NCBI RefSeq assembly: GCF_001463705.1
Contig: NZ_BBWH01000010.1
Coordinates: 1-64,000 of the forward strand
Direction of reading: 5' to 3'
Origin: Aureimonas sp. AU12
Lineage (GTDB): Bacteria > Pseudomonadota > Alphaproteobacteria > Rhizobiales > Rhizobiaceae
DNA: 64,000 nt
Shown here: positions 1 to 64,000 of the stretch, piece after piece
Layout: every line of letters begins with the position of its first letter
How positions within the stretch are numbered: position 1 is the first letter of the stretch
Notes under the pieces: model-generated
The model's input: the letters and a program-made list of their open reading frames with translations, nothing else
The model's database searches: none
Told to the model about the DNA's origin: nothing
Program-made: the position numbers and the translations under genes

Positions 1-205
1 TTCCAGGCGGGTCGGACCGACGCGCGGGACGGCCCGCCGGCCGATCGGCGATACCAGCCGCGGGCCGATGGCGAAAGGGCCGACGGGTGCTCCGGGCGGA
101 CGCCCCCATGCCCTCGGCACCACGCCGGCACGAAAAGCGCTTCGCGCATCGAACGACTCGCCTTAAGTCCTTCGTGAGACCTAGCCCGAGGACCCGCCGG
201 CCACC

Positions 206-1165
206 ATGACCTTCGTCCTGTCGGTGATCGCGCCGATCTTCATCCTCATCGCGCTCGGCACCACGGTCGCCAAGCTGAAGCTGCTGCCGGCTCCGACCGG
301 CGACGCGCTGAGCGGTTTCGTCTTCCTGCTCGCCGTGCCGGCGCTGATGTTCCGCACGGTGGCGACCGCCGATTTCGGCGAGGCCAATCCGGTCTATCTC
401 TGGATCGCCTATTTCGCCGGGGTCGTGCCGGTCTATGCCGGCGGCATGATCCTCGCCCGCAAGATCGCGGGAACCGACCGGCGCGGCGCCGTCATCGCCG
501 GCGTCTCGGCGAGCTTCTCCAACCTCATCTTCGTCGGCATTCCCGTGGTCGAGCGCGCCTTCGGGCGCGAGGGGCTCGACGCGCTGGCGCTCATCATCGC
601 CATCCACCTGCCGACGATGATGACCGTCTCGACGCTGCTTCTGGAGCGCGCGGCCGCCCGGGACGCGCGCGAGAGCGGCAATACCGCCGGCCCCACGCCC
701 TCGATCCGCCGGACGCTCGGACAGGTCGGGCGCAACCTGTCGCGCAATGCGCTGGTGATCGGTCTCGCGCTCGGCTTCGTCTGGCGCCTGAGCGGCCTGC
801 CGCTCGAGGGGCCGCATGGCGAGGTGGTGCGGCTGCTGGCGGCCACCGCCGGCCCGCTGGCGCTGGTCGCGCTTGGCCTGTCGCTACCGCGCTACCGCAT
901 CCGCGGGGCGCTGTTCGTGCCGGGGCTGATCGCCGGGCTGGCCCTTATCGTACAGCCGCTCGTCGTCTTTCTGGTCGGCTGGACGCTGCTGCCGCCGCTC
1001 TGGCTGGCCGTCGCGGTGACGGCTGCCGCCTGCCCGGTCGGCGTCAACGCCTATCTCTTCGCGACCTATTTCAAGACAGGCGAAAGCCTTGCGGCAGCGG
1101 TGATCCTCGTGACCACGATCGTCTCGGCCGTGACGCTGACGGGCTGGCTGGCCGTTGTCCACTGA
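206..1165 (+). CDS. AEC (auxin efflux carrier) family permease
   Basis: A 319-residue hydrophobic protein with about ten predicted membrane segments in two halves, separated by a polar loop near residues 145-175. This is the layout of the AEC/BASS-like permease family, whose bacterial members usually export or take up organic acids such as malate or malonate. The N-terminus is a hydrophobic segment beginning at the first Met, and a GAGGA sequence lies about 12 bases upstream of the ATG. It converges with the gluQ gene, with only nine bases between the stops. The substrate cannot be read from the sequence. Family assignment is firm; a specific role would be a guess. Confidence 0.85.
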   Translation: MTFVLSVIAPIFILIALGTTVAKLKLLPAPTGDALSGFVFLLAVPALMFRTVATADFGEANPVYLWIAYFAGVVPVYAGGMILARKIAGTDRRGAVIAGVSASFSNLIFVGIPVVERAFGREGLDALALIIAIHLPTMMTVSTLLLERAAARDARESGNTAGPTPSIRRTLGQVGRNLSRNALVIGLALGFVWRLSGLPLEGPHGEVVRLLAATAGPLALVALGLSLPRYRIRGALFVPGLIAGLALIVQPLVVFLVGWTLLPPLWLAVAVTAAACPVGVNAYLFATYFKTGESLAAAVILVTTIVSAVTLTGWLAVVH

Positions 1166-1174
1166 CAGCGGGCT

Positions 1175-2098
1175 TCACGCGGGAGCCGGCCCCAGCCCGA
1201 CCATGCGGCGGATGTCGGCCGGCGTCAGCCCGGCCTCGCCGAGTGCGCGAAGGCTCACATCGCCCCGGCTCTTGGAGAGCTTGCGCCCGTCGCCGCCGAG
1301 AATGAGGTCGTGATGGTGGTAGCGGGGAACGGGAAGTCCGAGCAACGCCTGCAGCAGGCGATGAACCGAAGTCGAGGGCAGGAGGTCGCGTCCGCGCACG
1401 ACGTCGGTGACGCCCTGGAGGGCGTCGTCCACCGTGACCGCGAGATGGTAGCTCGTCGGCGTGTCGAAGCGCGCCAGCACCACGTCGCCCCAGAGGGCCG
1501 GCTCGGCGGCGACCTCGGCGGGCGTTTCGCCGCCGGTGTCCTCGAAGCCGAGCGGCCCGTCGACCAGCGCCAGCGCGCGAGCCATGTCGAGCCGCCAGGC
1601 AAACGGCTCGCCGGCGGCGATACGATCGTTTCGCTCGGATTCGCAGAGGTCGCGGTCGAGTGCGGGATAGACCGGCGCGCCATCGGGATCGCGCGGCCAG
1701 ATGCGGCCCTCCCGCTCCTCGAAGGCGGCGGCGAAGGCGCGCGTTTCGCCCCGCGTCATGAAGGCGGGGTAGAGCAGCCCCTCTCCGCGCAACGCATCGA
1801 GGGCCGCCTCGTAGTCGGCATGGTGCTCGTGCTGGCGCCGGGGCACCTCGTCGAAGGCGAGGCCGAGCCAGCCGAGATCTTCGATGATCCGGCGCTCGAA
1901 CTCGGGCGTCGATCGCGCGCGGTCGATATCCTCCAGCCGCAGCAACAGGCGCCCGCCGGCCAGATGCGCGAGATCGTGGTTGAGGAGGGCGGAAAAGGCG
2001 TGGCCGAGATGTAGAAGACCGTTCGGGCTGGGCGCGAAGCGAAAGACCCGGCGGGCGGGAACCTCGGTCGAGCCGTGGTCGGCGGGACGTTCGCTCAT
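1175..2098 (-). CDS. gluQ: Glutamyl-Q tRNA(Asp) synthetase
   Basis: A 307-residue truncated GluRS paralogue that, in its family, attaches glutamate to the queuosine base of tRNA-Asp. The class I signature is visible near the N-terminus (FAPSPNG, then HLGH as the HIGH motif), and a KLSKS sequence serves as the KMSKS motif near residue 260. It lacks the anticodon-binding domain of true GluRS, as expected. Oddly, the cysteines that bind zinc in E. coli GluQRS are replaced: the segment reads LLYPAFMTR and later YPALDRDL where Cys is usual, so the metal site appears lost. It is divergent from the glycosylase gene downstream of its start and shares the promoter region 2099-2145 with it. Confidence 0.9.
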   Translation of the reverse strand: MSERPADHGSTEVPARRVFRFAPSPNGLLHLGHAFSALLNHDLAHLAGGRLLLRLEDIDRARSTPEFERRIIEDLGWLGLAFDEVPRRQHEHHADYEAALDALRGEGLLYPAFMTRGETRAFAAAFEEREGRIWPRDPDGAPVYPALDRDLCESERNDRIAAGEPFAWRLDMARALALVDGPLGFEDTGGETPAEVAAEPALWGDVVLARFDTPTSYHLAVTVDDALQGVTDVVRGRDLLPSTSVHRLLQALLGLPVPRYHHHDLILGGDGRKLSKSRGDVSLRALGEAGLTPADIRRMVGLGPAPA

Positions 2099-2145
2099 AG
2101 GTCGGTCCTTCCGGCGACGACGCTGAGACGAGGAACGGAACCGTC

Positions 2146-2835
2146 ATGACACTTCGCACCGAAGCCGATATCGCGGAGGCGCTGGAGGCGTTGCGGCGCG
2201 CCGACCCGCGTCTCGAACCGGTGATCCTGATGGCCGGCACCCTGCCGCTGCGCCGCCTCGCGCCCGGCCTGCCGGGTTTGCTTCGCACCATCATGGGCCA
2301 GCAGGTCTCGACGGCCAGCGCCGACGCCATCTTCGCCCGGCTGGAGGCCGAGATCGACCTGACCGACCCCGAGGCGCTTCTCACCGCCCCCGACGAGGCG
2401 TTCCGCCGCGCCGGCCTGTCGCGCGCCAAGCACCGCACCGCACTGGCGATCGCGCAGGCGATGATGGAAGGCCGGCTGGATCTGGCTGGTATCGAGGAGG
2501 CCGAATCGCACGAGGCCGTCTCGGCGCTCGTTGCCGTTCATGGGATCGGTCGCTGGACGGCGGAATGCCATCTCCTCTTCGCGGCCGGTCATCCCGACAT
2601 CTTTCCCGCCGGCGACCTCGCTCTGCAGGTCGCGGTCGCGCACGCGTTCGCACTGCCGGAGCGGGTGAAGGAGAAGCCGCTCGCCGCCATGGCCGAGTTG
2701 TGGAGCCCGGCGCGCTCGGTCGCAGCCCGGCTGTTCTGGGCCTACTACCGCAGCCTGACGCGCCGCGACGGCGCCCCGGTCGGGCCGTCCGCCGATGCGG
2801 GAAACGAGGTCACGACCCGCCTCCCGCCCCGCTGA
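2146..2835 (+). CDS. DNA-3-methyladenine glycosylase II family (AlkA-like)
   Basis: A 229-residue HhH-GPD superfamily base-excision enzyme that removes alkylated bases from DNA. The helix-hairpin-helix is visible around residues 125-145 (VAVHGIGRWTAE), followed by the region carrying the catalytic Asp (FPAGDLAL). The length fits the short bacterial AlkA type without the N-terminal Ada-like or TBP-like domain. The ATG follows a GAGGAACGG stretch. It is divergent from gluQ. It has no adaptive-response regulator beside it, so constitutive expression is likely but not shown. Confidence 0.88.
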   Translation: MTLRTEADIAEALEALRRADPRLEPVILMAGTLPLRRLAPGLPGLLRTIMGQQVSTASADAIFARLEAEIDLTDPEALLTAPDEAFRRAGLSRAKHRTALAIAQAMMEGRLDLAGIEEAESHEAVSALVAVHGIGRWTAECHLLFAAGHPDIFPAGDLALQVAVAHAFALPERVKEKPLAAMAELWSPARSVAARLFWAYYRSLTRRDGAPVGPSADAGNEVTTRLPPR

Positions 2836-3010
2836 ACCGGACCCGATGCCGCGCGACTGTGCACCGCGGGCGCTAAGCTGTTCTGAAGGCTTCACAAAGG
2901 CGACACGATAGGACACGATAGTGCAGACGCATTCAAAACGAGCATGAGCATACGGTTTGCAAGACCGGCTCTCTCTTGCGAACCGCTGCCTTGCGTGAAG
3001 GAGAGTATCC

Positions 3011-3571
3011 TTGACGATCGCAGTGCAGTCCACCTTGTCTCCGGCGCTCGTCCTGAACGCGGACTTCCGGCCGCTGTCCTATTACCCGCTGTCGCTGTGG
3101 TCCTGGCAGGATGCGATCAAGGCCGTGTTTCTCGACCGTGTGACGATTCTCGCCGAATACGACCGTGCCGTCCATAGCCCGACCTTCTCGATGCGGCTGC
3201 CGTCCGTCGTCTGCCTCAAGTCCTACGTCAAGCCGGCCCGCCATCCCGCCTTCACCCGCTTCAACGTCTTCCTGCGCGACCGCTTCCAGTGCCAGTATTG
3301 CGGCTCGCCGCACGATCTGACCTTCGACCACGTCATCCCCCGCTCGCGCGGCGGACTGACCACGTGGGAAAACGTCATCACCGCCTGCTCGCCCTGCAAT
3401 CTCAGGAAGGGCGGGCTGATGCCGAAGGATGCCGGCATGCACCCGCACCAGCCGGCCTACCAGCCGACGGTGCACGACCTCCACAACAACGGCCGACTGT
3501 TCCCGCCGAACTTCCTGCACGAGAGCTGGCTCGACTATCTCTACTGGGATTCGGAGCTGGATCCGGAATAG
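3011..3571 (+). CDS. HNH endonuclease family protein
   Basis: A 186-residue protein with a C-terminal HNH nuclease fold. The zinc-binding pair CQYC (about residue 95) is followed by the FDHVIPRSRGG core with the catalytic His and then CSPCN as the second zinc knuckle. The N-terminal 80 residues match the conserved alphaproteobacterial extension seen in chromosomal HNH genes with no restriction or phage partner. The start is TTG at 3011, chosen because AAGGAGA ends seven bases upstream; no ATG in frame gives this N-terminus. It stands alone in a house-keeping neighbourhood. The biological target is unknown. Confidence 0.85.
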   Translation: MTIAVQSTLSPALVLNADFRPLSYYPLSLWSWQDAIKAVFLDRVTILAEYDRAVHSPTFSMRLPSVVCLKSYVKPARHPAFTRFNVFLRDRFQCQYCGSPHDLTFDHVIPRSRGGLTTWENVITACSPCNLRKGGLMPKDAGMHPHQPAYQPTVHDLHNNGRLFPPNFLHESWLDYLYWDSELDPE

Positions 3572-3604
3572 CGCGACCGCGGTTCGCCAACACCGCCGCT
3601 GGCA

Positions 3605-4138
3605 TCACGCAAAGCGGTCGCCCCGCGCCAGCGCGCTGCGCAGCGCCACGGCGGCGAAGACGGCCGCGAGAATCGCGTTCCAACCCGCCAGCGACAGGCC
3701 GAGAATGCGCAGCGCCGCATCGGCGCAGGATGGCGGATGCACCGAATCGAGTGTCGAGAGGAGATCGCCGCCGAGATCGACGGGCGCGGCCATCGTGCAA
3801 TCGGCCGGTCCCGCCCAGAAGCGCCACTCGACACCGGCATGGTAGACCGCGAGCGCGAAGCCCCAGAGCATGAGCAGGCCCACCGCGAGCAACAGACCGC
3901 GCGTCACCGCGGGCTTCAGTCGCGCCAGTCTGGCGACGACGGCCAGGACGGCGAGCGGGATCGCGACGTAATAGGGCGTGCGCTGTTCGAGGCAGAGGGC
4001 GCAGGGAATGTAGCCCCCGACCTGCTGGAACAGGAGCGCCCCGCCGACCGTCGCGCTCATGCCTACAGTGAGAAACACCGCGGCCAGCGTCTGCCGGAAG
4101 CCGGCCGCCTTGCGGAGGGACAGGGACGTATCGGGCAT
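3605..4138 (-). CDS. DsbB-like disulfide bond formation protein
   Basis: A 177-residue inner-membrane protein with four hydrophobic helices. The first periplasmic loop has the CALC quinone-side redox pair just after helix 1, and a second loop holds two further cysteines (DCTMAAP and PPSCAD), giving the four-cysteine pattern of DsbB, which reoxidises periplasmic DsbA using quinone. The spacing of the second pair is that of the rhizobial DsbB-like branch and differs from E. coli. No dsbA gene is adjacent. It converges with the HNH gene. Family is well supported; partner is inferred. Confidence 0.85.
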   Translation of the reverse strand: MPDTSLSLRKAAGFRQTLAAVFLTVGMSATVGGALLFQQVGGYIPCALCLEQRTPYYVAIPLAVLAVVARLARLKPAVTRGLLLAVGLLMLWGFALAVYHAGVEWRFWAGPADCTMAAPVDLGGDLLSTLDSVHPPSCADAALRILGLSLAGWNAILAAVFAAVALRSALARGDRFA

Positions 4139-4304
4139 CTGATCGTCGATCCGTTACAAGAGCCGGGGTTGCGCCGCTCGGTCGCCGCCCCATTCCGGTG
4201 CGACTTACCACGATCGCGGCGTGCGTGCATGACCCCCACGGCGGCTGGACGGGCCCACGCTTTCATGGCATGAAACGCACCGTCCAGCCGAAAGCGGCGG
4301 GCAC

Positions 4305-4389
4305 GCGGGCGTGGTGGAATTGGTAGACGCGCCGGACTCAAAATCCGGTTCCGCAAGGAGTGTCGGTTCGACCCCGACCGCCCGCACCA
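4305..4389 (+). tRNA. tRNA-Leu (anticodon CAA)
   Basis: An 85-base class II tRNA. The acceptor stem pairs GCGGGCG at 4305-4311 with CGCCCGC at 4379-4385, followed by discriminator A and an encoded CCA. The anticodon stem-loop reads CCGGA-CTCAAAA-TCCGG, giving anticodon CAA for the UUG codon. A long variable arm lies between the anticodon and T stems, and the T arm reads GTCGG-TTCGACC-CCGAC. All four arms fold without mismatch, so it appears functional. Confidence 0.97.
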
Positions 4390-4474
4390 CCGTATCAGCC
4401 GACCGAACGCGAGGCGTTCGACCCTGTGCAGCGGTCCGTCCGATCGCAGACCGCCCGCTGATTTCCCGACTGCA

Positions 4475-5515
4475 TCAGGCCAGCGCGACACTGGCCGCAC
4501 CCGTGCTCATCTCGCGCAGTCCCGCCAGCCAGCCGCGAACGTGACGGTCGAGCGAGACTGCCGGTCCGTCGCCGTGCCGCGCCAAGGCGCGCAACTCGCC
4601 GGGCGTCATGTCGAAGCAGCGGCGGAAGGCATGCGAGAACTGCGACTCGCTGGAAAATCCCACCGCGGCCGCGACGCCCCGGGCGGTCCGGATGGTCGGG
4701 TTCGGGTCCGAGAGTAGTTCGAAGGCGCGCGTGAGCCGGCGAAGCCGGATGAAGTCGGCGACGCCGCCGTCGAGCGCGAGGACCCGGTAGAGCGTCGCCC
4801 GCGAAAGGCTGAGAGCGATCGCGATCGATGTCGGCGAGAGATCGGGCTGTGCCAGATGGCGGTCGACATGATCGGCGACGAGTGCGCGAAGGGTCGACGC
4901 CACGGTGGCCTTCACCGCCGGATCGGCCGAGCGGATCGGCTCGCCCGATACGAGATGAAGCAGGGCATCGACACCCACCTCGCCCTCCGTGCCGGTCATC
5001 GCGTCGGCATGGCGCGACAGGAACTGGATGTGGGTACGCACGAGCGCGGTGTGCGCCCGCCCGGCGCGGAAGACCCGCCCGTGGAAATCGCCGAGCCCGC
5101 CGGCCTTCTCGCGCGGCACGAGCAGCGAGACGTTCGAGAAGCCTGTCGCCGTCGTCTGCAGCGTCCGGCCGAGGTCGAGCAGGCTGATCTCGCCGGGATC
5201 GACCCGCACCGGACGCTCGCCCGCGACGCCATGGTAGCCGCCCTCGGTGTAGAGTTGCACGAGCACATGGTCCCAGCCGCTTTGGCGCACGAAGGCGGGC
5301 GTGCGCGAGAAGTGCTGCGCGCCGGCGGAGGCGCGTGCGAGGAAGCCGGCGCCGAGCGCCGAGGTTCGGCTGCTGGCTTGAAACGCAGCCGGCGCCGACT
5401 CGCGAGACAGGTGCACGTCGAAGAGCGGATCCACCATCCGTCGCCAGAGCTCGAAGCCTTCGCGCCCGGCCATGCCGTCGGCGACGATCGGTCCGTCCCG
5501 TCCCTCATCCGCCAT
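4475..5515 (-). CDS. AraC family transcriptional regulator
   Basis: A 346-residue regulator. The C-terminal third holds two helix-turn-helix units: the first around the segment SPTSIAIALSLSRATLYR, the second ending in GFSSESQFSHAFRRCF, followed by TPGELR, which is the AraC signature. The N-terminal part resembles the ligand or oligomerisation domain of AraC members of the FeaR/NdpR type, rich in beta-strand and with no clear cofactor motif. It lies in the same direction as nadE, downstream of it, but 54 bases separate the genes and no functional link is evident. The target genes cannot be named. Confidence 0.88.
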   Translation of the reverse strand: MADEGRDGPIVADGMAGREGFELWRRMVDPLFDVHLSRESAPAAFQASSRTSALGAGFLARASAGAQHFSRTPAFVRQSGWDHVLVQLYTEGGYHGVAGERPVRVDPGEISLLDLGRTLQTTATGFSNVSLLVPREKAGGLGDFHGRVFRAGRAHTALVRTHIQFLSRHADAMTGTEGEVGVDALLHLVSGEPIRSADPAVKATVASTLRALVADHVDRHLAQPDLSPTSIAIALSLSRATLYRVLALDGGVADFIRLRRLTRAFELLSDPNPTIRTARGVAAAVGFSSESQFSHAFRRCFDMTPGELRALARHGDGPAVSLDRHVRGWLAGLREMSTGAASVALA

Positions 5516-5569
5516 CGCGTCTCGCCTCCCGCTCGCCCCTCGTATGCCTCACGGATCGACACGTCGGCG

Positions 5570-7681
5570 CTAGGTCTCCAATGCGGGTGTCAGGTGGGAA
5601 GGAGCCTCCTGTGGCACGCCCTCGAGGTCGCGCAGCCAGAGCGCGGCAACGGCGTCGGAAGGCGCGCGCCAGTCGCCGCGCGGAGAAAGACTGCCGCCGG
5701 CCGAGACCTTCGGGCCGTTCGGCATCGCAGTGCGCTTGAACTGGCTGGTCTGGAAGAAGCGCATCAGGAAGCGCTCCAGCCAATGCCGGATCACGGCGAG
5801 ATCGTAGGCGTTCTTCTTGGGGTCCGGGAAGCCAGCGGGCCAGCGGCCCTCTGCCGTGTCGCGCCAGGCATGCCAGGCGAGAAAGGCGACCTTTCGCGGC
5901 GGCAGGCCATAGCGCATCGTGTGGAAGAGGAAGAAGTCGTTGAGCTCGTAGGGGCCGATCTTGGCCTCGGTGCTCTGGATCGCGCCGCTGGCATCGGCCG
6001 GCACGAGCTCGGGCGAGATCTCGGTGTCGAGGATCGCCGAGAGCACCTGCCCCGTCGCCTCGTCGAACTGGCCGGTGCCGACCGTCCAGCGGATGAGATA
6101 CTGGATGAGCGTTTTCGGCACCCCGGAATTGACGCCGTAATGGCTCATCTGGTCGCCGACGCCGTAGGTACACCAACCCAGCGCGAGTTCCGAGAGATCG
6201 CCGGTGCCGATGACGAAGCCGCCGCGCTGGTTGGCGATGCGGAAGAGATAGTCGGTGCGAAGGCCCGCCTGCACGTTCTCGAAGGTGATGTCGTAGACCG
6301 GCTCTCCCTCGCTGAACGGGTGGCCCATGTCGGCCAGCATCTGGCGCGCGGCCGGGCGAATGTCGATCTCGTCCGCCTCGATCCCGAGGGCGCGCATCAG
6401 CGCCCAGGCATTGGCTTTCGTCTCGTCGCCGGTGGCGAATCCCGGCAGGGTGAAGCCGAGGATGGTGCTGCGCGGCAGGCCCATCAGGTCGCAGGCCTTC
6501 GCCGCGACGATGAGCGCATGGGTCGAATCGAGGCCGCCGGAAACGCCGATCATCATGCGGTCGCCCGGCGTCGATTCGAAGCGCTTCACCAGGGCATGGA
6601 CCTGGATGTTGAAGGCTTCGAAGCAGTCCTCGTCCAGCCGCGAGGCGCGGTTCGGCACATAGGGAAAGCGCCGCATCGGGCGCGCGAGCCCAAGATCGGC
6701 GAAGGACGGCCGGTGCCGGAAGCGCACGCGCCGGAAGGCTGTCTCCGGGTTGCCCTCATTCATCGCGGCGTCGTTGAAGGAAGGCATGCGCATCCGCTCC
6801 ATGCGCAGGCGCTGGAGGTCGATGTCGGCGACGGTCAGTTGCGGCTCGCGGCGGAAGCGCTCGGACTCGGCGAGGAGGTCGCCGAGCTCGTAGATCATTC
6901 CCTGCCCGTCCCACGCGAGATCGTTGGTGCTCTCGCCCGCCCCGGCGGCGGAGTAGACATAGGCGGCCATGCAGCGCATCGCCTGCGAGGCGCAGAGGAG
7001 ATGCCGGTCGGCGGACTTGCCGACCACGATGTTGGAAGCCGAGAGGTTGCAGAGCACGGTGGCGCCGGCCAGCGCGCCGCGGATCGAGGGCGGTGCGGGG
7101 GACCAAACGTCCTCGCAGATCTCGGCATGGACGACGAAGTCCGGCAGATCCTCGGCCTCGAAGAGAAGATCGGTGCCGAAGGGCACGGTCTCGCCGGCGA
7201 TCACGACGCATGCGCCGACGATGCCGGCCCCCGAGGCGAACCAGCGCTTCTCGTAGAACTCGCGGTAGTTCGGCAGGAACACCTTCGGCACGGCACCGAG
7301 AATGCGCCCGCGCGACAGCGCGACGGCGCAATTGTAGATCCGGCCGTTGCGGCGCAGCGGCGCGCCGACGAGCACGAGCGGCGTCAGATCGCCAGTCGCA
7401 GCAGCAAGCTCGCCGAGCGCCGTCTCGACGGCATCCAGCAGCGCGTCCTGCAGCAGGAGATCGTCGATCGCATAGGCCGAGACCGCGAGTTCCGGCAGCA
7501 CCACGAGATCGCAGCCGGCTTCGGACGCGCGCCGGACCTCGGCGAGGATCGCCCGGCTGTTGGCGCGGGGGTCGGCGACCACCACGGTCGGCGTGGCGGC
7601 GCCGGCGCGCAGGAACCCGTGCGAGTGAAGCGCGAAAAACGTGGCGGCCCGGTTCGTCCGGTTCGTCTCGTCTGCGGTCAT
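5570..7681 (-). CDS. nadE: Glutamine-dependent NAD(+) synthetase
   Basis: A 703-residue two-domain enzyme that makes NAD from deamido-NAD, with ammonia drawn from glutamine. The N-terminal nitrilase-fold glutaminase shows the Glu64, Lys133 and Cys189 catalytic triad (PELAVSAY, PKVFLPN, EICED). The C-terminal synthetase carries the ATP pyrophosphatase loop SGGLDST near residue 380. The frame is open 21 codons further upstream, but that extension is Arg-rich and unlike the family, so the ATG giving MTADETNR is preferred. The length matches the long glutamine-dependent type rather than the short ammonia-only form. Confidence 0.95.
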   Translation of the reverse strand: MTADETNRTNRAATFFALHSHGFLRAGAATPTVVVADPRANSRAILAEVRRASEAGCDLVVLPELAVSAYAIDDLLLQDALLDAVETALGELAAATGDLTPLVLVGAPLRRNGRIYNCAVALSRGRILGAVPKVFLPNYREFYEKRWFASGAGIVGACVVIAGETVPFGTDLLFEAEDLPDFVVHAEICEDVWSPAPPSIRGALAGATVLCNLSASNIVVGKSADRHLLCASQAMRCMAAYVYSAAGAGESTNDLAWDGQGMIYELGDLLAESERFRREPQLTVADIDLQRLRMERMRMPSFNDAAMNEGNPETAFRRVRFRHRPSFADLGLARPMRRFPYVPNRASRLDEDCFEAFNIQVHALVKRFESTPGDRMMIGVSGGLDSTHALIVAAKACDLMGLPRSTILGFTLPGFATGDETKANAWALMRALGIEADEIDIRPAARQMLADMGHPFSEGEPVYDITFENVQAGLRTDYLFRIANQRGGFVIGTGDLSELALGWCTYGVGDQMSHYGVNSGVPKTLIQYLIRWTVGTGQFDEATGQVLSAILDTEISPELVPADASGAIQSTEAKIGPYELNDFFLFHTMRYGLPPRKVAFLAWHAWRDTAEGRWPAGFPDPKKNAYDLAVIRHWLERFLMRFFQTSQFKRTAMPNGPKVSAGGSLSPRGDWRAPSDAVAALWLRDLEGVPQEAPSHLTPALET

Positions 7682-7837
7682 CAAAGCGATCCTTCGAACC
7701 CTGGCGCGAGCGGCCCCGGCGAACCGCCGGATCCCGCGACGCACTCATGCGCCGAAACGGGAAAAATCGAAAGACGGGAGGCGCGCGATCCCGGCGGCCC
7801 TAGTTGAACACCGAACGCAACGATGTGGAGGACGACC

Positions 7838-8080
7838 ATGGATCTGACCGATGGCGAACGCGAGTTTCTGGAAGGCATGCGCGCGATCACGATCGATGCG
7901 GGCGGGCACGAGATCTTCGTCGGCCTGACCGCCGAGGAAAGCCCGATCTACCTCGCGCTGTCGCGGCGCGACCAGAAGGGCGAGCTGACCGGCACGGAGC
8001 TCGACCGCTTCCGCGAGCTGCATGCGCGCCACGAAACCGCCCGCGGTGCCATCGTGGACGGCAAGGCGCCACTGCACTGA
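7838..8080 (+). CDS. Small hypothetical protein
   Basis: An 80-residue acidic soluble protein with no recognised domain or membrane segment. Charged residues are spread evenly, and the C-terminal half is predicted helical (LDRFRELHARHETARG). An ATG also exists at 7823, but GTGGAGGA at 7825-7832 sits about five bases before the ATG at 7838, so the latter is chosen. It lies 117 bases before the phospholipase D gene on the same strand and might be co-transcribed with it. Codon use matches the neighbours, so it is likely real. Confidence 0.6.
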   Translation: MDLTDGEREFLEGMRAITIDAGGHEIFVGLTAEESPIYLALSRRDQKGELTGTELDRFRELHARHETARGAIVDGKAPLH

Positions 8081-8197
8081 CAGCGCTTGCCCGACCTGGG
8101 GGATGGGCGGCGGCTTGGCGAACCCGCCGGCCGGCCCATCTTCCCGCCTCCGGCCGGCAACCGCCACGCCGATCCATGAGCCAACGAGGAGCCGAGA

Positions 8198-9643
8198 ATG
8201 GCCGACGACGCGCCGACGATCCTGCGAGAGAACGACACGTGCTGGCAGGTCCACCGCGCCGACCGGTTCTCGATCATCGTCGATGCCGCCGACTTCTTCC
8301 ATGCCGCCAAGCAGGCGATGCTCGAAGCCCGGCACTCGATTCTCCTCGTCGGTTGGGATTTCGACGCGCGCATCGAGATGGAGCCGGAAGGCCAGACGCT
8401 GGAAGGCCCGAACGAGATCGGATCGCTCCTCAACTGGCTGGCCAAGCGCCGGCCGGACCTCGAAGTGCGCATCCTCAAGTGGGACATCGGCCTCCTGAAC
8501 TCGCTCGGCCGCGGCGAGACGCCGGTCTACATGCTGAACTGGATGTTCGGCGGGCGGGTGAAGCTGAAGCTCGACGGCGCCCATCCGCCGCTTTCGGCCC
8601 ATCACATGAAACTCCTCGTCATCGACGAGACGCTCGCCTTCTGCGGCGGCATCGACATGACGGTGGGGCGCTGGGACACGCGCGAGCACGAGGAAAACCG
8701 CAAGGGACGTCATACTCCGCGCGGCGCGCCTCTCGGTCCGTGGCACGATGCCACGAGTTGCGTCTCCGGTCCCGTGGTCAAGGCGCTGTCGGATCTGGCG
8801 CGTCATCGCTGGGAGCGCGCGACGGGGAAGGCGCTCGACCCGATCGCGGGCGCGGCCGACATCTGGCCGGAGGGCCTCGACGTCGATTTCGAGGCGATCG
8901 ACGTCGGCATCGCCCGCACCGCGCCCGCCTATGACGACCGGCGCCAGATCAGCGAGATCGAGGCGGCGACGCTCGCGATCATCGGCACGGCCCGGCGCAC
9001 GCTCTACATCGAAAGCCAGTATTTCGCCTCTCGCCGCGTCGCGCAGGCGATCGCCCGGCGTCTCGGCGAAGAGGACGGTCCCGAGATCGTCGTGATCAAT
9101 CCCGACACGGCGGACGGCTGGCTGGAAGCCAAGGCGATGGATTCGGCCCGCATCCGCATGATGCATCTCGTGAAGGGCGCCGACCGGCACGACCGGTTCC
9201 GCATCCTCTACCCCGTCAACGAGGCGGGCTCGCCGATCTACGTTCACGCCAAGATCATGATCGCCGACGATCGCGTGCTGAAGCTCGGATCCGCCAACCT
9301 CAACAACCGCTCGATGGGCTTCGACACCGAATGCGACCTTGTGATCGAGCGCGAGTCCGGCGACGAGGCGATGGCGGACAAGATCCGCCGCAAGCGCGAC
9401 GGGCTGCTCGGCGAGCATCTGGGCACCGACGCCGAGACGGTTGCGGCCGAGATGGCGCGCCAGGACGGTGCGCTCATCCGCACGATCGAGGCGCTGAACG
9501 GCCGGATGCCGACCAGGCTCGAAGCGATGCCGACGCGCGACCTGACGGTGGACGAGGAGATGCTGGCCGAATCCGACGTCGCCGATCCCGAGCGCCCGCT
9601 CGGCTGGCCCGATCGCATCGCCAGCCTGTTCCGCCGGGTGTGA
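8198..9643 (+). CDS. Phospholipase D family protein with two HKD motifs
   Basis: A 481-residue member of the phospholipase D superfamily. Both catalytic HxKx4D motifs are intact: His136-Lys138-Asp143 followed by FCGGIDM, and His350-Lys352-Asp357 followed by LGSANLNNRS. No signal peptide or membrane helix is visible, so the protein is probably cytoplasmic or peripheral. PLD enzymes of this kind hydrolyse phosphatidylcholine or related lipids to phosphatidic acid, although some members are nucleases or cardiolipin synthases. The next gene encodes a phosphatidate phosphatase of the App1 type, which supports a lipid substrate. GAGGAGCCGAGA precedes the ATG. Confidence 0.85.
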   Translation: MADDAPTILRENDTCWQVHRADRFSIIVDAADFFHAAKQAMLEARHSILLVGWDFDARIEMEPEGQTLEGPNEIGSLLNWLAKRRPDLEVRILKWDIGLLNSLGRGETPVYMLNWMFGGRVKLKLDGAHPPLSAHHMKLLVIDETLAFCGGIDMTVGRWDTREHEENRKGRHTPRGAPLGPWHDATSCVSGPVVKALSDLARHRWERATGKALDPIAGAADIWPEGLDVDFEAIDVGIARTAPAYDDRRQISEIEAATLAIIGTARRTLYIESQYFASRRVAQAIARRLGEEDGPEIVVINPDTADGWLEAKAMDSARIRMMHLVKGADRHDRFRILYPVNEAGSPIYVHAKIMIADDRVLKLGSANLNNRSMGFDTECDLVIERESGDEAMADKIRRKRDGLLGEHLGTDAETVAAEMARQDGALIRTIEALNGRMPTRLEAMPTRDLTVDEEMLAESDVADPERPLGWPDRIASLFRRV

Positions 9644-9709
9644 ACCGGAGAAGCGGTTCGGCGTTCATGGGATCGCAGAACCGTCCCCCGAGCGAAGAAA
9701 CCGCCTGCC

Positions 9710-10885
9710 ATGAGCCGTGACCGCCTGCCCCTCCACGTCGTGGGCACCCTCGTCCAGCATTGGGGAACCCTGCGCACCCGCGCCAAGATCGCGCTCGGGC
9801 TAACCTCGGCGCCGATCCTCCTGCCCTATCGCGGGCTCGCGACCGACGATCTCGTGCGCTTCAGCGGACGGGTGATCGAGGACGAGAAGGTCGTCCACGC
9901 TAGGCCGACGCGCTCGCCCTGGCGCAATCTCTGGCGTTCGTTCCGGCGCTACGAGACCGACGAGATCCGCAAGGCCGCGGTCTCGTGGCGAGGCTTCGGC
10001 CTGTCCGGCCGCACCCTGACGACGCGCGAGGGCTTCTTCTCCGTAGAGATCCCCCGCGGCGACATCCCGGCCGCGCACGCGCCCGGCGACGCGCCCTGGG
10101 CTGAGATCGCGCTGCGGCTCGAAGGGGCGCCCGGCTACCGCTTCGCCCCGATCGACGGACACGCGCTCGTGCGATGCGTCTCGCCCAAGGCCGGGATCGC
10201 GGTGATCTCGGACATCGACGACACGATCGTCGAGACGAGCGCTCAACATTTCTTCCGGCATCTGCGGACGGTGGCGCTCAACTCGGCGGAAGGGCGCGTC
10301 GCCTTCCCCGGCATCGCCACCTTCTACCGGGCGCTCGCGGCGGGCCGCGTCGGCGGCGAGACCAACCCGGTCTTCTACGTCTCCTCCAGCCCATGGAACC
10401 TCCATGAGCTCTTCACCGAGTTTCTCGACCGGCAGGGCATTCCCGCCGGCCCGATGATGCTCAAGGATTTCGGGATCACGCCGACGCAGTGGCTGACCGG
10501 CGGGCATCGCGGCCACAAGCTCGGCGCCATCGAGGCGCTGCTCGCCGCCTATCCGCGGCTCGGCTTCGTCCTCATCGGCGACACCGGGCAGAGCGACGCC
10601 GAGATCTACGCCGAAACGGTGCGCCGCCATCCCGGACGCATCGTCTCGGTGCATCTGCGCGATGTCTCGCCGAAGGGGCTGAAGTCCGCGGTCGCGAGCG
10701 CCCTCGACGCGATCCGCGGGGCCGGCGTGACGGTGACGACGAGCCCGACGCTGGAGGGCGCGGCGGAAGCCTGCGAGCGCCTCGGCCTCGTCGCGCCCGG
10801 CACGCACCGCGCGATGCTGGCCGAGATCGAGGCCGGCGTCAGCGCCGCAACAGCGAGCCGAGAAAGCGTGTCAGGATCGCATTGA
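9710..10885 (+). CDS. App1-like phosphatidate phosphatase (DUF2183)
   Basis: A 391-residue protein of the App1/DUF2183 family, whose yeast member is a Mg-dependent phosphatidate phosphatase. The HAD-like catalytic motif DxDxT is present as Asp168-Ile-Asp170-Asp-Thr172. It is followed by the conserved FYVSSSPWNL and KDFG segments and a late GDTGQSDAEIY region holding the acidic metal ligands. The first 110 residues form the beta-rich N-terminal domain typical of bacterial members. It follows the phospholipase D gene by 66 bases on the same strand, so PLD product could be its substrate. Its 3' end overlaps the convergent hydrolase gene by 47 bases. Confidence 0.85.
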   Translation: MSRDRLPLHVVGTLVQHWGTLRTRAKIALGLTSAPILLPYRGLATDDLVRFSGRVIEDEKVVHARPTRSPWRNLWRSFRRYETDEIRKAAVSWRGFGLSGRTLTTREGFFSVEIPRGDIPAAHAPGDAPWAEIALRLEGAPGYRFAPIDGHALVRCVSPKAGIAVISDIDDTIVETSAQHFFRHLRTVALNSAEGRVAFPGIATFYRALAAGRVGGETNPVFYVSSSPWNLHELFTEFLDRQGIPAGPMMLKDFGITPTQWLTGGHRGHKLGAIEALLAAYPRLGFVLIGDTGQSDAEIYAETVRRHPGRIVSVHLRDVSPKGLKSAVASALDAIRGAGVTVTTSPTLEGAAEACERLGLVAPGTHRAMLAEIEAGVSAATASRESVSGSH

Positions 10886-11639
10886 AGCGCCGGGGGTCGT
10901 CGAGATTGGCGACATGCCCGGCGGGCATCTCGACCCGCCGGGCCCGCGGCGCCAGTCGGTCGATCGTCTCGGACTGCTCGCGGATCGTGCCGGCATCGTC
11001 GGCGCCCTCCACCACGAGGCACGGGCAGCGGATGTCGCGAGGGTCGACCGGCTCGCATTCGACGATCGCGCGGTAGGTCGCCACGATCGCCTGCGGCTGC
11101 ATGGTGGAGAAGCCGGCGATGAAATGGCGCCGCGCCGTCTTGCCCACCCAGTGCCGGCCGACGAGCAGCCCGGCCAGCCAGAGGCCGATGCGGGCCGAGC
11201 GCGCCTGCCCGAGCAGGCGAAAGGTCGGATAGAGCAGACGCTGCGGCCCCAGCGCGGCGAGGATGCGACGCATCCAGCGGGTGACGACGAGCGCGCGGGG
11301 CGTGTTGGCGATGACGATCGCCTCGACCCGGTCCGGCCGGCGGCAGGCCAGTTCGAGCGCGATCATGCCGCCGAGCGAGACGCCGACCACGATCACCCGG
11401 CGGATCGCCAGCGCATCGAGCAGCGCCACGCAATCCCCAGCCATCGCGCCGATATCGAACGGCGCGGATCCGAGCGGCGTCGCGCCATGGCCGCGCAGGT
11501 CCGGCACCACCACCCGCCGCGTCCCCTCGAGAGCCTCCACCTGCGCCTGCCAGATCGCGCGGGTCTGCACGGCGCCATGGAGGAGGAGCACCGGCGTCTC
11601 GCGCGAACCGCCGGGTGGGCGGTGATCGTCGTGGCGCAT
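10839..11639 (-). CDS. Alpha/beta-fold hydrolase
   Basis: A 266-residue hydrolase of the alpha/beta fold, similar in layout to 3-oxoadipate enol-lactonases and proline iminopeptidase relatives. Visible are the oxyanion LLLHG, the DLRGHG turn, the nucleophile elbow GVSLGG, an acidic residue in VVEGADD and the catalytic His in PAGHVANLD. The frame is open further upstream to 11828. The Met at 11639 was chosen because it precedes the conserved core by only about a dozen residues; 11687 is the alternative. Substrate cannot be assigned. Its last 47 bases overlap the convergent App1 gene. Confidence 0.78.
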   Translation of the reverse strand: MRHDDHRPPGGSRETPVLLLHGAVQTRAIWQAQVEALEGTRRVVVPDLRGHGATPLGSAPFDIGAMAGDCVALLDALAIRRVIVVGVSLGGMIALELACRRPDRVEAIVIANTPRALVVTRWMRRILAALGPQRLLYPTFRLLGQARSARIGLWLAGLLVGRHWVGKTARRHFIAGFSTMQPQAIVATYRAIVECEPVDPRDIRCPCLVVEGADDAGTIREQSETIDRLAPRARRVEMPAGHVANLDDPRRFNAILTRFLGSLLRR

Positions 11640-11965
11640 CACGCCCTGACGCGGCGGTGCGCGCCGGGCGGCAGCCTGCATCAGCATCACGGGTTCGGCC
11701 TGAAGGCGTCGGGCTCGTCTCGCTCGTTCATCTCGGCCGTCCCCTTTGTCGCGCGGCAGGCCGGCGAAAGCCGATATGCCTTGCTCAGGGTGCGGGCCGC
11801 AAGCCGGTCGCTCGCGATCTCTCGGCACCGCCGACGCTGCAGCGCAGCATGGCGGAGGCTTGCAGTCGGCGCCATTCCACGGTTTGCCTTGCGAGACAGA
11901 ACCATTCGGCGATCTCGCGACGGGAATCGCCGCCCTGCCACGTCTCGACCCGAACGGATGCCCGC
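11640..11965. other. Intergenic region between divergent genes
   Basis: This 326-base stretch separates the hydrolase and the FAH-family gene and must hold both promoters. I see no RNA gene, repeat or clear sigma-70 consensus. The hydrolase frame stays open through the first 190 bases, so its start could lie inside. Confidence 0.4.
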
Positions 11966-13141
11966 ATGACCGATCGCTCGCCCCTGCCCCAGGATGTCGC
12001 CACCGCCACGCTGGTCGGGCGCCTGTTCGACCCCGCGGTCGGCGGCCCCGTCGTGGTCCACGTCCGGGGCGACCGCCTCGTCTGCGTCACCGCGACGGCC
12101 GCGACCGTCTCGACGCTGCTGGAATCGGCCGACCCCGTGGCGACGCTGCGCGGCGCGACGAAGGGCCAGAGCTGGTCGCTTTCCGAGGTCCTGGCGAACG
12201 GGGCCGCGACGGGCGCTGCCCGCGAGACGAAGCCGGTGCTGCTCGCGCCCTGCGATCTTCAGGCGGTGAAGGCCTGCGGCGTCACCTTCGCGCGCTCGAT
12301 GATCGAGCGGGTGATCGAGGAGCGCGCCAAGGGCGACCTCGCCAAGGCCGCCGAGATCCGCGACGAGATCGGACAGGTCATCGGCGGGGCCCTCACCGAC
12401 GTGGTGGCGGGGTCGTCGAAGGCCGCGGAGGTCAAGCGCATCCTGCAGGACAAGGGCTACTGGTCGCAATATCTCGAGGTCGGCATCGGGCCGGACGCCG
12501 AGGTCTTCACCAAGGCGCCGGTTCTGGCGAGCGTCGGCCACGGCTCGCAGGTCGGCATCCTGCCCTCCTCGGAATGGAACAATCCGGAGCCCGAAGTGGT
12601 GCTTGCGGTCAATTCACGCGGCGAGATCGTCGGCGCGACGCTCGGCAACGACGTGAACCTGAGGGATGTCGAGGGGCGCTCGGCGCTGCTTCTCGGCAAG
12701 GCCAAGGACAACAACGCCTCCTCCGCCATCGGCCCGTTCATCCGCCTCTTCGACGAGGGCTTCACGCTCGACGACGTGCGTTCCGCCGAACTGACGCTGA
12801 CGGTCGAGGGCACGGACGGCTACCGTCTTGAGGGCCATTCCTCGATGAGCCAGATCAGCCGCGACCCGGCCGAACTGGTGCGCCAGGCCGCCAACCGCAG
12901 CCATCAGTATCCCGACGGGTTCGTGCTCTTTCTCGGCACGCTGTTCGCCCCGGTCGAGGATCGCGATGCGCCGGGCAAGGGCTTCACCCACAAGACCGGC
13001 GACGTCGTCGCCATCGCCTCGCCCCGCCTCGGCCGGCTGGAAAACGTCGTCACCCATACCGACAAGGCCGAGCCCTGGACCTTCGGCATCGCCGCGCTGA
13101 TGCGCAATCTGGCCAAGCGCGACCTCCTGAAGGCGCTCTGA
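11966..13141 (+). CDS. Fumarylacetoacetate hydrolase (FAH) family protein
   Basis: A 391-residue enzyme with the FAH catalytic fold in its C-terminal two thirds. The metal ligands are visible as the ExE pair in NPEPEVVL and the Asp in GNDVNLRD, with the usual TGDVV near the end. Members of this length with a 120-residue N-terminal domain include 2-keto-3-deoxy sugar-acid dehydratases as well as C-C bond hydrolases, so sugar-acid catabolism is one option. The frame is open upstream, but the family-like N-terminus (MTDRSPLPQD) begins here. It converges with the TetR gene, with three bases between the stops. The exact substrate is not determined. Confidence 0.82.
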   Translation: MTDRSPLPQDVATATLVGRLFDPAVGGPVVVHVRGDRLVCVTATAATVSTLLESADPVATLRGATKGQSWSLSEVLANGAATGAARETKPVLLAPCDLQAVKACGVTFARSMIERVIEERAKGDLAKAAEIRDEIGQVIGGALTDVVAGSSKAAEVKRILQDKGYWSQYLEVGIGPDAEVFTKAPVLASVGHGSQVGILPSSEWNNPEPEVVLAVNSRGEIVGATLGNDVNLRDVEGRSALLLGKAKDNNASSAIGPFIRLFDEGFTLDDVRSAELTLTVEGTDGYRLEGHSSMSQISRDPAELVRQAANRSHQYPDGFVLFLGTLFAPVEDRDAPGKGFTHKTGDVVAIASPRLGRLENVVTHTDKAEPWTFGIAALMRNLAKRDLLKAL

Positions 13142-13144
13142 GGC

Positions 13145-13777
13145 TCAAGGCCGGGCGGGCGCGCCGTAGCGCAGCCCGTCCATGAGCAGGCGCACGAGAC
13201 GGCGGGAGCGCTCCCGCCAGTCCGGCCCGGAGGCCGCCGCATAGACGCTCGACAGCGCATGCAGGACATCGCCGCTGTCGGCGTCGGCCCGGATCGCCCC
13301 GGCCGCGACGGCGCGGTCCACGAGGCCCTTCAGCGCCAGCGGGATCAGCCCGGACTTTTCGGCAAAGAGCGGCGACTTGGAGACGAAGAGGATCTTCAGG
13401 CTCTCGCCCATGCCCCGCTTGGCGGCGATGTAGTCGACGAAGCGCTGCATCCACTGCGCCAGCGCCTCGTCCGCCGGCTGCGTGCACGAGAGATCCTCGG
13501 CCGCGGCGACGAGCGCTTCCACCTCGCGGCAATAGACGACTTCGATCAGCGCCTCGCGGGTCGGGAAGTGCCGGTAGAGCGTGCCGATGCCGACGCCGGC
13601 GCTTCTGGCGATCGCCTCCAGCGAGGTGTCGACGCCTTCCGTGCCGAAAGCCGAAGCCGCTGCGGCGACGAGACGGTCGCGGTTGCGCCGCGCATCGGCG
13701 CGCAGGGGCCGCGCCGGCAGGTCCGCCAGTCCCGTGTCGCCCGCTCCGCTCGCTTCGCTCGCTTTCGACTCGTCCAA
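13145..13777 (-). CDS. TetR/AcrR family transcriptional regulator
   Basis: A 210-residue repressor-type protein. The N-terminal helix-turn-helix is clear (TSLEAIARSAGVGIGTLYRHF), followed by a helical ligand-binding domain ending in a C-terminal segment like that of other TetR members that regulate efflux or catabolism. The start is taken as TTG at 13777 because CAGGAGA lies about seven bases upstream on the minus strand; the open frame extends to 14044, but that region has no family match and different composition. An 11-base tandem repeat about 33 bases upstream may be its operator. The FAH gene converges with it. Confidence 0.85.
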   Translation of the reverse strand: MDESKASEASGAGDTGLADLPARPLRADARRNRDRLVAAAASAFGTEGVDTSLEAIARSAGVGIGTLYRHFPTREALIEVVYCREVEALVAAAEDLSCTQPADEALAQWMQRFVDYIAAKRGMGESLKILFVSKSPLFAEKSGLIPLALKGLVDRAVAAGAIRADADSGDVLHALSSVYAAASGPDWRERSRRLVRLLMDGLRYGAPARP

Positions 13778-13809
13778 ACCCGATCTCCTGTGCCGTCTGT
13801 CTGGAACGG

Positions 13810-13831
13810 TCTCGATCCCGTCTCGATCCCG
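13810..13831. repeat. Tandem 11-base repeat upstream of the TetR gene
   Basis: The sequence TCTCGATCCCG occurs twice head-to-tail without a gap. It begins 33 bases upstream of the TTG start of the TetR gene, where a self-repressing regulator would bind. An operator role is inference only. Confidence 0.4.
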
Positions 13832-14375
13832 ACCAGGCAAGCCGTTCCCGATGGAAGCCGCCTTATCGCATCGCGACGCCGCACTGTCATGCCGCTGCAA
13901 TCCGCACCGGCGGCGGGCGGCTTTGCAGATGGCCAACCCGGTGACGCCGACCGATGACGAGGAGACGCTGGTCGCGTGTGCGGCGCTGGTGGGATTGGCG
14001 ATCAATGTGCCGGACTTACCGCCGGCAGGGGCACGGAAGACCACGCAGGAGATCGAGAGCGTCGACTTGCACTGCGCCGCTCCAGCGAAAGCGGCGTTTC
14101 AATCGAGGCGGCGATGCAGGCGATCGGGTGGGGCGAGATCGAGGCGTCGGTACGGGGAGGCAAAGCGGCGCACGATGCCGATGGCTGCGCACAACTGGTC
14201 ATCGCCGACGGGGTGTTCCATGCGGTGGCCAAACGCGTGTGCGCTGGAGACGCATGTCGGAGTCGCACAGCTGACACGGAAGGCGACGCGATTGCGCGGG
14301 GATTATCTCCCGGCCGGGAACGCCATGCCATGGAAAGGCTCGACAATCACGCTCTGACCGTTGTCCTGACGGGAC
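13832..14375. other. Gene-poor stretch with possible coding remnants
   Basis: About 540 bases hold no gene I can support. On the plus strand an open frame from the ATG at 13929 reads plausibly for about 50 codons, then turns into Arg-rich nonsense near 14090. From there a second plus frame reads plausibly to about 14300 (SIEAAMQAIGWGEIEASVRG). Switching between these frames would give one continuous product of some 120 residues, as expected of a gene broken by a frameshift. I recognise no family in either piece, so this could also be non-coding DNA. Confidence 0.25.
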
Positions 14376-14600
14376 CTAGTGCAGAGGCTCGGCTCCCCGC
14401 TCATATAAGCGCGTGGAGACCCGAAGAATCTGGCGAAGTGCCAAGAGTTCGTTGACCGCCATCGCGGCGTCGTTGGCGAGGCTCGCATCCAGATGCCCGC
14501 CGTCTTCCAGCTCGGTACCGCCGGCCCAGCGTTCTTCCAGATGGTTGGCGGCCACGATGTGAAGGCGTTCGATCAGGGCGAGAAGGTCTTCATCCGACAT
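14376..14600 (-). CDS. Small hypothetical protein
   Basis: A 74-residue, mostly helical, acidic protein with no recognised domain. It starts MSDEDLLALIERL and ends near RLYERGAEPLH. AGGA lies eight bases before this ATG; another ATG six codons upstream at 14618 is a weaker choice because no ribosome site precedes it. It is transcribed away from the sensor kinase gene, from a 240-base intergenic region that both genes share. Nothing in the sequence gives a function. Confidence 0.5.
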   Translation of the reverse strand: MSDEDLLALIERLHIVAANHLEERWAGGTELEDGGHLDASLANDAAMAVNELLALRQILRVSTRLYERGAEPLH

Positions 14601-14841
14601 ATCTGAGTGTCCTGCCATGTCCCGTAAAACGTAAGCTACGCAAACCAACGCGTGCGGGATGCAACTTATCCTATCAATTATCGTGCGATCCCATCCTATC
14701 AAGTGCATCGGCCGTCTCCGGCGCATGGAAACCGCCGGCCTCGGACCGGCTCGACGGCGGTAACAAGGCGGCCTTGCGAAGGCCGCGATTTCCGGGCATG
14801 CCTGCCTGAAATCAGCAAGTCCTTGAACAGGAACCAGGATC

Positions 14842-17499
14842 ATGTCGACGTCGGTTGGATCGCACGCTTCCCATACCGGCGGCACCACCCGCGCCCTCCT
14901 CGAATCCTTCTCCTGGGAGACGACGGCGCTTGGCGCGCGCCAGGACTGGTCCCCGGCCTTTGCAGCCATCGTCGACACGCTCATCGCCTCGCCGGTTCCC
15001 CAGGTTCTGATGTGGGGCGACGACCCCGTCATGATCTACAATGACGGCTACGTCGCCATTGCCGGGGCCAGGCATCCCGCTGCCTTCGGTGGGCTGGTGC
15101 GTACGATCTGGCCCGAGATCTGGGACTGGAACCGGTCGGTGATGGAGGTAGGGTTTGCCGGCGGCGTCCAGAGCTTTCTGAACCAGGAGATGACGCTGCT
15201 GCGCAACGGCGTGCCCGAAGCGCTCTTTCTCGACCTCTTCTATACGCCGATCCGCGACGAGACAGGGCGCTATCGCGCCGTCCTCTGCACCGTCATCGAG
15301 AACACCGAACGCGTGCTGGCCGAGCGCGCCGTCCACCGCGCCAACGAGCGGTTCCGCGCCGCCGTCGATGCCGTTCATGCCACGATCTGGACCAACAGCG
15401 CCGATGGCCGGATGATCGGCGAGCAGCCGGGCTGGCAGCGCCTGACAGGCCAGAGCGAAGCCGAATGCCGCGATTTCGGCTGGGCCGACGCGGTCCACGC
15501 CGACGATGCCACCGGCACGATCGAGGCCTGGAACGCCGCCGTTGCCACGAGGTCCGTCTTTCAGCACGAGCACCGGATCCGGCGGGCCGACGGCAGCTGG
15601 GGTTGGTTCTCGGTGCGCGCCGTTCCGACCTTCGACGAGGCCGGAACCTTACGCGAATGGGTGGGCGTCCACACCGACATCACGGCCGAGCGGCTGCACG
15701 AGGAGCGCCTCGTCGAGCATGCCGAGATGCTGGAGCGTCAGGTGCGCCACCGCGAGCGCGCCGAAGACCAGCTACGCCAGATGAACGAGACGCTGGAAAC
15801 GCGCATCGTCACCGCCGTCGACGAGCGGCGAAAGGCCGAACTGGCGCTCGCCCAGTCGCAGAAGCTGGAGACGGTGGGCAAGCTGACGGGCGGCGTCGCG
15901 CACGACTTCAACAACCTGCTCCAGGTCGTTTCGGGCAATCTCCAGCTTCTCGCCAAGGACATCGTGGGCAACGAGCGGGCCGAGCAGCGGGTGCAGAACG
16001 CGCTGGCCGGTGTCGCGCGCGGCTCCAAGCTCGCCGCGCAGCTTCTCGCCTTCGGCCGGCGGCAGGCGCTGGAGCCCAAGGTGGTCAACGTCACGCGCTT
16101 CGTGCGCGGCATGGACGACATGCTGCGCCGTGCGATCGGCGAAGGCATCGAGATCGAGACCGTGGTCGGCGGCGGGCTCTGGAACACGTTCATCGACCCG
16201 ACGCAGATCGAAAACGCGCTCCTCAACCTCGCCATCAACGGGCGCGACGCGATGGAGGGCCAAGGCCGCCTGACGATCGAGCTCGGCAATGCCAGCCTCG
16301 ACGACGAGTACGCGCGCACCCATGCCGAGGTGACGCCCGGCCAGTACGTCATGCTGGCGGTCAGCGACACAGGCTCGGGCATGACCCCGGAGATCATCGG
16401 CAAGGTGTTCGAGCCGTTCTTCTCGACGAAGGCCGAGGGCAAGGGATCGGGCCTCGGGCTCTCGATGGTCTACGGCTTCGTCAAGCAGTCCGGCGGCCAC
16501 GTGAAGATCTACTCCGAGGTCGGACATGGCACGACGATCAAGCTCTACCTGCCCCGCGCCGCGCAGGCCGAGGACATCGAGGTCTCCGTCGAGGCAGGCC
16601 CCATCGCCGGCGGCACCGAAACGGTGCTCGTGGTCGAGGACGACGACGCGGTGCGCGCCACCGTCGTCGAGATGCTCGGCGATCTCGGCTACCGGGTGCT
16701 GAAGGCGGTGGATGCCCAGTCGGCGCTCAACGTCGTCGAGAGCGGCATTCCCATCGACATGCTGTTCACCGACGTGGTGATGCCGGGCACGCTGAAGAGC
16801 CCGGAGCTCGCCCGCAAGGCGCGCGAGCGCCTGCCGAACATCGCGGTGCTCTTCACCTCCGGCTACACCGAGAATTCCATCGTCCATGGTGGGCGGCTCG
16901 ACGCCGGCGTGCAGCTGCTGTCGAAGCCCTACACGCGCGAGGCACTCGCCCGGAAGTTCCGCCACGTCCTCGGCAATCAGGCGCAGGCCAACCGTGCCCG
17001 CAACCAGCAGAGCCCCTCGCTCGTGCCGGCCGATCCCGAGGGCGTGCGCACGCCCAGCGGCACTCCTGCCCCGACGAGGCCCGCGCCCACCAATGCCACG
17101 ATCCTCCTCGTCGAGGACGACGGCCTCATCCGCATGAACACCTCCGACATGCTGAAGGATCTCGGCCATGTCGTGGTCGAGGCTGGCCGGGCGGAGGATG
17201 CGTTGACGGCGATGCAGACCGTGCCCTTCGACGTCCTCGTCACCGACGTGAACCTGCCGGGAATGTCCGGGCCCGAGCTGGCGCGCCAGGCATTGGCGCT
17301 CAAGCCCGGCGTCGGCGTCGTCTTCGCCACGGGCGACCGCCATGTCGACGGGTTCGACACGGCCGGCGCGGCGCATCTGGCGCTGCTGCCCAAGCCCTAC
17401 GGGATGGACGAGCTGGACGCGGCAATCCGATCTGTCCTGCACCCGGCACCGTCAAGCGAAAGCGCGTCGCGTGCGGCCGACCGGATGCTAGAATCGTAG
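14842..17499 (+). CDS. PAS-containing hybrid sensor histidine kinase with two receiver domains
   Basis: An 885-residue soluble hybrid kinase with no membrane helix, so it should sense an internal signal. The order is PAS-like domain (about 25-155), PAS/PAC domain (about 160-285), coiled coil (about 285-345), HisKA with phospho-acceptor His354 in GGVAHDFNN, HATPase (about 460-580, DTGSGM and GSGLGLSM), REC1 (about 593-710, Asp644), linker, and REC2 (about 753-870, Asp802). The H-D-F-N-N phosphorylation box is the type found in many alphaproteobacterial hybrid kinases. No output regulator is adjacent. Its last 12 bases overlap the convergent outer-membrane gene. Confidence 0.92.
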   Translation: MSTSVGSHASHTGGTTRALLESFSWETTALGARQDWSPAFAAIVDTLIASPVPQVLMWGDDPVMIYNDGYVAIAGARHPAAFGGLVRTIWPEIWDWNRSVMEVGFAGGVQSFLNQEMTLLRNGVPEALFLDLFYTPIRDETGRYRAVLCTVIENTERVLAERAVHRANERFRAAVDAVHATIWTNSADGRMIGEQPGWQRLTGQSEAECRDFGWADAVHADDATGTIEAWNAAVATRSVFQHEHRIRRADGSWGWFSVRAVPTFDEAGTLREWVGVHTDITAERLHEERLVEHAEMLERQVRHRERAEDQLRQMNETLETRIVTAVDERRKAELALAQSQKLETVGKLTGGVAHDFNNLLQVVSGNLQLLAKDIVGNERAEQRVQNALAGVARGSKLAAQLLAFGRRQALEPKVVNVTRFVRGMDDMLRRAIGEGIEIETVVGGGLWNTFIDPTQIENALLNLAINGRDAMEGQGRLTIELGNASLDDEYARTHAEVTPGQYVMLAVSDTGSGMTPEIIGKVFEPFFSTKAEGKGSGLGLSMVYGFVKQSGGHVKIYSEVGHGTTIKLYLPRAAQAEDIEVSVEAGPIAGGTETVLVVEDDDAVRATVVEMLGDLGYRVLKAVDAQSALNVVESGIPIDMLFTDVVMPGTLKSPELARKARERLPNIAVLFTSGYTENSIVHGGRLDAGVQLLSKPYTREALARKFRHVLGNQAQANRARNQQSPSLVPADPEGVRTPSGTPAPTRPAPTNATILLVEDDGLIRMNTSDMLKDLGHVVVEAGRAEDALTAMQTVPFDVLVTDVNLPGMSGPELARQALALKPGVGVVFATGDRHVDGFDTAGAAHLALLPKPYGMDELDAAIRSVLHPAPSSESASRAADRMLES

Positions 17500-18312
17500 C
17501 CAGATCGCGGTCACGATCCCGTCCTCGGCAAGCGCGTTGCGCCCGGCGAGCGTGGTGAACCCACCGAGTTGCAACGAGATGCGCTCGCTGGCGTCGTACA
17601 CCGCGCTCAGCTGGAGCTTGTGGTAGTCATAGCCATCGACACCCGGCGCGCTGCCGACCGACAGGGTCGAGAGGACCTGCGCGAGCGCCAGAACACGCGG
17701 CGTCGGCCGGATCCCGAACGTCGCATCGAGCTTGATTTCGTCGGGGCGATCCGCCGCCCTCACCCGGTAGGCCGCCTGCCCGTCGACGAAGGTGGCCTTG
17801 CCGCGCAGGGTGAAGCCATAGCCGGCCAGCAGGCGCCCCTCATACTCGCCCTCCAGCAGCCCCGCCTGCTCGGGATCGACGATATCCTCGGCCTTGGCGA
17901 TGCGAAGGTTCGCCTCCACGGAGCCGACGAAGCCGCCCCGCTGGACGAGCCGGTAGCGCCCGCCGATTTCGGAGAAGCCGAGGCCCGTGCGCCGCTCGGG
18001 CTCGCCGCCCTCCTGCCGTACGTCGCGGAACTCGCTGCGTCCGCGCAGCGTGAACCGGTCGGATACGCCGTATTCGGCCAGAGCCTGGATCTCGGCCTTG
18101 CGGAAGGCCGGGATCGCCCCCGAGCGGCGATCGGCGTCGTAGCCGTTTGAGGCGCGCGATCCTTGCGCACCGACGATCACCAGCGCCCGCCCCTTCTCCA
18201 GCGTCCACGCGCCGGCCCGCGCCGGGGCGGAAGCGCCGAGGCAGCCCATCCCCGCAATTGCGGCAGCAAGCCACGCCCTGCTGCCGCGACTGTCCCACCT
18301 GCCCTGCCGCAT
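17488..18312 (-). CDS. Predicted outer-membrane beta-barrel protein
   Basis: A 274-residue exported protein. It has an N-terminal signal peptide with a cleavage region at ASAPARA-GA and alternating polar/apolar strands through the mature part. It ends in Phe after a final amphipathic strand (TAIWLRF), the usual C-terminal sorting signal for BamA-dependent barrels. It is unlike the larger rhizobial porins and closer in size to small Omp or transporter-like barrels. The Met at 18312 is chosen because it is followed directly by the Arg-rich n-region; the frame opens 15 codons earlier. Function is unknown. Confidence 0.7.
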   Translation of the reverse strand: MRQGRWDSRGSRAWLAAAIAGMGCLGASAPARAGAWTLEKGRALVIVGAQGSRASNGYDADRRSGAIPAFRKAEIQALAEYGVSDRFTLRGRSEFRDVRQEGGEPERRTGLGFSEIGGRYRLVQRGGFVGSVEANLRIAKAEDIVDPEQAGLLEGEYEGRLLAGYGFTLRGKATFVDGQAAYRVRAADRPDEIKLDATFGIRPTPRVLALAQVLSTLSVGSAPGVDGYDYHKLQLSAVYDASERISLQLGGFTTLAGRNALAEDGIVTAIWLRF

Positions 18313-18492
18313 CGCCTGCCGCTCCCGGTTCCAACCCGGCGGCGACATTACACGCATGACGTAAATCGCACGATAACGTTTGTCCTTTGGATTGTGCCTG
18401 GCACCGTCGCGGATCTTTCACGAAGGGAACGCTTCATTCCGCGGCGCTGGCGCGCTACACCCCGCGCATCCTTTGCGTTGCCCGGGTGAACG

Positions 18493-19377
18493 ATGAACGA
18501 CCAAGCGGAAATGCAGGCGAGTCTTCTCGCCGAAGCCCTGCCCTTCATGCAGGCCTACGAGCACAAGACGGTGGTCGTGAAATATGGCGGCCACGCCATG
18601 GGCAATCCGGCGCTCGGCAAGGCCTTCGCGCGCGACATCGCGCTTCTGAAGCAGTCCGGCATCAACCCGATCGTGGTGCATGGCGGCGGCCCGCAGATCG
18701 GCCGGATGCTCGAGAAGATGGGCATCGAAAGCCGGTTCGAGCACGGGCTGCGCGTCACCGACGAGCGCACCGTCGAGATCGTCGAGATGGTCCTGGCCGG
18801 CTCCATCAACAAGGAGATCGTCGCGCTCATCAATGCCGAGGGCGAGTGGGCGATTGGTCTCTGCGGCAAGGACGGCAACATGGTCTTCGCCGAGAAGGCG
18901 AAGAAGGTCGTCACCGATCCCGATTCGAACATCGAGCGGGTGCTCGATCTCGGCTTCGTCGGCGAGCCCGTGGAGGTCGATCGTACGCTCCTCGACCTTC
19001 TCGCCCGCTCCGAGATGATCCCGGTCATCGCGCCGGTGGCGCCGGGCCGCGACGGCGCGACCTACAACATCAACGCCGACACGTTCGCCGGCGCCATCGC
19101 CGGCGCGGTGCAGGCCGCGCGCCTCCTCTTCCTCACCGACGTGCCGGGCGTCCTCGATCGCGACGGCCAGCTCATCAAGGAGCTGTCGGTGGCGCAGGCC
19201 CGCGCCCTCATCGCCGACGGCACGATCTCGGGCGGCATGATCCCGAAGGTCGAAACCTGCATCGAGGCCATCGACCGGGGCGTCGCCGGCGTCGTCATCC
19301 TCAACGGCAAGGTGCTGCATGCCGTGCTGCTCGAACTCCTGACCGAGCACGGCGCGGGAACCCTCATCGTTCCCTGA
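18493..19377 (+). CDS. argB: Acetylglutamate kinase
   Basis: A 294-residue enzyme that phosphorylates N-acetylglutamate in the second step of arginine synthesis. Amino-acid-kinase motifs are clear: [11 protein letters not shown] with the catalytic Lys at the N-terminus, [10 protein letters not shown] as the substrate glycine loop, a central [13 protein letters not shown] nucleotide-binding segment, and the late [10 protein letters not shown]. The length and N-terminal helix are those of the arginine-sensitive hexameric type. No other arg gene lies in the window. A promoter is expected in 18313-18492, shared with the divergent outer-membrane gene. Confidence 0.97.
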
Positions 19378-19445
19378 TCGACGGGGATCGTCTGGCTTTG
19401 CCGGGCGATCCATCCATAAGGAATACATACGAACGGCTTGCATGA

Positions 19446-19492
19446 GGGCGTACCCTTTGGTACTGCGGCGGCGCGTACCTTCGGGTACGCCC
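19446..19492 (+). promoter_or_regulatory. Alternative RNA hairpins upstream of the MFS gene
   Basis: Three mutually exclusive stems can form. Hairpin A pairs GTACC at 19450-19454 with GGTAC at 19459-19463. Hairpin B pairs GCGTACC at 19473-19479 with GGTACGC at 19484-19490 around a TTCG loop closed by C-G, an extra-stable tetraloop. A long stem pairs GGGCGTACC at 19446-19454 with GGTACGCCC at 19484-19492. No T-run follows, so it is not a standard terminator. It may control the transporter messenger or shield the 3' end of argB. Confidence 0.5.
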
Positions 19493-19522
19493 TTCCCCCA
19501 TGCCCAAGGTCAGCAAGCGCCC

Positions 19523-20830
19523 GTGTCCCTCACCCAACCTGCCGCCCTCGCCGCCGCGCCCGGAAACTCCAAGGGCCGCGTGCTCTTCGCCAGCCTCATC
19601 GGCACGACGATCGAGTTCTTCGACTTCTACATCTACGCGACGGCCGCGGTGCTGGTGTTCCCGCACCTGTTTTTTCCGAACGCCGAGCCGACGACCGCGA
19701 TGCTGCAGTCCTTCGCGACCTTCGCCATCGCCTTTTTCGCACGGCCGATCGGCGCGGCGATCTTCGGCCATTTCGGCGATCGGATCGGGCGCAAGGCGAC
19801 GCTCGTCGCCGCGCTGATGACGATGGGCCTCTCCACCGTCGCCATCGGCCTGCTGCCGACCTTTGCGCAGGCCGGCGTCGCCGCGCCGCTGCTTCTGGCG
19901 CTCTGCCGCCTCGGCCAGGGTCTCGGGTTGGGCGGTGAGTGGGGCGGCGCGGTGCTGCTGGCCACGGAGAACGCCCCGCCGGGCAAGCGCGCGTGGTACG
20001 GCATGTTCCCGCAGCTCGGCGCCCCCATCGGCTTCATCTGCGCCACCGGCTCCTTCCTTCTCCTCAGCGACCTGATGAGCGACGAGCAGTTCTTCGCCTT
20101 CGGCTGGCGGCTGCCCTTCATCGCCTCGGCGCTTCTCGTCTTCGTCGGCCTCTATGTCCGTCTGAAGATCCACGAGACGCCCGCCTTTCAGAACGCCATC
20201 GACCGGCACGAGCGCGTCGCCGTGCCGATCGTCGAGGTCTTCGCCCGCCACAAGGCGCGGCTTCTCGCCGGCACGTTCGGTGCTGCCGCCACCTTCGTCC
20301 TCTTCTATCTGATGACGACCTTCGTCCTCTCCTGGGGCACCGGCCCCCTCGGCTTCGACCGCTCAACCTTCCTGCCGATCCAGATGGTCGGCGTCGTGTT
20401 CTTCGGTCTGGCGATCCCGGTCTCGGCGCTGCTGGCCGACCGGTTCGGCTCGAAGGCGATGCTGCTGGCGGCGACGCTCGGCATCGGCCTCTTCGGCTTC
20501 CTGTTCCAGCCGCTGTTCGGCGCGGGCACGACGGCCAGCGTCATCGCCTTCCAGGTCGTCGGCTTCGCGCTGATGGGCCTCACCTACGGCCCGCTCGGCA
20601 CGGCGCTGTCCGAGCTCTTCCCGACGGCCGTGCGCTACACCGGCGCTTCGCTGACCTTCAACCTCGGTGGCATCGTCGGCGCCTCGCTCGCACCCTACGT
20701 GGCGACGCGTCTCGCCACCGACCACGGGCTCGCGGCAGTCGGCTATTATCTCACCGCCGCCGCCGTGATCACCGCGATCGCGCTTCTGTTCTCGCCGGCG
20801 CCCCAGGATCAGACGGCGACACATGCCTGA
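19523..20830 (+). CDS. MFS transporter, metabolite:H+ symporter type
   Basis: A 435-residue carrier with about 12 membrane helices. The first loop motif is GHFGDRIGRKATL and the early IGTTIEFFDFYIY segment is characteristic of the metabolite:proton symporter branch, which includes carriers for shikimate, alpha-ketoglutarate, proline/betaine and citrate. GTG at 19523 is preferred as start because it gives the family N-terminus; an in-frame ATG at 19442 would place the hairpin region inside the gene and gives a non-membrane, Arg-rich leader. It follows argB on the same strand. The substrate cannot be chosen from sequence. Confidence 0.85.
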   Translation: MSLTQPAALAAAPGNSKGRVLFASLIGTTIEFFDFYIYATAAVLVFPHLFFPNAEPTTAMLQSFATFAIAFFARPIGAAIFGHFGDRIGRKATLVAALMTMGLSTVAIGLLPTFAQAGVAAPLLLALCRLGQGLGLGGEWGGAVLLATENAPPGKRAWYGMFPQLGAPIGFICATGSFLLLSDLMSDEQFFAFGWRLPFIASALLVFVGLYVRLKIHETPAFQNAIDRHERVAVPIVEVFARHKARLLAGTFGAAATFVLFYLMTTFVLSWGTGPLGFDRSTFLPIQMVGVVFFGLAIPVSALLADRFGSKAMLLAATLGIGLFGFLFQPLFGAGTTASVIAFQVVGFALMGLTYGPLGTALSELFPTAVRYTGASLTFNLGGIVGASLAPYVATRLATDHGLAAVGYYLTAAAVITAIALLFSPAPQDQTATHA

Positions 20831-20975
20831 CGCGGTCGCCGGGCCGGCGCGCGATCTCACCTGACCGAAATGTCCGAAGCGGGTTCCGGAATGACCTGTT
20901 GCCGCACCGCACTGGAATAAGATGGGCTCGGATGGGACGGGAGGCTTGTGCCGCCGCCGACGGCAGAGGAGCCCC

Positions 20976-22166
20976 ATGTCCCGCCACCTGTTCCCGCTCG
21001 CCTTGATCCTTCTCGCCCTGACGCCGGCTTCGGCATGGGCGCAGGAGGCGTCGGACCGATCGATCGTCGAGACCGTGGAGCGCGCGCCGCGCATCGGCGA
21101 CGACGAGCGCTACATCCAGTTCTCGCCCTTCGTCCAGTTCGACGGTGGCTGGGCGTCCTCATCGCCGCGCGATCTCGTGGGCGAAGCCGACCGGCGCAAC
21201 GGCGAGGTGCGGCGCGGCCGGCTCTATGTCGATTTCGGCTATGACGATCTCGGCGGGCGTCTCACGGTGGACTTCGCCAACCTCGAGACCTCGCCCGTCA
21301 CCTACGCCTATCTGAACTACAAGCTGAACGAGACGCTGACGCTGCAGGGCGGCTACCAGACGGTACCGTTCTCCATGCAGCAGATGATGGGCAGCCGCTC
21401 GGCGACCTTTGCCGAGAACGGCCTGAACGCCGGACTGCAACTCTCGGACGGCACCGGCATCGCGGCGCTGGCCGGCGGCGAGCGCTGGAGCCTTTCGGGC
21501 GGCGTCTTCGGCGGCGACATCAACGATCAGCCCTTCGACGACGGCGTGACGCTGGCCGCGCGCGGCAGCTATGCACCCTATCTCGAGGGTGCGGATGCCG
21601 TGCATTTCGGCCTCGGCCTTGCCGGCGGCTTCGACCGGCAGGAGCCTTTGTCCTTTTCGGGAGGCGTCGGCACCAATCTCGTCTCGGCCTCGCCTGTCTC
21701 CACCGGCGACTTCGACGGATCGGCGGAACTCCTGTCGCTGAACGTGGAATTCGCCGCGACGCTCGGTCGCCTGACCCTGCAAAGCGAGTACACGCTGAGC
21801 CGCGTCGATGCGCTCGACGACGGCTCGGCCACCGTTCACGGCGGCTACGCCTCCGCTCTCCTCTTCCTCACCGACGACCATCGCAAATACGAGGCGTCCT
21901 CAGGCCAGTTCGAGCAGGTGAAGCCCGCGCATGCGGTCACGAAGGGCGGCATCGGCGCCTTCGAGATCGGCGCCCGCTTCGACGCGCTCGACCTGACGGA
22001 CGCCGATGACGGCGGCTCGGAACTGGCGGGCACGGCGATCCTGAACTGGTACCCGACCGACATCCTGCGCTTCACCGCCAGCCACACCTATACGCAGGTG
22101 AACGACGGGCCGAATGAGGGCGACCGGGTGAACGCGACCCTCCTGCGCGCGGCGATCATCTATTGA
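20976..22166 (+). CDS. Phosphate-selective porin O/P family outer-membrane protein
   Basis: A 396-residue exported barrel. It has a signal peptide ending ASAWA-QEA, then a first strand region (IQFSPFVQFDGG) and the RRGRLYVDFGY and LKLNE-like repeats of the OprO/OprP porin family. It ends with aromatic Tyr after a last strand. OprP members form anion channels selective for phosphate or polyphosphate; many alphaproteobacterial relatives are uncharacterised. AGAGGA at 20965-20970 precedes the ATG. PhoX lies 12 kb away, so a phosphate role is possible, but no Pho box is evident upstream of this gene. Confidence 0.75.
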   Translation: MSRHLFPLALILLALTPASAWAQEASDRSIVETVERAPRIGDDERYIQFSPFVQFDGGWASSSPRDLVGEADRRNGEVRRGRLYVDFGYDDLGGRLTVDFANLETSPVTYAYLNYKLNETLTLQGGYQTVPFSMQQMMGSRSATFAENGLNAGLQLSDGTGIAALAGGERWSLSGGVFGGDINDQPFDDGVTLAARGSYAPYLEGADAVHFGLGLAGGFDRQEPLSFSGGVGTNLVSASPVSTGDFDGSAELLSLNVEFAATLGRLTLQSEYTLSRVDALDDGSATVHGGYASALLFLTDDHRKYEASSGQFEQVKPAHAVTKGGIGAFEIGARFDALDLTDADDGGSELAGTAILNWYPTDILRFTASHTYTQVNDGPNEGDRVNATLLRAAIIY

Positions 22167-22209
22167 TTCGCGCCGCGCCCATTCGCCGGTTGACGCGGAC
22201 CGCCCTGCC

Positions 22210-22950
22210 ATGGCGAAAAGGCGCATGAGCGAAAACACCACGATCCGCCGTACGGCCGAGGCCACGAAGGGCGACTTCGCCCATGTCCACACCTGGGTCT
22301 TCGATCTCGACAACACGCTCTATCCGCGCCGGACGGACCTGTTTTCACAGATCGATGCCCGGATGACCGCGTTCGTCGCCGAGCTGCTGCAGGTGCCGCC
22401 CGAGGAGGCGCGCGGGGTGCAGAAGGCCTTCTACCGCGAATACGGCACGACGCTGCGCGGCCTGATGAGCGTCCACAAGATCGACCCGGACGCCTTCCTC
22501 TCCTATGTCCACGACATCGATTATTCCTGGCTGACGCCCGATCCCGCGCTCGGCGCCGAGATCGCTGCCCTGCCCGGCCGCAAGTTCATCTTCACCAACG
22601 GCGACCGCGGCCATGCCGAGCGCACCGCGCGCCAACTCGGCATCTTCGAGCATTTCGAGGATATCTTCGACATCGTCGCCGCCGGCCTGGTGCCCAAGCC
22701 TGCCGCCGAAGCCTACGATAAGTTCATGGGCCTGCACCGCATCGACACGGCGCACGCCGCCATGTTCGAGGATCTCGCACGCAACCTGACCGTGCCGAAG
22801 GCGCTGGGTATGCGCACCGTCCTCATCGTGCCCGAAAACTTCGAGACGACGCTCGGCGACGTCTGGGAGCACGAGGGGCGCGAGGGCGAGCATATCGATT
22901 TCGTCACCGACGATCTCACCCGCTTCCTTCAGCGCGTTCGGCCGGACTGA
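22210..22950 (+). CDS. Pyrimidine 5'-nucleotidase, HAD superfamily
   Basis: A 246-residue haloacid-dehalogenase-type phosphatase. Motif I is FDLDNTLYP with the nucleophile Asp, motif II is FTNGDRGH, motif III includes the Lys in GLVPKPAAEAY, and motif IV is MFEDLARN. This set matches the Sdt1/Phm8-like pyrimidine 5'-nucleotidases common in rhizobia, which sit near dapD as here. ATG at 22210 or five codons later (MSENTT) is possible; the first has a purine-rich region just upstream. It likely dephosphorylates UMP or CMP, but this is inferred from the family. Confidence 0.82.
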   Translation: MAKRRMSENTTIRRTAEATKGDFAHVHTWVFDLDNTLYPRRTDLFSQIDARMTAFVAELLQVPPEEARGVQKAFYREYGTTLRGLMSVHKIDPDAFLSYVHDIDYSWLTPDPALGAEIAALPGRKFIFTNGDRGHAERTARQLGIFEHFEDIFDIVAAGLVPKPAAEAYDKFMGLHRIDTAHAAMFEDLARNLTVPKALGMRTVLIVPENFETTLGDVWEHEGREGEHIDFVTDDLTRFLQRVRPD

Positions 22951-22962
22951 CGGGACGGCTCG

Positions 22963-23274
22963 TCAGGAGCCGAGGCGCGATCGTCCCGGCTGCGCCAGCG
23001 AGGCCTTTTCGGCGGCCGCCCGCTCCTGTGGGCTGCGCTCCGTCGTCTTGCCGCCCGGCTCGATCGCGGCACGATTGGCCTCGAGGACCACATCCAGCGG
23101 ATCGCGCCCGTCCTCGACGCGCCCCTCGATCGCGGCTTTTCGCGCAGCGCCGCTGACATCGTCGGTATCGCCGGCCTTCGGCGCCTCGCGCGTCTCGTCG
23201 GGCGCCATCGTCTCGGCGGCGTCCTTGTCCTGCTGCGCGCGCATCATCTTCGGATCGGTGTCGAGGTCGCCCAT
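22963..23274 (-). CDS. Small hydrophilic hypothetical protein
   Basis: A 103-residue, strongly charged and probably disordered protein rich in Ala, Asp, Glu and Arg, with no recognised domain. It starts MGDLDTDPKMM and ends SRLGS. AGGGGC precedes the ATG on the minus strand. It converges with the nucleotidase gene, 12 bases apart, and follows the LOG gene in the same direction. Composition alone is weak evidence, but the frame fits the gap well. Confidence 0.5.
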   Translation of the reverse strand: MGDLDTDPKMMRAQQDKDAAETMAPDETREAPKAGDTDDVSGAARKAAIEGRVEDGRDPLDVVLEANRAAIEPGGKTTERSPQERAAAEKASLAQPGRSRLGS

Positions 23275-23365
23275 GGATCGCCCCTGTCTGGTGGCGGCCC
23301 ACGGCGCGCCGTCTCCCCTTTCGAACGGCAGCCGCGAGCCGGCGGTTCCCGAAGCCCGGCCGGTG

Positions 23366-24250
23366 TCAGAACTCGTAGAAGTCCCGGATCATCCGCCATC
23401 CGTCCTCGGCCGTGTCGGCGAATCGGAAGAGCTCGACGTCGCCGGGCGCGATCGTGCCCTCCTCGGCCAGGAAGTCGAAGTCGATCAGCCGGCGCCAGAA
23501 AGCCTCGCCGAAGAGGATCACCGGCATGCGCGCCATGCGGCCGGTCTGCATCAGCGTCAACGCCTCGAACAATTCGTCCAGCGTGCCGAAGCCGCCGGGA
23601 AAGGCCACCATCGCCTTGGCCCGCAGCAGAAAATGCATCTTGCGCACGGCGAAGTAGTGGAAGTTGAAGCACAGCTCGGGCGTGGCGTAGGGGTTCGGCG
23701 CCTGCTCGTGCGGCAGCGTGATGTTCAACGCGATCGACACGCCGCCGACATCCGCCGCGCCCCGGTTGCCCGCCTCCATCACGCCCGGCCCCCCGCCGGT
23801 GACGATCACGAACTCCTTGCCGCCGGAGCTGTTGGCCGAATGCTGCGAGGCCAGTTGGGCAAAGCGCCGCGCCTCGTCGTAATAGTGGCTGTTGGCCTCC
23901 AGCCGCGCCGCCTGCCCGGCGTTGCGGGCCGCCCAGGCCGGTTTGCCGGGCTCGGGGATCCGCGCCCCGCCGAAGAGGACGACGGTGGAGAGGATGCCGG
24001 CTTCGCGCAGGCCCATCTCCGCCTTCATCAGTTCGAGCTGCAGGCGCACCCCGCGCATCGCCTCCGATCCCAGGAAGTCCGGGTCGTCATAGGCCAGCCG
24101 ATAGGTCGGCGACAGCGTCTGCGGCGTGCGCGGCTTGCCCGCCTGCTGCTGGCGGTCGGTGACGGAATCGGGGAACGGCGAGAAGCCGCCATCCTCGGTC
24201 TCGCGCCCGGTCGCCGGCAATTGGTTGCGCCCATCCTCGGTCATTGGCAT
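23366..24250 (-). CDS. LOG family protein (TIGR00730-type Rossmann fold)
   Basis: A 294-residue protein of the lysine-decarboxylase-like LOG family. The defining PGGFGTLDE motif (PGGxGTxxE) is clear in the C-terminal half, preceded by the VTGGGPGVMEAGN loop. Plant LOG enzymes release cytokinin from its riboside monophosphate, and bacterial relatives also act as nucleotide 5'-phosphate ribohydrolases. The long form with a roughly 90-residue N-terminal extension is common in alphaproteobacteria. The frame stays open antisense across dapD, but the Met at 24250 (or 24244) lies just after the divergent promoter gap and gives the family length. Confidence 0.85.
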   Translation of the reverse strand: MPMTEDGRNQLPATGRETEDGGFSPFPDSVTDRQQQAGKPRTPQTLSPTYRLAYDDPDFLGSEAMRGVRLQLELMKAEMGLREAGILSTVVLFGGARIPEPGKPAWAARNAGQAARLEANSHYYDEARRFAQLASQHSANSSGGKEFVIVTGGGPGVMEAGNRGAADVGGVSIALNITLPHEQAPNPYATPELCFNFHYFAVRKMHFLLRAKAMVAFPGGFGTLDELFEALTLMQTGRMARMPVILFGEAFWRRLIDFDFLAEEGTIAPGDVELFRFADTAEDGWRMIRDFYEF

Positions 24251-24331
24251 CGGCCCGCTTCGATTGATTGTTGGGGGTCCTTCTACTAGGAGAACGGACC
24301 CGCTCGAAACCCCTCCCGGAGATCTCCGAAG

Positions 24332-25186
<855 letters not shown>

Positions 25187-25210
25187 GCTGCCCCGCCGAC
25201 GCACCCGAAG

Positions 25211-25244
25211 AAAAGGCCGGGCGCTTGCGCACCCGGCCTTTTTT
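25211..25244 (+). terminator. Rho-independent terminator after dapD
   Basis: GGCCGGG at 25215-25221 pairs with CCCGGCC at 25232-25238; flanking A and T runs extend the stem, and six T bases follow. It should also serve the convergent transglycosylase gene on the minus strand because of the A run. Confidence 0.9.
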
Positions 25245-25268
25245 CATTCTAGCCGTCTCCGGCTGAAA

Positions 25269-26666
25269 TCAGTTGAAGCCGAGGCCACCGGCCGGAGCGC
25301 CGCCCGAAGGCGAGGAGGCGTCGAAGCTGCCACCGAACCGGTCGGCATCGGGCAGCGGCTTCGGCGCCTGGCGCACGACGCGCCCACCGACCATGCCGCC
25401 GAGCGGGATGGCCCCGTTGGCATTAGCAACGGGACGGTTGTCGGCGACCGTCACGTCCCGCTCAGCGACACGGGGCGCAGCCTTGGGCATCGCGACGGAC
25501 GCCGTAGCGGCCGCGGCACCGCTCGTCCCCTGCGGCGACGCGACGATGGCCGCGGCGGAAGCCGGCACGCCGGGCAACGTCTCGGACTTCGCGATGACGA
25601 TCTTGGCTGGCTGGCGGGCGGGAGACGCGGCGACGGTGCGCGCGATCAGGCCGGGCCTCACGGTCGGCTCCACGGCGGCGACCAGCGTCGCATCCGGGGA
25701 CATGGCGGGGGTCTTGCGGGCACGGAACGCCGCGATGTGGCGCTTCACGTTCGAGCAGTAGACGCTCGCCGACTTCGACATGACGGTGGTGCGATGCCCG
25801 CCCTTGTACTTCATCGCCGCCTGGCAGACGTCGCCGCCGCCCTGCTCCCAGGCGCCCTTGAGGTAGCGCATGCCGTAGCGGAGGTTCGTCTCGGGATCGA
25901 GAAGGCCCTCGGCCGGACCGGAGAAGCCGAGACCGCGCGCGGTGGCGGGCTTGATCTGCGACAGGCCGTAGACGCCGGAGCCGCGGGCACGCGGATTGTA
26001 GTGGCTCTCGACGCGCACGACCGCATAGGCGAGCTCGCGCGGAATATCGTTTTCGTCGGCGGCTTCGGCGATGAGACGGTCGATCTTCGGATCGCCCGAG
26101 ATCGTGTCGCCGACGGCCTGCGCGACGTTTTTCATGGTGGCGACGGAGACGTTGGCGACGGCCGAGGCACCGGCGCCGACGCGGCTGGCGCCCGCGACCA
26201 CGGTGTCCTTAGCGGCGACGACGCCATCCTTGGCCGCATCCTTGGCGGCGATCGCGGTTTCCACCGCGCGGGTCGTCAGACCCTTCGGCTCGGCCTGAAC
26301 CACGACTGCAGCGGCGGACGCGGCAGCCGCAGGGGCGGCAGCAACGGGCGCAACAGCCTTGGCGGCGACGACCCGGGCACCGCGCTCGGCCTCGATCGGA
26401 CGCGAGGACGGCAGCGTGACGCGGGTGGGACCCTTGTCGGCGCCGGCGATCTCGATGATGGCGCGAGGAGCGGTGGACGTCGAGGAAGCGACGTCGGTGC
26501 CCTCGCCGGCCTTCGGCGCGAGATTGGCGGTGCCGGTGAGCTTGTCTCCGTCGGAGACGCAAGCCGACAATGTCAGCGGTGCGAGGAGGGCGAGGGTCGC
26601 CACCGAAACCAGACGGCCGGATCGCCACGAGGGAACCCGAACTCCTTCAGCCCGCCGTATCGTCAT
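25269..26666 (-). CDS. Lytic transglycosylase lipoprotein with SLT domain
   Basis: A 465-residue exported protein. The signal peptide ends in a lipobox LSAC with acceptor Cys36. Residues 80-190 are an Ala/Val-rich, repetitive, probably extended region. The SLT catalytic domain follows (about 195-305), with the catalytic Glu220 in VVRVESHYNPR and the GVYGLSQIKPATA motif. The C-terminal 150 residues are low-complexity Ala/Pro/Gly with no domain. It should cleave peptidoglycan glycan strands from the outer-membrane side. It converges with dapD and is divergent from dapE. Confidence 0.9.
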   Translation of the reverse strand: MTIRRAEGVRVPSWRSGRLVSVATLALLAPLTLSACVSDGDKLTGTANLAPKAGEGTDVASSTSTAPRAIIEIAGADKGPTRVTLPSSRPIEAERGARVVAAKAVAPVAAAPAAAASAAAVVVQAEPKGLTTRAVETAIAAKDAAKDGVVAAKDTVVAGASRVGAGASAVANVSVATMKNVAQAVGDTISGDPKIDRLIAEAADENDIPRELAYAVVRVESHYNPRARGSGVYGLSQIKPATARGLGFSGPAEGLLDPETNLRYGMRYLKGAWEQGGGDVCQAAMKYKGGHRTTVMSKSASVYCSNVKRHIAAFRARKTPAMSPDATLVAAVEPTVRPGLIARTVAASPARQPAKIVIAKSETLPGVPASAAAIVASPQGTSGAAAATASVAMPKAAPRVAERDVTVADNRPVANANGAIPLGGMVGGRVVRQAPKPLPDADRFGGSFDASSPSGGAPAGGLGFN

Positions 26667-26875
26667 GCAGAATCCCCAAGGCCGTTTCCCATGCAGAGCG
26701 AACTTGGCGCCGAACCCGGCCGAAACATGGCAGGCCTTGGGCGAAAGTTACGATCCGTTCACGAAGGTTACCGCAATGTTGCCGAAAGACACCACCCCCC
26801 GACGAAAGGAAAGACGGGTCGGCACCAGCTTGGAACCCCGTGACGCCCGCGATAGGCTCGTCTAAGGAGCAGCTT

Positions 26876-28057
26876 ATGAGCGCCCTTCCCGTCGATCCCG
26901 CCGCCAACCTCGTCGCCCTTCTGCGCTGCCGATCCGTGACGCCGCAGGACGCCGGCGCGCTCGGTGCCCTCGAATCGATGCTCGCGCCGCTCGGCTTCGA
27001 GACGCTGCGTCCGACCTTCTCGGACGAGGGCACAGCAGATGTGGAAAACCTGCTGGCGCGGCGCGGGACCAAGGGTCCGCACCTGTGCTTCGCCGGCCAT
27101 ACCGACGTGGTTCCGCCCGGCGACGAGTCGCAATGGCACCTCGGACCCTTCGCCGGCGAGATCGCCGAGGGCGAACTCTACGGTCGCGGCGCCGTGGACA
27201 TGAAAGGCGGCATCGCCTGCTTCGTGGCGGCGCTGGCGCGCCTGGAGGAACGCGGCGCCCTACCGCCGGGGCGGATCTCCTTTCTCGTCACCGGCGACGA
27301 AGAGGGCCCGGCGATCAACGGCACGGTGAAGCTGCTGGCCTTCGCCGAGGGGCGCGGCGAGCGATACGACGCCTGCCTCGTCGGCGAGCCCACCAATCCC
27401 GACCGGCTCGGCGACATGATGAAGATCGGCCGGCGCGGCTCGCTGTCGGGAACCGTGACGCTGAAGGGCACGCAAGGCCATGTCGCCTATCCCCATCTCG
27501 CCGACAACCCCGCCCGCCGGCTGGCGCCCACGCTCGCGGCGCTTCTCGACACGCCGCTCGACGAGGGGACGCAGGCGTTCCAGCCCTCCAACCTCGAAAT
27601 CACTTCGGTGGACACCGGCAACGGCGCCACCAACGTCATTCCGGCAGGGATCACGATCGCCTTCAACATCCGCTTCAACGACCGCTGGACGGCCGAGACG
27701 CTGCGGGCCGAGGTGGTGCGACGGATCGAAGCGGTGCTTGGCGTGGTGGACGGGCCTGGGACCTATGCCGTGGCGTGGCGCGAGCCGCCGTCGGACGTGT
27801 TTCGCACCGAACCGGGCCCGCTGACGGCCGAACTGGCTGGCGCGATCGAGGCGGTGACCGGTCGCCGGCCCGAACTCTCCACCTCGGGCGGCACGTCGGA
27901 CGCCCGCTTCATCAAGAACCATTGCCCCGTCGTCGAATTCGGGCTTGTCGGCAAGACCATGCATATGACCAATGAGCGGGTCGCCCTTTCCGACCTCGAA
28001 ACGCTGACGGCCATCTATGAAACCTTCGTTGCCCGCTGGTTCGCCGCCCAGTCCTGA
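26876..28057 (+). CDS. dapE: Succinyl-diaminopimelate desuccinylase
   Basis: A 393-residue M20 zinc metallohydrolase that removes succinate from succinyl-LL-diaminopimelate. Metal-binding motifs are visible: CFAGHTDVVPPG, the bridging Asp in GRGAVDMKGG, the catalytic and ligand glutamates in TGDEEGPA, and the late His in GLVGKTMHMTNE. The dimerisation domain lies in the middle. The ATG is preceded by AAGGAGC, six bases away; the frame is open further upstream but that part is antisense to the transglycosylase. The start of the next gene overlaps its last 41 bases. Confidence 0.95.
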   Translation: MSALPVDPAANLVALLRCRSVTPQDAGALGALESMLAPLGFETLRPTFSDEGTADVENLLARRGTKGPHLCFAGHTDVVPPGDESQWHLGPFAGEIAEGELYGRGAVDMKGGIACFVAALARLEERGALPPGRISFLVTGDEEGPAINGTVKLLAFAEGRGERYDACLVGEPTNPDRLGDMMKIGRRGSLSGTVTLKGTQGHVAYPHLADNPARRLAPTLAALLDTPLDEGTQAFQPSNLEITSVDTGNGATNVIPAGITIAFNIRFNDRWTAETLRAEVVRRIEAVLGVVDGPGTYAVAWREPPSDVFRTEPGPLTAELAGAIEAVTGRRPELSTSGGTSDARFIKNHCPVVEFGLVGKTMHMTNERVALSDLETLTAIYETFVARWFAAQS

Positions 28058-28652
28058 TTTCCTTCCGAGCCTGCCGGAAATCGCCCGCTACTTCACCGGC
28101 GCGGCGCGGTTGATGGCGGGCCATCGCGACGGGCTCGACCGTCTCGACCTCTCGGCCGACGGCTTCTGGCGATCCTTCGCCGCCATCCTCGTGGCGCTGC
28201 CGCCCACCATCCTCTCCTGGCTGGAGTTCGAGCGGGTGGAGCGTGCCGGCCTCGCCGCCGGTGGGCACGAGACCACGGCCTACGCCGCCCATGCGCTGGC
28301 CGACCTTACGGCGTGGCTGCTGCCGATCCTCGTCATGATGGTGGCGGCGCGGCATCTCGGCTTCACGCGCAAGATCGTGCCCTTCGTCATCGCGACCAAC
28401 TGGGGCGGCGCGCTCCTGACCTGGGCCTTCTCGCCCTTCTTCCTGCTCCTGATGTTCACCGGGCCGAATGCCGCGATGCAACTTCTCGGCATCCTGATTT
28501 CGGCGGCGTCGATCGTCCTGACGGTGCGCCTGATCGTCCAGGCCACCGGCAGCGACGTGCCCTTCTCGATCGCCATCGTGACGATGATGGTCATCTCGTC
28601 GCTTCTTTCCTACGGCGCCGTCTCCGACCTCCTGCAGGTGCCGCTCGTCTGA
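28017..28652 (+). CDS. Hypothetical multi-pass membrane protein
   Basis: A 211-residue protein with about four to five membrane helices from residue 50 on, including WLLPILVMMVAARHLG and LLTWAFSPFFLLLMF. The first 35 residues are a Pro-rich polar tail. I recognise no named family; the layout is like small Yip1-type membrane proteins found next to dapE in related genomes. The start overlaps the dapE end by 41 bases, which suggests translational coupling; a later start is possible. A role in cell-envelope synthesis is only suggested by context. Confidence 0.65.
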   Translation: MKPSLPAGSPPSPDFLPSLPEIARYFTGAARLMAGHRDGLDRLDLSADGFWRSFAAILVALPPTILSWLEFERVERAGLAAGGHETTAYAAHALADLTAWLLPILVMMVAARHLGFTRKIVPFVIATNWGGALLTWAFSPFFLLLMFTGPNAAMQLLGILISAASIVLTVRLIVQATGSDVPFSIAIVTMMVISSLLSYGAVSDLLQVPLV

Positions 28653-28671
28653 GCCGCCGGCGCGAGCCGGC

Positions 28672-29421
28672 TTAAGATGCGTAGTCGACCTGCGTGAGGT
28701 AGAGCCCGTCAGGTGGCGCCACCGGGCCGCAGCGCTTGCGGTCCCGCGCTTCGAGGGCGGCGACGAGATCCCCGTCGCTCCAGCGATGGTCGCCGACGAG
28801 CTTCAGCGAGCCGGCGAGCGATCGGATCTGGTTGTGGAGGAAGGACTGCGCGGAGGCGTGGATATGCACCTCGCCGCCGGGCCCCGTTACGACGTCGAGC
28901 CGGTCGAGCGTGCGGATCGGGCTTTTCGCCTGACAGTTCACCGAGCGGAACGTGTGGAAATCATGCGTCCCGAGCAGCCGCTGCGCCGCCGCGTTCATCG
29001 CCTCGACGTCCAGGCTCTTCCAGACCCACCAGACATGGCCCTTGAGCACGGTCGGCGGCGGCCGCCGATTGAGGATGCGGTAGAGGTAGTGCCGCTTGCG
29101 GGCCGAGAACCGGGCGTCGAACGTCTCGGGCACGATTTCGGCGGCGAGGATGGCGACGCCGCCCTCCTCCCGCAGATACGCATTCAGCGCATCGCGCACC
29201 GTGTCGATCGGCCAGAGTTTCGGAATATCGACATGGGCGACCTGCCCCGTCGCGTGGACCCCGGCATCGGTGCGGCCCGCGCCGAACAGCGTCACGTCCT
29301 CGCCGCAGAACGCCTTCAGCGCGATCTCGACGGTTTCCTGCACCGACAATCCGTTCTTCTGGCGCTGCCAGCCGACATAGGGGGCGCCGTCATATTCGAT
29401 GGTGAGCTTGTAGCGCGGCAT
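28672..29421 (-). CDS. truA: tRNA pseudouridine(38-40) synthase
   Basis: A 249-residue enzyme that isomerises uridines at positions 38-40 of tRNA anticodon arms. The catalytic Asp lies in the [15 protein letters not shown] motif, which is diagnostic of TruA, and the N-terminal [12 protein letters not shown] strand is typical. The length is normal. It is the last gene of the minus-strand def-fmt-truA group; only one base separates it from fmt, so they are probably one transcript. Confidence 0.96.
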
Positions 29422-29422
29422 C

Positions 29423-30370
29423 TTAGGGAGCGCCGAGGCGGGCGCCGGCGGGCACCGGCGTTCCCCGCAGGAAATCGGCTGCCGAAGACACGCGCCCGCC
29501 CGCCTTCTGCACCTCGAGAAGCCGGACAGCGCCCTCGCCCGCCGCCACCAGCAGCCCGTCGCCCAGCACCGTGCCGGCAGGGCCTTCGCCCGGCTCCGCG
29601 ACGGCGCGCAGGAGCTTCAGGCGTTCGCCGTCCAGCATCGTCCAGGCGCCGGGAAACGGCGAGAAGGCGTTGATGCGGCGAACGATCTCGCTCGCGGGCC
29701 GGCTCCAGTCGACGAGCGCCTCGCCCTTTTCGATCTTGCGGGCATAGGCCGGCGCGCGACCGGTGCGTTGCGCGATGGCGTCCTGCGTCTCGAAAGCGAG
29801 CGTTCCCGTCTCCAATTGCGCCAAGGCCTCCACCATCAGCTCGGCCGAGGCCTGCGACAAGCGGTCGTGAAGCTCGCCGGCGGTCTCGCTCGCGCCGATC
29901 CCCAGTTCGCGCGTCAGCGCCACGGGCCCGGTGTCGAGCCCCGCCTCCATGCCCATCACCATCATGCCGGTGGCCGCATCGCCCGCCTCGATCGCGCGCT
30001 GGATCGGCGCGGCGCCGCGCCAGCGCGGCAGGAGCGAGCCGTGGCCGTTGAGCGCGCCGGAGCGCGGCGCGGCCAGAACGGCCGGCGGCAGCAGCAAGCC
30101 GTAGGCGACGACCACAGCGACATCGGCACCGAGCGCGGCGAAGGCCGCCTGCTCCTCTTCGCCCTTCAGCGAGACCGGCGTGCGCACGACGAGGCCGAGC
30201 CGCTCGGCTTCGCGGGCCACCGGCGAGGGCGTCGGGCTCAGGCCGCGGCGTCCGGCGGGCCGGGGCGGCTGCGAATAGACGGCGGCGATGCGATGCCCGG
30301 CCTCGGCCAGCGCGCGCAGCGTCGGCACCGAAAACTCCGGCGTGCCCATGAAGACGAGGGTCAAAGCCAT
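29423..30370 (-). CDS. fmt: Methionyl-tRNA formyltransferase
   Basis: A 315-residue enzyme that formylates the initiator methionyl-tRNA using 10-formyl-tetrahydrofolate. The N-terminal domain starts [16 protein letters not shown], and the catalytic segment reads [17 protein letters not shown], where most enzymes have NIHASLLP, so the Asn and His are kept. The C-terminal RNA-binding barrel follows. It sits 13 bases after def on the minus strand, the common bacterial pairing of formylation and deformylation genes. Confidence 0.96.
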
Positions 30371-30383
30371 GGCGAGAACCCGG

Positions 30384-30902
30384 TCAGACCGCCACCTTCT
30401 TCGCCGACTTGGTGAACTTGCGGATCACCATGTCGCGCTTGAGCTTCGAGATGTGGTCGATGAAGAGCACCCCGTCGAGATGGTCGATCTCGTGCTGCAG
30501 GCAGGTCGCGAGCAGTCCGTCGGCCTCGATCTCGTGGGTCGAGCCGTCGAGGCCGAGATAGCGCAGCGTCACCGTGGCTGGGCGCTCGACCTCGGCATAA
30601 TAATCGGGGATCGAGAGACAGCCTTCCTCGTAGACCGAGCGCTCGTCCGACGCACGCACGACCTCCGGATTAAGGAAGACCTGCGGCGCCTTTTCCTCGG
30701 CGTCCTCCTTCGACAGGTCGATGACCAGCATGCGGAGCGGCTCGCCGATCTGGATCGCGGCAAGGCCGATGCCCGGCGCGTCGTACATGGTCTCCAGCAT
30801 GTCGTCGGCGAGACGCCGGACGTCGGCATCGACGCGCAGGACCGGCTCCGAGGCGCGGCGCAGGATGGGATCGGGAAGGATGACGAGAGGCTTGACGGTC
30901 AT
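30384..30902 (-). CDS. def: Peptide deformylase
   Basis: A 172-residue metalloenzyme that removes the formyl group from new proteins. All three motifs are intact: [18 protein letters not shown] with the metal-binding Cys, and QHEIDHLDG with the two His ligands and catalytic Glu. The frame is open to 31463, but the extension is Arg-rich and overlaps rmuC antisense, so the ATG at 30902 ([10 protein letters not shown]) is used. It is the first gene of def-fmt-truA and divergent from rmuC. Confidence 0.96.
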
Positions 30903-31000
30903 GATCGTCAGGTAAGACCAAGCGCCGAAACGGTCAACTGGGTCGCAAATGTTCTTGGTTTGATCTGGCCGAACCCTAGCGAATCCGCTAGCGTCGCGCC

Positions 31001-32164
31001 ATGGAATTCGCCGCCCTCGCCTCCCTCCTCGATCAGCCGCTCTTCGTCCTCGCCGGCCACGCCGTGACGCTCGGCGAAGTGGTGACGGTCGCGATCGGGC
31101 TGGCGATCGTCGTCTGGCTGCTGCGACGCTGGCGGGGCGCCGGCGGGGACGGCTTCGAAGAGGAGGACGAGAGCCGGGGCGAGGCAATTCTGCGCGCGCA
31201 AGCCGAGCTCGCGGGGCGCATGCAGAGCATGGGCGAGATGCTCGGCGCCCGGCAGGCGGAGCTGGCGCGAACGGTCGGCGAACGGCTCGACGGGATGGGC
31301 GTGCGTGTCGGCCGCTCGATCCAGGAGACGCAGGTCCAGACGGGCGAGACGCTGACGCGCCTCGCCGAGCGGCTGGCGGTGATCGACCGTGCGCAGGGGC
31401 AGATCCGCGATCTCGCCGGCGAGGTCGTGCGCCTGCAGGACATCCTGTCGAACAAGCAGGCACGCGGCGCCTTCGGGCAGGCGCGGATGGAGGCGATCAT
31501 CATGGACGCCTTGCCGCGCGGTGCCTACTCGTTCCAGGCGACGCTCTCCAACGGCAAGCGGCCGGACTGTCTCATCCCGATGCCGAACGGTGCCCCGGCG
31601 CTGGCGATCGACGCCAAGTTTCCACTCGAGGCCTGGACGGCTTTTCGCGAGGCCGATGGCGAGGACGCACGTGTCTTCGCGGCCCAGCGCATGCGCCGCG
31701 ACATGGACGTGCATATCCGGGCGGTCTCGGAAAAGTATCTCCTGCCGGGCGAGACGCAGGACACCGCCTTTCTCTTCGTGCCCTCCGAATCGATCTTCGC
31801 CGAACTGAACGAGCATTTCGAGGACGTCATCCGACGTGCCCATCGCGCCCGGGTGGTGATCGTCTCGCCGACGCTCCTGATGCTGTCGATCGAGGTGGTG
31901 AAGGCCCTTCTGAAGGACCAGCGCATGCGACAGGAGGCCGGGCGTATCCAGAAGGAGGTGTTGCTTCTCGCCGAGGATCTGCAGAGACTCGACGCGAGGG
32001 TTGCCTCGCTCAAGACCCATTTCGCCCAGACTGGCCGGGACGTGGACCAGATCCTCGTCTCGACGGAGAAGCTGATCCGTCGCGGAGAGCGGATCGCTCG
32101 GGTCGAGATCGAGGACGAGGCGCCCGATGAGCGGCGCGCCGACGGCTCCGTGACGCTCCGATGA
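31001..32164 (+). CDS. rmuC: DNA recombination protein RmuC
   Basis: A 387-residue protein with one N-terminal membrane helix (about residues 25-43, [17 protein letters not shown]). A long coiled coil follows (about 60-160), then the RmuC nuclease-like domain (about 175-340) with IDAKFPLE and the [13 protein letters not shown] segment. RmuC limits recombination at inverted repeats and is thought to be a PD-(D/E)xK-type nuclease. The position next to def-fmt is conserved in Rhizobiales. It shares a promoter region of about 100 bases with def. Confidence 0.93.
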
Positions 32165-32325
32165 AACAGAACCGTCCGTTCATGTTGCATTGTTCGGGTT
32201 TTCCACATGGCGATGAAACCATGCGGAAAAACGCAAGCGCTAAAGCTTGACAAATCATTAAGACACCGGGATCGAAAACGGCGCTGCCGCATTGTCCCCA
32301 TGACTGATCAATCTCGGGGGTTTCC

Positions 32326-33801
32326 ATGCGCAGCGTGGTCACGGCAGTACTGGCGGGTTTCGTGCTTTGCGCCTCGCCGATGGCGCTGCCGGCGGCAGCG
32401 AGCCCCAGCGCCGATCTCGCCTCCGCTTACAACAAGAACACCGACGCTTCCTTCCGGATCGGCCTGCAGACGCGGCTGGCCTGGACTGGCGACTATGTCG
32501 GTCCGTTCGACGGTCGCATTGGAGCGCAGACGCTGCGCGCCATTCGCGACTTCCAGGCACGCCATGGCTTCGCGGCCGATGGCGTCATGGACGAGACGTT
32601 CCTCAAGCGGGTGATCGCCGAGAGCGATAAGGTTCGAGACATCGCCGGCTACAAGCTGACCGACGACCCGACCACCGGCGCGCGCCTCGGGCTGCCGCTT
32701 GCGCTGGTCTCCGCCGCCGGCGAGACCGAGGTCGGCCGCATGTGGCGCTCGAAGGGTAGCGACCTCGAGATCGAGACTGTCCGGTTTCACGACGAGAGCT
32801 ATTCGCTGCGCGGCGTCTACGACGTCCTGTCCGCAGAGAGTGGCACGAAGACCGTGACCGATGCCGAATTCCACGACGACGGCTTTACGGTTCGTGGTGT
32901 CGATGATGGCCGCGATTACGTAATCCGCTTCTCCGGTCGCGATAACGATCTGCGTGGCTTCTCGGTCGCCTGGCGCAATAGTGCCGACGCTTCCGTTCGG
33001 CCCTACATTTCAGTTGCGCTGAACAGCTTCCAGCCGTTTGCGGGCGAGCCGGAGAGCCGCGATGTCGGCCCCGTCGCTCGTTTGCTGGAGAGCGGCCGCG
33101 CCGAGGGCGTGGCCTTCGGCGAACCAGCGCTTTCGACCGAACCGCACGGCGACGCCGGGACGCTGTCGAAGCCGGGCTTCGACTCGTCCGGCACAAGCTT
33201 CGTGGTGTCGAAGGATGGATGGCTGCTGACCAACGCGCATGTCGCCAAGGCCTGCAAGACCGTGCTCGTCGGCGATCTCGGTGCGGCGTCGAAGGTCGTC
33301 GTCGACGAGGACCACGACCTCGCGCTGATCAAGGTCGACGCCAAACTCGGCAAGCCGCTGCCGATCGTCGCCGGCAAGCCGCGTCTTGGCGAGGACGTGC
33401 TGGCGCTCGGCTTCCCGCTGCGTTCGATCCTGGCCGACAGCCTGAATGTCACGCGCGGAAACGTCTCGTCTCTGATGGGCCTGATGAACGACGCCAACTA
33501 CCTGCAGATCTCGGCGGCCGTTCAGCCTGGCAATTCGGGCGGCCCGCTTGTCGACCTCGCCGGCCGCGTCGTCGGCGTCGTCACGGCCAAGCTGAATGCC
33601 GTTGCCGTCGCCGATCTGACGGGCGACATCCCGCAGTCCATCAACTTCGCCATCCGCCCCGACGCCGCCGCGAAGTTCCTCCGGGATCACGGCATCGCCT
33701 TTGAAACGGCCGATGCCTCGCTGGCTTTGGAAAGCGTGCCGGACGCGACCGCAAAGGTGCAGGAATCGATTTACCCGGTGCTCTGCCTAGGCGGAAACTG
33801 A
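32326..33801 (+). CDS. Secreted trypsin-like serine protease with peptidoglycan-binding domain
   Basis: A 491-residue exported protein. It has a signal peptide (cleavage near ALPAAA-SP), a peptidoglycan-binding type 1 domain (about 45-105, GPFDGRIGAQTLRAIRDFQ), and a central beta-rich region with no named domain. A trypsin-like protease domain follows (about 285-470) with His in LLTNAHVA, Asp in DEDHDLALIK and Ser in QPGNSGGPL. No PDZ domain is seen, unlike DegP. It is probably periplasmic and held at the cell wall. A good -35 element TTGACA at 32247-32252 lies upstream, but the -10 is poor. Lower-GC3 codons than its neighbours are visible in the middle region. Confidence 0.85.
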   Translation: MRSVVTAVLAGFVLCASPMALPAAASPSADLASAYNKNTDASFRIGLQTRLAWTGDYVGPFDGRIGAQTLRAIRDFQARHGFAADGVMDETFLKRVIAESDKVRDIAGYKLTDDPTTGARLGLPLALVSAAGETEVGRMWRSKGSDLEIETVRFHDESYSLRGVYDVLSAESGTKTVTDAEFHDDGFTVRGVDDGRDYVIRFSGRDNDLRGFSVAWRNSADASVRPYISVALNSFQPFAGEPESRDVGPVARLLESGRAEGVAFGEPALSTEPHGDAGTLSKPGFDSSGTSFVVSKDGWLLTNAHVAKACKTVLVGDLGAASKVVVDEDHDLALIKVDAKLGKPLPIVAGKPRLGEDVLALGFPLRSILADSLNVTRGNVSSLMGLMNDANYLQISAAVQPGNSGGPLVDLAGRVVGVVTAKLNAVAVADLTGDIPQSINFAIRPDAAAKFLRDHGIAFETADASLALESVPDATAKVQESIYPVLCLGGN

Positions 33802-33834
33802 CCGACGTCGCATCCTCAGGCGCAGCGACATGGA

Positions 33835-33865
33835 GGAGGCCGGGCATCATGGCCCGGCCTCCTTT
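33835..33865. terminator. Bidirectional terminator
   Basis: An 11-base perfect stem pairs GGAGGCCGGGC at 33835-33845 with GCCCGGCCTCC at 33852-33862 around ATCATG, then TTT. It lies between the convergent protease and PRC-barrel genes and can serve both. Confidence 0.8.
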
Positions 33866-33877
33866 ACGTTTAGGGCA

Positions 33878-34246
33878 TCAATTCGCCACGGCGCGCTCGA
33901 ACGTCGGCGTCACCGTCACGCGGTCGCCGTCGGCGCTGGCACCCGAGAGCGGCAGTTCGAGAAGGCGGCCGGCGTGCTCGACCACCAGCAGACCACCGTC
34001 CGAGGTGTCGCTGGCCATCTTAACGTCGCGCAGAGGCCCGATGTCCCGGGCATCCGAACTCACAACCGTCTTGCCGATCCAGCTGCGGGCATCGAGATCG
34101 CCGACGCCGGAATCGATGGCCTCGCCGGCCTCGGTCACCGCCGGAACCGGAGGCTGGTCGGGCGTCTGGGCCAAGGCTGCTCCGGTCAGGGCGAACAGAA
34201 GTGCCGCCGTACGAACTGCATTGGTCATCGAAGACTTTCTGGCCAT
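33878..34246 (-). CDS. Exported PRC-barrel domain protein
   Basis: A 122-residue protein with a signal peptide (AALLFALTGAALA-QT) and a single PRC-barrel-like domain (about 45-115, SWIGKTVVSSDARDIG and GGLLVVEHAGRLLELP). Such proteins are frequent in Rhizobiales and are stress-linked, but their partner is unknown. The ATG at 34246 is preceded by AAAGGA nine bases away; the open frame upstream is not family-like. It is divergent from phoX, so the 225 bases between them hold both promoters. Confidence 0.75.
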   Translation of the reverse strand: MARKSSMTNAVRTAALLFALTGAALAQTPDQPPVPAVTEAGEAIDSGVGDLDARSWIGKTVVSSDARDIGPLRDVKMASDTSDGGLLVVEHAGRLLELPLSGASADGDRVTVTPTFERAVAN

Positions 34247-34395
34247 GAAAACGTCCTTTTCGATCGGGCGGCGAAGACCGCCGGTGTTCGATCGATGACG
34301 CCGAACGAAAAGCCCGCGTTCCCCCTTCGTGAAACTTTCATGGTTCCGCGATCCCCTCGACCGCGACGATCCGGCACAGCGGAACACGCTTTCGA

Positions 34396-34413
34396 CCGTC
34401 ATCCGGTTGTGAC
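34396..34413 (+). promoter_or_regulatory. Candidate Pho box upstream of phoX
   Basis: CCGTCAT-CCGG-TTGTGAC resembles two PhoB half-sites of the form CTGTCAT spaced by four bases (6 of 7 and about 5 of 7 matches). It lies 57 bases before the phoX ATG, a usual place for PhoB control. This is inference from sequence similarity alone. Confidence 0.45.
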
Positions 34414-34470
34414 GTTCGGGCGATAGGCGGGACTGGAACCGTTCCAGATCGTCGCACAGGACGCCCCACG

Positions 34471-36462
34471 ATGACCGATGCCATGAGCGCGCAGAACTTC
34501 TTCCCGACCAGCCGGCTCGAGGATGCCGAGGGCGAGGGCCTGAACCCGACGAACAACCGCACGATGGGCGAGATCGTCGCCGCACGGTTCTCGCGCCGCG
34601 ACTTCCTGCGCGGCTCGCTGGCCGCCACAGCCATCGCCGCCACGGTGAGCCCGCTCGCGCTCCTGTCGGCCGACGAGGCGAAAGCCGAGGCCGGCGCCTC
34701 GCGCTTCTCCTTCACCGAAGTCGAGGCCGGCATCGACGAGACACATCACGTCGCCGAGGGCTACGACGCCGACGTGCTCCTGCGCTGGGGCGACGCGCTC
34801 TTCCCCGACAGCCCGGCCTTCGACCCCGTGAACCAGACGCCGGAGGCGCAGGCCCGCCAGTTCGGCTACAACAACGACTATGTCGGCTTCATCCCGCTGG
34901 ACGGCTCGTCCGAACATGGGCTCCTCGTGGTCAACCACGAATACACCAACGAACACCTGATGTTCCCCGGCATCGTCAAGGTCGAGGGTGAGAAGCTCGT
35001 GATCTCCCCCGCCGACCGGAAGCGCGTCGACATCGAGATGGCCGCTCATGGCGGCACGATCGTCGAGATCCGCAAGACGGACGGCAAGTGGCAGGTCGTG
35101 CGCGACGGCGCGATGAACCGCCGCATCACCTCCAACACCGAAATGATGCTGACCGGCCCCGCCGCCGGCGACGTGCGCCTCCAGACGGTGGCCGACACGT
35201 CCGGCCGCAAGGTCTTCGGCACGATCAACAACTGCGCCGGCGGCGTCACGCCTTGGGGCACCTACATCATGGCCGAGGAGAACATCCACGGCTATTTCAG
35301 CGGAGAACTGCCCGCCGATCATCGCGAGGCCGCCAACTACAAGCGTCTCGGCATTCCCGAGGGCACCTATGCCTGGGGCCAGTTCCACGACCGGTTCGAT
35401 CTCGCCAAGGACCCGAACGAGGCCAACCGCTTCGGCTGGGTGGTCGAAGTCGATGCGATGGACCCGAACTCGGTGCCGAAGAAGCGCACCGCCCTCGGCC
35501 GGTTCAAGCATGAGGGCGCCGACAACATCGTCGCCAAGGACGGCCGCGTCGTCTTCTATCTCGGCGACGACGAGCGCTTCGACTACGTCTACAAGTTCGT
35601 GACAGCCGGCAAGTTCGATCCCGCCGACCGCGCCGCCAACATGGACCTTCTCGACGAGGGCACGCTCCATGTCGCGAAGTTCGAGGAGGACGGCACGATG
35701 GAGTGGATGCCGCTGACCTTCGGGCAAGGCAAGCTGACGGCAGAGAACGGCTTCGCCAGCCAGGCCGACGTCCTGATCGAGACCCGCCGCGCCGCCGACC
35801 TTCTCGGCGCGACGCCGATGGACCGTCCGGAGGATATCGGCCCGAACGCCGAGAACGGCCGCGTCTATGTGATGCTGACGAACAATTCCAAGCGCAAGGA
35901 CGACAAGGTCGATGCGGCCAACCCGCGGGCCAACAACGCCTTCGGCCACATCATCGAGATCGCCGAGGACGAGGGCGACTTTGCGGCCTTGAAGGGCAAG
36001 TGGGAGATCCTGCTGAAGTGCGGCGACCCCTCGGTGGCCGCGGTCGGCGCCACCTTCTCGACGGAGACTACGAAGAACGGCTGGTTCGGGATGCCCGACA
36101 ACTGCGCCGTCGACACCGACGGCCGGCTCTGGGTCTCGACCGACGGCAACTCGCCGAAGGCCACCGGGCGCACCGACGGCCTCTTCGCGGTCGACACGGA
36201 CGGCCCGGCCCGCGGCACCTCGAAGCTGTTCTTCCGCGTGCCGGTCGGCGCCGAGATGTGCGGTCCCCTGCTTCTGCCGGACATGCAGACGGCCTTCGTC
36301 GCCGTGCAGCATCCCGGCGACGGGGGCGAGGACTGGGACGGTTTCGGCCGCCTCTCCTACTACGAGGATCTCTCGACCCGCTGGCCCGACTTCAAGCCGG
36401 ACATGCCGGTGCGCCCGTCCGTGGTCGCGATCACCAAGCAGGGCGGCGGCAAGATCGCCTGA
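34471..36462 (+). CDS. phoX: PhoX family alkaline phosphatase
   Basis: A 663-residue phosphatase of the PhoX/DUF839 family, which frees phosphate from organic phosphates using calcium and iron cofactors. A twin-arginine signal is clear at residues 41-46 (SRRDFL) followed by a hydrophobic stretch, so the folded protein should go to the periplasm by the Tat system. Family segments include NHEYTNEHLMFPG, NNCAGGVTPWGTY and the later MPDNCAVDTDGRLW. The unusually long polar region before the RR motif is typical. A possible Pho box lies upstream. Length is normal. Confidence 0.9.
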   Translation: MTDAMSAQNFFPTSRLEDAEGEGLNPTNNRTMGEIVAARFSRRDFLRGSLAATAIAATVSPLALLSADEAKAEAGASRFSFTEVEAGIDETHHVAEGYDADVLLRWGDALFPDSPAFDPVNQTPEAQARQFGYNNDYVGFIPLDGSSEHGLLVVNHEYTNEHLMFPGIVKVEGEKLVISPADRKRVDIEMAAHGGTIVEIRKTDGKWQVVRDGAMNRRITSNTEMMLTGPAAGDVRLQTVADTSGRKVFGTINNCAGGVTPWGTYIMAEENIHGYFSGELPADHREAANYKRLGIPEGTYAWGQFHDRFDLAKDPNEANRFGWVVEVDAMDPNSVPKKRTALGRFKHEGADNIVAKDGRVVFYLGDDERFDYVYKFVTAGKFDPADRAANMDLLDEGTLHVAKFEEDGTMEWMPLTFGQGKLTAENGFASQADVLIETRRAADLLGATPMDRPEDIGPNAENGRVYVMLTNNSKRKDDKVDAANPRANNAFGHIIEIAEDEGDFAALKGKWEILLKCGDPSVAAVGATFSTETTKNGWFGMPDNCAVDTDGRLWVSTDGNSPKATGRTDGLFAVDTDGPARGTSKLFFRVPVGAEMCGPLLLPDMQTAFVAVQHPGDGGEDWDGFGRLSYYEDLSTRWPDFKPDMPVRPSVVAITKQGGGKIA

Positions 36463-36530
36463 CGCGACGAACGCCCCTGACTTGAGCGATGCGGCGCCCG
36501 GATCCTCCCCCGTGCGCCGCATCCATGTTG

Positions 36531-37436
36531 TCAGTCGGCCCATTTCGGGTCGCCGGTGAAGGCAATGGTCAGCCAGCGGTCGCGACCCGCGCCGCCGATC
36601 GCCTCACCCACCTCTTCGCGAATGGCGTCGAGGACGCCGACCGAACCGATCGCGAACCCGGCCGGCACGATGAAATGCACCTCGACAAGCTTCGAGCGCC
36701 CGGCCTTGGCGACATAGGTACGGGCATCGAGAAAGCCGTGGCGAGCGACCGCGGCTTCGGCCGCAGCGCGCACCTCCAGATCGAGCTTGGCGGGCGCCAC
36801 GAGGAACACGTCCTTCAGCGCCGAGACGACGGTGCGCAGCGGCACCGGAATGAGGCAGAGCGTCAGGACGGCGAGGACGGCGGGATCGACATAGGGCGTC
36901 AGCCAGGCGTAGTCCGTGCCCTCCAGCAGCGAAGCGATGGTGAAGGCGAGGAGCAGCGCGGCGGTGATCGCGCCGGACATGGTCCAGCCCTTGATATCGA
37001 GTGCCAGGAACTGCGAGCCGATCGAGCGGTTGGCGCGGCGGCCATAGATCACCATGCCGATGCAGATGGCGACCACGAGGACGGCGTAGCCGATGGCCCA
37101 GTCGAACACCAGTTCGCGCCCGCCGGCCAGGATCGTGCCGACAGCGTTGATGAAGGCGTAGAACGACAGGAGCGTCAGCAGCGCGCCGTTGAAGGCGAGC
37201 ACAATCGGCTCGAAATGCCAGAAGCCCATCTGGAACCGCCGGCTCGTGTCGCGCGCGATCAGCCGCGTCACGAGGAGCGCCAGTCCCGTCATCGCCGCAT
37301 CGACGGCCGAGAACACCCCGTCGAAGGCGATCGACAGGGATCCCGACAGGATGCCGAAGGCGACGCCGGAGGCGCCGACCACGACGGTCATGGCGATGGA
37401 GCGCTTGAGGACGATGTCTTCGGCATGATCGGTCAT
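36531..37436 (-). CDS. Cation diffusion facilitator family protein, atypical metal site
   Basis: A 301-residue protein with six membrane helices and a cytoplasmic C-terminal domain, as in CDF transporters. The residues that bind metal in YiiP or CzcD are not all present. In helix 2 the segment reads FDGVFSAVD, where canonical transporters have an H or D three bases of the helix before the last Asp, and in helix 5 it reads DIKGWTMSG in place of HxxxD. It thus belongs to a side branch whose substrate is unclear. It converges with phoX and is in the same direction as the transglycosylase gene upstream. Confidence 0.75.
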   Translation of the reverse strand: MTDHAEDIVLKRSIAMTVVVGASGVAFGILSGSLSIAFDGVFSAVDAAMTGLALLVTRLIARDTSRRFQMGFWHFEPIVLAFNGALLTLLSFYAFINAVGTILAGGRELVFDWAIGYAVLVVAICIGMVIYGRRANRSIGSQFLALDIKGWTMSGAITAALLLAFTIASLLEGTDYAWLTPYVDPAVLAVLTLCLIPVPLRTVVSALKDVFLVAPAKLDLEVRAAAEAAVARHGFLDARTYVAKAGRSKLVEVHFIVPAGFAIGSVGVLDAIREEVGEAIGGAGRDRWLTIAFTGDPKWAD

Positions 37437-37481
37437 GCCCGCCGATGTAACGGGGTTCGGCGCCGCGACAAGCTCGGCCCC

Positions 37482-38723
37482 TCAGCGGAAGCGATCGGCC
37501 AGTTCCCGTGTCGGCCAGCAATCGGCGGGGAGCCCGGTTTTCTCCTCGAAGGCGCCGATGGAGCGGCGGGTCTTGAAGCCGGCGAGGCCATCGGTGCCGC
37601 CGACGTCGTAGCCCTGCGCCTGCAGCTTCTCCTGCAGGCGCGAGACGTCGCCGCGCGTCAGCCCCTTCACCGGTTGCCAGCGCCCGGCAAACGGCCCGGC
37701 CCCGGCGATGCGGTCGGCGACATGGCCGATGAACAGGGCGTAGAGGTCTGAATTGTTGTAGGTCTTGATGACGTAGAAGTTCGGCGTGGCGATGAAGCCA
37801 GGGCCGAAGCGTCCTGCCGGCATCAGGAGATGGCCGGTGGCCTTCGTCTCGGACGCCGGGAACGGCTTGCCCGAGACACGGGTGACGCCACCGCGCACGA
37901 AGTCGGCGATCGGTCGGCCCTTGTCCGGCCCTTCCAGCGTGCAGGACACGGCGTCCGGAATGGTCGCCTCGAAGCCCCAGCCGCGCCCCGCGACCCAGCC
38001 CGAGAGCTGGAGGTAATGGGCGATCGAGGCAAGCGTGTCGGGCACCGAGTTCCAGATGTCGCGCTTGCCGTCGCCGTCGCCGTCCACCGCCAGCTCGCGG
38101 AACTTCGAGGGCATGAACTGCGGCTGGCCGAGGGCGCCGGCCCAGGACGACTTCATCTGCGCCACGGTCAGGTCGCCGTCCTCGACGATCTTCAGCGCGG
38201 CCAGCAGCTCGGTGCGGAACATGTCCTTGCGGCGCGAAAGATAGGCCTTGGTGCCCAGAACCTCGAAGGCATCATAGGGGATCTTCGCCGCGCCGTAGCC
38301 GGACTCGCGGCCCCAGATGGCCAGGACGATCGGGCCCGGCACGCCGCTGCGCTGCTCGATGCGCTTGAGCACCGGGCCGTAGGTCTTGAGCAGCGCCCGC
38401 CCCTTGGCCGCAACGCCCGCGACCTTGGCCTCGTCGAAATAGGCCGACGGGCTCTGGAACTCGGCCTGCCGGTTGATCTCCTCGACCTTGGCGGGCTGGC
38501 CGGGCAATTGCAGGTCAGGCAGCTTGAGGTTGGGCTTCACGCGTCCGAGGGCGGCGTCGAAGGTCGCGCGCGACACGCCCTCGGCCTCGGCCTGCGGCCA
38601 GATCTCGCGATCGAGAAAACGCCGGAAGCCGGCGTCGACATCGCTCGTCTGCGCCAGCGCCGGTGTGGCTGCGCCGCTGGCAAGGGCCGTCAGCGCCAGA
38701 AGGGCGATTGCGATCCGTCTCAT
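37482..38723 (-). CDS. Lytic murein transglycosylase, MltB family
   Basis: A 413-residue exported enzyme. It has a signal peptide (ALTALASGAATPALA-QT), an SLT/MltB-type catalytic domain (about 30-330) with Glu in IWGRESGYG and the later GALGQPQFMPS motif, and a C-terminal peptidoglycan-binding domain (about 350-410). It cleaves the glycan strand to form anhydro-muropeptides. The frame opens six codons earlier, but MRRIAIALLAL is a better n-region. It is 45 bases upstream of the CDF gene on the same strand. Confidence 0.9.
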   Translation of the reverse strand: MRRIAIALLALTALASGAATPALAQTSDVDAGFRRFLDREIWPQAEAEGVSRATFDAALGRVKPNLKLPDLQLPGQPAKVEEINRQAEFQSPSAYFDEAKVAGVAAKGRALLKTYGPVLKRIEQRSGVPGPIVLAIWGRESGYGAAKIPYDAFEVLGTKAYLSRRKDMFRTELLAALKIVEDGDLTVAQMKSSWAGALGQPQFMPSKFRELAVDGDGDGKRDIWNSVPDTLASIAHYLQLSGWVAGRGWGFEATIPDAVSCTLEGPDKGRPIADFVRGGVTRVSGKPFPASETKATGHLLMPAGRFGPGFIATPNFYVIKTYNNSDLYALFIGHVADRIAGAGPFAGRWQPVKGLTRGDVSRLQEKLQAQGYDVGGTDGLAGFKTRRSIGAFEEKTGLPADCWPTRELADRFR

Positions 38724-38836
38724 GGTCCAAGTCTCCGGCATGCGGCTGTCCTGCCGGAAGGCTAATGGACCGGACTTGCGCCGGGGTGGCGGCAGTGCCC
38801 ATGATGAGGTCGCACGATGTCGTGAGGATTGGTGGG

Positions 38837-39205
38837 ATGGTGGTTCTCGCGCTCGATCACCTGCAACTGGCGATCCTGCCCGCAGGCGAGGCGGAGGCGC
38901 GACGCTTCTACGGCGAACGTCTCGGCATGGCCGAGATCGCGAAGCCCGAAAGTCTCGTCGGGCGCGGCGGCTGCTGGTTCGCGGTGGGCGACATACAGCT
39001 GCACTGCGGCGTGGAACAGGATTTCCGGCCGGCGCTGAAAGCCCATCCAGCCTTCCTCGTCGACGATCTGGCAGCCCTCGAGGACCGGCTCGCCGCCGCC
39101 GGACACCCGGTCGAGCCCGGCTTGCCGTTGCCGGGATATGACCGGCTCTATACGGCCGATCCGTTCGGAAATCGCATCGAACTCATGCAGCGTCGGCCGG
39201 ACTGA
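38837..39205 (+). CDS. VOC (glyoxalase/bleomycin-resistance) family protein
   Basis: A 122-residue single-domain VOC fold protein. It has the N-terminal LDHLQLAILPAGEAEARRFY and the C-terminal DPFGNRIELMQ strand, both typical. Metal-ligand His at the start (LDHLQL) and Glu at the end (RIELMQ) are present. Function within this family varies and cannot be chosen here. It converges with recR, four bases between the genes. The frame is open upstream through a region antisense to the transglycosylase start. Confidence 0.8.
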   Translation: MVVLALDHLQLAILPAGEAEARRFYGERLGMAEIAKPESLVGRGGCWFAVGDIQLHCGVEQDFRPALKAHPAFLVDDLAALEDRLAAAGHPVEPGLPLPGYDRLYTADPFGNRIELMQRRPD

Positions 39206-39209
39206 GCGG

Positions 39210-39815
39210 TCAGATCTTCGTGCGCGAGCGCATGGCGGCCGAGAGCGTGCCCTCGTCGAGATAGTCGAGTTCGCCGCCGACCGGCACGCCGTGCGCAAGG
39301 CGGGTGATCTTCACATCGAAGCCGTCGAGCTGGTCGATAAGGTAATGGGCTGTGGTCTGGCCCTCGACGGTGGCGTTGACCGCCACGATGATCTCGGCGA
39401 TCCCGCCCTCGGCCACGCGCTCCACGAGACGACGGATGGTGAGGTCGTCCGGCCCGACTCCGTCGAGCGGCGAGAGCACGCCGCCGAGGACGTGATAGGC
39501 CGCGTTCAGCGCCTTGGCCCGCTCGAGCGCCCAGAGGTCGGACACGTCTTCGACCACGATGACGGTGGACCGGTCGCGGCTGGGATCGGTGCAGATCGTG
39601 CAAGGGTCGCGCGTGTCGATGTTGCCGCAGTTCGAGCAGACCTTCACGTGTTCGGCCGCCTCCGACATGGCGTGGCCGAGCGGGCGCAGAAGCTGCTCGC
39701 GCCGCTTGACGAGATGCAGCGCGGCGCGGCGCGCGGAACGCGGTCCAAGGCCCGGAAGCTTGCCGAGAAGCTGGATCAGCCTCTCGATCTCCGGGCCGGC
39801 GATGGTCTTGGCCAT
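39210..39815 (-). CDS. recR: Recombination mediator RecR
   Basis: A 201-residue protein of the RecFOR pathway. It has an N-terminal helix-hairpin-helix ([14 protein letters not shown]), a four-cysteine zinc finger (CSNCGN and CTICTD), and the Toprim domain ([28 protein letters not shown]). Length is standard. It is the last of the dnaX-ybaB-recR group on the minus strand, but a terminator-like hairpin lies between ybaB and recR, so part of its expression may be separate. Confidence 0.97.
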
Positions 39816-39830
39816 GTCGTGTCGATCTGC

Positions 39831-39868
39831 TGATAAAAACGATGCGCCGGCCCTTGGAGAGCCGGCGC
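39831..39868 (-). terminator. Terminator-like hairpin between ybaB and recR
   Basis: On the minus strand an 8-base stem pairs GCGCCGGC with GCCGGCGC around nine bases (39844-39868). After a four-base gap comes TTTTT. It lies downstream of ybaB and just ahead of the recR start, and could reduce read-through into recR. Confidence 0.6.
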
Positions 39869-39899
39869 TGGGGATGAGGGTACGAAGGTCGTCCGGGTG

Positions 39900-40223
39900 C
39901 TAAAAGGGCAGCTTCATGCCGGGGGGAAGCTGCAGGCCGGCGGTCAGCGACTGCGTCTTCTCCTGAACCTCGGCATCCAGCTTGCGCTTGGCATCGGCAT
40001 GGGCGGCGACGATCAGGTCCTCGAGAATATCCTTCTCGTCGGCCTTCATCAGCGAGGCGTCGATCTGCAGGCCGGTGAGTTCGCCCGTGCCCTTCAGCGT
40101 CACGGACACGACGCCGCCGCCGGCTTGTCCCGTGGCGGTCGCCTCGGCGATCTCGGCCTGAAGGCTCTGCATCTTTTCCTGCATGGCCTTCGCCTGCTTC
40201 ATCATGCCCATGATGTCTTTCAT
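39900..40223 (-). CDS. ybaB: YbaB/EbfC family nucleoid-associated protein
   Basis: A 107-residue DNA-binding protein that forms dimers. It has a long N-terminal helix rich in Met, Gln and Lys ([16 protein letters not shown]), followed by the central beta-sheet segment with [15 protein letters not shown]. The length and the position between dnaX and recR are typical. It binds DNA with little sequence preference and may couple to repair. There are 26 bases between dnaX and this start. Confidence 0.95.
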
Positions 40224-40249
40224 GCTGTCGGGTCCTCGCGTGTTGATCG

Positions 40250-42259
40250 TCAGTCGTCGTCGCTGTCGGCGTCGGGATCGAACAGAACGCCTTCGCCCAT
40301 GTCGTCATCCCCCTCGCCCAAGCCAAGGCCGGACGGGTCGATGTCGTACTGCTCCGGCAGGTCCGCGTCGGAAACCGTCTCGATGGCGACCGGTTCCGGT
40401 GCCTCCGCCTCGGGTTCGCCGCGAAGGCGCACTTCCTTCACCACGGCGCCGGGCATCAGCGCGAGGATCGCGGCAACCTCCGGGTCGGCCTCGGCCTCGG
40501 CAATGAGTTGGGCGCGGCGGGCGGCCTCCGCCTCCTCCAGCGTCGGCCCGGCCTCCCCGCCGACCGTCACCACCCAGCGAAGGCCCGTCCAGTCGTGCAG
40601 ACGCTTGGCGAGGTCACCGGCGAAGGTGACGGGCGCGCCCTCGGTGGGCTGCATCTCCAGCCGGCCGGGCTCGATGCTGGAGAGACGGAGATAGCGGCGG
40701 ATCCACGCCTTCATCTTCGAATCGCGCCGCGCCGCCGCCAGACTTTCGAGGTCGCGCAGCGAGCGTGGCAGGCCGGCGAGTTCGGCGGCGCTCGGAACGG
40801 GCGCGCGGGTCGGCGCCGGCTGCGGCGCGGACTGCTGCATCCGGGCGGCCAGCGAGAGGCCGCCGCCGGTTCCGGCGACGGTGCGAAGCTGCATCGTCGC
40901 GCCGGGATGTGCGGGCGCGCCCGAGCCCCCGCCGCCGCTCACGGCATCGACAGGCGACGGCGCGGCCGGGGACGAAACGCCGCCCGCGCTGCCATGGCCA
41001 TTGTTGCCCGCCATCCCGTTGCCGATGCCGTTGCCGGACGGCGACGAGCCAGATCCGGGAAGCGTCGGCAGCGTGCCGCTGCGCAGCAGCGTCAACAGGT
41101 CGTCCGGCGACGGCATGTCGGCGGCGTGGGCGATTCGGATCAGCGCCATCTCGGCGGCCTGCTTGGGCGAGGCGGCGGCGCGCGCCTCCTCGATCGCTTT
41201 CAGAAGCATCTGCCAGACTTCCGACAGCGTCTTCACCGACAGGCGCTCGGCGAAATCGCGACCGCGCTCCACCTCGTCGGGCGAGAGAGAGGCATCGCCC
41301 GCCGTCTCCGGCACGAAGCGCAGCGAGGTCACGAGATGGGTGAAGTCGGCGAGATCCGTCAGCACCACCACGGGATCGGCGCCGGCCTGATACTGCGCCC
41401 CGAGTTCACGCAGCGCCCCGGCCCCGTCGCCGCGCATCAGAAGCTCGAAGAGATCGACGACGCGCGCCCGGTCGGCCAGACCCAGCATGTCGCGCACGGT
41501 CTGCGTACCGACCGTCCCCGCACCGTGTGCGATCGCCTGATCGGTGAGCGACAGCGCATCGCGCACCGAGCCCTCGGAGGCGCGCGCGATGATGCGCAGC
41601 GCATCGTCCTCGGCTTCGACCGATTCGGCTGCCAGAACCTTGCGCAGGTGCTGGATCATCACCGCGGGATCGACGCGCCGCAGGTCGAAGCGCTGGCAGC
41701 GCGACAGGACGGTGATCGGCACCTTGCGGATCTCGGTGGTCGCGAACACGAACTTCACGTGCTCGGGCGGCTCCTCCAGCGTCTTCAGCAGGCCGTTGAA
41801 GGCTTGCGTCGACAGCATGTGGACCTCGTCGATGATGTAGACCTTGTAGCGGGCCGAGACCGGCCGGTAGCGCACCTGCGCGATGATCTCGCGGATGTCG
41901 TCGATGCCGGTGTGCGAGGCCGCATCCATCTCGACCACATCGACATGGCGTCCTTCCATGATCGCCTGATCGTGGACACCGGGCTCGATCATGTGAATGC
42001 GCGGCTGGTGGATCGCATCCGTCTCGTAGTTCAGCGCCCGCGCCAGGATGCGGGCCGTGGTGGTCTTGCCGACGCCGCGCACGCCGGTCAGCATCCAGGC
42101 CTGCGCGATGCGGCCCGAATCGAAGGCGTTGGTCAGCGTGCGCACCATCGGCTCCTGGCCGATCAGGTCGTCGAAGGAGCGCGGCCGGTACTTTCGCGCC
42201 AGGACCCGGTAGGGCGCGGCGGCGGCAGGCGGGGCGGAGGTCGGCACGTCGTCGGCCAT
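40250..42259 (-). CDS. dnaX: DNA polymerase III subunits gamma/tau
   Basis: A 669-residue clamp-loader ATPase. Walker A is [12 protein letters not shown] (about 59-70), Walker B is IIDEVHML, the SRC sensor is [11 protein letters not shown], and the C-terminal half is a tau-like region ending in a very acidic DSDDD tail. The four zinc-binding cysteines of E. coli DnaX are absent: the region 78-100 reads without any Cys ([14 protein letters not shown]), as in some rhizobial homologues. The start [10 protein letters not shown] at 42259 fits the family; the frame opens further upstream. Confidence 0.95.
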
Positions 42260-42506
42260 GGCGGGCGGATCGAATCCTCGAACGAAGGCAGGGCCCGGCG
42301 GGGGCCGCATGGGGTTTGCGGCGACCCTAGAGGCTGCGATGGCCGGGGTCCACACAAGCCTGTCGCATGGGCCGAGGGGCCGCGACCGTGAGGGCCGCTC
42401 GACAGGTTTGCACCGGCTGCGCCATGGTGCGGGCGCAATCGATCGTGCATTTCGCCGGCACCGATCGCCAGCCAGCGCGTCCCGACCTCGACCAGAGTGA
42501 CCACCG

Positions 42507-43109
42507 ATGACCCTCAGCCGCTACCAGTCGCTCCGCCGCCTCGCCCTTGCCGTGCTCATCACGCTCGTCTTCGCGGCGTTCCTGCTGGTTCGTTCGGCCT
42601 GGGGCGAAGAGGGGCACGAGGCGATCGAGATCGCCGGCATGGCGCTGATCTCGATCGGCATCGTCGGGCGCATGTGGTGCACGCTCTATATCGGCGGCCA
42701 CAAGTCGAAGGACATCATCGACAGCGGCCCCTATTCGGTGACCCGCAACCCGCTTTATCTGTTCTCGTCGATCGCCGCAGGCGGCGTCGGCGCGCAGACC
42801 GGCAGCCTGATGCTCGGGCTCCTATGCTTCGCCGCCTCGGTCGCGGCCTTCTCGCTGGTGATCCGGCGGGAGGAGCGCCATCTCGGCGGGCTGTTCGGCG
42901 CGGCCTATGAGGCTTACAAGGCGCGTGTGCCGCGCTTCTGGCCCTCGCCCCGCCTGTTCTTGGACAGCGCCAAGCTCGATATCTCGACCAGCCGCCTCTA
43001 CCGCACGCTCGGCGACGGCCTCGTCTTCTTCCTTGCCGTGCCGGCCTTCGAGTTCGTCGAGATGCTGCAGCACGGGCAGATGATGCCGACGGTCCTCAGC
43101 CTCTACTAA
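42507..43109 (+). CDS. Isoprenylcysteine carboxyl methyltransferase-like membrane protein
   Basis: A 200-residue protein with about four membrane helices. The ICMT/PEMT-type signature GPYSVTRNPLYL is present, with a late EERHLGGLFGAAYEAYKARVPRF segment for SAM binding. Bacterial members methylate lipids or small membrane substrates, and the name ICMT is only by fold. It has no clear operon partner. The 250 bases upstream, between it and dnaX, hold both promoters; nothing else is visible there. Confidence 0.75.
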   Translation: MTLSRYQSLRRLALAVLITLVFAAFLLVRSAWGEEGHEAIEIAGMALISIGIVGRMWCTLYIGGHKSKDIIDSGPYSVTRNPLYLFSSIAAGGVGAQTGSLMLGLLCFAASVAAFSLVIRREERHLGGLFGAAYEAYKARVPRFWPSPRLFLDSAKLDISTSRLYRTLGDGLVFFLAVPAFEFVEMLQHGQMMPTVLSLY

Positions 43110-43184
43110 GGCAGCCTCGACGCGAAAAACCGCGGGCGCCGGATGGCGCCGCGGGTGGACTGATTGAGGCTCAAAGAAGAGGGT

Positions 43185-43280
43185 GGGAGGCTGGCACGAT
43201 GACCCGTGCCGGATTCGTTGGGGCTGCTTCCTTCCGGACCTGACCCGATTGGCGAGCGGCTCGTCCACCACCAACCTCCC
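43185..43280 (-). ncRNA. ffs: Signal recognition particle RNA (4.5S type)
   Basis: The plus strand reads CTGCTTCCTTCCGGACCTGAC at about 43228, the complement of the SRP RNA apical core (GTCAGGTCCGGAAGGAAGCAG), so the gene is on the minus strand. The 5' end GGGAGGTTGG (43280 downward) pairs with the 3' end CCAGCCTCCC, giving a 96-base hairpin of the small bacterial type. A well-placed promoter lies just upstream. A T-rich stretch (CTCTTCTTTG) follows the 3' end as a weak terminator. It acts with Ffh to target membrane proteins. Confidence 0.93.
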
Positions 43281-43286
43281 ATCTTC

Positions 43287-43315
43287 CATATCGTGGAGAA
43301 CCGAACCGAATGCAA
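43287..43315 (-). promoter_or_regulatory. Sigma-70-type promoter of the SRP RNA gene
   Basis: On the minus strand TTGCAT (43315-43310) and GATATG (43292-43287) are spaced by exactly 17 bases, and the SRP RNA 5' end lies six bases after the -10. The -35 element overlaps the ATG of the HIT gene on the other strand. Confidence 0.75.
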
Positions 43316-43735
43316 GCCGCCTCGACCACGCCACCGAGCGATGATCTCGATCCGCGCCTCCTCGCCGACACGCGCCCCGTCGCGGACCTCTCTCTCTGCC
43401 GCGTTCTCCTGATGAACGATTCGCGCTGGCCCTGGCTGATCCTCGTGCCGCGCCGCACCGGTGTCGTCGAGCTGTTCGACATGGCATCGGAGGACCGCGC
43501 TGCGCTGACCGAAGAGGCCTCGCGCTGCGCCGAAGCGCTGAAGGCGGCGACTTCCTGTGAAAAGATCAACGTCGCCACCCTCGGAAATTCCGTGCGGCAG
43601 TTCCATCTTCACGTCGTCGCGAGGTCCACCGACGACCCGAACTGGCCGAGGCCGGTCTGGGGCTTCGAGACGGCGACCCCCTACGACGACGACAACGCGG
43701 ACGAGTTCGTCCGCGCCCTGCGCGAAAGCCTCTGA
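43310..43735 (+). CDS. HIT domain protein
   Basis: A 141-residue nucleotide hydrolase or transferase of the histidine triad family. The triad region reads RQFHLHVVARS, with HxH kept; the third His of the canonical HxHxHxx is Val-Val, as in the shorter bacterial branch near NudC. The ATG follows GGAGAA by about nine bases. Its stop overlaps the nudC start by four bases (ATGA), so the two are translationally coupled. The leader mRNA must start within or near the SRP RNA gene region on the opposite strand. Confidence 0.85.
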   Translation: MQAASTTPPSDDLDPRLLADTRPVADLSLCRVLLMNDSRWPWLILVPRRTGVVELFDMASEDRAALTEEASRCAEALKAATSCEKINVATLGNSVRQFHLHVVARSTDDPNWPRPVWGFETATPYDDDNADEFVRALRESL

Positions 43736-44700
43736 TGACCGCACCCGCCCCCGTCCGCCTCGGCTATGCCGGCAACCGCCTGCGCCGTGACGGCGAATTG
43801 CGCACCGACGCCTCGCTCGGTGAGGCGCTCGCCGACCCGGCCGCGCGGGTCCTCGTTCAGGCGAGCGGTCAGTGGCTGTGTCGTGGCACCGCCGATTCGC
43901 CGGAGCCGTTGTTCACGGTCGACGAGGCCCGGGCGCTGGCGGGGGACGGTGGGATCGAGATCCTCCTCGGCCATACCGCCGCAGACGGCGCGCCGCGCCT
44001 TGCTACCACGCTGCCGGCCGAGCGCGCGGGGGCGACGATACAGCCGGACTGGCCGGGGGCGCCACAGCACATCGCCGGGTTCGACGCCTACGACCTGCGC
44101 ACGCTCGGCATGCGCGAGGCGCTGGACCCCGATCTCGAAGGCCAGCTGGCGCAGGCCGCCCATCTCCTCAACTGGCATGCGCAGACGCGCTTCTGCGGGC
44201 GCTGCGGCAGCCCCACCCGCTCGGATGCGGCGGGCTTCCGCCGCCGCTGCACGGCCTGCGATCACCTCGTCTTCCCGCGCACCGACCCCGTGTCGATCAT
44301 GCTCGTGCATGACGGGCACGGGCGCTGCCTCCTCGGCCGGCAACCGCACTTTCCCGTCAACTTCTGGTCGTGCCTCGCCGGCTTCATCGAGGCGGGCGAG
44401 ACGCTGGAGAATGCGGTGCGCCGCGAGACGATGGAGGAAGCCGGCATCCGCGTCGGAGCCGTGCGCTATCACTCCTCGCAGCCCTGGCCTTTTCCGGGCT
44501 CGCTGATGATCGGCTGCGTGGCGCTGGCCGAACCCGGCGAGATCCGCTTCGACTCGGCTGAGCTCGATGACTGCCGCTGGTTCGACCGGGACGAGGTGGC
44601 CTCGATGCTGGATGGCTCACATCCCAGCGGGTTGGCCGTTCCACCTCGCTATGCGATTGCGCATCATCTCATCCGTAGCTTCGTACTGCGCGAAGAATAG
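43735..44700 (+). CDS. nudC: NAD(+) diphosphatase NudC
   Basis: A 321-residue Nudix hydrolase that cleaves NADH or NAD and can remove NAD caps from RNA. A zinc ribbon is present at Cys154, Cys157, Cys172 and Cys175, and the Nudix box begins at Gly216 (GFIEAGETLENAVRRETMEE). The N-terminal 130 residues are the beta-rich domain of NudC. Length is normal. It overlaps the HIT gene by four bases. Confidence 0.95.
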   Translation: MTAPAPVRLGYAGNRLRRDGELRTDASLGEALADPAARVLVQASGQWLCRGTADSPEPLFTVDEARALAGDGGIEILLGHTAADGAPRLATTLPAERAGATIQPDWPGAPQHIAGFDAYDLRTLGMREALDPDLEGQLAQAAHLLNWHAQTRFCGRCGSPTRSDAAGFRRRCTACDHLVFPRTDPVSIMLVHDGHGRCLLGRQPHFPVNFWSCLAGFIEAGETLENAVRRETMEEAGIRVGAVRYHSSQPWPFPGSLMIGCVALAEPGEIRFDSAELDDCRWFDRDEVASMLDGSHPSGLAVPPRYAIAHHLIRSFVLREE

Positions 44701-44709
44701 GCATTCTGG

Positions 44710-44797
44710 GCAGCATCTGCACAAACTGGTTGCCGAAGTGTTACAGCAGTCCTGCCACCGTCATGCGCAGGATGCACAACAGACGTGCAGCATCTGC
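44710..44797. repeat. Two copies of a palindromic 11-mer upstream of the DUF1127 gene
   Basis: GCAGCATCTGC, itself an inverted repeat (GCAG-N3-CTGC), occurs at 44710-44720 and 44787-44797. It might be a pair of operator sites for the small gene that follows. No regulator is known from sequence, so this is an inference. Confidence 0.4.
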
Positions 44798-44865
44798 TCT
44801 CCTGGCGGGCAGGTCAGAGGCGTATATGAGGGTCACAACGAATTCAAAAACCCGGACAGACCGTC

Positions 44866-45012
44866 ATGATCACCTCCTTCACCAAGCGCCTCCAGTCGTT
44901 CCGCTCGCATCGCCGCACCGTGCTCGAGCTCACCCGCATGGACGACCGCATGCTCTCCGACATCGGCGTCGTGCGCGGCGACATCGAGCGTATGGTTCGC
45001 ATCGGCCGCTGA
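44866..45012 (+). CDS. DUF1127 domain small protein
   Basis: A 48-residue basic protein with the DUF1127 pattern: an N-terminal helix (TKRLQSFRSHRRTVLELTR), then MDDRMLSDIGVVRGDIERMV. Small proteins of this kind are abundant in Rhizobiales, and some have RNA-binding and phosphate or carbon roles, but this copy is uncharacterised. It is followed by a strong bidirectional terminator and is preceded by palindromic repeats. The 165-base leader is long for its size. Confidence 0.85.
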   Translation: MITSFTKRLQSFRSHRRTVLELTRMDDRMLSDIGVVRGDIERMVRIGR

Positions 45013-45049
45013 ACCGGACGGCCTCCGGGCCAGCCTGACGACGAAGACG

Positions 45050-45076
45050 AAAAAGCCCCGCCGAGCGGGGCTTTTT
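45050..45076. terminator. Bidirectional rho-independent terminator
   Basis: A 12-base-pair stem (AAAAAGCCCCGC with GCGGGGCTTTTT) around CGA. The A run gives a T run on the other strand, so it can end both the DUF1127 gene and the convergent kdsB-pheA gene. Confidence 0.9.
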
Positions 45077-45125
45077 GTTGTCGGAACGGTGGAAGGACGT
45101 CGGCCGGGTCCACGGCCCGCCGCCG

Positions 45126-46733
45126 TTACTCGCCGAGCACGGGGCGCGGCTCCTCCGGCCGGTCGTCGGCCGCGGGATAGACGCCGAGGATCGAGACGCG
45201 CTTGGAGAAGAAGCGCAGTTCCTCCAGCGCGTGGGCAACGCCGACATCATCGGGATGACCCTCGATATCCGAATAGAACTGCGTTGCCACGAACTTGCCC
45301 TCGAGCTGATAGCTCTCGAGCTTCGTCATGTTGATGCCGTTCGTCGCGAAGCCGCCGAGCGCCTTGTAGAGCGCGGCCGGCAGGTTGCGCACCTCGAAGA
45401 TGAAGGTGGTGACGACGCGCGAGCCGTCATGGGTGGCCCAGAGTTCGCGCTCGCCGGCGCTGCGGCGCGAGAGCACCACGAAACGGGTCGTGTTGTGCTC
45501 GGCGTCCTCGACGTCCTCCGCAAGAATGTCCAGCCCGTAGAGCTCGGCCGCCAGACGCGGCGCCAGCGCCGCCACCTGGCGCTCCGGCATCTGCGAGACG
45601 ATGCGCGCGGCACCCGCCGTATCGCCGGAGATCACCGGCTTCCAGCCATTTTCGCGCAGAATGCCGCGGCACTGGCCGAGCGCGTGGATGTGGCTGTGGA
45701 CCTCGCGGATGTCGGCCAGCACCGTACCGGGCTTGGCCATCAGCTGGAAACGGATCGGCAGGAAGAACTCGCCGACGATCTTCAGGCCGGAGACCGGCAG
45801 GAGATGATGGATGTCGGCGACGCGGCCGGCGATCGTGTTCTCGATCGGGATCATCGCCAGATCCGCCTCGCCCCGCGTCACCGCGGCGAACGCATCTTCG
45901 AAGGTCGCGCAGGGCAGCGGCTCCATCGCCGGGTACATGCGCCGGCAGGCCGTGTCGGAATTGGCGCCGGCCTCGCCCTGGAAGGCGATGCGGCCGGTGG
46001 GGGCGGCGGGCGCGAACTGGTCGCGCGCCTCCTGCAGCTGGTAGGCGGTGTCGACGCCGAGCGGCACGGCCTCCACCACCTCGGCGTCGATGCGCATGCC
46101 CGCCTCCAGCGCGCGCAGCTGCTCCAGCCGCTCGCGGCGCTCCAGCGGCGAAGGCGGCAGCGTCACGAAGCGCTCCAGCACCGCCCGGCGATAGGCGTAG
46201 ATGCCGACATGGTGATAGAGCGGCCCCTCACCCGTGGGAGCGCTTGCGCGCGTGAAGTAGAGCGCGTTGAGCCGCGCCTCGCCGGCCGGCGTGCCGACGA
46301 TCTTGACGACGTTGGGATCGTCGCGGTCGGCCGCGTTGGCGATCTCCACCGCGACGGTGGCGATGTCGCAGGCGGGATCGGCGAGAGGGCGCAGCACGGC
46401 GCGGATCGTCTCGGCCTCGATCGTCGGCAGGTCGCCCTGCAGGTTGACGACGATCTCCACCTCGCCGCCGGGATCCACCGCCTGCAGCGCCTCGAAGATC
46501 CGGTCCGACCCGGACTGGTGGTGATCGCCCGTCATGACCGCCTCGAAGCCCGCGGCCACCACGGCGTCGCGGATCTCGATGCTGTCGGTCGCCACCACGA
46601 CGCGGCCGATCATCGCGGCCCGGGCGCGTTCGGCAACACGCACGATCATCGGGGCGCCGTGGATGTCGGCCAGCGGCTTGCGCGGCAGGCGCGTCGAAGC
46701 CAAGCGCGCGGGGATGAGGACGAGTGTGGACAT
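45126..46733 (-). CDS. kdsB-pheA: Fused KDO cytidylyltransferase and prephenate dehydratase
   Basis: One 535-residue open frame holds two complete enzymes. Residues 1-243 are KdsB, which activates KDO with CTP for lipopolysaccharide: [34 protein letters not shown] and VGIYAYRR are visible. Residues 248-535 are PheA: the catalytic TTRFVVL lies at 415-421, and the C-terminal ACT domain (about 440-518) contains KLESYQL. The linker is about five residues (PAAPT), and no ATG, GTG or TTG lies within it, so PheA should not start alone there. In rhizobia kdsB and pheA are normally adjacent separate genes. Both domains look intact. The gene is divergent from cycM. Confidence 0.9.
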
Positions 46734-46941
46734 GGGGTGGCGGCCTCGATGCGGCTGTCTACGATTTCAGCGATTCTGTGGCAGGAGGACGCTTGATCGA
46801 TCCCGGCCGGAATGTCAGAACGCTTCCAGATTTGCGGGCTTATAGGTGTTGCCATGATTTGGCGAAAGACCTAGCGTCCGCCCGATTTTTCAGGCGTTCG
46901 TCGGCTCTTCGCGCCGTCGGCAGAGGGAGCCGCCCTTTACC

Positions 46942-47811
46942 ATGAATTCTTTCGAGGCCAACAAAGTCTTCGGCGCTCTTCTGGGCACCGTCTTCGTTCT
47001 GTTCGGCGGCAGCCTTCTGGCGGAAGGCATCTTCCACTCCGAAGCGCCCGAGCAGCCCGGCTTCGCGATCGTTGCCGCCGAGCCGACGGCGGGCGGCGCC
47101 GCCGCGCCGGCGGCCGCCGTCACCACGCCGGTCGGCCAGATCATGCAAACCGCCAACGCCGAGGCGGGCGCGGCCATCTTCAAGCGCTGCCAGGCCTGCC
47201 ATTCCGGCGAGAAGGGCGGACCGAACAAGGTCGGCCCCGATCTGTGGGACATCGTGAACCGGCCGATGGCCTCGCACGAGGGCTTCTCTTACTCGGCGGC
47301 GATGACCGAGTTCAGCCAGGGCAAGACGGTGCTCTGGGACTGGGATCACCTGAACCACTTCCTCCACGGTCCCAAGCAGTACATCAAGGGCACGGCGATG
47401 GGCTTCGCCGGTCTTCCGAAGGACCAGGAGCGCGCCGACCTCCTCGCCTACCTGCGCTCGCTTTCCGACAACCCGCCGCCGCTGCCCGCGCCCGATGCCG
47501 GTGCGACGGAAGCCTCCGCCGAGGGCGCGGCGGCTCCGGCCGGCGACGCAACGGCCGCGCCTGCCACGGCCCCCGCCACCAGCACCGACCCCTCGCTCGT
47601 TCCGGGCGATGCGGTGTCGCAGCCGCAGGGCGGCGGCACGACGGACGCCACCACCGGCGCCGCGCCGACCGCACCTGCCGGCGCCGTGCCAGCCACGGGC
47701 GACAACGCGACCAGCGCACCCGCTGCCGCGCCGACCCCGCCGGCCGCCCCCGGCGAGGCTGCGCCCGCCGCCCCGGCTCAACCGAACGCGGCGCCGGTTC
47801 CGGCGCAGTAA
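46942..47811 (+). CDS. cycM: Membrane-anchored cytochrome c (CycM-like) with long Ala/Pro tail
   Basis: A 289-residue cytochrome c with an N-terminal membrane anchor (about residues 10-28). The haem site is Cys83-Cys86-His87 (CQACH) and the likely axial Met is Met153 (GTAMGFAG). The length to residue about 173 fits CycM of rhizobia, which carries electrons between complex III and oxidases. After that comes a tail of about 115 residues rich in Ala, Pro, Gly and Thr, with no recognised domain. The gene next to kdsB-pheA in divergent order is conserved synteny in Rhizobiales. Confidence 0.9.
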
Positions 47812-47840
47812 ACCGTCGCGTCATCGCGGATCGGATGACA

Positions 47841-47867
47841 GAGCCGGGCCTTCGGGTCCGGCTTTTT
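47841..47867 (+). terminator. Rho-independent terminator after cycM
   Basis: A nine-pair stem (AGCCGGGCC with GGTCCGGCT, one G-T pair) is closed by a C-TTCG-G tetraloop and followed by TTTT. It lies 30 bases after the cycM stop. Confidence 0.85.
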
Positions 47868-48063
47868 CGTGTCCGGCGTCGGGCGCTCATGGCACTCCTG
47901 TATGCTCCGTTGCGGTGCAAAGGCTTCGTGTCGGCGGGTGGACAAGCCGCCACTCGCGATTACACTTTCGTCATCCGGCGCCGCGGCCCGAGGATGGCCA
48001 TAAACATGCGGCCGTCTTCTCCCGATCCCCCGGGATCGCCGACGCCTCAGACTGGAGACCGAT

Positions 48064-50073
48064 TTGCCGTTCCGCATGCGCGCCGCATCCGCCGTCCTCG
48101 CCGTCACGCTGCTTCAAGCGGGCGCCCTGCCTCAAGCGGGCGCGCAGGAGACACCCGGCCCGGCCGCGACGCCTGCCCTTCCCGCGCCGGCCGCAGCTGG
48201 GAACGCGACGCCGACGGCAGCCGTGATGGGCGAATGGATGACCTCCTCCTCGCTCATCCGGCCCTCGAAATACGGGGCCGACTTCCCCCATTACGACTAC
48301 GTGAACCCCGCCGCGCCGAAGGGCGGGACGCTGAACCAGCAGGCGCCCGGCACGTTCGACAGCTTCAATCCCTTCCCGGTGCGCGGCACGCCGGCCGCCG
48401 GCTTCGTCGCCTTCGGCGGCGGCATCGCCTACGACACGCTGATGGATCAGGCGCTCGACGAGCCGGGCGTCAGCCACGCGCTTGTCGCCGAGGCGGTGCG
48501 CTATCCCTCCGACTATTCGTCGGTCAGCTTCCGCCTCGACCCGCAAGCGCGCTTCCACGACGGTCAGCCGATCACGCCCGACGACGTCGTCTGGACCTTT
48601 CAGACCGTGACCCGCCTATCGCCGCTCTACGCCAACTATTATCGCAACGTCACGGCGGTCGAGGTGACGGGCGAGCGAGAAGTCACCTTCCGCTTCGACC
48701 AGACCGGCAACCGCGAGCTTCCCAACATCATGGGCGATCTCGTCGTGCTGCCGCGCCACTACTGGGAGGGCACGGACGCCTCGGGCCGGAAGCGCGACAT
48801 CGACAATCCAACGCTTGAAATCCCGGTCGGCTCGGGACCCTACCGCGTCAAGGCCTTCCAGCCGGGCGCGACGATCACCTGGGAGCGCGTGCCCGACTAC
48901 TGGGCGGCCGAGAAAGGCGCGCGGGTCGGGCGCTACAATTACGACGAGATCCGCTACACCTATTTCCGCGATCAGAACTCGGGCTGGGAAGCCTTCAAGC
49001 GTGGCGGCTTCTCCGACTACCGCTCGGAGAACAGCGCCGGCCGCTGGGCGCAGGGTTACAACTTTCCCGCCTTCAACGATGGCCGCGTCAAGAAGCAGGC
49101 CCTGCCCTCCGAAACCGGCGAGCCGATGCAGGGCTTCGTCCTCAACACCCGCCGCGACAAGTTCGCCGATCCGCGCGTGCGCCGGGCGCTGACGCTCGCC
49201 TTCAACTTCGAGGACATGAATCGCGGTCTGTTCTACGGGCTCTACAAGCGCACCTCGAGCTACTTCCAGGGCACCGAACTGGCCTCGTCCGGCCTACCCT
49301 CGCCCGCCGAACTCGCGATCCTCGAACCGCTGCGTGACCAGATCCCGCCCGAGGTCTTCACGACGCCCTTCACCCTGCCGGACTATTCGCAGCCGAATGC
49401 CGAGCGAACCTATCTGCGCGAGGCGTTCGAGCTTCTGAAGGCCGCCGGCTGGGAGCGGCGCGGCACCCAGCTCGTCAACGCCGCGACGGGCCAACCCTTC
49501 ACGATCGAATTCCTCGCCGCCGACCCCTCCTCCTCGCGGGTGATCGATCCCTTCGCCAACCAGCTGAACCGGCTGGGCATCCAGACCAACACCCGCATCG
49601 TCGACACCTCGCAATATCAGGCGCTGTCGGACAATTTCGAGTTCGACGTCATCACCGACGTCTTCGCGCAGTCGCTCTCGCCCGGCAACGAGCAGCGCGA
49701 CTTCTGGTCGAGCGCGGCGGCCGCGCAGCCCGGCAGCCGCAACGCGCCGGGCATCCGCAACCCGGCGGTGGACGCGATCGTCGATAAGATCATCTACGCG
49801 ATGGATCGCGACAGCCTCGTCGCGGCGACCCATGCGCTCGACCGCGTGCTCCTGTGGAACTTCTACGTGGTGCCGCAGTGGCACAATCCGGAAATCTGGC
49901 TGGCGCATTGGGACAAGTTCGGCATGCCGGACACGCGCCCCGCCTATGCCGGGCTCGACCCGTTCTCCTGGTGGGTGAAGGGCGATGTGCCGGTGAACAC
50001 GCCGGCCGATGCCGCCGCTGCCGATGCGCCGGATCCGAGCGCGCCGCCCGTCATCCCGCCGGCCCGGCCATGA
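48064..50073 (+). CDS. yejA: Extracellular solute-binding protein, family 5 (YejA-like), first copy
   Basis: A 669-residue periplasmic binding protein of the SBP_bac_5 family for oligopeptides. The signal peptide is Sec type (AVLAVTLLQAGALPQAGA-QE). The FDSFNPFPVRGTP and PDDVVWTFQTV segments and the later PNIMGDLVVLPRHYWEG are typical of YejA, whose E. coli partner system takes up microcin C-type peptides. GGAG ends six bases before the TTG at 48064; an ATG at 48076 is an alternative. Its stop overlaps the next start (ATGA), so the pair is coupled. Confidence 0.85.
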   Translation: MPFRMRAASAVLAVTLLQAGALPQAGAQETPGPAATPALPAPAAAGNATPTAAVMGEWMTSSSLIRPSKYGADFPHYDYVNPAAPKGGTLNQQAPGTFDSFNPFPVRGTPAAGFVAFGGGIAYDTLMDQALDEPGVSHALVAEAVRYPSDYSSVSFRLDPQARFHDGQPITPDDVVWTFQTVTRLSPLYANYYRNVTAVEVTGEREVTFRFDQTGNRELPNIMGDLVVLPRHYWEGTDASGRKRDIDNPTLEIPVGSGPYRVKAFQPGATITWERVPDYWAAEKGARVGRYNYDEIRYTYFRDQNSGWEAFKRGGFSDYRSENSAGRWAQGYNFPAFNDGRVKKQALPSETGEPMQGFVLNTRRDKFADPRVRRALTLAFNFEDMNRGLFYGLYKRTSSYFQGTELASSGLPSPAELAILEPLRDQIPPEVFTTPFTLPDYSQPNAERTYLREAFELLKAAGWERRGTQLVNAATGQPFTIEFLAADPSSSRVIDPFANQLNRLGIQTNTRIVDTSQYQALSDNFEFDVITDVFAQSLSPGNEQRDFWSSAAAAQPGSRNAPGIRNPAVDAIVDKIIYAMDRDSLVAATHALDRVLLWNFYVVPQWHNPEIWLAHWDKFGMPDTRPAYAGLDPFSWWVKGDVPVNTPADAAAADAPDPSAPPVIPPARP

Positions 50074-51950
50074 CCGCCTCGTTCGGACGCATCACGCGCC
50101 GCCATTTCGGTGCGCTGGGCTTGAGCGCCGCGGCCACGCTCGCCCTGCCCCGGTTGTCGCTGGCCGCCAACACGCCGGACACGCCGCTGCACGGCCTCTC
50201 GGCCTTCGGCGACCTGAAATATCCCGCTGGCTATCCGCAGTTCGACTATGCCTCACCGGAGGCGCCCGAGGGCGGGCGCATCATTCTCACCGCGCCGTCC
50301 TGGTTCTTCAACCAGGCGCCCGACACCTTCGACACGTTCAACACCTTCGTCCTGCAGGGCAATGCGCCGCCGCGCATCGAATTGCTCTACGAGGGTCTGA
50401 TGCTTTCGACGCTCGACGAGCCCGACGCGCTCTACGGGCTTCTGGCCGAAAGCGTGGCGATGTCGCCCGACGCCAACCGCTTCACCTTCCGGCTGCGGCC
50501 GCAGGCGCGCTTCTCGGACGGGCAGCCCGTCACCGCAGCCGACGTCGTCTTCTCCTATACGGCGATGAAGACGGAGGGGCATCCAAGCCTTGCCATCACG
50601 CTCGCCGAAGTGGCCGAGGTGGTGGCCGAGGACGAGCGCACCGTGCGCATCGTCTTCACCGGCCGGCAGACGGTGCCGACGGCCCTCGCCGCCCTGTCGA
50701 TCCCGATCGTGCCCGCCGCCTTCTTCCAGGGCCGTCCCTTCGGCCAAGGCGGTTTCGACCCCATCCCGGGTTCGGGCGCCTATACCATCGGCCGCTACAA
50801 TGCCGGGCGCTTCATCGAATACGAGAAGCGCGGCGACTACTGGGGCCGCGACATGGCCTTCTCGAAGGGCCTCGGCCACTTCCAGACCATCCGCATCGAG
50901 TTCTTCCGCGACCGGCAGGCGCAGCTCGAAGCCTTCAAGAAGGGCGACGTCACCTTCCGCGAGGAGTTCACGACGCGCGCCTGGGCGAGCGAGTACAGCT
51001 TCCCGGCGGTGCAGCAGAAGCGCGTGGTGACGCGCCAGTTCGACGGCGAAAAATGGCCGAACTTCCAGTGCTGGGCGCTGAACCAGAGGCGGGCGCAGTT
51101 CTCGGACCCACGCGTGCGCCGGGCGATCAACCTCTGCTTCGACTTCGAGTGGACGAACGCCAACCTGCTGTTCGGGCTGCGCCAGCATTCACAGTCGCCG
51201 TTCCAGCTGTCGGACTACGTCGCGACTGGTGCGCCCTCGCCCGAAGAGCTGGCGATCCTCGAGCCGCTGCGGGCGGACCTCCAGCCGGAGGTCTTCGGCG
51301 AGGTCTGGATGCAGCCGGTCTCCGACGGTTCGGGCAACGACCGTGTCCGGCTTCGCGAAGCGTCCGAGCTGTTCAAGGCGGCGGGATGGACGCGCAGGGG
51401 AGCAAGCCTCGTCAACGCGGCGGGTGAGCCGTTCCGTCTCGAATACATGCTGAACGATCCCGAGCAGGGCCGCGTCTACGGCAAGATGGTCGAGACGATG
51501 CGGCTCCTCGGGATCGACGCCTCGATGCGCGTCGTCGACGCCGCGCAGTACCAGGACCGTCTGAACCGGTTCGACTTCGACATGATCCTCTGCCGCTTCG
51601 TCCTCAATAGCACCCCGACCCGCGAGAGCCTCGGGCTGTTCTTCGGCAGCGCGTCGCGCGACCGGAACGGATCGTACAACTATCCGGGCATGGCGAGCCC
51701 CGCCATCGACGCGCTGCTCGACCGGATCGGCACGGCGAAGACCCGCGAGGACCTGACACTGGCCATGCGCTGCCTCGACCGGGTGCTGCGCTGGCGCCTC
51801 GACTGGCTTCCCAACATTCACGCCGAGGGCCACGCCGTCGCCTACTGGGACATGTTCGGCTTTCGAAGCCCCAAGCCCGATTACGGGTTCCCGGTCGAGT
51901 CGCTCTGGTGGTACGACGAAGCGAAGGCGAAGGCTGCGGGCCGCGCATGA
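50070..51950 (+). CDS. Extracellular solute-binding protein, family 5 (YejA-like), second copy
   Basis: A 626-residue paralogue of the preceding gene with the same fold: DTFDTFNTFVLQG, TAADVVFSYTAM and the GFRSPKPDYGFPVE end. It is exported by a Tat-like signal, with RITRRHFGALGLSA at the N-terminus, whereas the first copy uses a Sec signal. It overlaps the first gene by four bases. Two binding proteins for one permease suggest two peptide groups share the transporter. The ATG at 50070 is used; the frame opens further upstream inside the first gene. Confidence 0.85.
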   Translation: MTASFGRITRRHFGALGLSAAATLALPRLSLAANTPDTPLHGLSAFGDLKYPAGYPQFDYASPEAPEGGRIILTAPSWFFNQAPDTFDTFNTFVLQGNAPPRIELLYEGLMLSTLDEPDALYGLLAESVAMSPDANRFTFRLRPQARFSDGQPVTAADVVFSYTAMKTEGHPSLAITLAEVAEVVAEDERTVRIVFTGRQTVPTALAALSIPIVPAAFFQGRPFGQGGFDPIPGSGAYTIGRYNAGRFIEYEKRGDYWGRDMAFSKGLGHFQTIRIEFFRDRQAQLEAFKKGDVTFREEFTTRAWASEYSFPAVQQKRVVTRQFDGEKWPNFQCWALNQRRAQFSDPRVRRAINLCFDFEWTNANLLFGLRQHSQSPFQLSDYVATGAPSPEELAILEPLRADLQPEVFGEVWMQPVSDGSGNDRVRLREASELFKAAGWTRRGASLVNAAGEPFRLEYMLNDPEQGRVYGKMVETMRLLGIDASMRVVDAAQYQDRLNRFDFDMILCRFVLNSTPTRESLGLFFGSASRDRNGSYNYPGMASPAIDALLDRIGTAKTREDLTLAMRCLDRVLRWRLDWLPNIHAEGHAVAYWDMFGFRSPKPDYGFPVESLWWYDEAKAKAAGRA

Positions 51951-51997
51951 CAATTGCGGGTGCGGGCCGGTCGGTCCGGCTCCGACGGGACCGGTGA

Positions 51998-53086
51998 ATG
52001 GGCGCCTATATCCTCCGACGCATCCTCCTGATGATCCCGACGCTGCTCGGCATCATGGCGGTGTCCTTCGCGGTGATCCAGTTCGCGCCGGGTGGCCCGG
52101 TGGAGCAGGTCATCGCCGGCCTGCAGGGTCAGGGCGGCGGCGCCGCGGACCGGCTTTCGGGCGGCGGTGGCGGCGACATGGCGGCGCAGGGCGGCGAGAC
52201 CTCCGGCTATCGCGGCGCGCAGGGGCTCGACCCCGAGTTCATCAAGCGGCTCGAGGTACAGTTCGGCTTCGACAAGCCGCCGCTGGAACGCTTCGGCGAG
52301 ATGATCTGGAACTATGCGCGTTTCGACTTCGGCACGAGCTTCTTCTCGAACGCCACCGTGGTCGATCTTGTGCTCCAGAAGCTCCCCGTCTCGATCTCGC
52401 TCGGCCTCTGGATCACGCTCCTCTCCTATCTGATCTCTATCCCGCTCGGCATCCGCAAGGCGCTGAAGGAGGGTTCGCGCTTCGACACATGGACGAGCGG
52501 GCTGATCATCGTCGCCTATGCCATCCCCGGCTTCCTTTTCGCGGTGCTGCTCATCGTGCTGTTTGCGGGCGGCTCCTTCCTCGACTGGTTCCCGTTGCGG
52601 GGCCTCACCTCCGACAACTGGGCGCAGCTCTCCTGGCCCGAGCGCATCGTCGACTATTTCTGGCACCTGACGCTGCCGCTCATCGCGCTCTCGCTGTCGG
52701 CCTTCGCCACCACGACGCTGCTGACGAAGAACTCGTTCCTCGACGAGATCCGCAAGCAGTACGTCACCACCGCCCGCGCCAAGGGCCTGACGGAGCGGCG
52801 TGTGCTCTACGGCCACGTCTTCCGCAACGCCATGCTGATCATCGTCGCCGGCTTTCCCGGCGCCTTTATCTCGGCCTTCTTCGCGGGTTCGCTTCTCATC
52901 GAGACGATCTTTTCGCTCGACGGACTGGGGCTTCTCTCCTTCGAGAGCATCTACAAGCGCGACTATCCGGTCGTCTTCGCCACCCTCTACATCTTCTCGC
53001 TCATCGGTCTCGTGACGACGCTCATCTCCGACCTCACCTACACCTGGATCGATCCGCGCATCGACTTCGAGAAGCGGGAGGTCTGA
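51998..53086 (+). CDS. yejB: Oligopeptide ABC permease, YejB type
   Basis: A 362-residue inner-membrane permease. Six helices are visible, the first at residues 10-30 (ILLMIPTLLGIMAVSF). The EAA loop (TTARAKGLTERRVLYGHVFRNA) contacts the ATPase. The YejB-type insertion between helix 1 and 2 is Gly-rich and contains GGGGGDMAAQGG. It should pair with YejE to carry peptides such as microcin C analogues. It starts 47 bases after the second binding protein. Its last 13 bases are part of a 19-base direct repeat. Confidence 0.9.
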   Translation: MGAYILRRILLMIPTLLGIMAVSFAVIQFAPGGPVEQVIAGLQGQGGGAADRLSGGGGGDMAAQGGETSGYRGAQGLDPEFIKRLEVQFGFDKPPLERFGEMIWNYARFDFGTSFFSNATVVDLVLQKLPVSISLGLWITLLSYLISIPLGIRKALKEGSRFDTWTSGLIIVAYAIPGFLFAVLLIVLFAGGSFLDWFPLRGLTSDNWAQLSWPERIVDYFWHLTLPLIALSLSAFATTTLLTKNSFLDEIRKQYVTTARAKGLTERRVLYGHVFRNAMLIIVAGFPGAFISAFFAGSLLIETIFSLDGLGLLSFESIYKRDYPVVFATLYIFSLIGLVTTLISDLTYTWIDPRIDFEKREV

Positions 53087-53151
53087 CGATGGCCAGCAAA
53101 AGTGCAAAGCGGTTTTCCGTCCGGCCCCTGCGGCGGGAGGTCTGACGATGG
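53074..53151 (+). repeat. Direct repeat of 19 bases carrying stop, ribosome site and start
   Basis: GCGGGAGGTCTGACGATGG is found at 53074-53092 and again at 53133-53151, 59 bases apart. Each copy holds GGAGG, a TGA stop and an ATG start. The first copy ends yejB and starts the 18-codon frame, the second ends that frame and starts yejE. Confidence 0.85.
53089..53145 (+). CDS. Possible 18-codon peptide frame between yejB and yejE
   Basis: The frame MASKSAKRFSVRPLRREV starts just after the yejB stop, in the first copy of a 19-base repeat with a good GGAGG site, and ends at a stop inside the second copy, two bases before the yejE ATG. It seems to be a by-product of duplication or a coupling element. 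The peptide is very basic and not recognised. Whether it is made is unknown. Confidence 0.4.
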   Translation: MASKSAKRFSVRPLRREV

Positions 53152-54368
53152 ACGATGTCGTCAAGGACCGCCGCGAGGCCGATCGTCCGCCCGAGATCGA
53201 CACGCGACGCGAGGCGCAGGCCGGCGCCAGCGGCGTGGCGCAGATGGCGCCCCCGCTCGTCGCCACGAAGCGCGCCCGGCTGTCGCCGCTCAACAAGCGC
53301 CGCTGGCAGAATTTCAAGGCCAACCGGCGCGGCTGGTGGTCGCTCTGGGTCTTCCTCGCGCTCTTCCTCGTCACCCTCGTCGCCGAAGTCGTGGCGAACG
53401 ACCGGCCGGTGCTGATCTCCTACAAGGGCGACTTCTACACCCCGATCCTCGTCGACTATCCGGAAGAGGTCTTCGGCGGCTTCCTGCCGGTGACGAACTA
53501 CCGCGACCCGTTCATCCAAGACGAGATCGCCGCCAACGGCTGGATGGTCTGGCCGGTGATCCGCTACTCCTACCAGAGCGTCAACAACGAGATCCCGACG
53601 CCCGCGCCATCGGCCCCCTCCTGGACCTACACGAAGGAGGAGCGCTGCCAGCGCTATCCGCTCGGCGTCGAGGATCCCAACTGCACGATCGGAAACTGGA
53701 ACTGGCTCGGCACCGACGACCAAGCACGCGACGTGCTGGCCCGGCTGATCTACGGCTTCCGCATCTCCGTTCTGTTCGGGCTGGTGCTGACGGCCGCCTC
53801 GGCGGTGATCGGCGTCTTCGCCGGCGCGGTGCAGGGCTATTTCGGCGGCTGGGTCGACCTCGTCTTCCAGCGCTTCATCGAGATCTGGTCGTCGATCCCG
53901 GTGCTCTACCTGCTGCTGATCGTCTCGGCGATCCTGCCGCCCGGCTTCTGGATCCTGCTGGGCATCATGCTGCTGTTCTCGTGGGTCGCCTTCGTCGGCG
54001 TCGTGCGGGCTGAATTCCTGCGAGCGCGCAACTTCGAATACGTCAATGCCGCGCGGGCGCTCGGCGTCGGCGACTGGACGATCATGGGCCGGCATCTCCT
54101 GCCGAACGCGATGGTCGCGACGCTGACCTTCCTGCCCTTCATCCTCAACGGATCGATCACCACGCTGACCTCGCTCGACTTCCTCGGCTTCGGCCTGCCG
54201 CCCGGCAGCCCTTCGCTCGGCGAACTCCTCTCGCAGGGACGCAACAACCTGCAGGCCCCCTGGCTCGGCATTTCCGGCTTCGTGGTCCTCTCGCTGATGC
54301 TCTCGCTCCTCGTCTTCGTCGGCGAAGCCGTGCGCGACGCCTTCGACCCCCGCAAGAGCTTTCGCTAG
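53148..54368 (+). CDS. yejE: Oligopeptide ABC permease, YejE type
   Basis: A 406-residue inner-membrane permease with a long polar N-terminus of about 60 residues, then six helices. The NAARALGVGDWTIMGRHLLPNAMV EAA loop and the ending RDAFDPRKSFR are typical. A YejE-type extracellular insertion (about 100-190) is present, including SAPSWTYTKEERCQRYP and two Cys residues that may pair. It partners YejB. GGAGG lies six bases before the ATG within the repeat. Confidence 0.92.
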   Translation: MDDVVKDRREADRPPEIDTRREAQAGASGVAQMAPPLVATKRARLSPLNKRRWQNFKANRRGWWSLWVFLALFLVTLVAEVVANDRPVLISYKGDFYTPILVDYPEEVFGGFLPVTNYRDPFIQDEIAANGWMVWPVIRYSYQSVNNEIPTPAPSAPSWTYTKEERCQRYPLGVEDPNCTIGNWNWLGTDDQARDVLARLIYGFRISVLFGLVLTAASAVIGVFAGAVQGYFGGWVDLVFQRFIEIWSSIPVLYLLLIVSAILPPGFWILLGIMLLFSWVAFVGVVRAEFLRARNFEYVNAARALGVGDWTIMGRHLLPNAMVATLTFLPFILNGSITTLTSLDFLGFGLPPGSPSLGELLSQGRNNLQAPWLGISGFVVLSLMLSLLVFVGEAVRDAFDPRKSFR

Positions 54369-54377
54369 GAGCGTGAC

Positions 54378-55423
54378 GTGACCCACACCCACGATCACGG
54401 CGACCACGACCACGATCACAGCCACGATCACGGCGCACATGCCGGCGAGACGCGGCTGGCGATCGCGGCGGGCCTCACGGGCCTGTTCATGCTGGCCGAG
54501 GTGGCGGGCGGGCTGATCTCGGGCTCGCTGGCGCTGCTCGCCGATGCCGGACACATGCTCGTCGACTTCGCCGGACTGGCGCTGGCCTGGTTCGCCATCC
54601 GCATGGCCCGCCGTCCGGCGGATACGCGGCGCACCTTCGGCTACGACCGCTTCCAGATCCTCGTCGCCTATTCCAACGGCCTCGTGCTCTTCGGCATCAG
54701 CGCCGTCATTCTCTACGAGGCCTATGCCCGCCTCGCCGATCCCGTGCCCGTGCTCGCCGGTCCGATGCTGGCGGTGGCGGTCGGCGGGCTGGTGGTCAAC
54801 GTCGCGGCCTTCTTCGTGCTCCATGGCGGCGACAGGCAGGACCTCAACATGCGCGGCGCGCTCCTGCACGTGATGGGGGATCTCTTGGGTTCGGTCGCCG
54901 CGATCGCAGCGTCGCTGATCATCCTCGGCACGGGCTGGACCCCGATCGACCCGATCCTTTCGGTCTTCGTCTGCCTGCTCATTCTCGGCAATGCCTACCG
55001 CCTGATCCGCGAGTCCGGCCACATCCTGCTCGAAGGCGCGCCGGCCGACGTCGATGCCGGCGCGATAGAGGCTCGCCTTGCCGCCATTCCCGGCCTCGCC
55101 AGCATTCATCACGTCCATGTCTGGATGCTGACGCCCAAGCGCCGCGCCGCGACGCTGCATGCCTGCGTCACCGACACCGCAGACGGCCCGACTGTCGTGC
55201 GCGCCGTGAAGGCCGAGTTGCGCCGCAGTTTCGCCATCGAGCATGCGACCGTGGAGGTCGAGGCCCCCGGGGCCTGCGCCGACGAGACGACGAATGTCTG
55301 CTTCCCTTCGGTCGCCGGCGATCGCCCGCACGCGAACGATCATTCCGGCCATGGCCACGACCATGCCGCGCACGACCACGACCATGGCCACCCCCACCAG
55401 CCGGCGGCCCTGCCGCGGCCGGC

Positions 55424-55427
<4 letters not shown>
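54378..55427 (+). CDS. Zinc-type cation diffusion facilitator embedded in the yej operon
   Basis: A 349-residue CzcD/ZitB-like exporter with six helices. Histidine-rich tails are at both ends (HDHGDHDHDHSHDHG at the start, and GHGHDHAAHDHDHGHPH near the end). The metal site is canonical: HxxxD in helix 2 (LADAGHMLVD) and HxxxD in helix 5 (ALLHVMGD). It is likely a Zn/Co exporter. It starts with GTG at 54378, nine bases after yejE, and its stop overlaps the start of yejF, so it is in the operon. No cation transporter is normally part of yejABEF. Confidence 0.9.
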
Positions 55428-57105
<1,678 letters not shown>

Positions 57106-57109
<4 letters not shown>

Positions 57110-57756
57110 TCGATCTCTTCCGCCACCGGCTCGAGGACCAGACGCTCGACTTCACGATCGCCGAGGAGCGCCGGGCCTTCGACGGGTTCCGGCCGCTCGA
57201 CGTCGTCACGCTCGACCATGCGCCGCTCGGCCGCGACCTGCCCTCGCATGTTCGGCGCGAGATCGTGCGCGGCGGGCGCTGCGCCGTCGTCATTCCCTAC
57301 GATCCCGTGCGCGACGAGATCGTGGTGATCCGCCAGTTCCGCATCGGCGCCGCGCTCGCCACGCCCCATGCCGCGCCGCTCGAACTGCCGGCCGGCGGCA
57401 TCGACGAGGGCGAGGACGCCATGGCCGGCGCTGCGCGCGAACTCGAAGAGGAAACCGGGCTCGACACGCTGGCGATCAGCCATTGCTACACGATCCTGAC
57501 GACGCCCGGCCTCACCGACGAAGTGGCCATCGTCTTCCTGGCGCTCGTCGACGTCTCCAGCCTCGACGGGCGGGGCGGCAAGGAGGACGAGGCGGAGGAC
57601 ATTCTTGCCATCCGCGCGCCGGTGGATGCACTGATCGCAGCGGTGGACGATGGCCAGATCGCCAACGGATTTCTCGTCGGCGCGACGCATTGGTTTGCGC
57701 GTCACGGCCGAACCCGCGCTAGATTGCTGGCGGATTCGATTCGACCCATCGATTGA
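57106..57756 (+). CDS. Nudix hydrolase, ADP-ribose pyrophosphatase type
   Basis: A 216-residue Nudix protein. The Nudix box GGIDEGEDAMAGAARELEEE is complete, with the GxxxxxE...REUxEExGU pattern, and the preceding LELPAGGI loop is typical of ADP-ribose or sugar-nucleotide hydrolases. The start overlaps the yejF stop (ATGA), so it is translationally coupled, although a link to peptide uptake is not obvious. The upstream open frame is a shadow of yejF. Confidence 0.88.
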
Positions 57757-57778
57757 GACGGCAAGGCAGGCCCCCGAC

Positions 57779-58720
57779 GTGACCATTCTTCTTTCCGTGA
57801 CAGGCTTCGACCCGACGCGCTGGCGCGAGGCGCTGCTGAAGGCGTCGCCGAACGAGCAGATCGTCCTGCGCCCGGCCAGCGCGGCCGACGAGGCCATCCG
57901 CTACGCCGTGGTCTGGAAGCAGCCGCCGGGCGTTCTCGCCAACCTGCCGAACCTCCAGGCGATCTTCTCGCTCGGGGCCGGCGTCGATCACATCCTCGCC
58001 GACCGGACGCTGCCGGACGTGCCGATCGTGCGCATCGTCGCCGACGACCTGACGAAGCGGATGAGCGAATACGTGGTGTGGCGGGTGCTCGACCATCTGC
58101 GTCGCGGCATGACCTACCGCGCGCAGCAGACCGCGCGCATCTGGAACGAGCGGCTGCAGCCCGCGGCAGCCGACGTTTCCGTCGGTATTCTCGGCCTCGG
58201 CGAACTCGGGCGCGACGCCGCCGAGAAGCTGCGCGTCATGGGCTTCCCGGTCTCCGGCTGGAGCCGCACGCCGAAGGCGCTGGACGGCATCCGCTGCCTG
58301 CACGGCGAGGACGGGCTGACCGAGATCCTCGCCTCGAGCGACATTCTCGTGGTGCTGCTGCCGCTCACCGCCGAGACGGCGGGCATGATCGACGACGGCT
58401 TCCTCACCCGGCTGAAGCGCGAGACGCCGCTGGGCACGCCGATCCTCGTCCAGGCCGGTCGCGGCGGACTGCAGAAGGATTCGGCGATCCTGCGCGCACT
58501 CAACGACGGCCGCCTGATGGAAGCCTCGCTCGACGTCTTCGAGCGCGAGCCGCTGCCTGCGGACAGCCCGCTCTGGCGGCACCCCCGCGTCTTCGTCACT
58601 CCGCATGCCGCTGCCTCGTCCGACCCGGCCGCCCTCGCCCCGATCATCGTCCGCCAGATCGCCGCGCATCGCCGGGGCGAAGTGCTGACGAACCTGGTCG
58701 ATCCCGGCACCGGGTACTGA
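57779..58720 (+). CDS. 2-hydroxyacid dehydrogenase, GhrA-like
   Basis: A 313-residue NAD(P)-dependent oxidoreductase of the D-2-hydroxyacid dehydrogenase family, closest in layout to glyoxylate/hydroxypyruvate reductase A. The nucleotide-binding GLGELGRDAAEKL motif lies near residue 140. The catalytic Arg is in QAGRGGLQ, the Glu in FEREPLP and the His in VTPHAAAS. GTG at 57779 is the start, after an AAGGCAGG region and 22 bases from the Nudix gene. It is probably co-transcribed with that gene. A hairpin lies 15 bases after the stop. Confidence 0.88.
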   Translation: MTILLSVTGFDPTRWREALLKASPNEQIVLRPASAADEAIRYAVVWKQPPGVLANLPNLQAIFSLGAGVDHILADRTLPDVPIVRIVADDLTKRMSEYVVWRVLDHLRRGMTYRAQQTARIWNERLQPAAADVSVGILGLGELGRDAAEKLRVMGFPVSGWSRTPKALDGIRCLHGEDGLTEILASSDILVVLLPLTAETAGMIDDGFLTRLKRETPLGTPILVQAGRGGLQKDSAILRALNDGRLMEASLDVFEREPLPADSPLWRHPRVFVTPHAAASSDPAALAPIIVRQIAAHRRGEVLTNLVDPGTGY

Positions 58721-58734
58721 GGCTGCAGAGCCTT

Positions 58735-58760
58735 GCCGCGTGATCTCGACGTCACGCGGC
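58735..58760. promoter_or_regulatory. Perfect 9-base inverted repeat after the GhrA-like gene
   Basis: GCCGCGTGA at 58735-58743 and TCACGCGGC at 58752-58760 pair around eight bases. No T run follows. It could be a terminator stem for the gene upstream or an operator for the fhu operon that starts 190 bases later. Confidence 0.5.
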
Positions 58761-58945
58761 GGGGGCCGGTCCGCTTGGTCGAAGCCCCAAAGTGAGACCG
58801 CAGCCGTCGAACCCGAACGGTGCAGTCTGACTCCAACTCGTCCGTAACGGCTGTCGGTTGCCCGCTCACTCGCCGAACGCCAAGCGACCCCGTGCCTCCG
58901 CATGACAGAGCTTGCCGGTCGCAACCCTGCACGGTAGGAGAAAAC

Positions 58946-58984
58946 ATGAATATGTTTGTCACCTATCTGCGCTCAGGCTCTTGA
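58946..58984 (+). CDS. Possible 12-codon leader frame of the fhu operon
   Basis: The frame MNMFVTYLRSGS starts at an ATG five bases after TAGGAG, the best ribosome site in the area. It ends with TGA overlapping the TTG start of fhuD (TTGA). No ribosome site is near the TTG, so fhuD translation probably depends on reading of this frame. It is not recognised as a known leader peptide; whether the peptide has a role of its own is unknown. Confidence 0.5.
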   Translation: MNMFVTYLRSGS

Positions 58985-59868
58985 ACGATCGGCGCATCTC
59001 CCGCCGGACCATCCTCGCCGGAATGGCCGCAGCGGCGCTCGGTCCCTCATCGATCGCACGTGCCACTGTTCCGGCCCGCGTCGCCTCGCTCGACTATGGT
59101 CTGGCCGAGACGATGCTGGCGATCGGCGCCGTGCCGGTCGCGCTCGCGGCAGCCGCAGATTGGGGAACCTGGGTGGTCGAGCCGCCGCTCCCGCCCAGCG
59201 TTCAGGACCTCGGCGCCGCGCAGGAGCCCAATTTCGAGCGCCTCGCGGCCCTGCGTCCCGACCTGATCCTCACGACCGACTACGTCGCGATGGTCGAACC
59301 GGCGCTCGCCCGCATCGCCCCGGTCGAGCGGCTGACGCTCTTCAGCGAGGGCGTCGAGCCCATGGCGCGGGCCCGCGACGTGACGATGACGCTTGGCGTC
59401 CGCCTCGGCCGCACGGACGAAGCGATCCGCTTCCTCGCCGCCTTCGACACCGAGATGGACGCCCTTGCGGCAAGGCTCGCGACGCATCGCGCCAAGCCCC
59501 TGCTGCTGGCGAGCTTCATGGACCCGCGCCATGTGCGGATCTACGGCACCAGCGGCCTCTACGGCAACGTGCTCTCCCGGCTCGGGCTTCGGAATGCCTG
59601 GAGCGAGGTCGTCAACTACTGGGGCTTCTCGACCGTCGGCATCGAGGCGCTCGGCGCCATGCCCGACGCGCGCTTCGTCGCCATCGAGCCCGTGGCGCCG
59701 GACATCTGGCCGGTGCTGGCCCGCTCGCCTTTGTGGACCGCCCTGCCCTTCGTTCGCGCGGAAGCCGTTTCCACCATCGCGCCGGCGCTGATGTTCGGCG
59801 CCCTTCCCTCGGCGCTGCGCTTCGCACGTCTGCTGGCCGCCGATCTCGAGCGCGGCTCTGACGCATGA
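58981..59868 (+). CDS. fhuD: Iron-siderophore ABC transporter substrate-binding protein (FhuD-like)
   Basis: A 295-residue periplasmic binding protein of the PBP type II helical-backbone class that captures ferric hydroxamates. A twin-arginine signal is visible at the start (ISRRTILAGMAAAALG). Segments include LRPDLILTTDYV and the RIYGTSGLYGNVLSRLG central helix region. TTG at 58981 is chosen because it overlaps the leader stop; an in-frame TTG at 58912 gives an unrelated extension. The stop overlaps the fhuB start by four bases. Confidence 0.85.
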   Translation: MNDRRISRRTILAGMAAAALGPSSIARATVPARVASLDYGLAETMLAIGAVPVALAAAADWGTWVVEPPLPPSVQDLGAAQEPNFERLAALRPDLILTTDYVAMVEPALARIAPVERLTLFSEGVEPMARARDVTMTLGVRLGRTDEAIRFLAAFDTEMDALAARLATHRAKPLLLASFMDPRHVRIYGTSGLYGNVLSRLGLRNAWSEVVNYWGFSTVGIEALGAMPDARFVAIEPVAPDIWPVLARSPLWTALPFVRAEAVSTIAPALMFGALPSALRFARLLAADLERGSDA

Positions 59869-61868
59869 GCCCCGTGTCCATCGCACGCGCGCCCTCCGTC
59901 CTCGTGGTCCTTCTCGCACTCCTGGCGATCGGCGCCTGCGTGCCGCTTCTGGCCAGGCCGCTCGCCGAACTCTGGTCGGCCGGCGGGGTGGCGGACGGCT
60001 ATGACGCCGAGCGGATGCGGCTTCTTCATTCCACCCTGCCGCGTCTGGCCATGGCGATCCTTTGCGGCGGAGCGCTGGCGGCGTCCGGCGCGATCCTGCA
60101 GCAGGTCCTGCGCAATCCGCTGGCCTCACCCACCACGCTCGGCATCGACGCCGGCGGCCGGCTGGCGCTGGCGCTCGCCACTTTGCTGGCACCTGCGCTC
60201 TTCGGCTGGGGCCGCGATCTCGTGACGCTGGCGGGTTCGGCCATCTCGACGCTTCTCGTCTTCGCGCTCGTTCGCCGACGCCACTTCGCGGCCGTCTCGC
60301 TCATCCTCGCCGGCCTCGTCGTCTCGCTCTATGCCGGTGCGCTCTCGGCCCTCCTCACCCTTCTCAACGAACGCTATCTCGTCTCGCTCTTCATCTGGGG
60401 TAGCGGCTCGCTGTCGCAGCAGAGCTGGGACCCCGCTCTGTCGCTCCTCATGCGGCTGGCGCTTCTCGTCGGGCCGGTGGTGGCGCTCGTGCGCCCGCTC
60501 GGCGTCCTTGATCTCGACGAAGCCTCAGCGCGCGCACGCGGGCTGAACGCCGGACGCTTGCGGGCGCTCGGCGTCGGTGTCGCCGTGCTCCTGGCCGCCT
60601 TCGTGACGAGCGCAGTCGGCGTCGTCGGCTTCATCGGCCTCGTCGCACCGGTGCTGGCGCGCCTTGCGGGCGCCCGCCGCTTCGGCCATCGGCTGGCGCT
60701 CTCCACGGTGCTCGGCGCGCTCCTGCTGCTTCTCACAGACGTCGCCGTGCAACTCGCCTCCGGTGTCAGCGACGAGTTCCTGCCGACCGGGGCGGTGACG
60801 GCGCTGTTCGGATCGCCGCTCCTCCTTCTTCTCCTGCCGAGGCTGACGCGCGGCGAACGCCCGCCCTTGGCCGCCGATCCGGTGTCCTCCAAGGAAGCCG
60901 CCCGCAGCAACCCGGCCCGCCGGCTGGCTCTGGCGGCGGGCGGCGTCCTTGCGTTGACGTTGCTGGTGCTCGTCATCGGTCGCGATCCCCTCGACGGGCA
61001 CTGGGCCGTTCTGTCGTCGGCCAGCCTCCCCGAGATGCTGCCCTGGCGCTGGCCGCGCATGCTCGGCGCCTTTGCCGCCGGCGCGATGCTCGGCATCGCC
61101 GGGTTCCTGCTGCAGCGCCTCACCGGCAACGAGATGGCGAGCCCCGAAGTCCTCGGCGTCAGCGCCGGAGCGGCCTTCGCCGCCGCACTCTCGCTCTTCG
61201 TGATCGCGACGCCGAACGCGGCGGTGATCGGCATCGCCGCGACGCTCGGCAGCCTTGCGGTGATCGGCGCCGTGCTGGCGCTCGGCCGGCGCTCCTGGTT
61301 CCAGCCCGAACGGGTGCTGCTCGCCGGCATCGCACTCAACGCCCTGCTCGACGCCGTCGTCGGCCTTCTCAGCGCGACCGGCGACCCGCGCGCGCTCATG
61401 CTGTTCGCCTGGATGGCGGGCTCGACCAGCAGCCTGACGGCACCCGCCGCCCTCGCGGCCCTTGGCGGCGCCGTGCTGTTCCTGGCGCTTGCGCTGCTCG
61501 TCGTGCGCTGGCTGGAGATCCTGCCGCTGGGCGCGCCCGCAAGCGTCGCACTCGGCGTGCCCCTCGGGCGCGCCCGGTTCTGCCTCTTCGTGCTCGCGGC
61601 AGCGCTGACGGCCGCCGCCACTCCCGTCGTCGGTCCCCTGACCTTCGTCGGACTGATGGCGCCCCATGCCGTGCGAATGATCGGGCTGGACCGTGCGGGG
61701 TCGGCGCTCATTGGCTCGGCGCTGGTCGGGGGCGGCCTGATGATCGCCGCCGACTGGCTGGCCCGCGTCGTCGCCTACCCGTGGCAGCTACCGACGGGCC
61801 TCGTCGCCGCGCTCATCGGCGCGCCCTGCCTCATGCTGCTTCTGGCCACGCGGCGCGGCGCCGGCTGA
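59865..61868 (+). CDS. fhuB: Iron-hydroxamate ABC transporter permease FhuB (fused double permease)
   Basis: A 667-residue permease with about 18-20 helices made of two homologous FecCD halves (about 1-330 and 340-665), each with the conserved G-G-x-L-A-x-S-G-A-x-x-Q start (GGALAASGAILQQVL in half one and GAMLGIAGFLLQRL in half two). Both halves carry the GFIGL or FVGLMAPH-type contact loop for the ATPase. The fused form is that of FhuB. ATG overlaps the fhuD stop, and its stop overlaps the fhuC start. Confidence 0.93.
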   Translation: MSPVSIARAPSVLVVLLALLAIGACVPLLARPLAELWSAGGVADGYDAERMRLLHSTLPRLAMAILCGGALAASGAILQQVLRNPLASPTTLGIDAGGRLALALATLLAPALFGWGRDLVTLAGSAISTLLVFALVRRRHFAAVSLILAGLVVSLYAGALSALLTLLNERYLVSLFIWGSGSLSQQSWDPALSLLMRLALLVGPVVALVRPLGVLDLDEASARARGLNAGRLRALGVGVAVLLAAFVTSAVGVVGFIGLVAPVLARLAGARRFGHRLALSTVLGALLLLLTDVAVQLASGVSDEFLPTGAVTALFGSPLLLLLLPRLTRGERPPLAADPVSSKEAARSNPARRLALAAGGVLALTLLVLVIGRDPLDGHWAVLSSASLPEMLPWRWPRMLGAFAAGAMLGIAGFLLQRLTGNEMASPEVLGVSAGAAFAAALSLFVIATPNAAVIGIAATLGSLAVIGAVLALGRRSWFQPERVLLAGIALNALLDAVVGLLSATGDPRALMLFAWMAGSTSSLTAPAALAALGGAVLFLALALLVVRWLEILPLGAPASVALGVPLGRARFCLFVLAAALTAAATPVVGPLTFVGLMAPHAVRMIGLDRAGSALIGSALVGGGLMIAADWLARVVAYPWQLPTGLVAALIGAPCLMLLLATRRGAG

Positions 61869-62755
61869 TGCCCTGTCCGAACACTGCCGCCCCGCCTTGT
61901 CCTCGCGAGCCCCACCTCATGCCAGCCCAGCCCCGACCGACCCAGACGACCATCATCCGCCCCGCTGCTTCCCCCGTCGCCGCCGCCGCGTTCCGGTTGG
62001 CGGATGTCAGCTTCGCGGTCGAGGGTCGCACGCTCCTGCACCCGCTGACGATCGATCTGCCGCCCGGCCGCATCGTCGCGCTCGTCGGCCACAACGGATC
62101 CGGCAAATCAACACTGCTCAAGCTTCTGGCGCGCCAGACCCGTCCGACGAGCGGAACGGTTTCCTTCGCCGGGCAGGACCTCGGGGCTTGGAGCGAGCGC
62201 GAATTTGCCCGCGCAGTCGCCTATCTCCCCCAGTCGACGCCGCCGGCGCCCGGCATGCGAGTGCGCGAACTCGTCGATCTCGGGCGCTATCCCTGGCACG
62301 GGCCCTTCGGGCGCTTCGGAGCCGACGACCGTGCGAAGGTCGAGGAGGCCCTGGCGCTTACCGGCACGGGCGAGTTCGCCGACCGTCCGGTGGAAGCGCT
62401 CTCAGGGGGCGAGCGGCAGCGCGTCTGGCTGGCGATGCTGATGGCGCAGGATGCCGGCTGCCTCCTTCTCGACGAGCCGATCTCGGCGCTCGACATCGCC
62501 CACCAGATCGACGTTCTCACCCTCGTGCGCGATGTCAGCCGGCGCAAGGGCGTCGGTGTCGTCATCGTCCTCCACGACATCAACATGGCCGCGCGCTTCT
62601 GCGACGAGATCGTCGCGCTCAAGGGCGGGCGGCTTGTGGCACGCGGAAGCGTCGATGAGGTGGTGACCTCGACGGTGCTCGAACGCATTTATGGCATCGC
62701 CATGTCGACGATGCGGCACCCCCAGAGGAACGAGCCGGTGGCCTTCGCACTTTGA
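61868..62755 (+). CDS. fhuC: Iron-hydroxamate ABC transporter ATPase
   Basis: A 295-residue ATPase. Walker A begins at Gly74 (GHNGSGKST), the signature LSGGERQR starts near residue 178, and Walker B is LLLDEPIS. The H-loop His is in VVIVLHDINMA. The N-terminal 40 residues are Pro-rich, with an alternative ATG at 61919 (MPAQPRPTQ). The start codon overlaps the fhuB stop as TGATG. It powers the FhuB permease. Confidence 0.92.
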   Translation: MPCPNTAAPPCPREPHLMPAQPRPTQTTIIRPAASPVAAAAFRLADVSFAVEGRTLLHPLTIDLPPGRIVALVGHNGSGKSTLLKLLARQTRPTSGTVSFAGQDLGAWSEREFARAVAYLPQSTPPAPGMRVRELVDLGRYPWHGPFGRFGADDRAKVEEALALTGTGEFADRPVEALSGGERQRVWLAMLMAQDAGCLLLDEPISALDIAHQIDVLTLVRDVSRRKGVGVVIVLHDINMAARFCDEIVALKGGRLVARGSVDEVVTSTVLERIYGIAMSTMRHPQRNEPVAFAL

Positions 62756-62777
62756 TCGCATTACGGTCGCAAACTGA

Positions 62778-62805
62778 ACTTTTTCATCACACCAGATAAA
62801 AAAGT
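62778..62805. promoter_or_regulatory. AT-rich hairpin after fhuC
   Basis: ACTTTTTCATC (62778-62788) pairs with GATAAAAAAGT (62795-62805) with one mismatch around ACACCA. Three more pairs with one bulge extend the stem. It is far more AT-rich than its surroundings, and no T run follows, so it may be an operator or a weak terminator. It lies 22 bases after the fhuC stop and about 240 bases before the AraC gene. Confidence 0.5.
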
Positions 62806-63048
62806 CAGAATTGTGAGATTGAACGGATCGTTCGTGTCGGTTACGGATTGGTGCGCGTCAGGATTGTCCGAAAGTAGGATCCCGGCACGATCGATGGTCC
62901 GATTGCCGTCGAGCAGCAAGGCTGCGATGATGATCGACGTTTCTGGACGGACGACTCTCGCTTGTGACCCGGGGGCATTGGGGGGCCCGGCTCCCGAAGA
63001 TCAACCGGTCTGACAAGCCGGTGCAGGAGATGAGAAGTTTGGCTGATC

Positions 63049-64000
63049 ATGCCTCAGTTCGCACCCAACCCGGCACGCATACCGGCCTTTGAGCCGGCTT
63101 CCTCCGTTTTGCCTCTCTCGATCGTCGAGACGCACCGAGCCTTGCCGGCCCTCAACGACCGGACGGCCTTTCCCCTCGCCTTGCGATCGATCGACGAGGG
63201 ACGGGTGACATTCGTCGACAGCCTGCGCAAGATCGGCCAGATGACGGCGCTGACGATGAGCACGCAGACCGGATTTCGGGCCGAGCCGACGGGAAGCCTC
63301 GATGTCTACGGTCTCTCCTTCACCACCTCCGGGACCGCCGTCCGATGCGGCGCTTCCGTCGAGGCAACGAGTTCGCCGGGCACCGGCTCGATCTATCATC
63401 TTCCCGATCTCGAATGGATCGACGTGTCGCCCCAGTTCAAGACGTGGGGGCTCTTCATCGAGCGCGAGCTTCTCGATCGCCAATACGAGGCGCTGACCGG
63501 CGAGAGCCCGAACGGCCGGATCAAGTTCGTTCCGGTGATCGAACTGACGTCGCGGCCCCTGAAAGCGTTCGTGCGCAGCGTCCGCATCCTGCACGAGGCG
63601 ATCATGATGCGGCCGCAGCAGCATGGGCTGGATTTCCCGCTCCTGCAGGAACTTCTCATCCAGCAACTGCTGACGCACTGGCCGCGCGTCGGGGACGACG
63701 TGGTCACCGCCGACGCATCCTCCGCAGGGACGCTGGGGCGCGCGCGCGAATTCATCGCGGCGAACCTGACGACGCCGATCACGGTGGCCGACGTCGCTGC
63801 GGCCGCCGGTGTCAGCGTCCGAGCGCTCCAGATGGCGTTTCGCCGGGAGCTCGACCAGTCGCCGTTGTCCTTCATCCTCGCAGAGCGGTTGGATCTCGCC
63901 CACGCCCAGCTTCATCTGGCGGGGGATGCGCGCGCGGTTTCGCAGATCGCCTACGGCGCTGGCTTCCTTCACATGAGCGACTTTTCCCGCCGCTACCGCG
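63049..64000 (+). CDS. AraC family transcriptional regulator (truncated at the window edge)
   Basis: At least 317 residues, the end lying outside the window. The C-terminal segment holds the first AraC helix-turn-helix (TPITVADVAAAAGVSVRALQMAFRREL) and the start of the second (QIAYGAGFLHMSDFSRRY). The N-terminal 200 residues are beta-rich and could bind a ligand. It follows fhuDBC on the same strand with 293 bases between, which hold the AT-rich hairpin and probably the promoter. Siderophore-sensing AraC regulators are often beside uptake genes, so a siderophore or metabolite ligand is a reasonable but unproved guess. Confidence 0.85.
   Translation, partial: MPQFAPNPARIPAFEPASSVLPLSIVETHRALPALNDRTAFPLALRSIDEGRVTFVDSLRKIGQMTALTMSTQTGFRAEPTGSLDVYGLSFTTSGTAVRCGASVEATSSPGTGSIYHLPDLEWIDVSPQFKTWGLFIERELLDRQYEALTGESPNGRIKFVPVIELTSRPLKAFVRSVRILHEAIMMRPQQHGLDFPLLQELLIQQLLTHWPRVGDDVVTADASSAGTLGRAREFIAANLTTPITVADVAAAAGVSVRALQMAFRRELDQSPLSFILAERLDLAHAQLHLAGDARAVSQIAYGAGFLHMSDFSRRYR

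Follow-up and report, generated by a model that had tools for sequence, protein, structure and literature searches.

A kdsB•pheA gene fusion in the genus Aureimonas that joins CMP-Kdo synthetase to prephenate dehydratase

The genes for CMP-Kdo synthetase (KdsB) and prephenate dehydratase (PheA) form a single open reading frame in all 21 genomes of the genus Aureimonas that were searched (525 to 543 codons each), which is far beyond chance. Among the junctions read, the kdsB-pheA fusion was found in this one genus. We consider it highly probable that the product is a single bifunctional KdsB•PheA protein in which each half works like its free relatives, and that the fusion goes back, probably as one event, to the ancestor of Aureimonas. 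The gene was analyzed in a window of 64,000 nucleotides from Aureimonas sp. AU12 (contig NZ_BBWH01000010.1, forward strand from position 1), and all coordinates refer to this window.

The fused gene and its product

The fusion gene is located at 45126-46733 on the minus strand. It starts with an ATG at 46733, ends with a stop codon at 45126-45128, and comprises 535 codons plus the stop with zero internal stops; the calculated mass of the product is 58.0 kDa. The KdsB half (46014-46733, minus strand; residues 1-240) was assigned from the NCBIfam models PRK05450.1-1 and TIGR00466 and by Foldseek, and the PheA half (45129-45992, minus strand; residues 248-535) by NCBIfam and Foldseek. The linker between them, APAAPTG (45993-46013, minus strand; residues 241-247), is a coil in the AlphaFold model. 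In the window gene, no in-frame ATG, GTG, or TTG occurs between a GTG at residue 223 and an ATG at residue 266.

Both halves matched NCBIfam equivalog models over their full length and above the curated cut-offs. The KdsB models PRK05450.1-1 (residues 1-240) and TIGR00466 scored 380 bits against a cut-off of 281 and 205.5 bits against a cut-off of 155.2, respectively, and the prephenate dehydratase model PRK11899 (residues 245-526) scored 462.9 bits against 359. The Pfam PDT domain (196.8 against a cut-off of 25.2) covers residues 249-425 of the fusion protein. The ACT region follows at the C-terminus and carries NMTKLESYQ at residues 468-476; this region was assigned from the full-length PRK11899 match, and the Pfam matches of the fusion protein did not include the ACT model of that database.

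The N-loop ARLxSTRLP, NLQGD, HHVG, EQLRALE, and GVD, which we take to be active-site motifs of KdsB, are all present in the KdsB half of the window. Across the genus, EQLRALE and G[VI]D[TM] occur in 21/21 genomes. The strict patterns NLQGD[LVM]P and HHVG.YAY are each found in 19/21, the departures being NVQGDLP (locus L016) and NLQGDQP (L019) from the former and HHIG (L017 and L019) from the latter. The strict N-loop pattern is present in 10/21, and the others have SRL, ARM, or ARI at that place; the loop reads AATRLP in L005 and GSTRLP in L019. In the PheA half, the TRF motif and the GALV- and ESRP-like stretches of ACT presumably have roles in prephenate dehydratase, and we regard NMTKLESYQ as the ESRP-like stretch. 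TRF and NMTKLESYQ are kept in all 21 genomes, and PAALYKA[LM]GGFA in 18, with A replacing P in L010-L012. Among 40 free PheA relatives, NMTKLESYQ occurs in 27 and LESY in 39. The ACT stretch of the fusion is nearly identical to that of these free relatives, which makes the inhibition of the PheA half by phenylalanine through the ACT domain likely by homology. As judged from family membership and motifs, the KdsB half would make CMP-Kdo and the PheA half phenylpyruvate, as one 58 kDa product.

The initial annotation had described a single 535-codon frame at this place, without its strand, in which enzymes of two unrelated pathways are joined through a short linker lacking ATG, GTG, and TTG, and had judged the gene not to be decayed. 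The frame proved correct and lies on the minus strand, the window sequence agrees with the description of the linker, the union of the two enzymes is borne out by the equivalog models passed on both sides, and the intact families and motifs support the view that the gene is not decayed.

A single chain was modeled with AlphaFold from 98 aligned rows (21 fused proteins, 37 free KdsB, and 40 free PheA), with a mean pLDDT of 88.9 and a pTM of 0.67. In the model, KdsB ends in a helix (residues 230-240), residues 241-247 form the coil, and PheA opens with a strand (residues 248-252). Confidence was low at residues 451-480, the Phe-site stretch of ACT (pLDDT 57-60). Each half has a best match among the solved structures. 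Brucella PheA with bound phenylalanine (PDB 6vh5) shares 68-69% identity over the PheA half, with a near-identical ACT stretch, and E. coli KdsB with CTP and 2-deoxy-Kdo (PDB 3k8d; best Foldseek match, 3k8d_A) has the same fold as the KdsB half at 45% identity. Unlike KdsB•PheA, both of these proteins are free enzymes. KdsB is dimeric and PheA tetrameric. The second-best solved relative of the PheA half by sequence was GqqA (7alz and 7am0), a prephenate-dehydratase-like protein titled as a quorum-quenching acylase, so that members of this family may have side activities.

Occurrence in Aureimonas and selection on the fused gene

The initial annotation had proposed a search for the junction in related genomes, and the frame was open across it in each of the 21 genomes of the genus. 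Nine of the 21 fused sequences match records named Aureimonas (ME7, phyllosphaerae, SK2, Leaf324, AU22, fodinaquatilis, two altamirensis, and frigidaquae); the genus membership of the other 12, including that of the window, is by group code. The other 20 fused sequences are 68-88% identical to the window. A stop reported by the search in L016 and L017 sits at the PheA end and not at the junction; therefore, both are fused.

The linker has the same length in 20/21 genomes and is one residue longer in L017. Its sequence is variable; within residues 241-247, only P242 and T/S246 are largely kept (19/21 each). Among the 21 sequences, pN/pS was 0.97 at linker residues 239-247, with a Jukes-Cantor (JC)-corrected ratio of 0.94, and the corrected ratio was 0.26 in the KdsB core, 0.19 in PDT, and 0.22 in ACT; these are simple pairwise counts in which the linker contributes nine codons only and related pairs are counted repeatedly. 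Both halves are under purifying selection, and the linker sequence drifts at a nearly neutral rate with its length held. Drift, a near-fixed length, no stop, and no common start are the features expected of a linker that is translated within a fusion and serves as a passive tether.

Separate kdsB and pheA genes outside the genus

Of 40 genomes compared from other genera, 33 have their kdsB and pheA matches, by coordinates, 400 bases or less apart on one strand, and the earlier statement that they are adjacent genes in related bacteria holds for the most part. The kdsB-pheA neighborhood is old and common in Alphaproteobacteria, Azospirillum and Thalassospira included.

A search of the family (394 genomes) gave at least 79 joined matches among the matches listed (E to approximately 5e-129), 8 from the genus and 71 from elsewhere. 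The order search (297 genomes, E 1e-140) gave 42 joined matches outside the genus, the class search (289 genomes, E 1e-120) 14, one of which was already in the order search, and the phylum search (349 genomes, E 1e-100) one further match; these four samples overlap and were drawn evenly from the larger groups, and weaker joined matches would escape them. The junction was read in all 127 joined matches listed outside the genus (71 + 42 + 13 + 1), and a stop separates the halves into two genes in every case. Among 80 named records, the nine Aureimonas sequences are fused and 71/71 others have a stop between the halves. Of the loci read, 208 are separate pairs (192 distinct), 30 are fused genes (21 and a further 9 repeats), and four lack a pair. 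Among the 208, the gap from the kdsB stop to the pheA ATG ranges from an overlap of 4 bases to 129 bases. Another 18 pairs were chosen because their open-frame figures were large or to spot-check pairs whose halves had matched apart, and these proved separate as well; at least two of them repeat loci already seen. Large open-frame figures had suggested fusions in genomes G033, G038, and G048, and these were rejected when the junctions were read. Among plasmids, a tblastn search matched 140 records. Six of these, from Shinella, Sinorhizobium, and Methylobacterium, span 80% or more of the query, and one of the six (H2) carries two annotated genes.

One separate locus (L088, 3001-4632) is from a record titled Bacillus subtilis strain SK6B4. 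At the junction, its kdsB-pheA pair hardly differs from the one of Pseudochrobactrum kiredjianiae (L089), and the title is probably a mislabel.

Origin of the fusion

Trees were built from 42 chosen rows (21 fused and 21 others) under LG+G4. In the tree of the KdsB half, the 21 fused rows form one clade (98/94), with one origin in 96% of 200 bootstraps. A single fusion origin in the ancestor of Aureimonas is probable from these sequences. Two independent fusions or a later split are unlikely, and the observation in their favor comes from the PheA half: its tree places two fused sequences (L020 and L021, from G020 and G008) beside the unfused, long-branch L147 of another genus (G216), with a program warning of long branches, and a concatenated FastTree also groups G020/G008 with G216 (0.86; parent branch 0.64). 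FastTrees of 72 rows agree with the KdsB-half and PheA-half trees, respectively. However, the well-supported KdsB-half tree contradicts this grouping, the G020/G008 junctions have the QLxEARR and the linker length of the others, and a single fused clade of the PheA half was not rejected by the AU test (p-AU 0.104). The odd PheA grouping of these two genomes may reflect an artefact of long branches, a gene conversion, or a history that differs from that of the other fusions.

The edges of both old genes are still recognizable. The fused proteins retain the C-terminal helix of KdsB (QLxEAR and the like) as well as the residues past the old PheA start (R-I-S/A-F-Q-G, often after T/S-N/G); therefore, the simplest event is the loss of the intergenic stretch including the stop and the start. 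In four separate loci with 73-76% PheA identity (L136-L139), kdsB and pheA are in different frames, and in three other separate loci (L093, L143, and L147) they are in the same frame.

Proposed function and alternative explanations

We propose that the old alphaproteobacterial gene pair lost the few bases by which the two genes had been set apart, and that the kdsB stop, the pheA ribosome site, and the pheA ATG went with them. One ribosome start would then yield both enzymes in equal amounts, and, in the genome of the window, from the sole copy found of each. The N-terminal half would convert CTP and Kdo to CMP-Kdo for the lipopolysaccharide core, and the C-terminal half would convert prephenate to phenylpyruvate and be inhibited by phenylalanine via its own ACT domain, with the linker acting as a passive tether. 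The fixation of the fusion was probably neutral or favored by fixed stoichiometry. Substrate channelling is not proposed because the KdsB and PheA halves have no common metabolite.

At E 0.001, the only match in the genome of the window was to the whole query, and thus no second kdsB or pheA was found there; one kdsA scored over the cut-off in this genome. No second match of any kind was detected in 19/21 genomes of the genus, and no second PheA in any of the 21, at the same threshold. The two further matches were a nucleotidyltransferase in G002, which matched part of KdsB weakly, and a second, free KdsB with 54% identity in G014, the one genome of the 21 with such a gene; therefore, the fused KdsB is not the sole one in G014. 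By eye, this free kdsB lies between KpsF/SIS-type and kdsA-like genes (L111, G014:C2, 488-3203, minus strand), and the group resembles an additional cluster for Kdo supply of the capsule type.

An assembly or sequencing error that took out a stop has a negligible probability. The coding sequence of the fused gene differs among all 21 genomes, three of which are assembled into a single contig. This excludes such an error and, with it, an additional base that brings in a stop at the junction, a finding that the initial annotation had considered adverse to the fusion. We regard it as unlikely that two proteins are still made, either from an internal PheA start or by a post-translational cut in the linker. 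An internal start may be sought in a Shine-Dalgarno-like CAGGAGG 14 codons upstream of the PheA core, or in the in-frame ATG 7 codons upstream in L003, the TTG 15 codons upstream in L016, and the ATG 19 codons upstream in L004-L009 and L017. However, CAGGAGG has no ATG, GTG, or TTG behind it, and initiation within the frame, which the initial annotation had also named as adverse, is unlikely because no start codon near the junction is common to the 21 genomes. The nearest upstream in-frame start is 25 codons from the PheA core in 8/21 (including the window), where it sits inside KdsB, and 19-21 codons from it in 11; the two remaining genomes have it at 15 and 7 codons, respectively. The first ATG downstream, at residue 266, would lose the first strand of the dehydratase and the FQGE motif. 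Shine-Dalgarno energies did not distinguish true starts from other start codons: the median was -3.3 at the starts of 164 separate pheA genes and -3.4 at the kdsB starts of the fusions, and the internal candidates ranged from -7.1 to 0.4. Regarding a cut, the weakly constrained sequence of the linker would also be expected of a processed tether, but the 21 sequences have no clear conserved cleavage motif.

It is more doubtful that control by the ACT domain extends to KdsB, as the initial annotation had suggested in principle, and couples the phenylalanine supply to lipopolysaccharide synthesis; no finding points to an effect of phenylalanine on KdsB. In such a link, phenylalanine at ACT would change the geometry or the oligomer state of the protein, and CMP-Kdo synthesis, together with outer-membrane growth, would follow the amino-acid supply of Aureimonas; we consider this mechanism to be just as doubtful. 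The Phe-site stretch NMTKLESYQ is intact in 21/21, a free PheA with 69% identity has been solved with phenylalanine bound, and the linker is short and of the same length in 20/21, all of which are compatible with control of this kind. On the other hand, the ACT stretch is similar in free relatives of PheA and, therefore, no change in it accompanies the fusion; moreover, the linker evolves near neutrality, and ACT and KdsB are at opposite ends of the chain. We infer both the lack of cross-regulation between the halves and the evolutionary reason given above for the fusion. There is very little chance that one half is catalytically dead and serves as a mere carrier or stabilizer. The single-residue departures from the strict KdsB motifs in a few genomes are all that may be cited for a dead half, which is opposed by the family motifs kept by both halves in nearly all 21 genomes, by the low pN/pS in both, and by the lack of a second match in 19/21 genomes, with a second KdsB only in G014, the weak partial KdsB match in G002, and no second PheA. 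The bifunctional KdsB•PheA with two working halves is the reading that we prefer.

Relation to known gene fusions

The chorismate mutase-prephenate dehydratase AroQ•PheA, the P-protein type of E. coli, resembles KdsB•PheA in having prephenate dehydratase and ACT as its C-terminal part. The partner in AroQ•PheA performs the preceding step of the same pathway, whereas KdsB has no metabolite in common with PheA. AroQ•PheA is itself one of the established aromatic-pathway fusions by which clades are marked. Its NCBIfam model, PRK10622, has a cut-off of 577 bits but reached 141, with a match to the PheA part only; P-protein identity was rejected since the N-terminal part is KdsB and not chorismate mutase.

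In the available portions of PMC1173090, TyrA•AroF, AroQ•TyrA, and other aromatic-pathway fusions are described as being kept within clades and usable as phylogenetic markers, and KdsB•PheA resembles them as a clade-marking gene fusion. The partners named in those portions are aromatic or amino-acid enzymes, regulatory domains, and plant transit peptides; in contrast to KdsB•PheA, no lipopolysaccharide enzyme is among them (PMC1173090). In the accessible part of PMC2912261, kdsB and pheA are named apart. No published kdsB-pheA fusion was found in the literature searched, which covered few of the subscription journals. KdsB•PheA is apparently an undescribed domain pairing, new within a known class of bifunctional gene fusions.

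A genus-wide fusion without a common metabolite goes against the usual inference that fused genes work together, and thus provides a clean test case: it allows us to ask whether a fusion persists by chance, through fixed stoichiometry, or through new regulation. Function predictors that take fusions as functional links could be misled by KdsB•PheA. If phenylalanine did control KdsB, envelope synthesis would be linked to the amino-acid supply by a new route. Among the genomes searched, the fusion is also a sharp molecular marker for Aureimonas.

Surroundings of the gene

Approximately 50 bases past the stop codon, a perfect inverted repeat of 12 bases with A-run and T-run ends, AAAAAGCCCCGC-CGA-GCGGGGCTTTTT, was read from the sequence at 45050-45076 (no strand assigned). 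It looks like a two-way intrinsic-terminator-like hairpin. Pattern scans for promoters and terminators near the gene returned nothing, this repeat included, and two sub-threshold matches to RNA families near the gene were treated as chance. On the other side, a divergent cytochrome c gene (46942-47811, plus strand; Pfam Cytochrom_C) precedes the fusion gene, which has no co-directional gene directly upstream and, therefore, looks like a single-gene unit. Further along, 48064-50073 encodes a family-5 extracellular solute-binding protein (Pfam SBP_bac_5), and an overlapping open reading frame at 49854-51950 is in tandem with it and similar in look.
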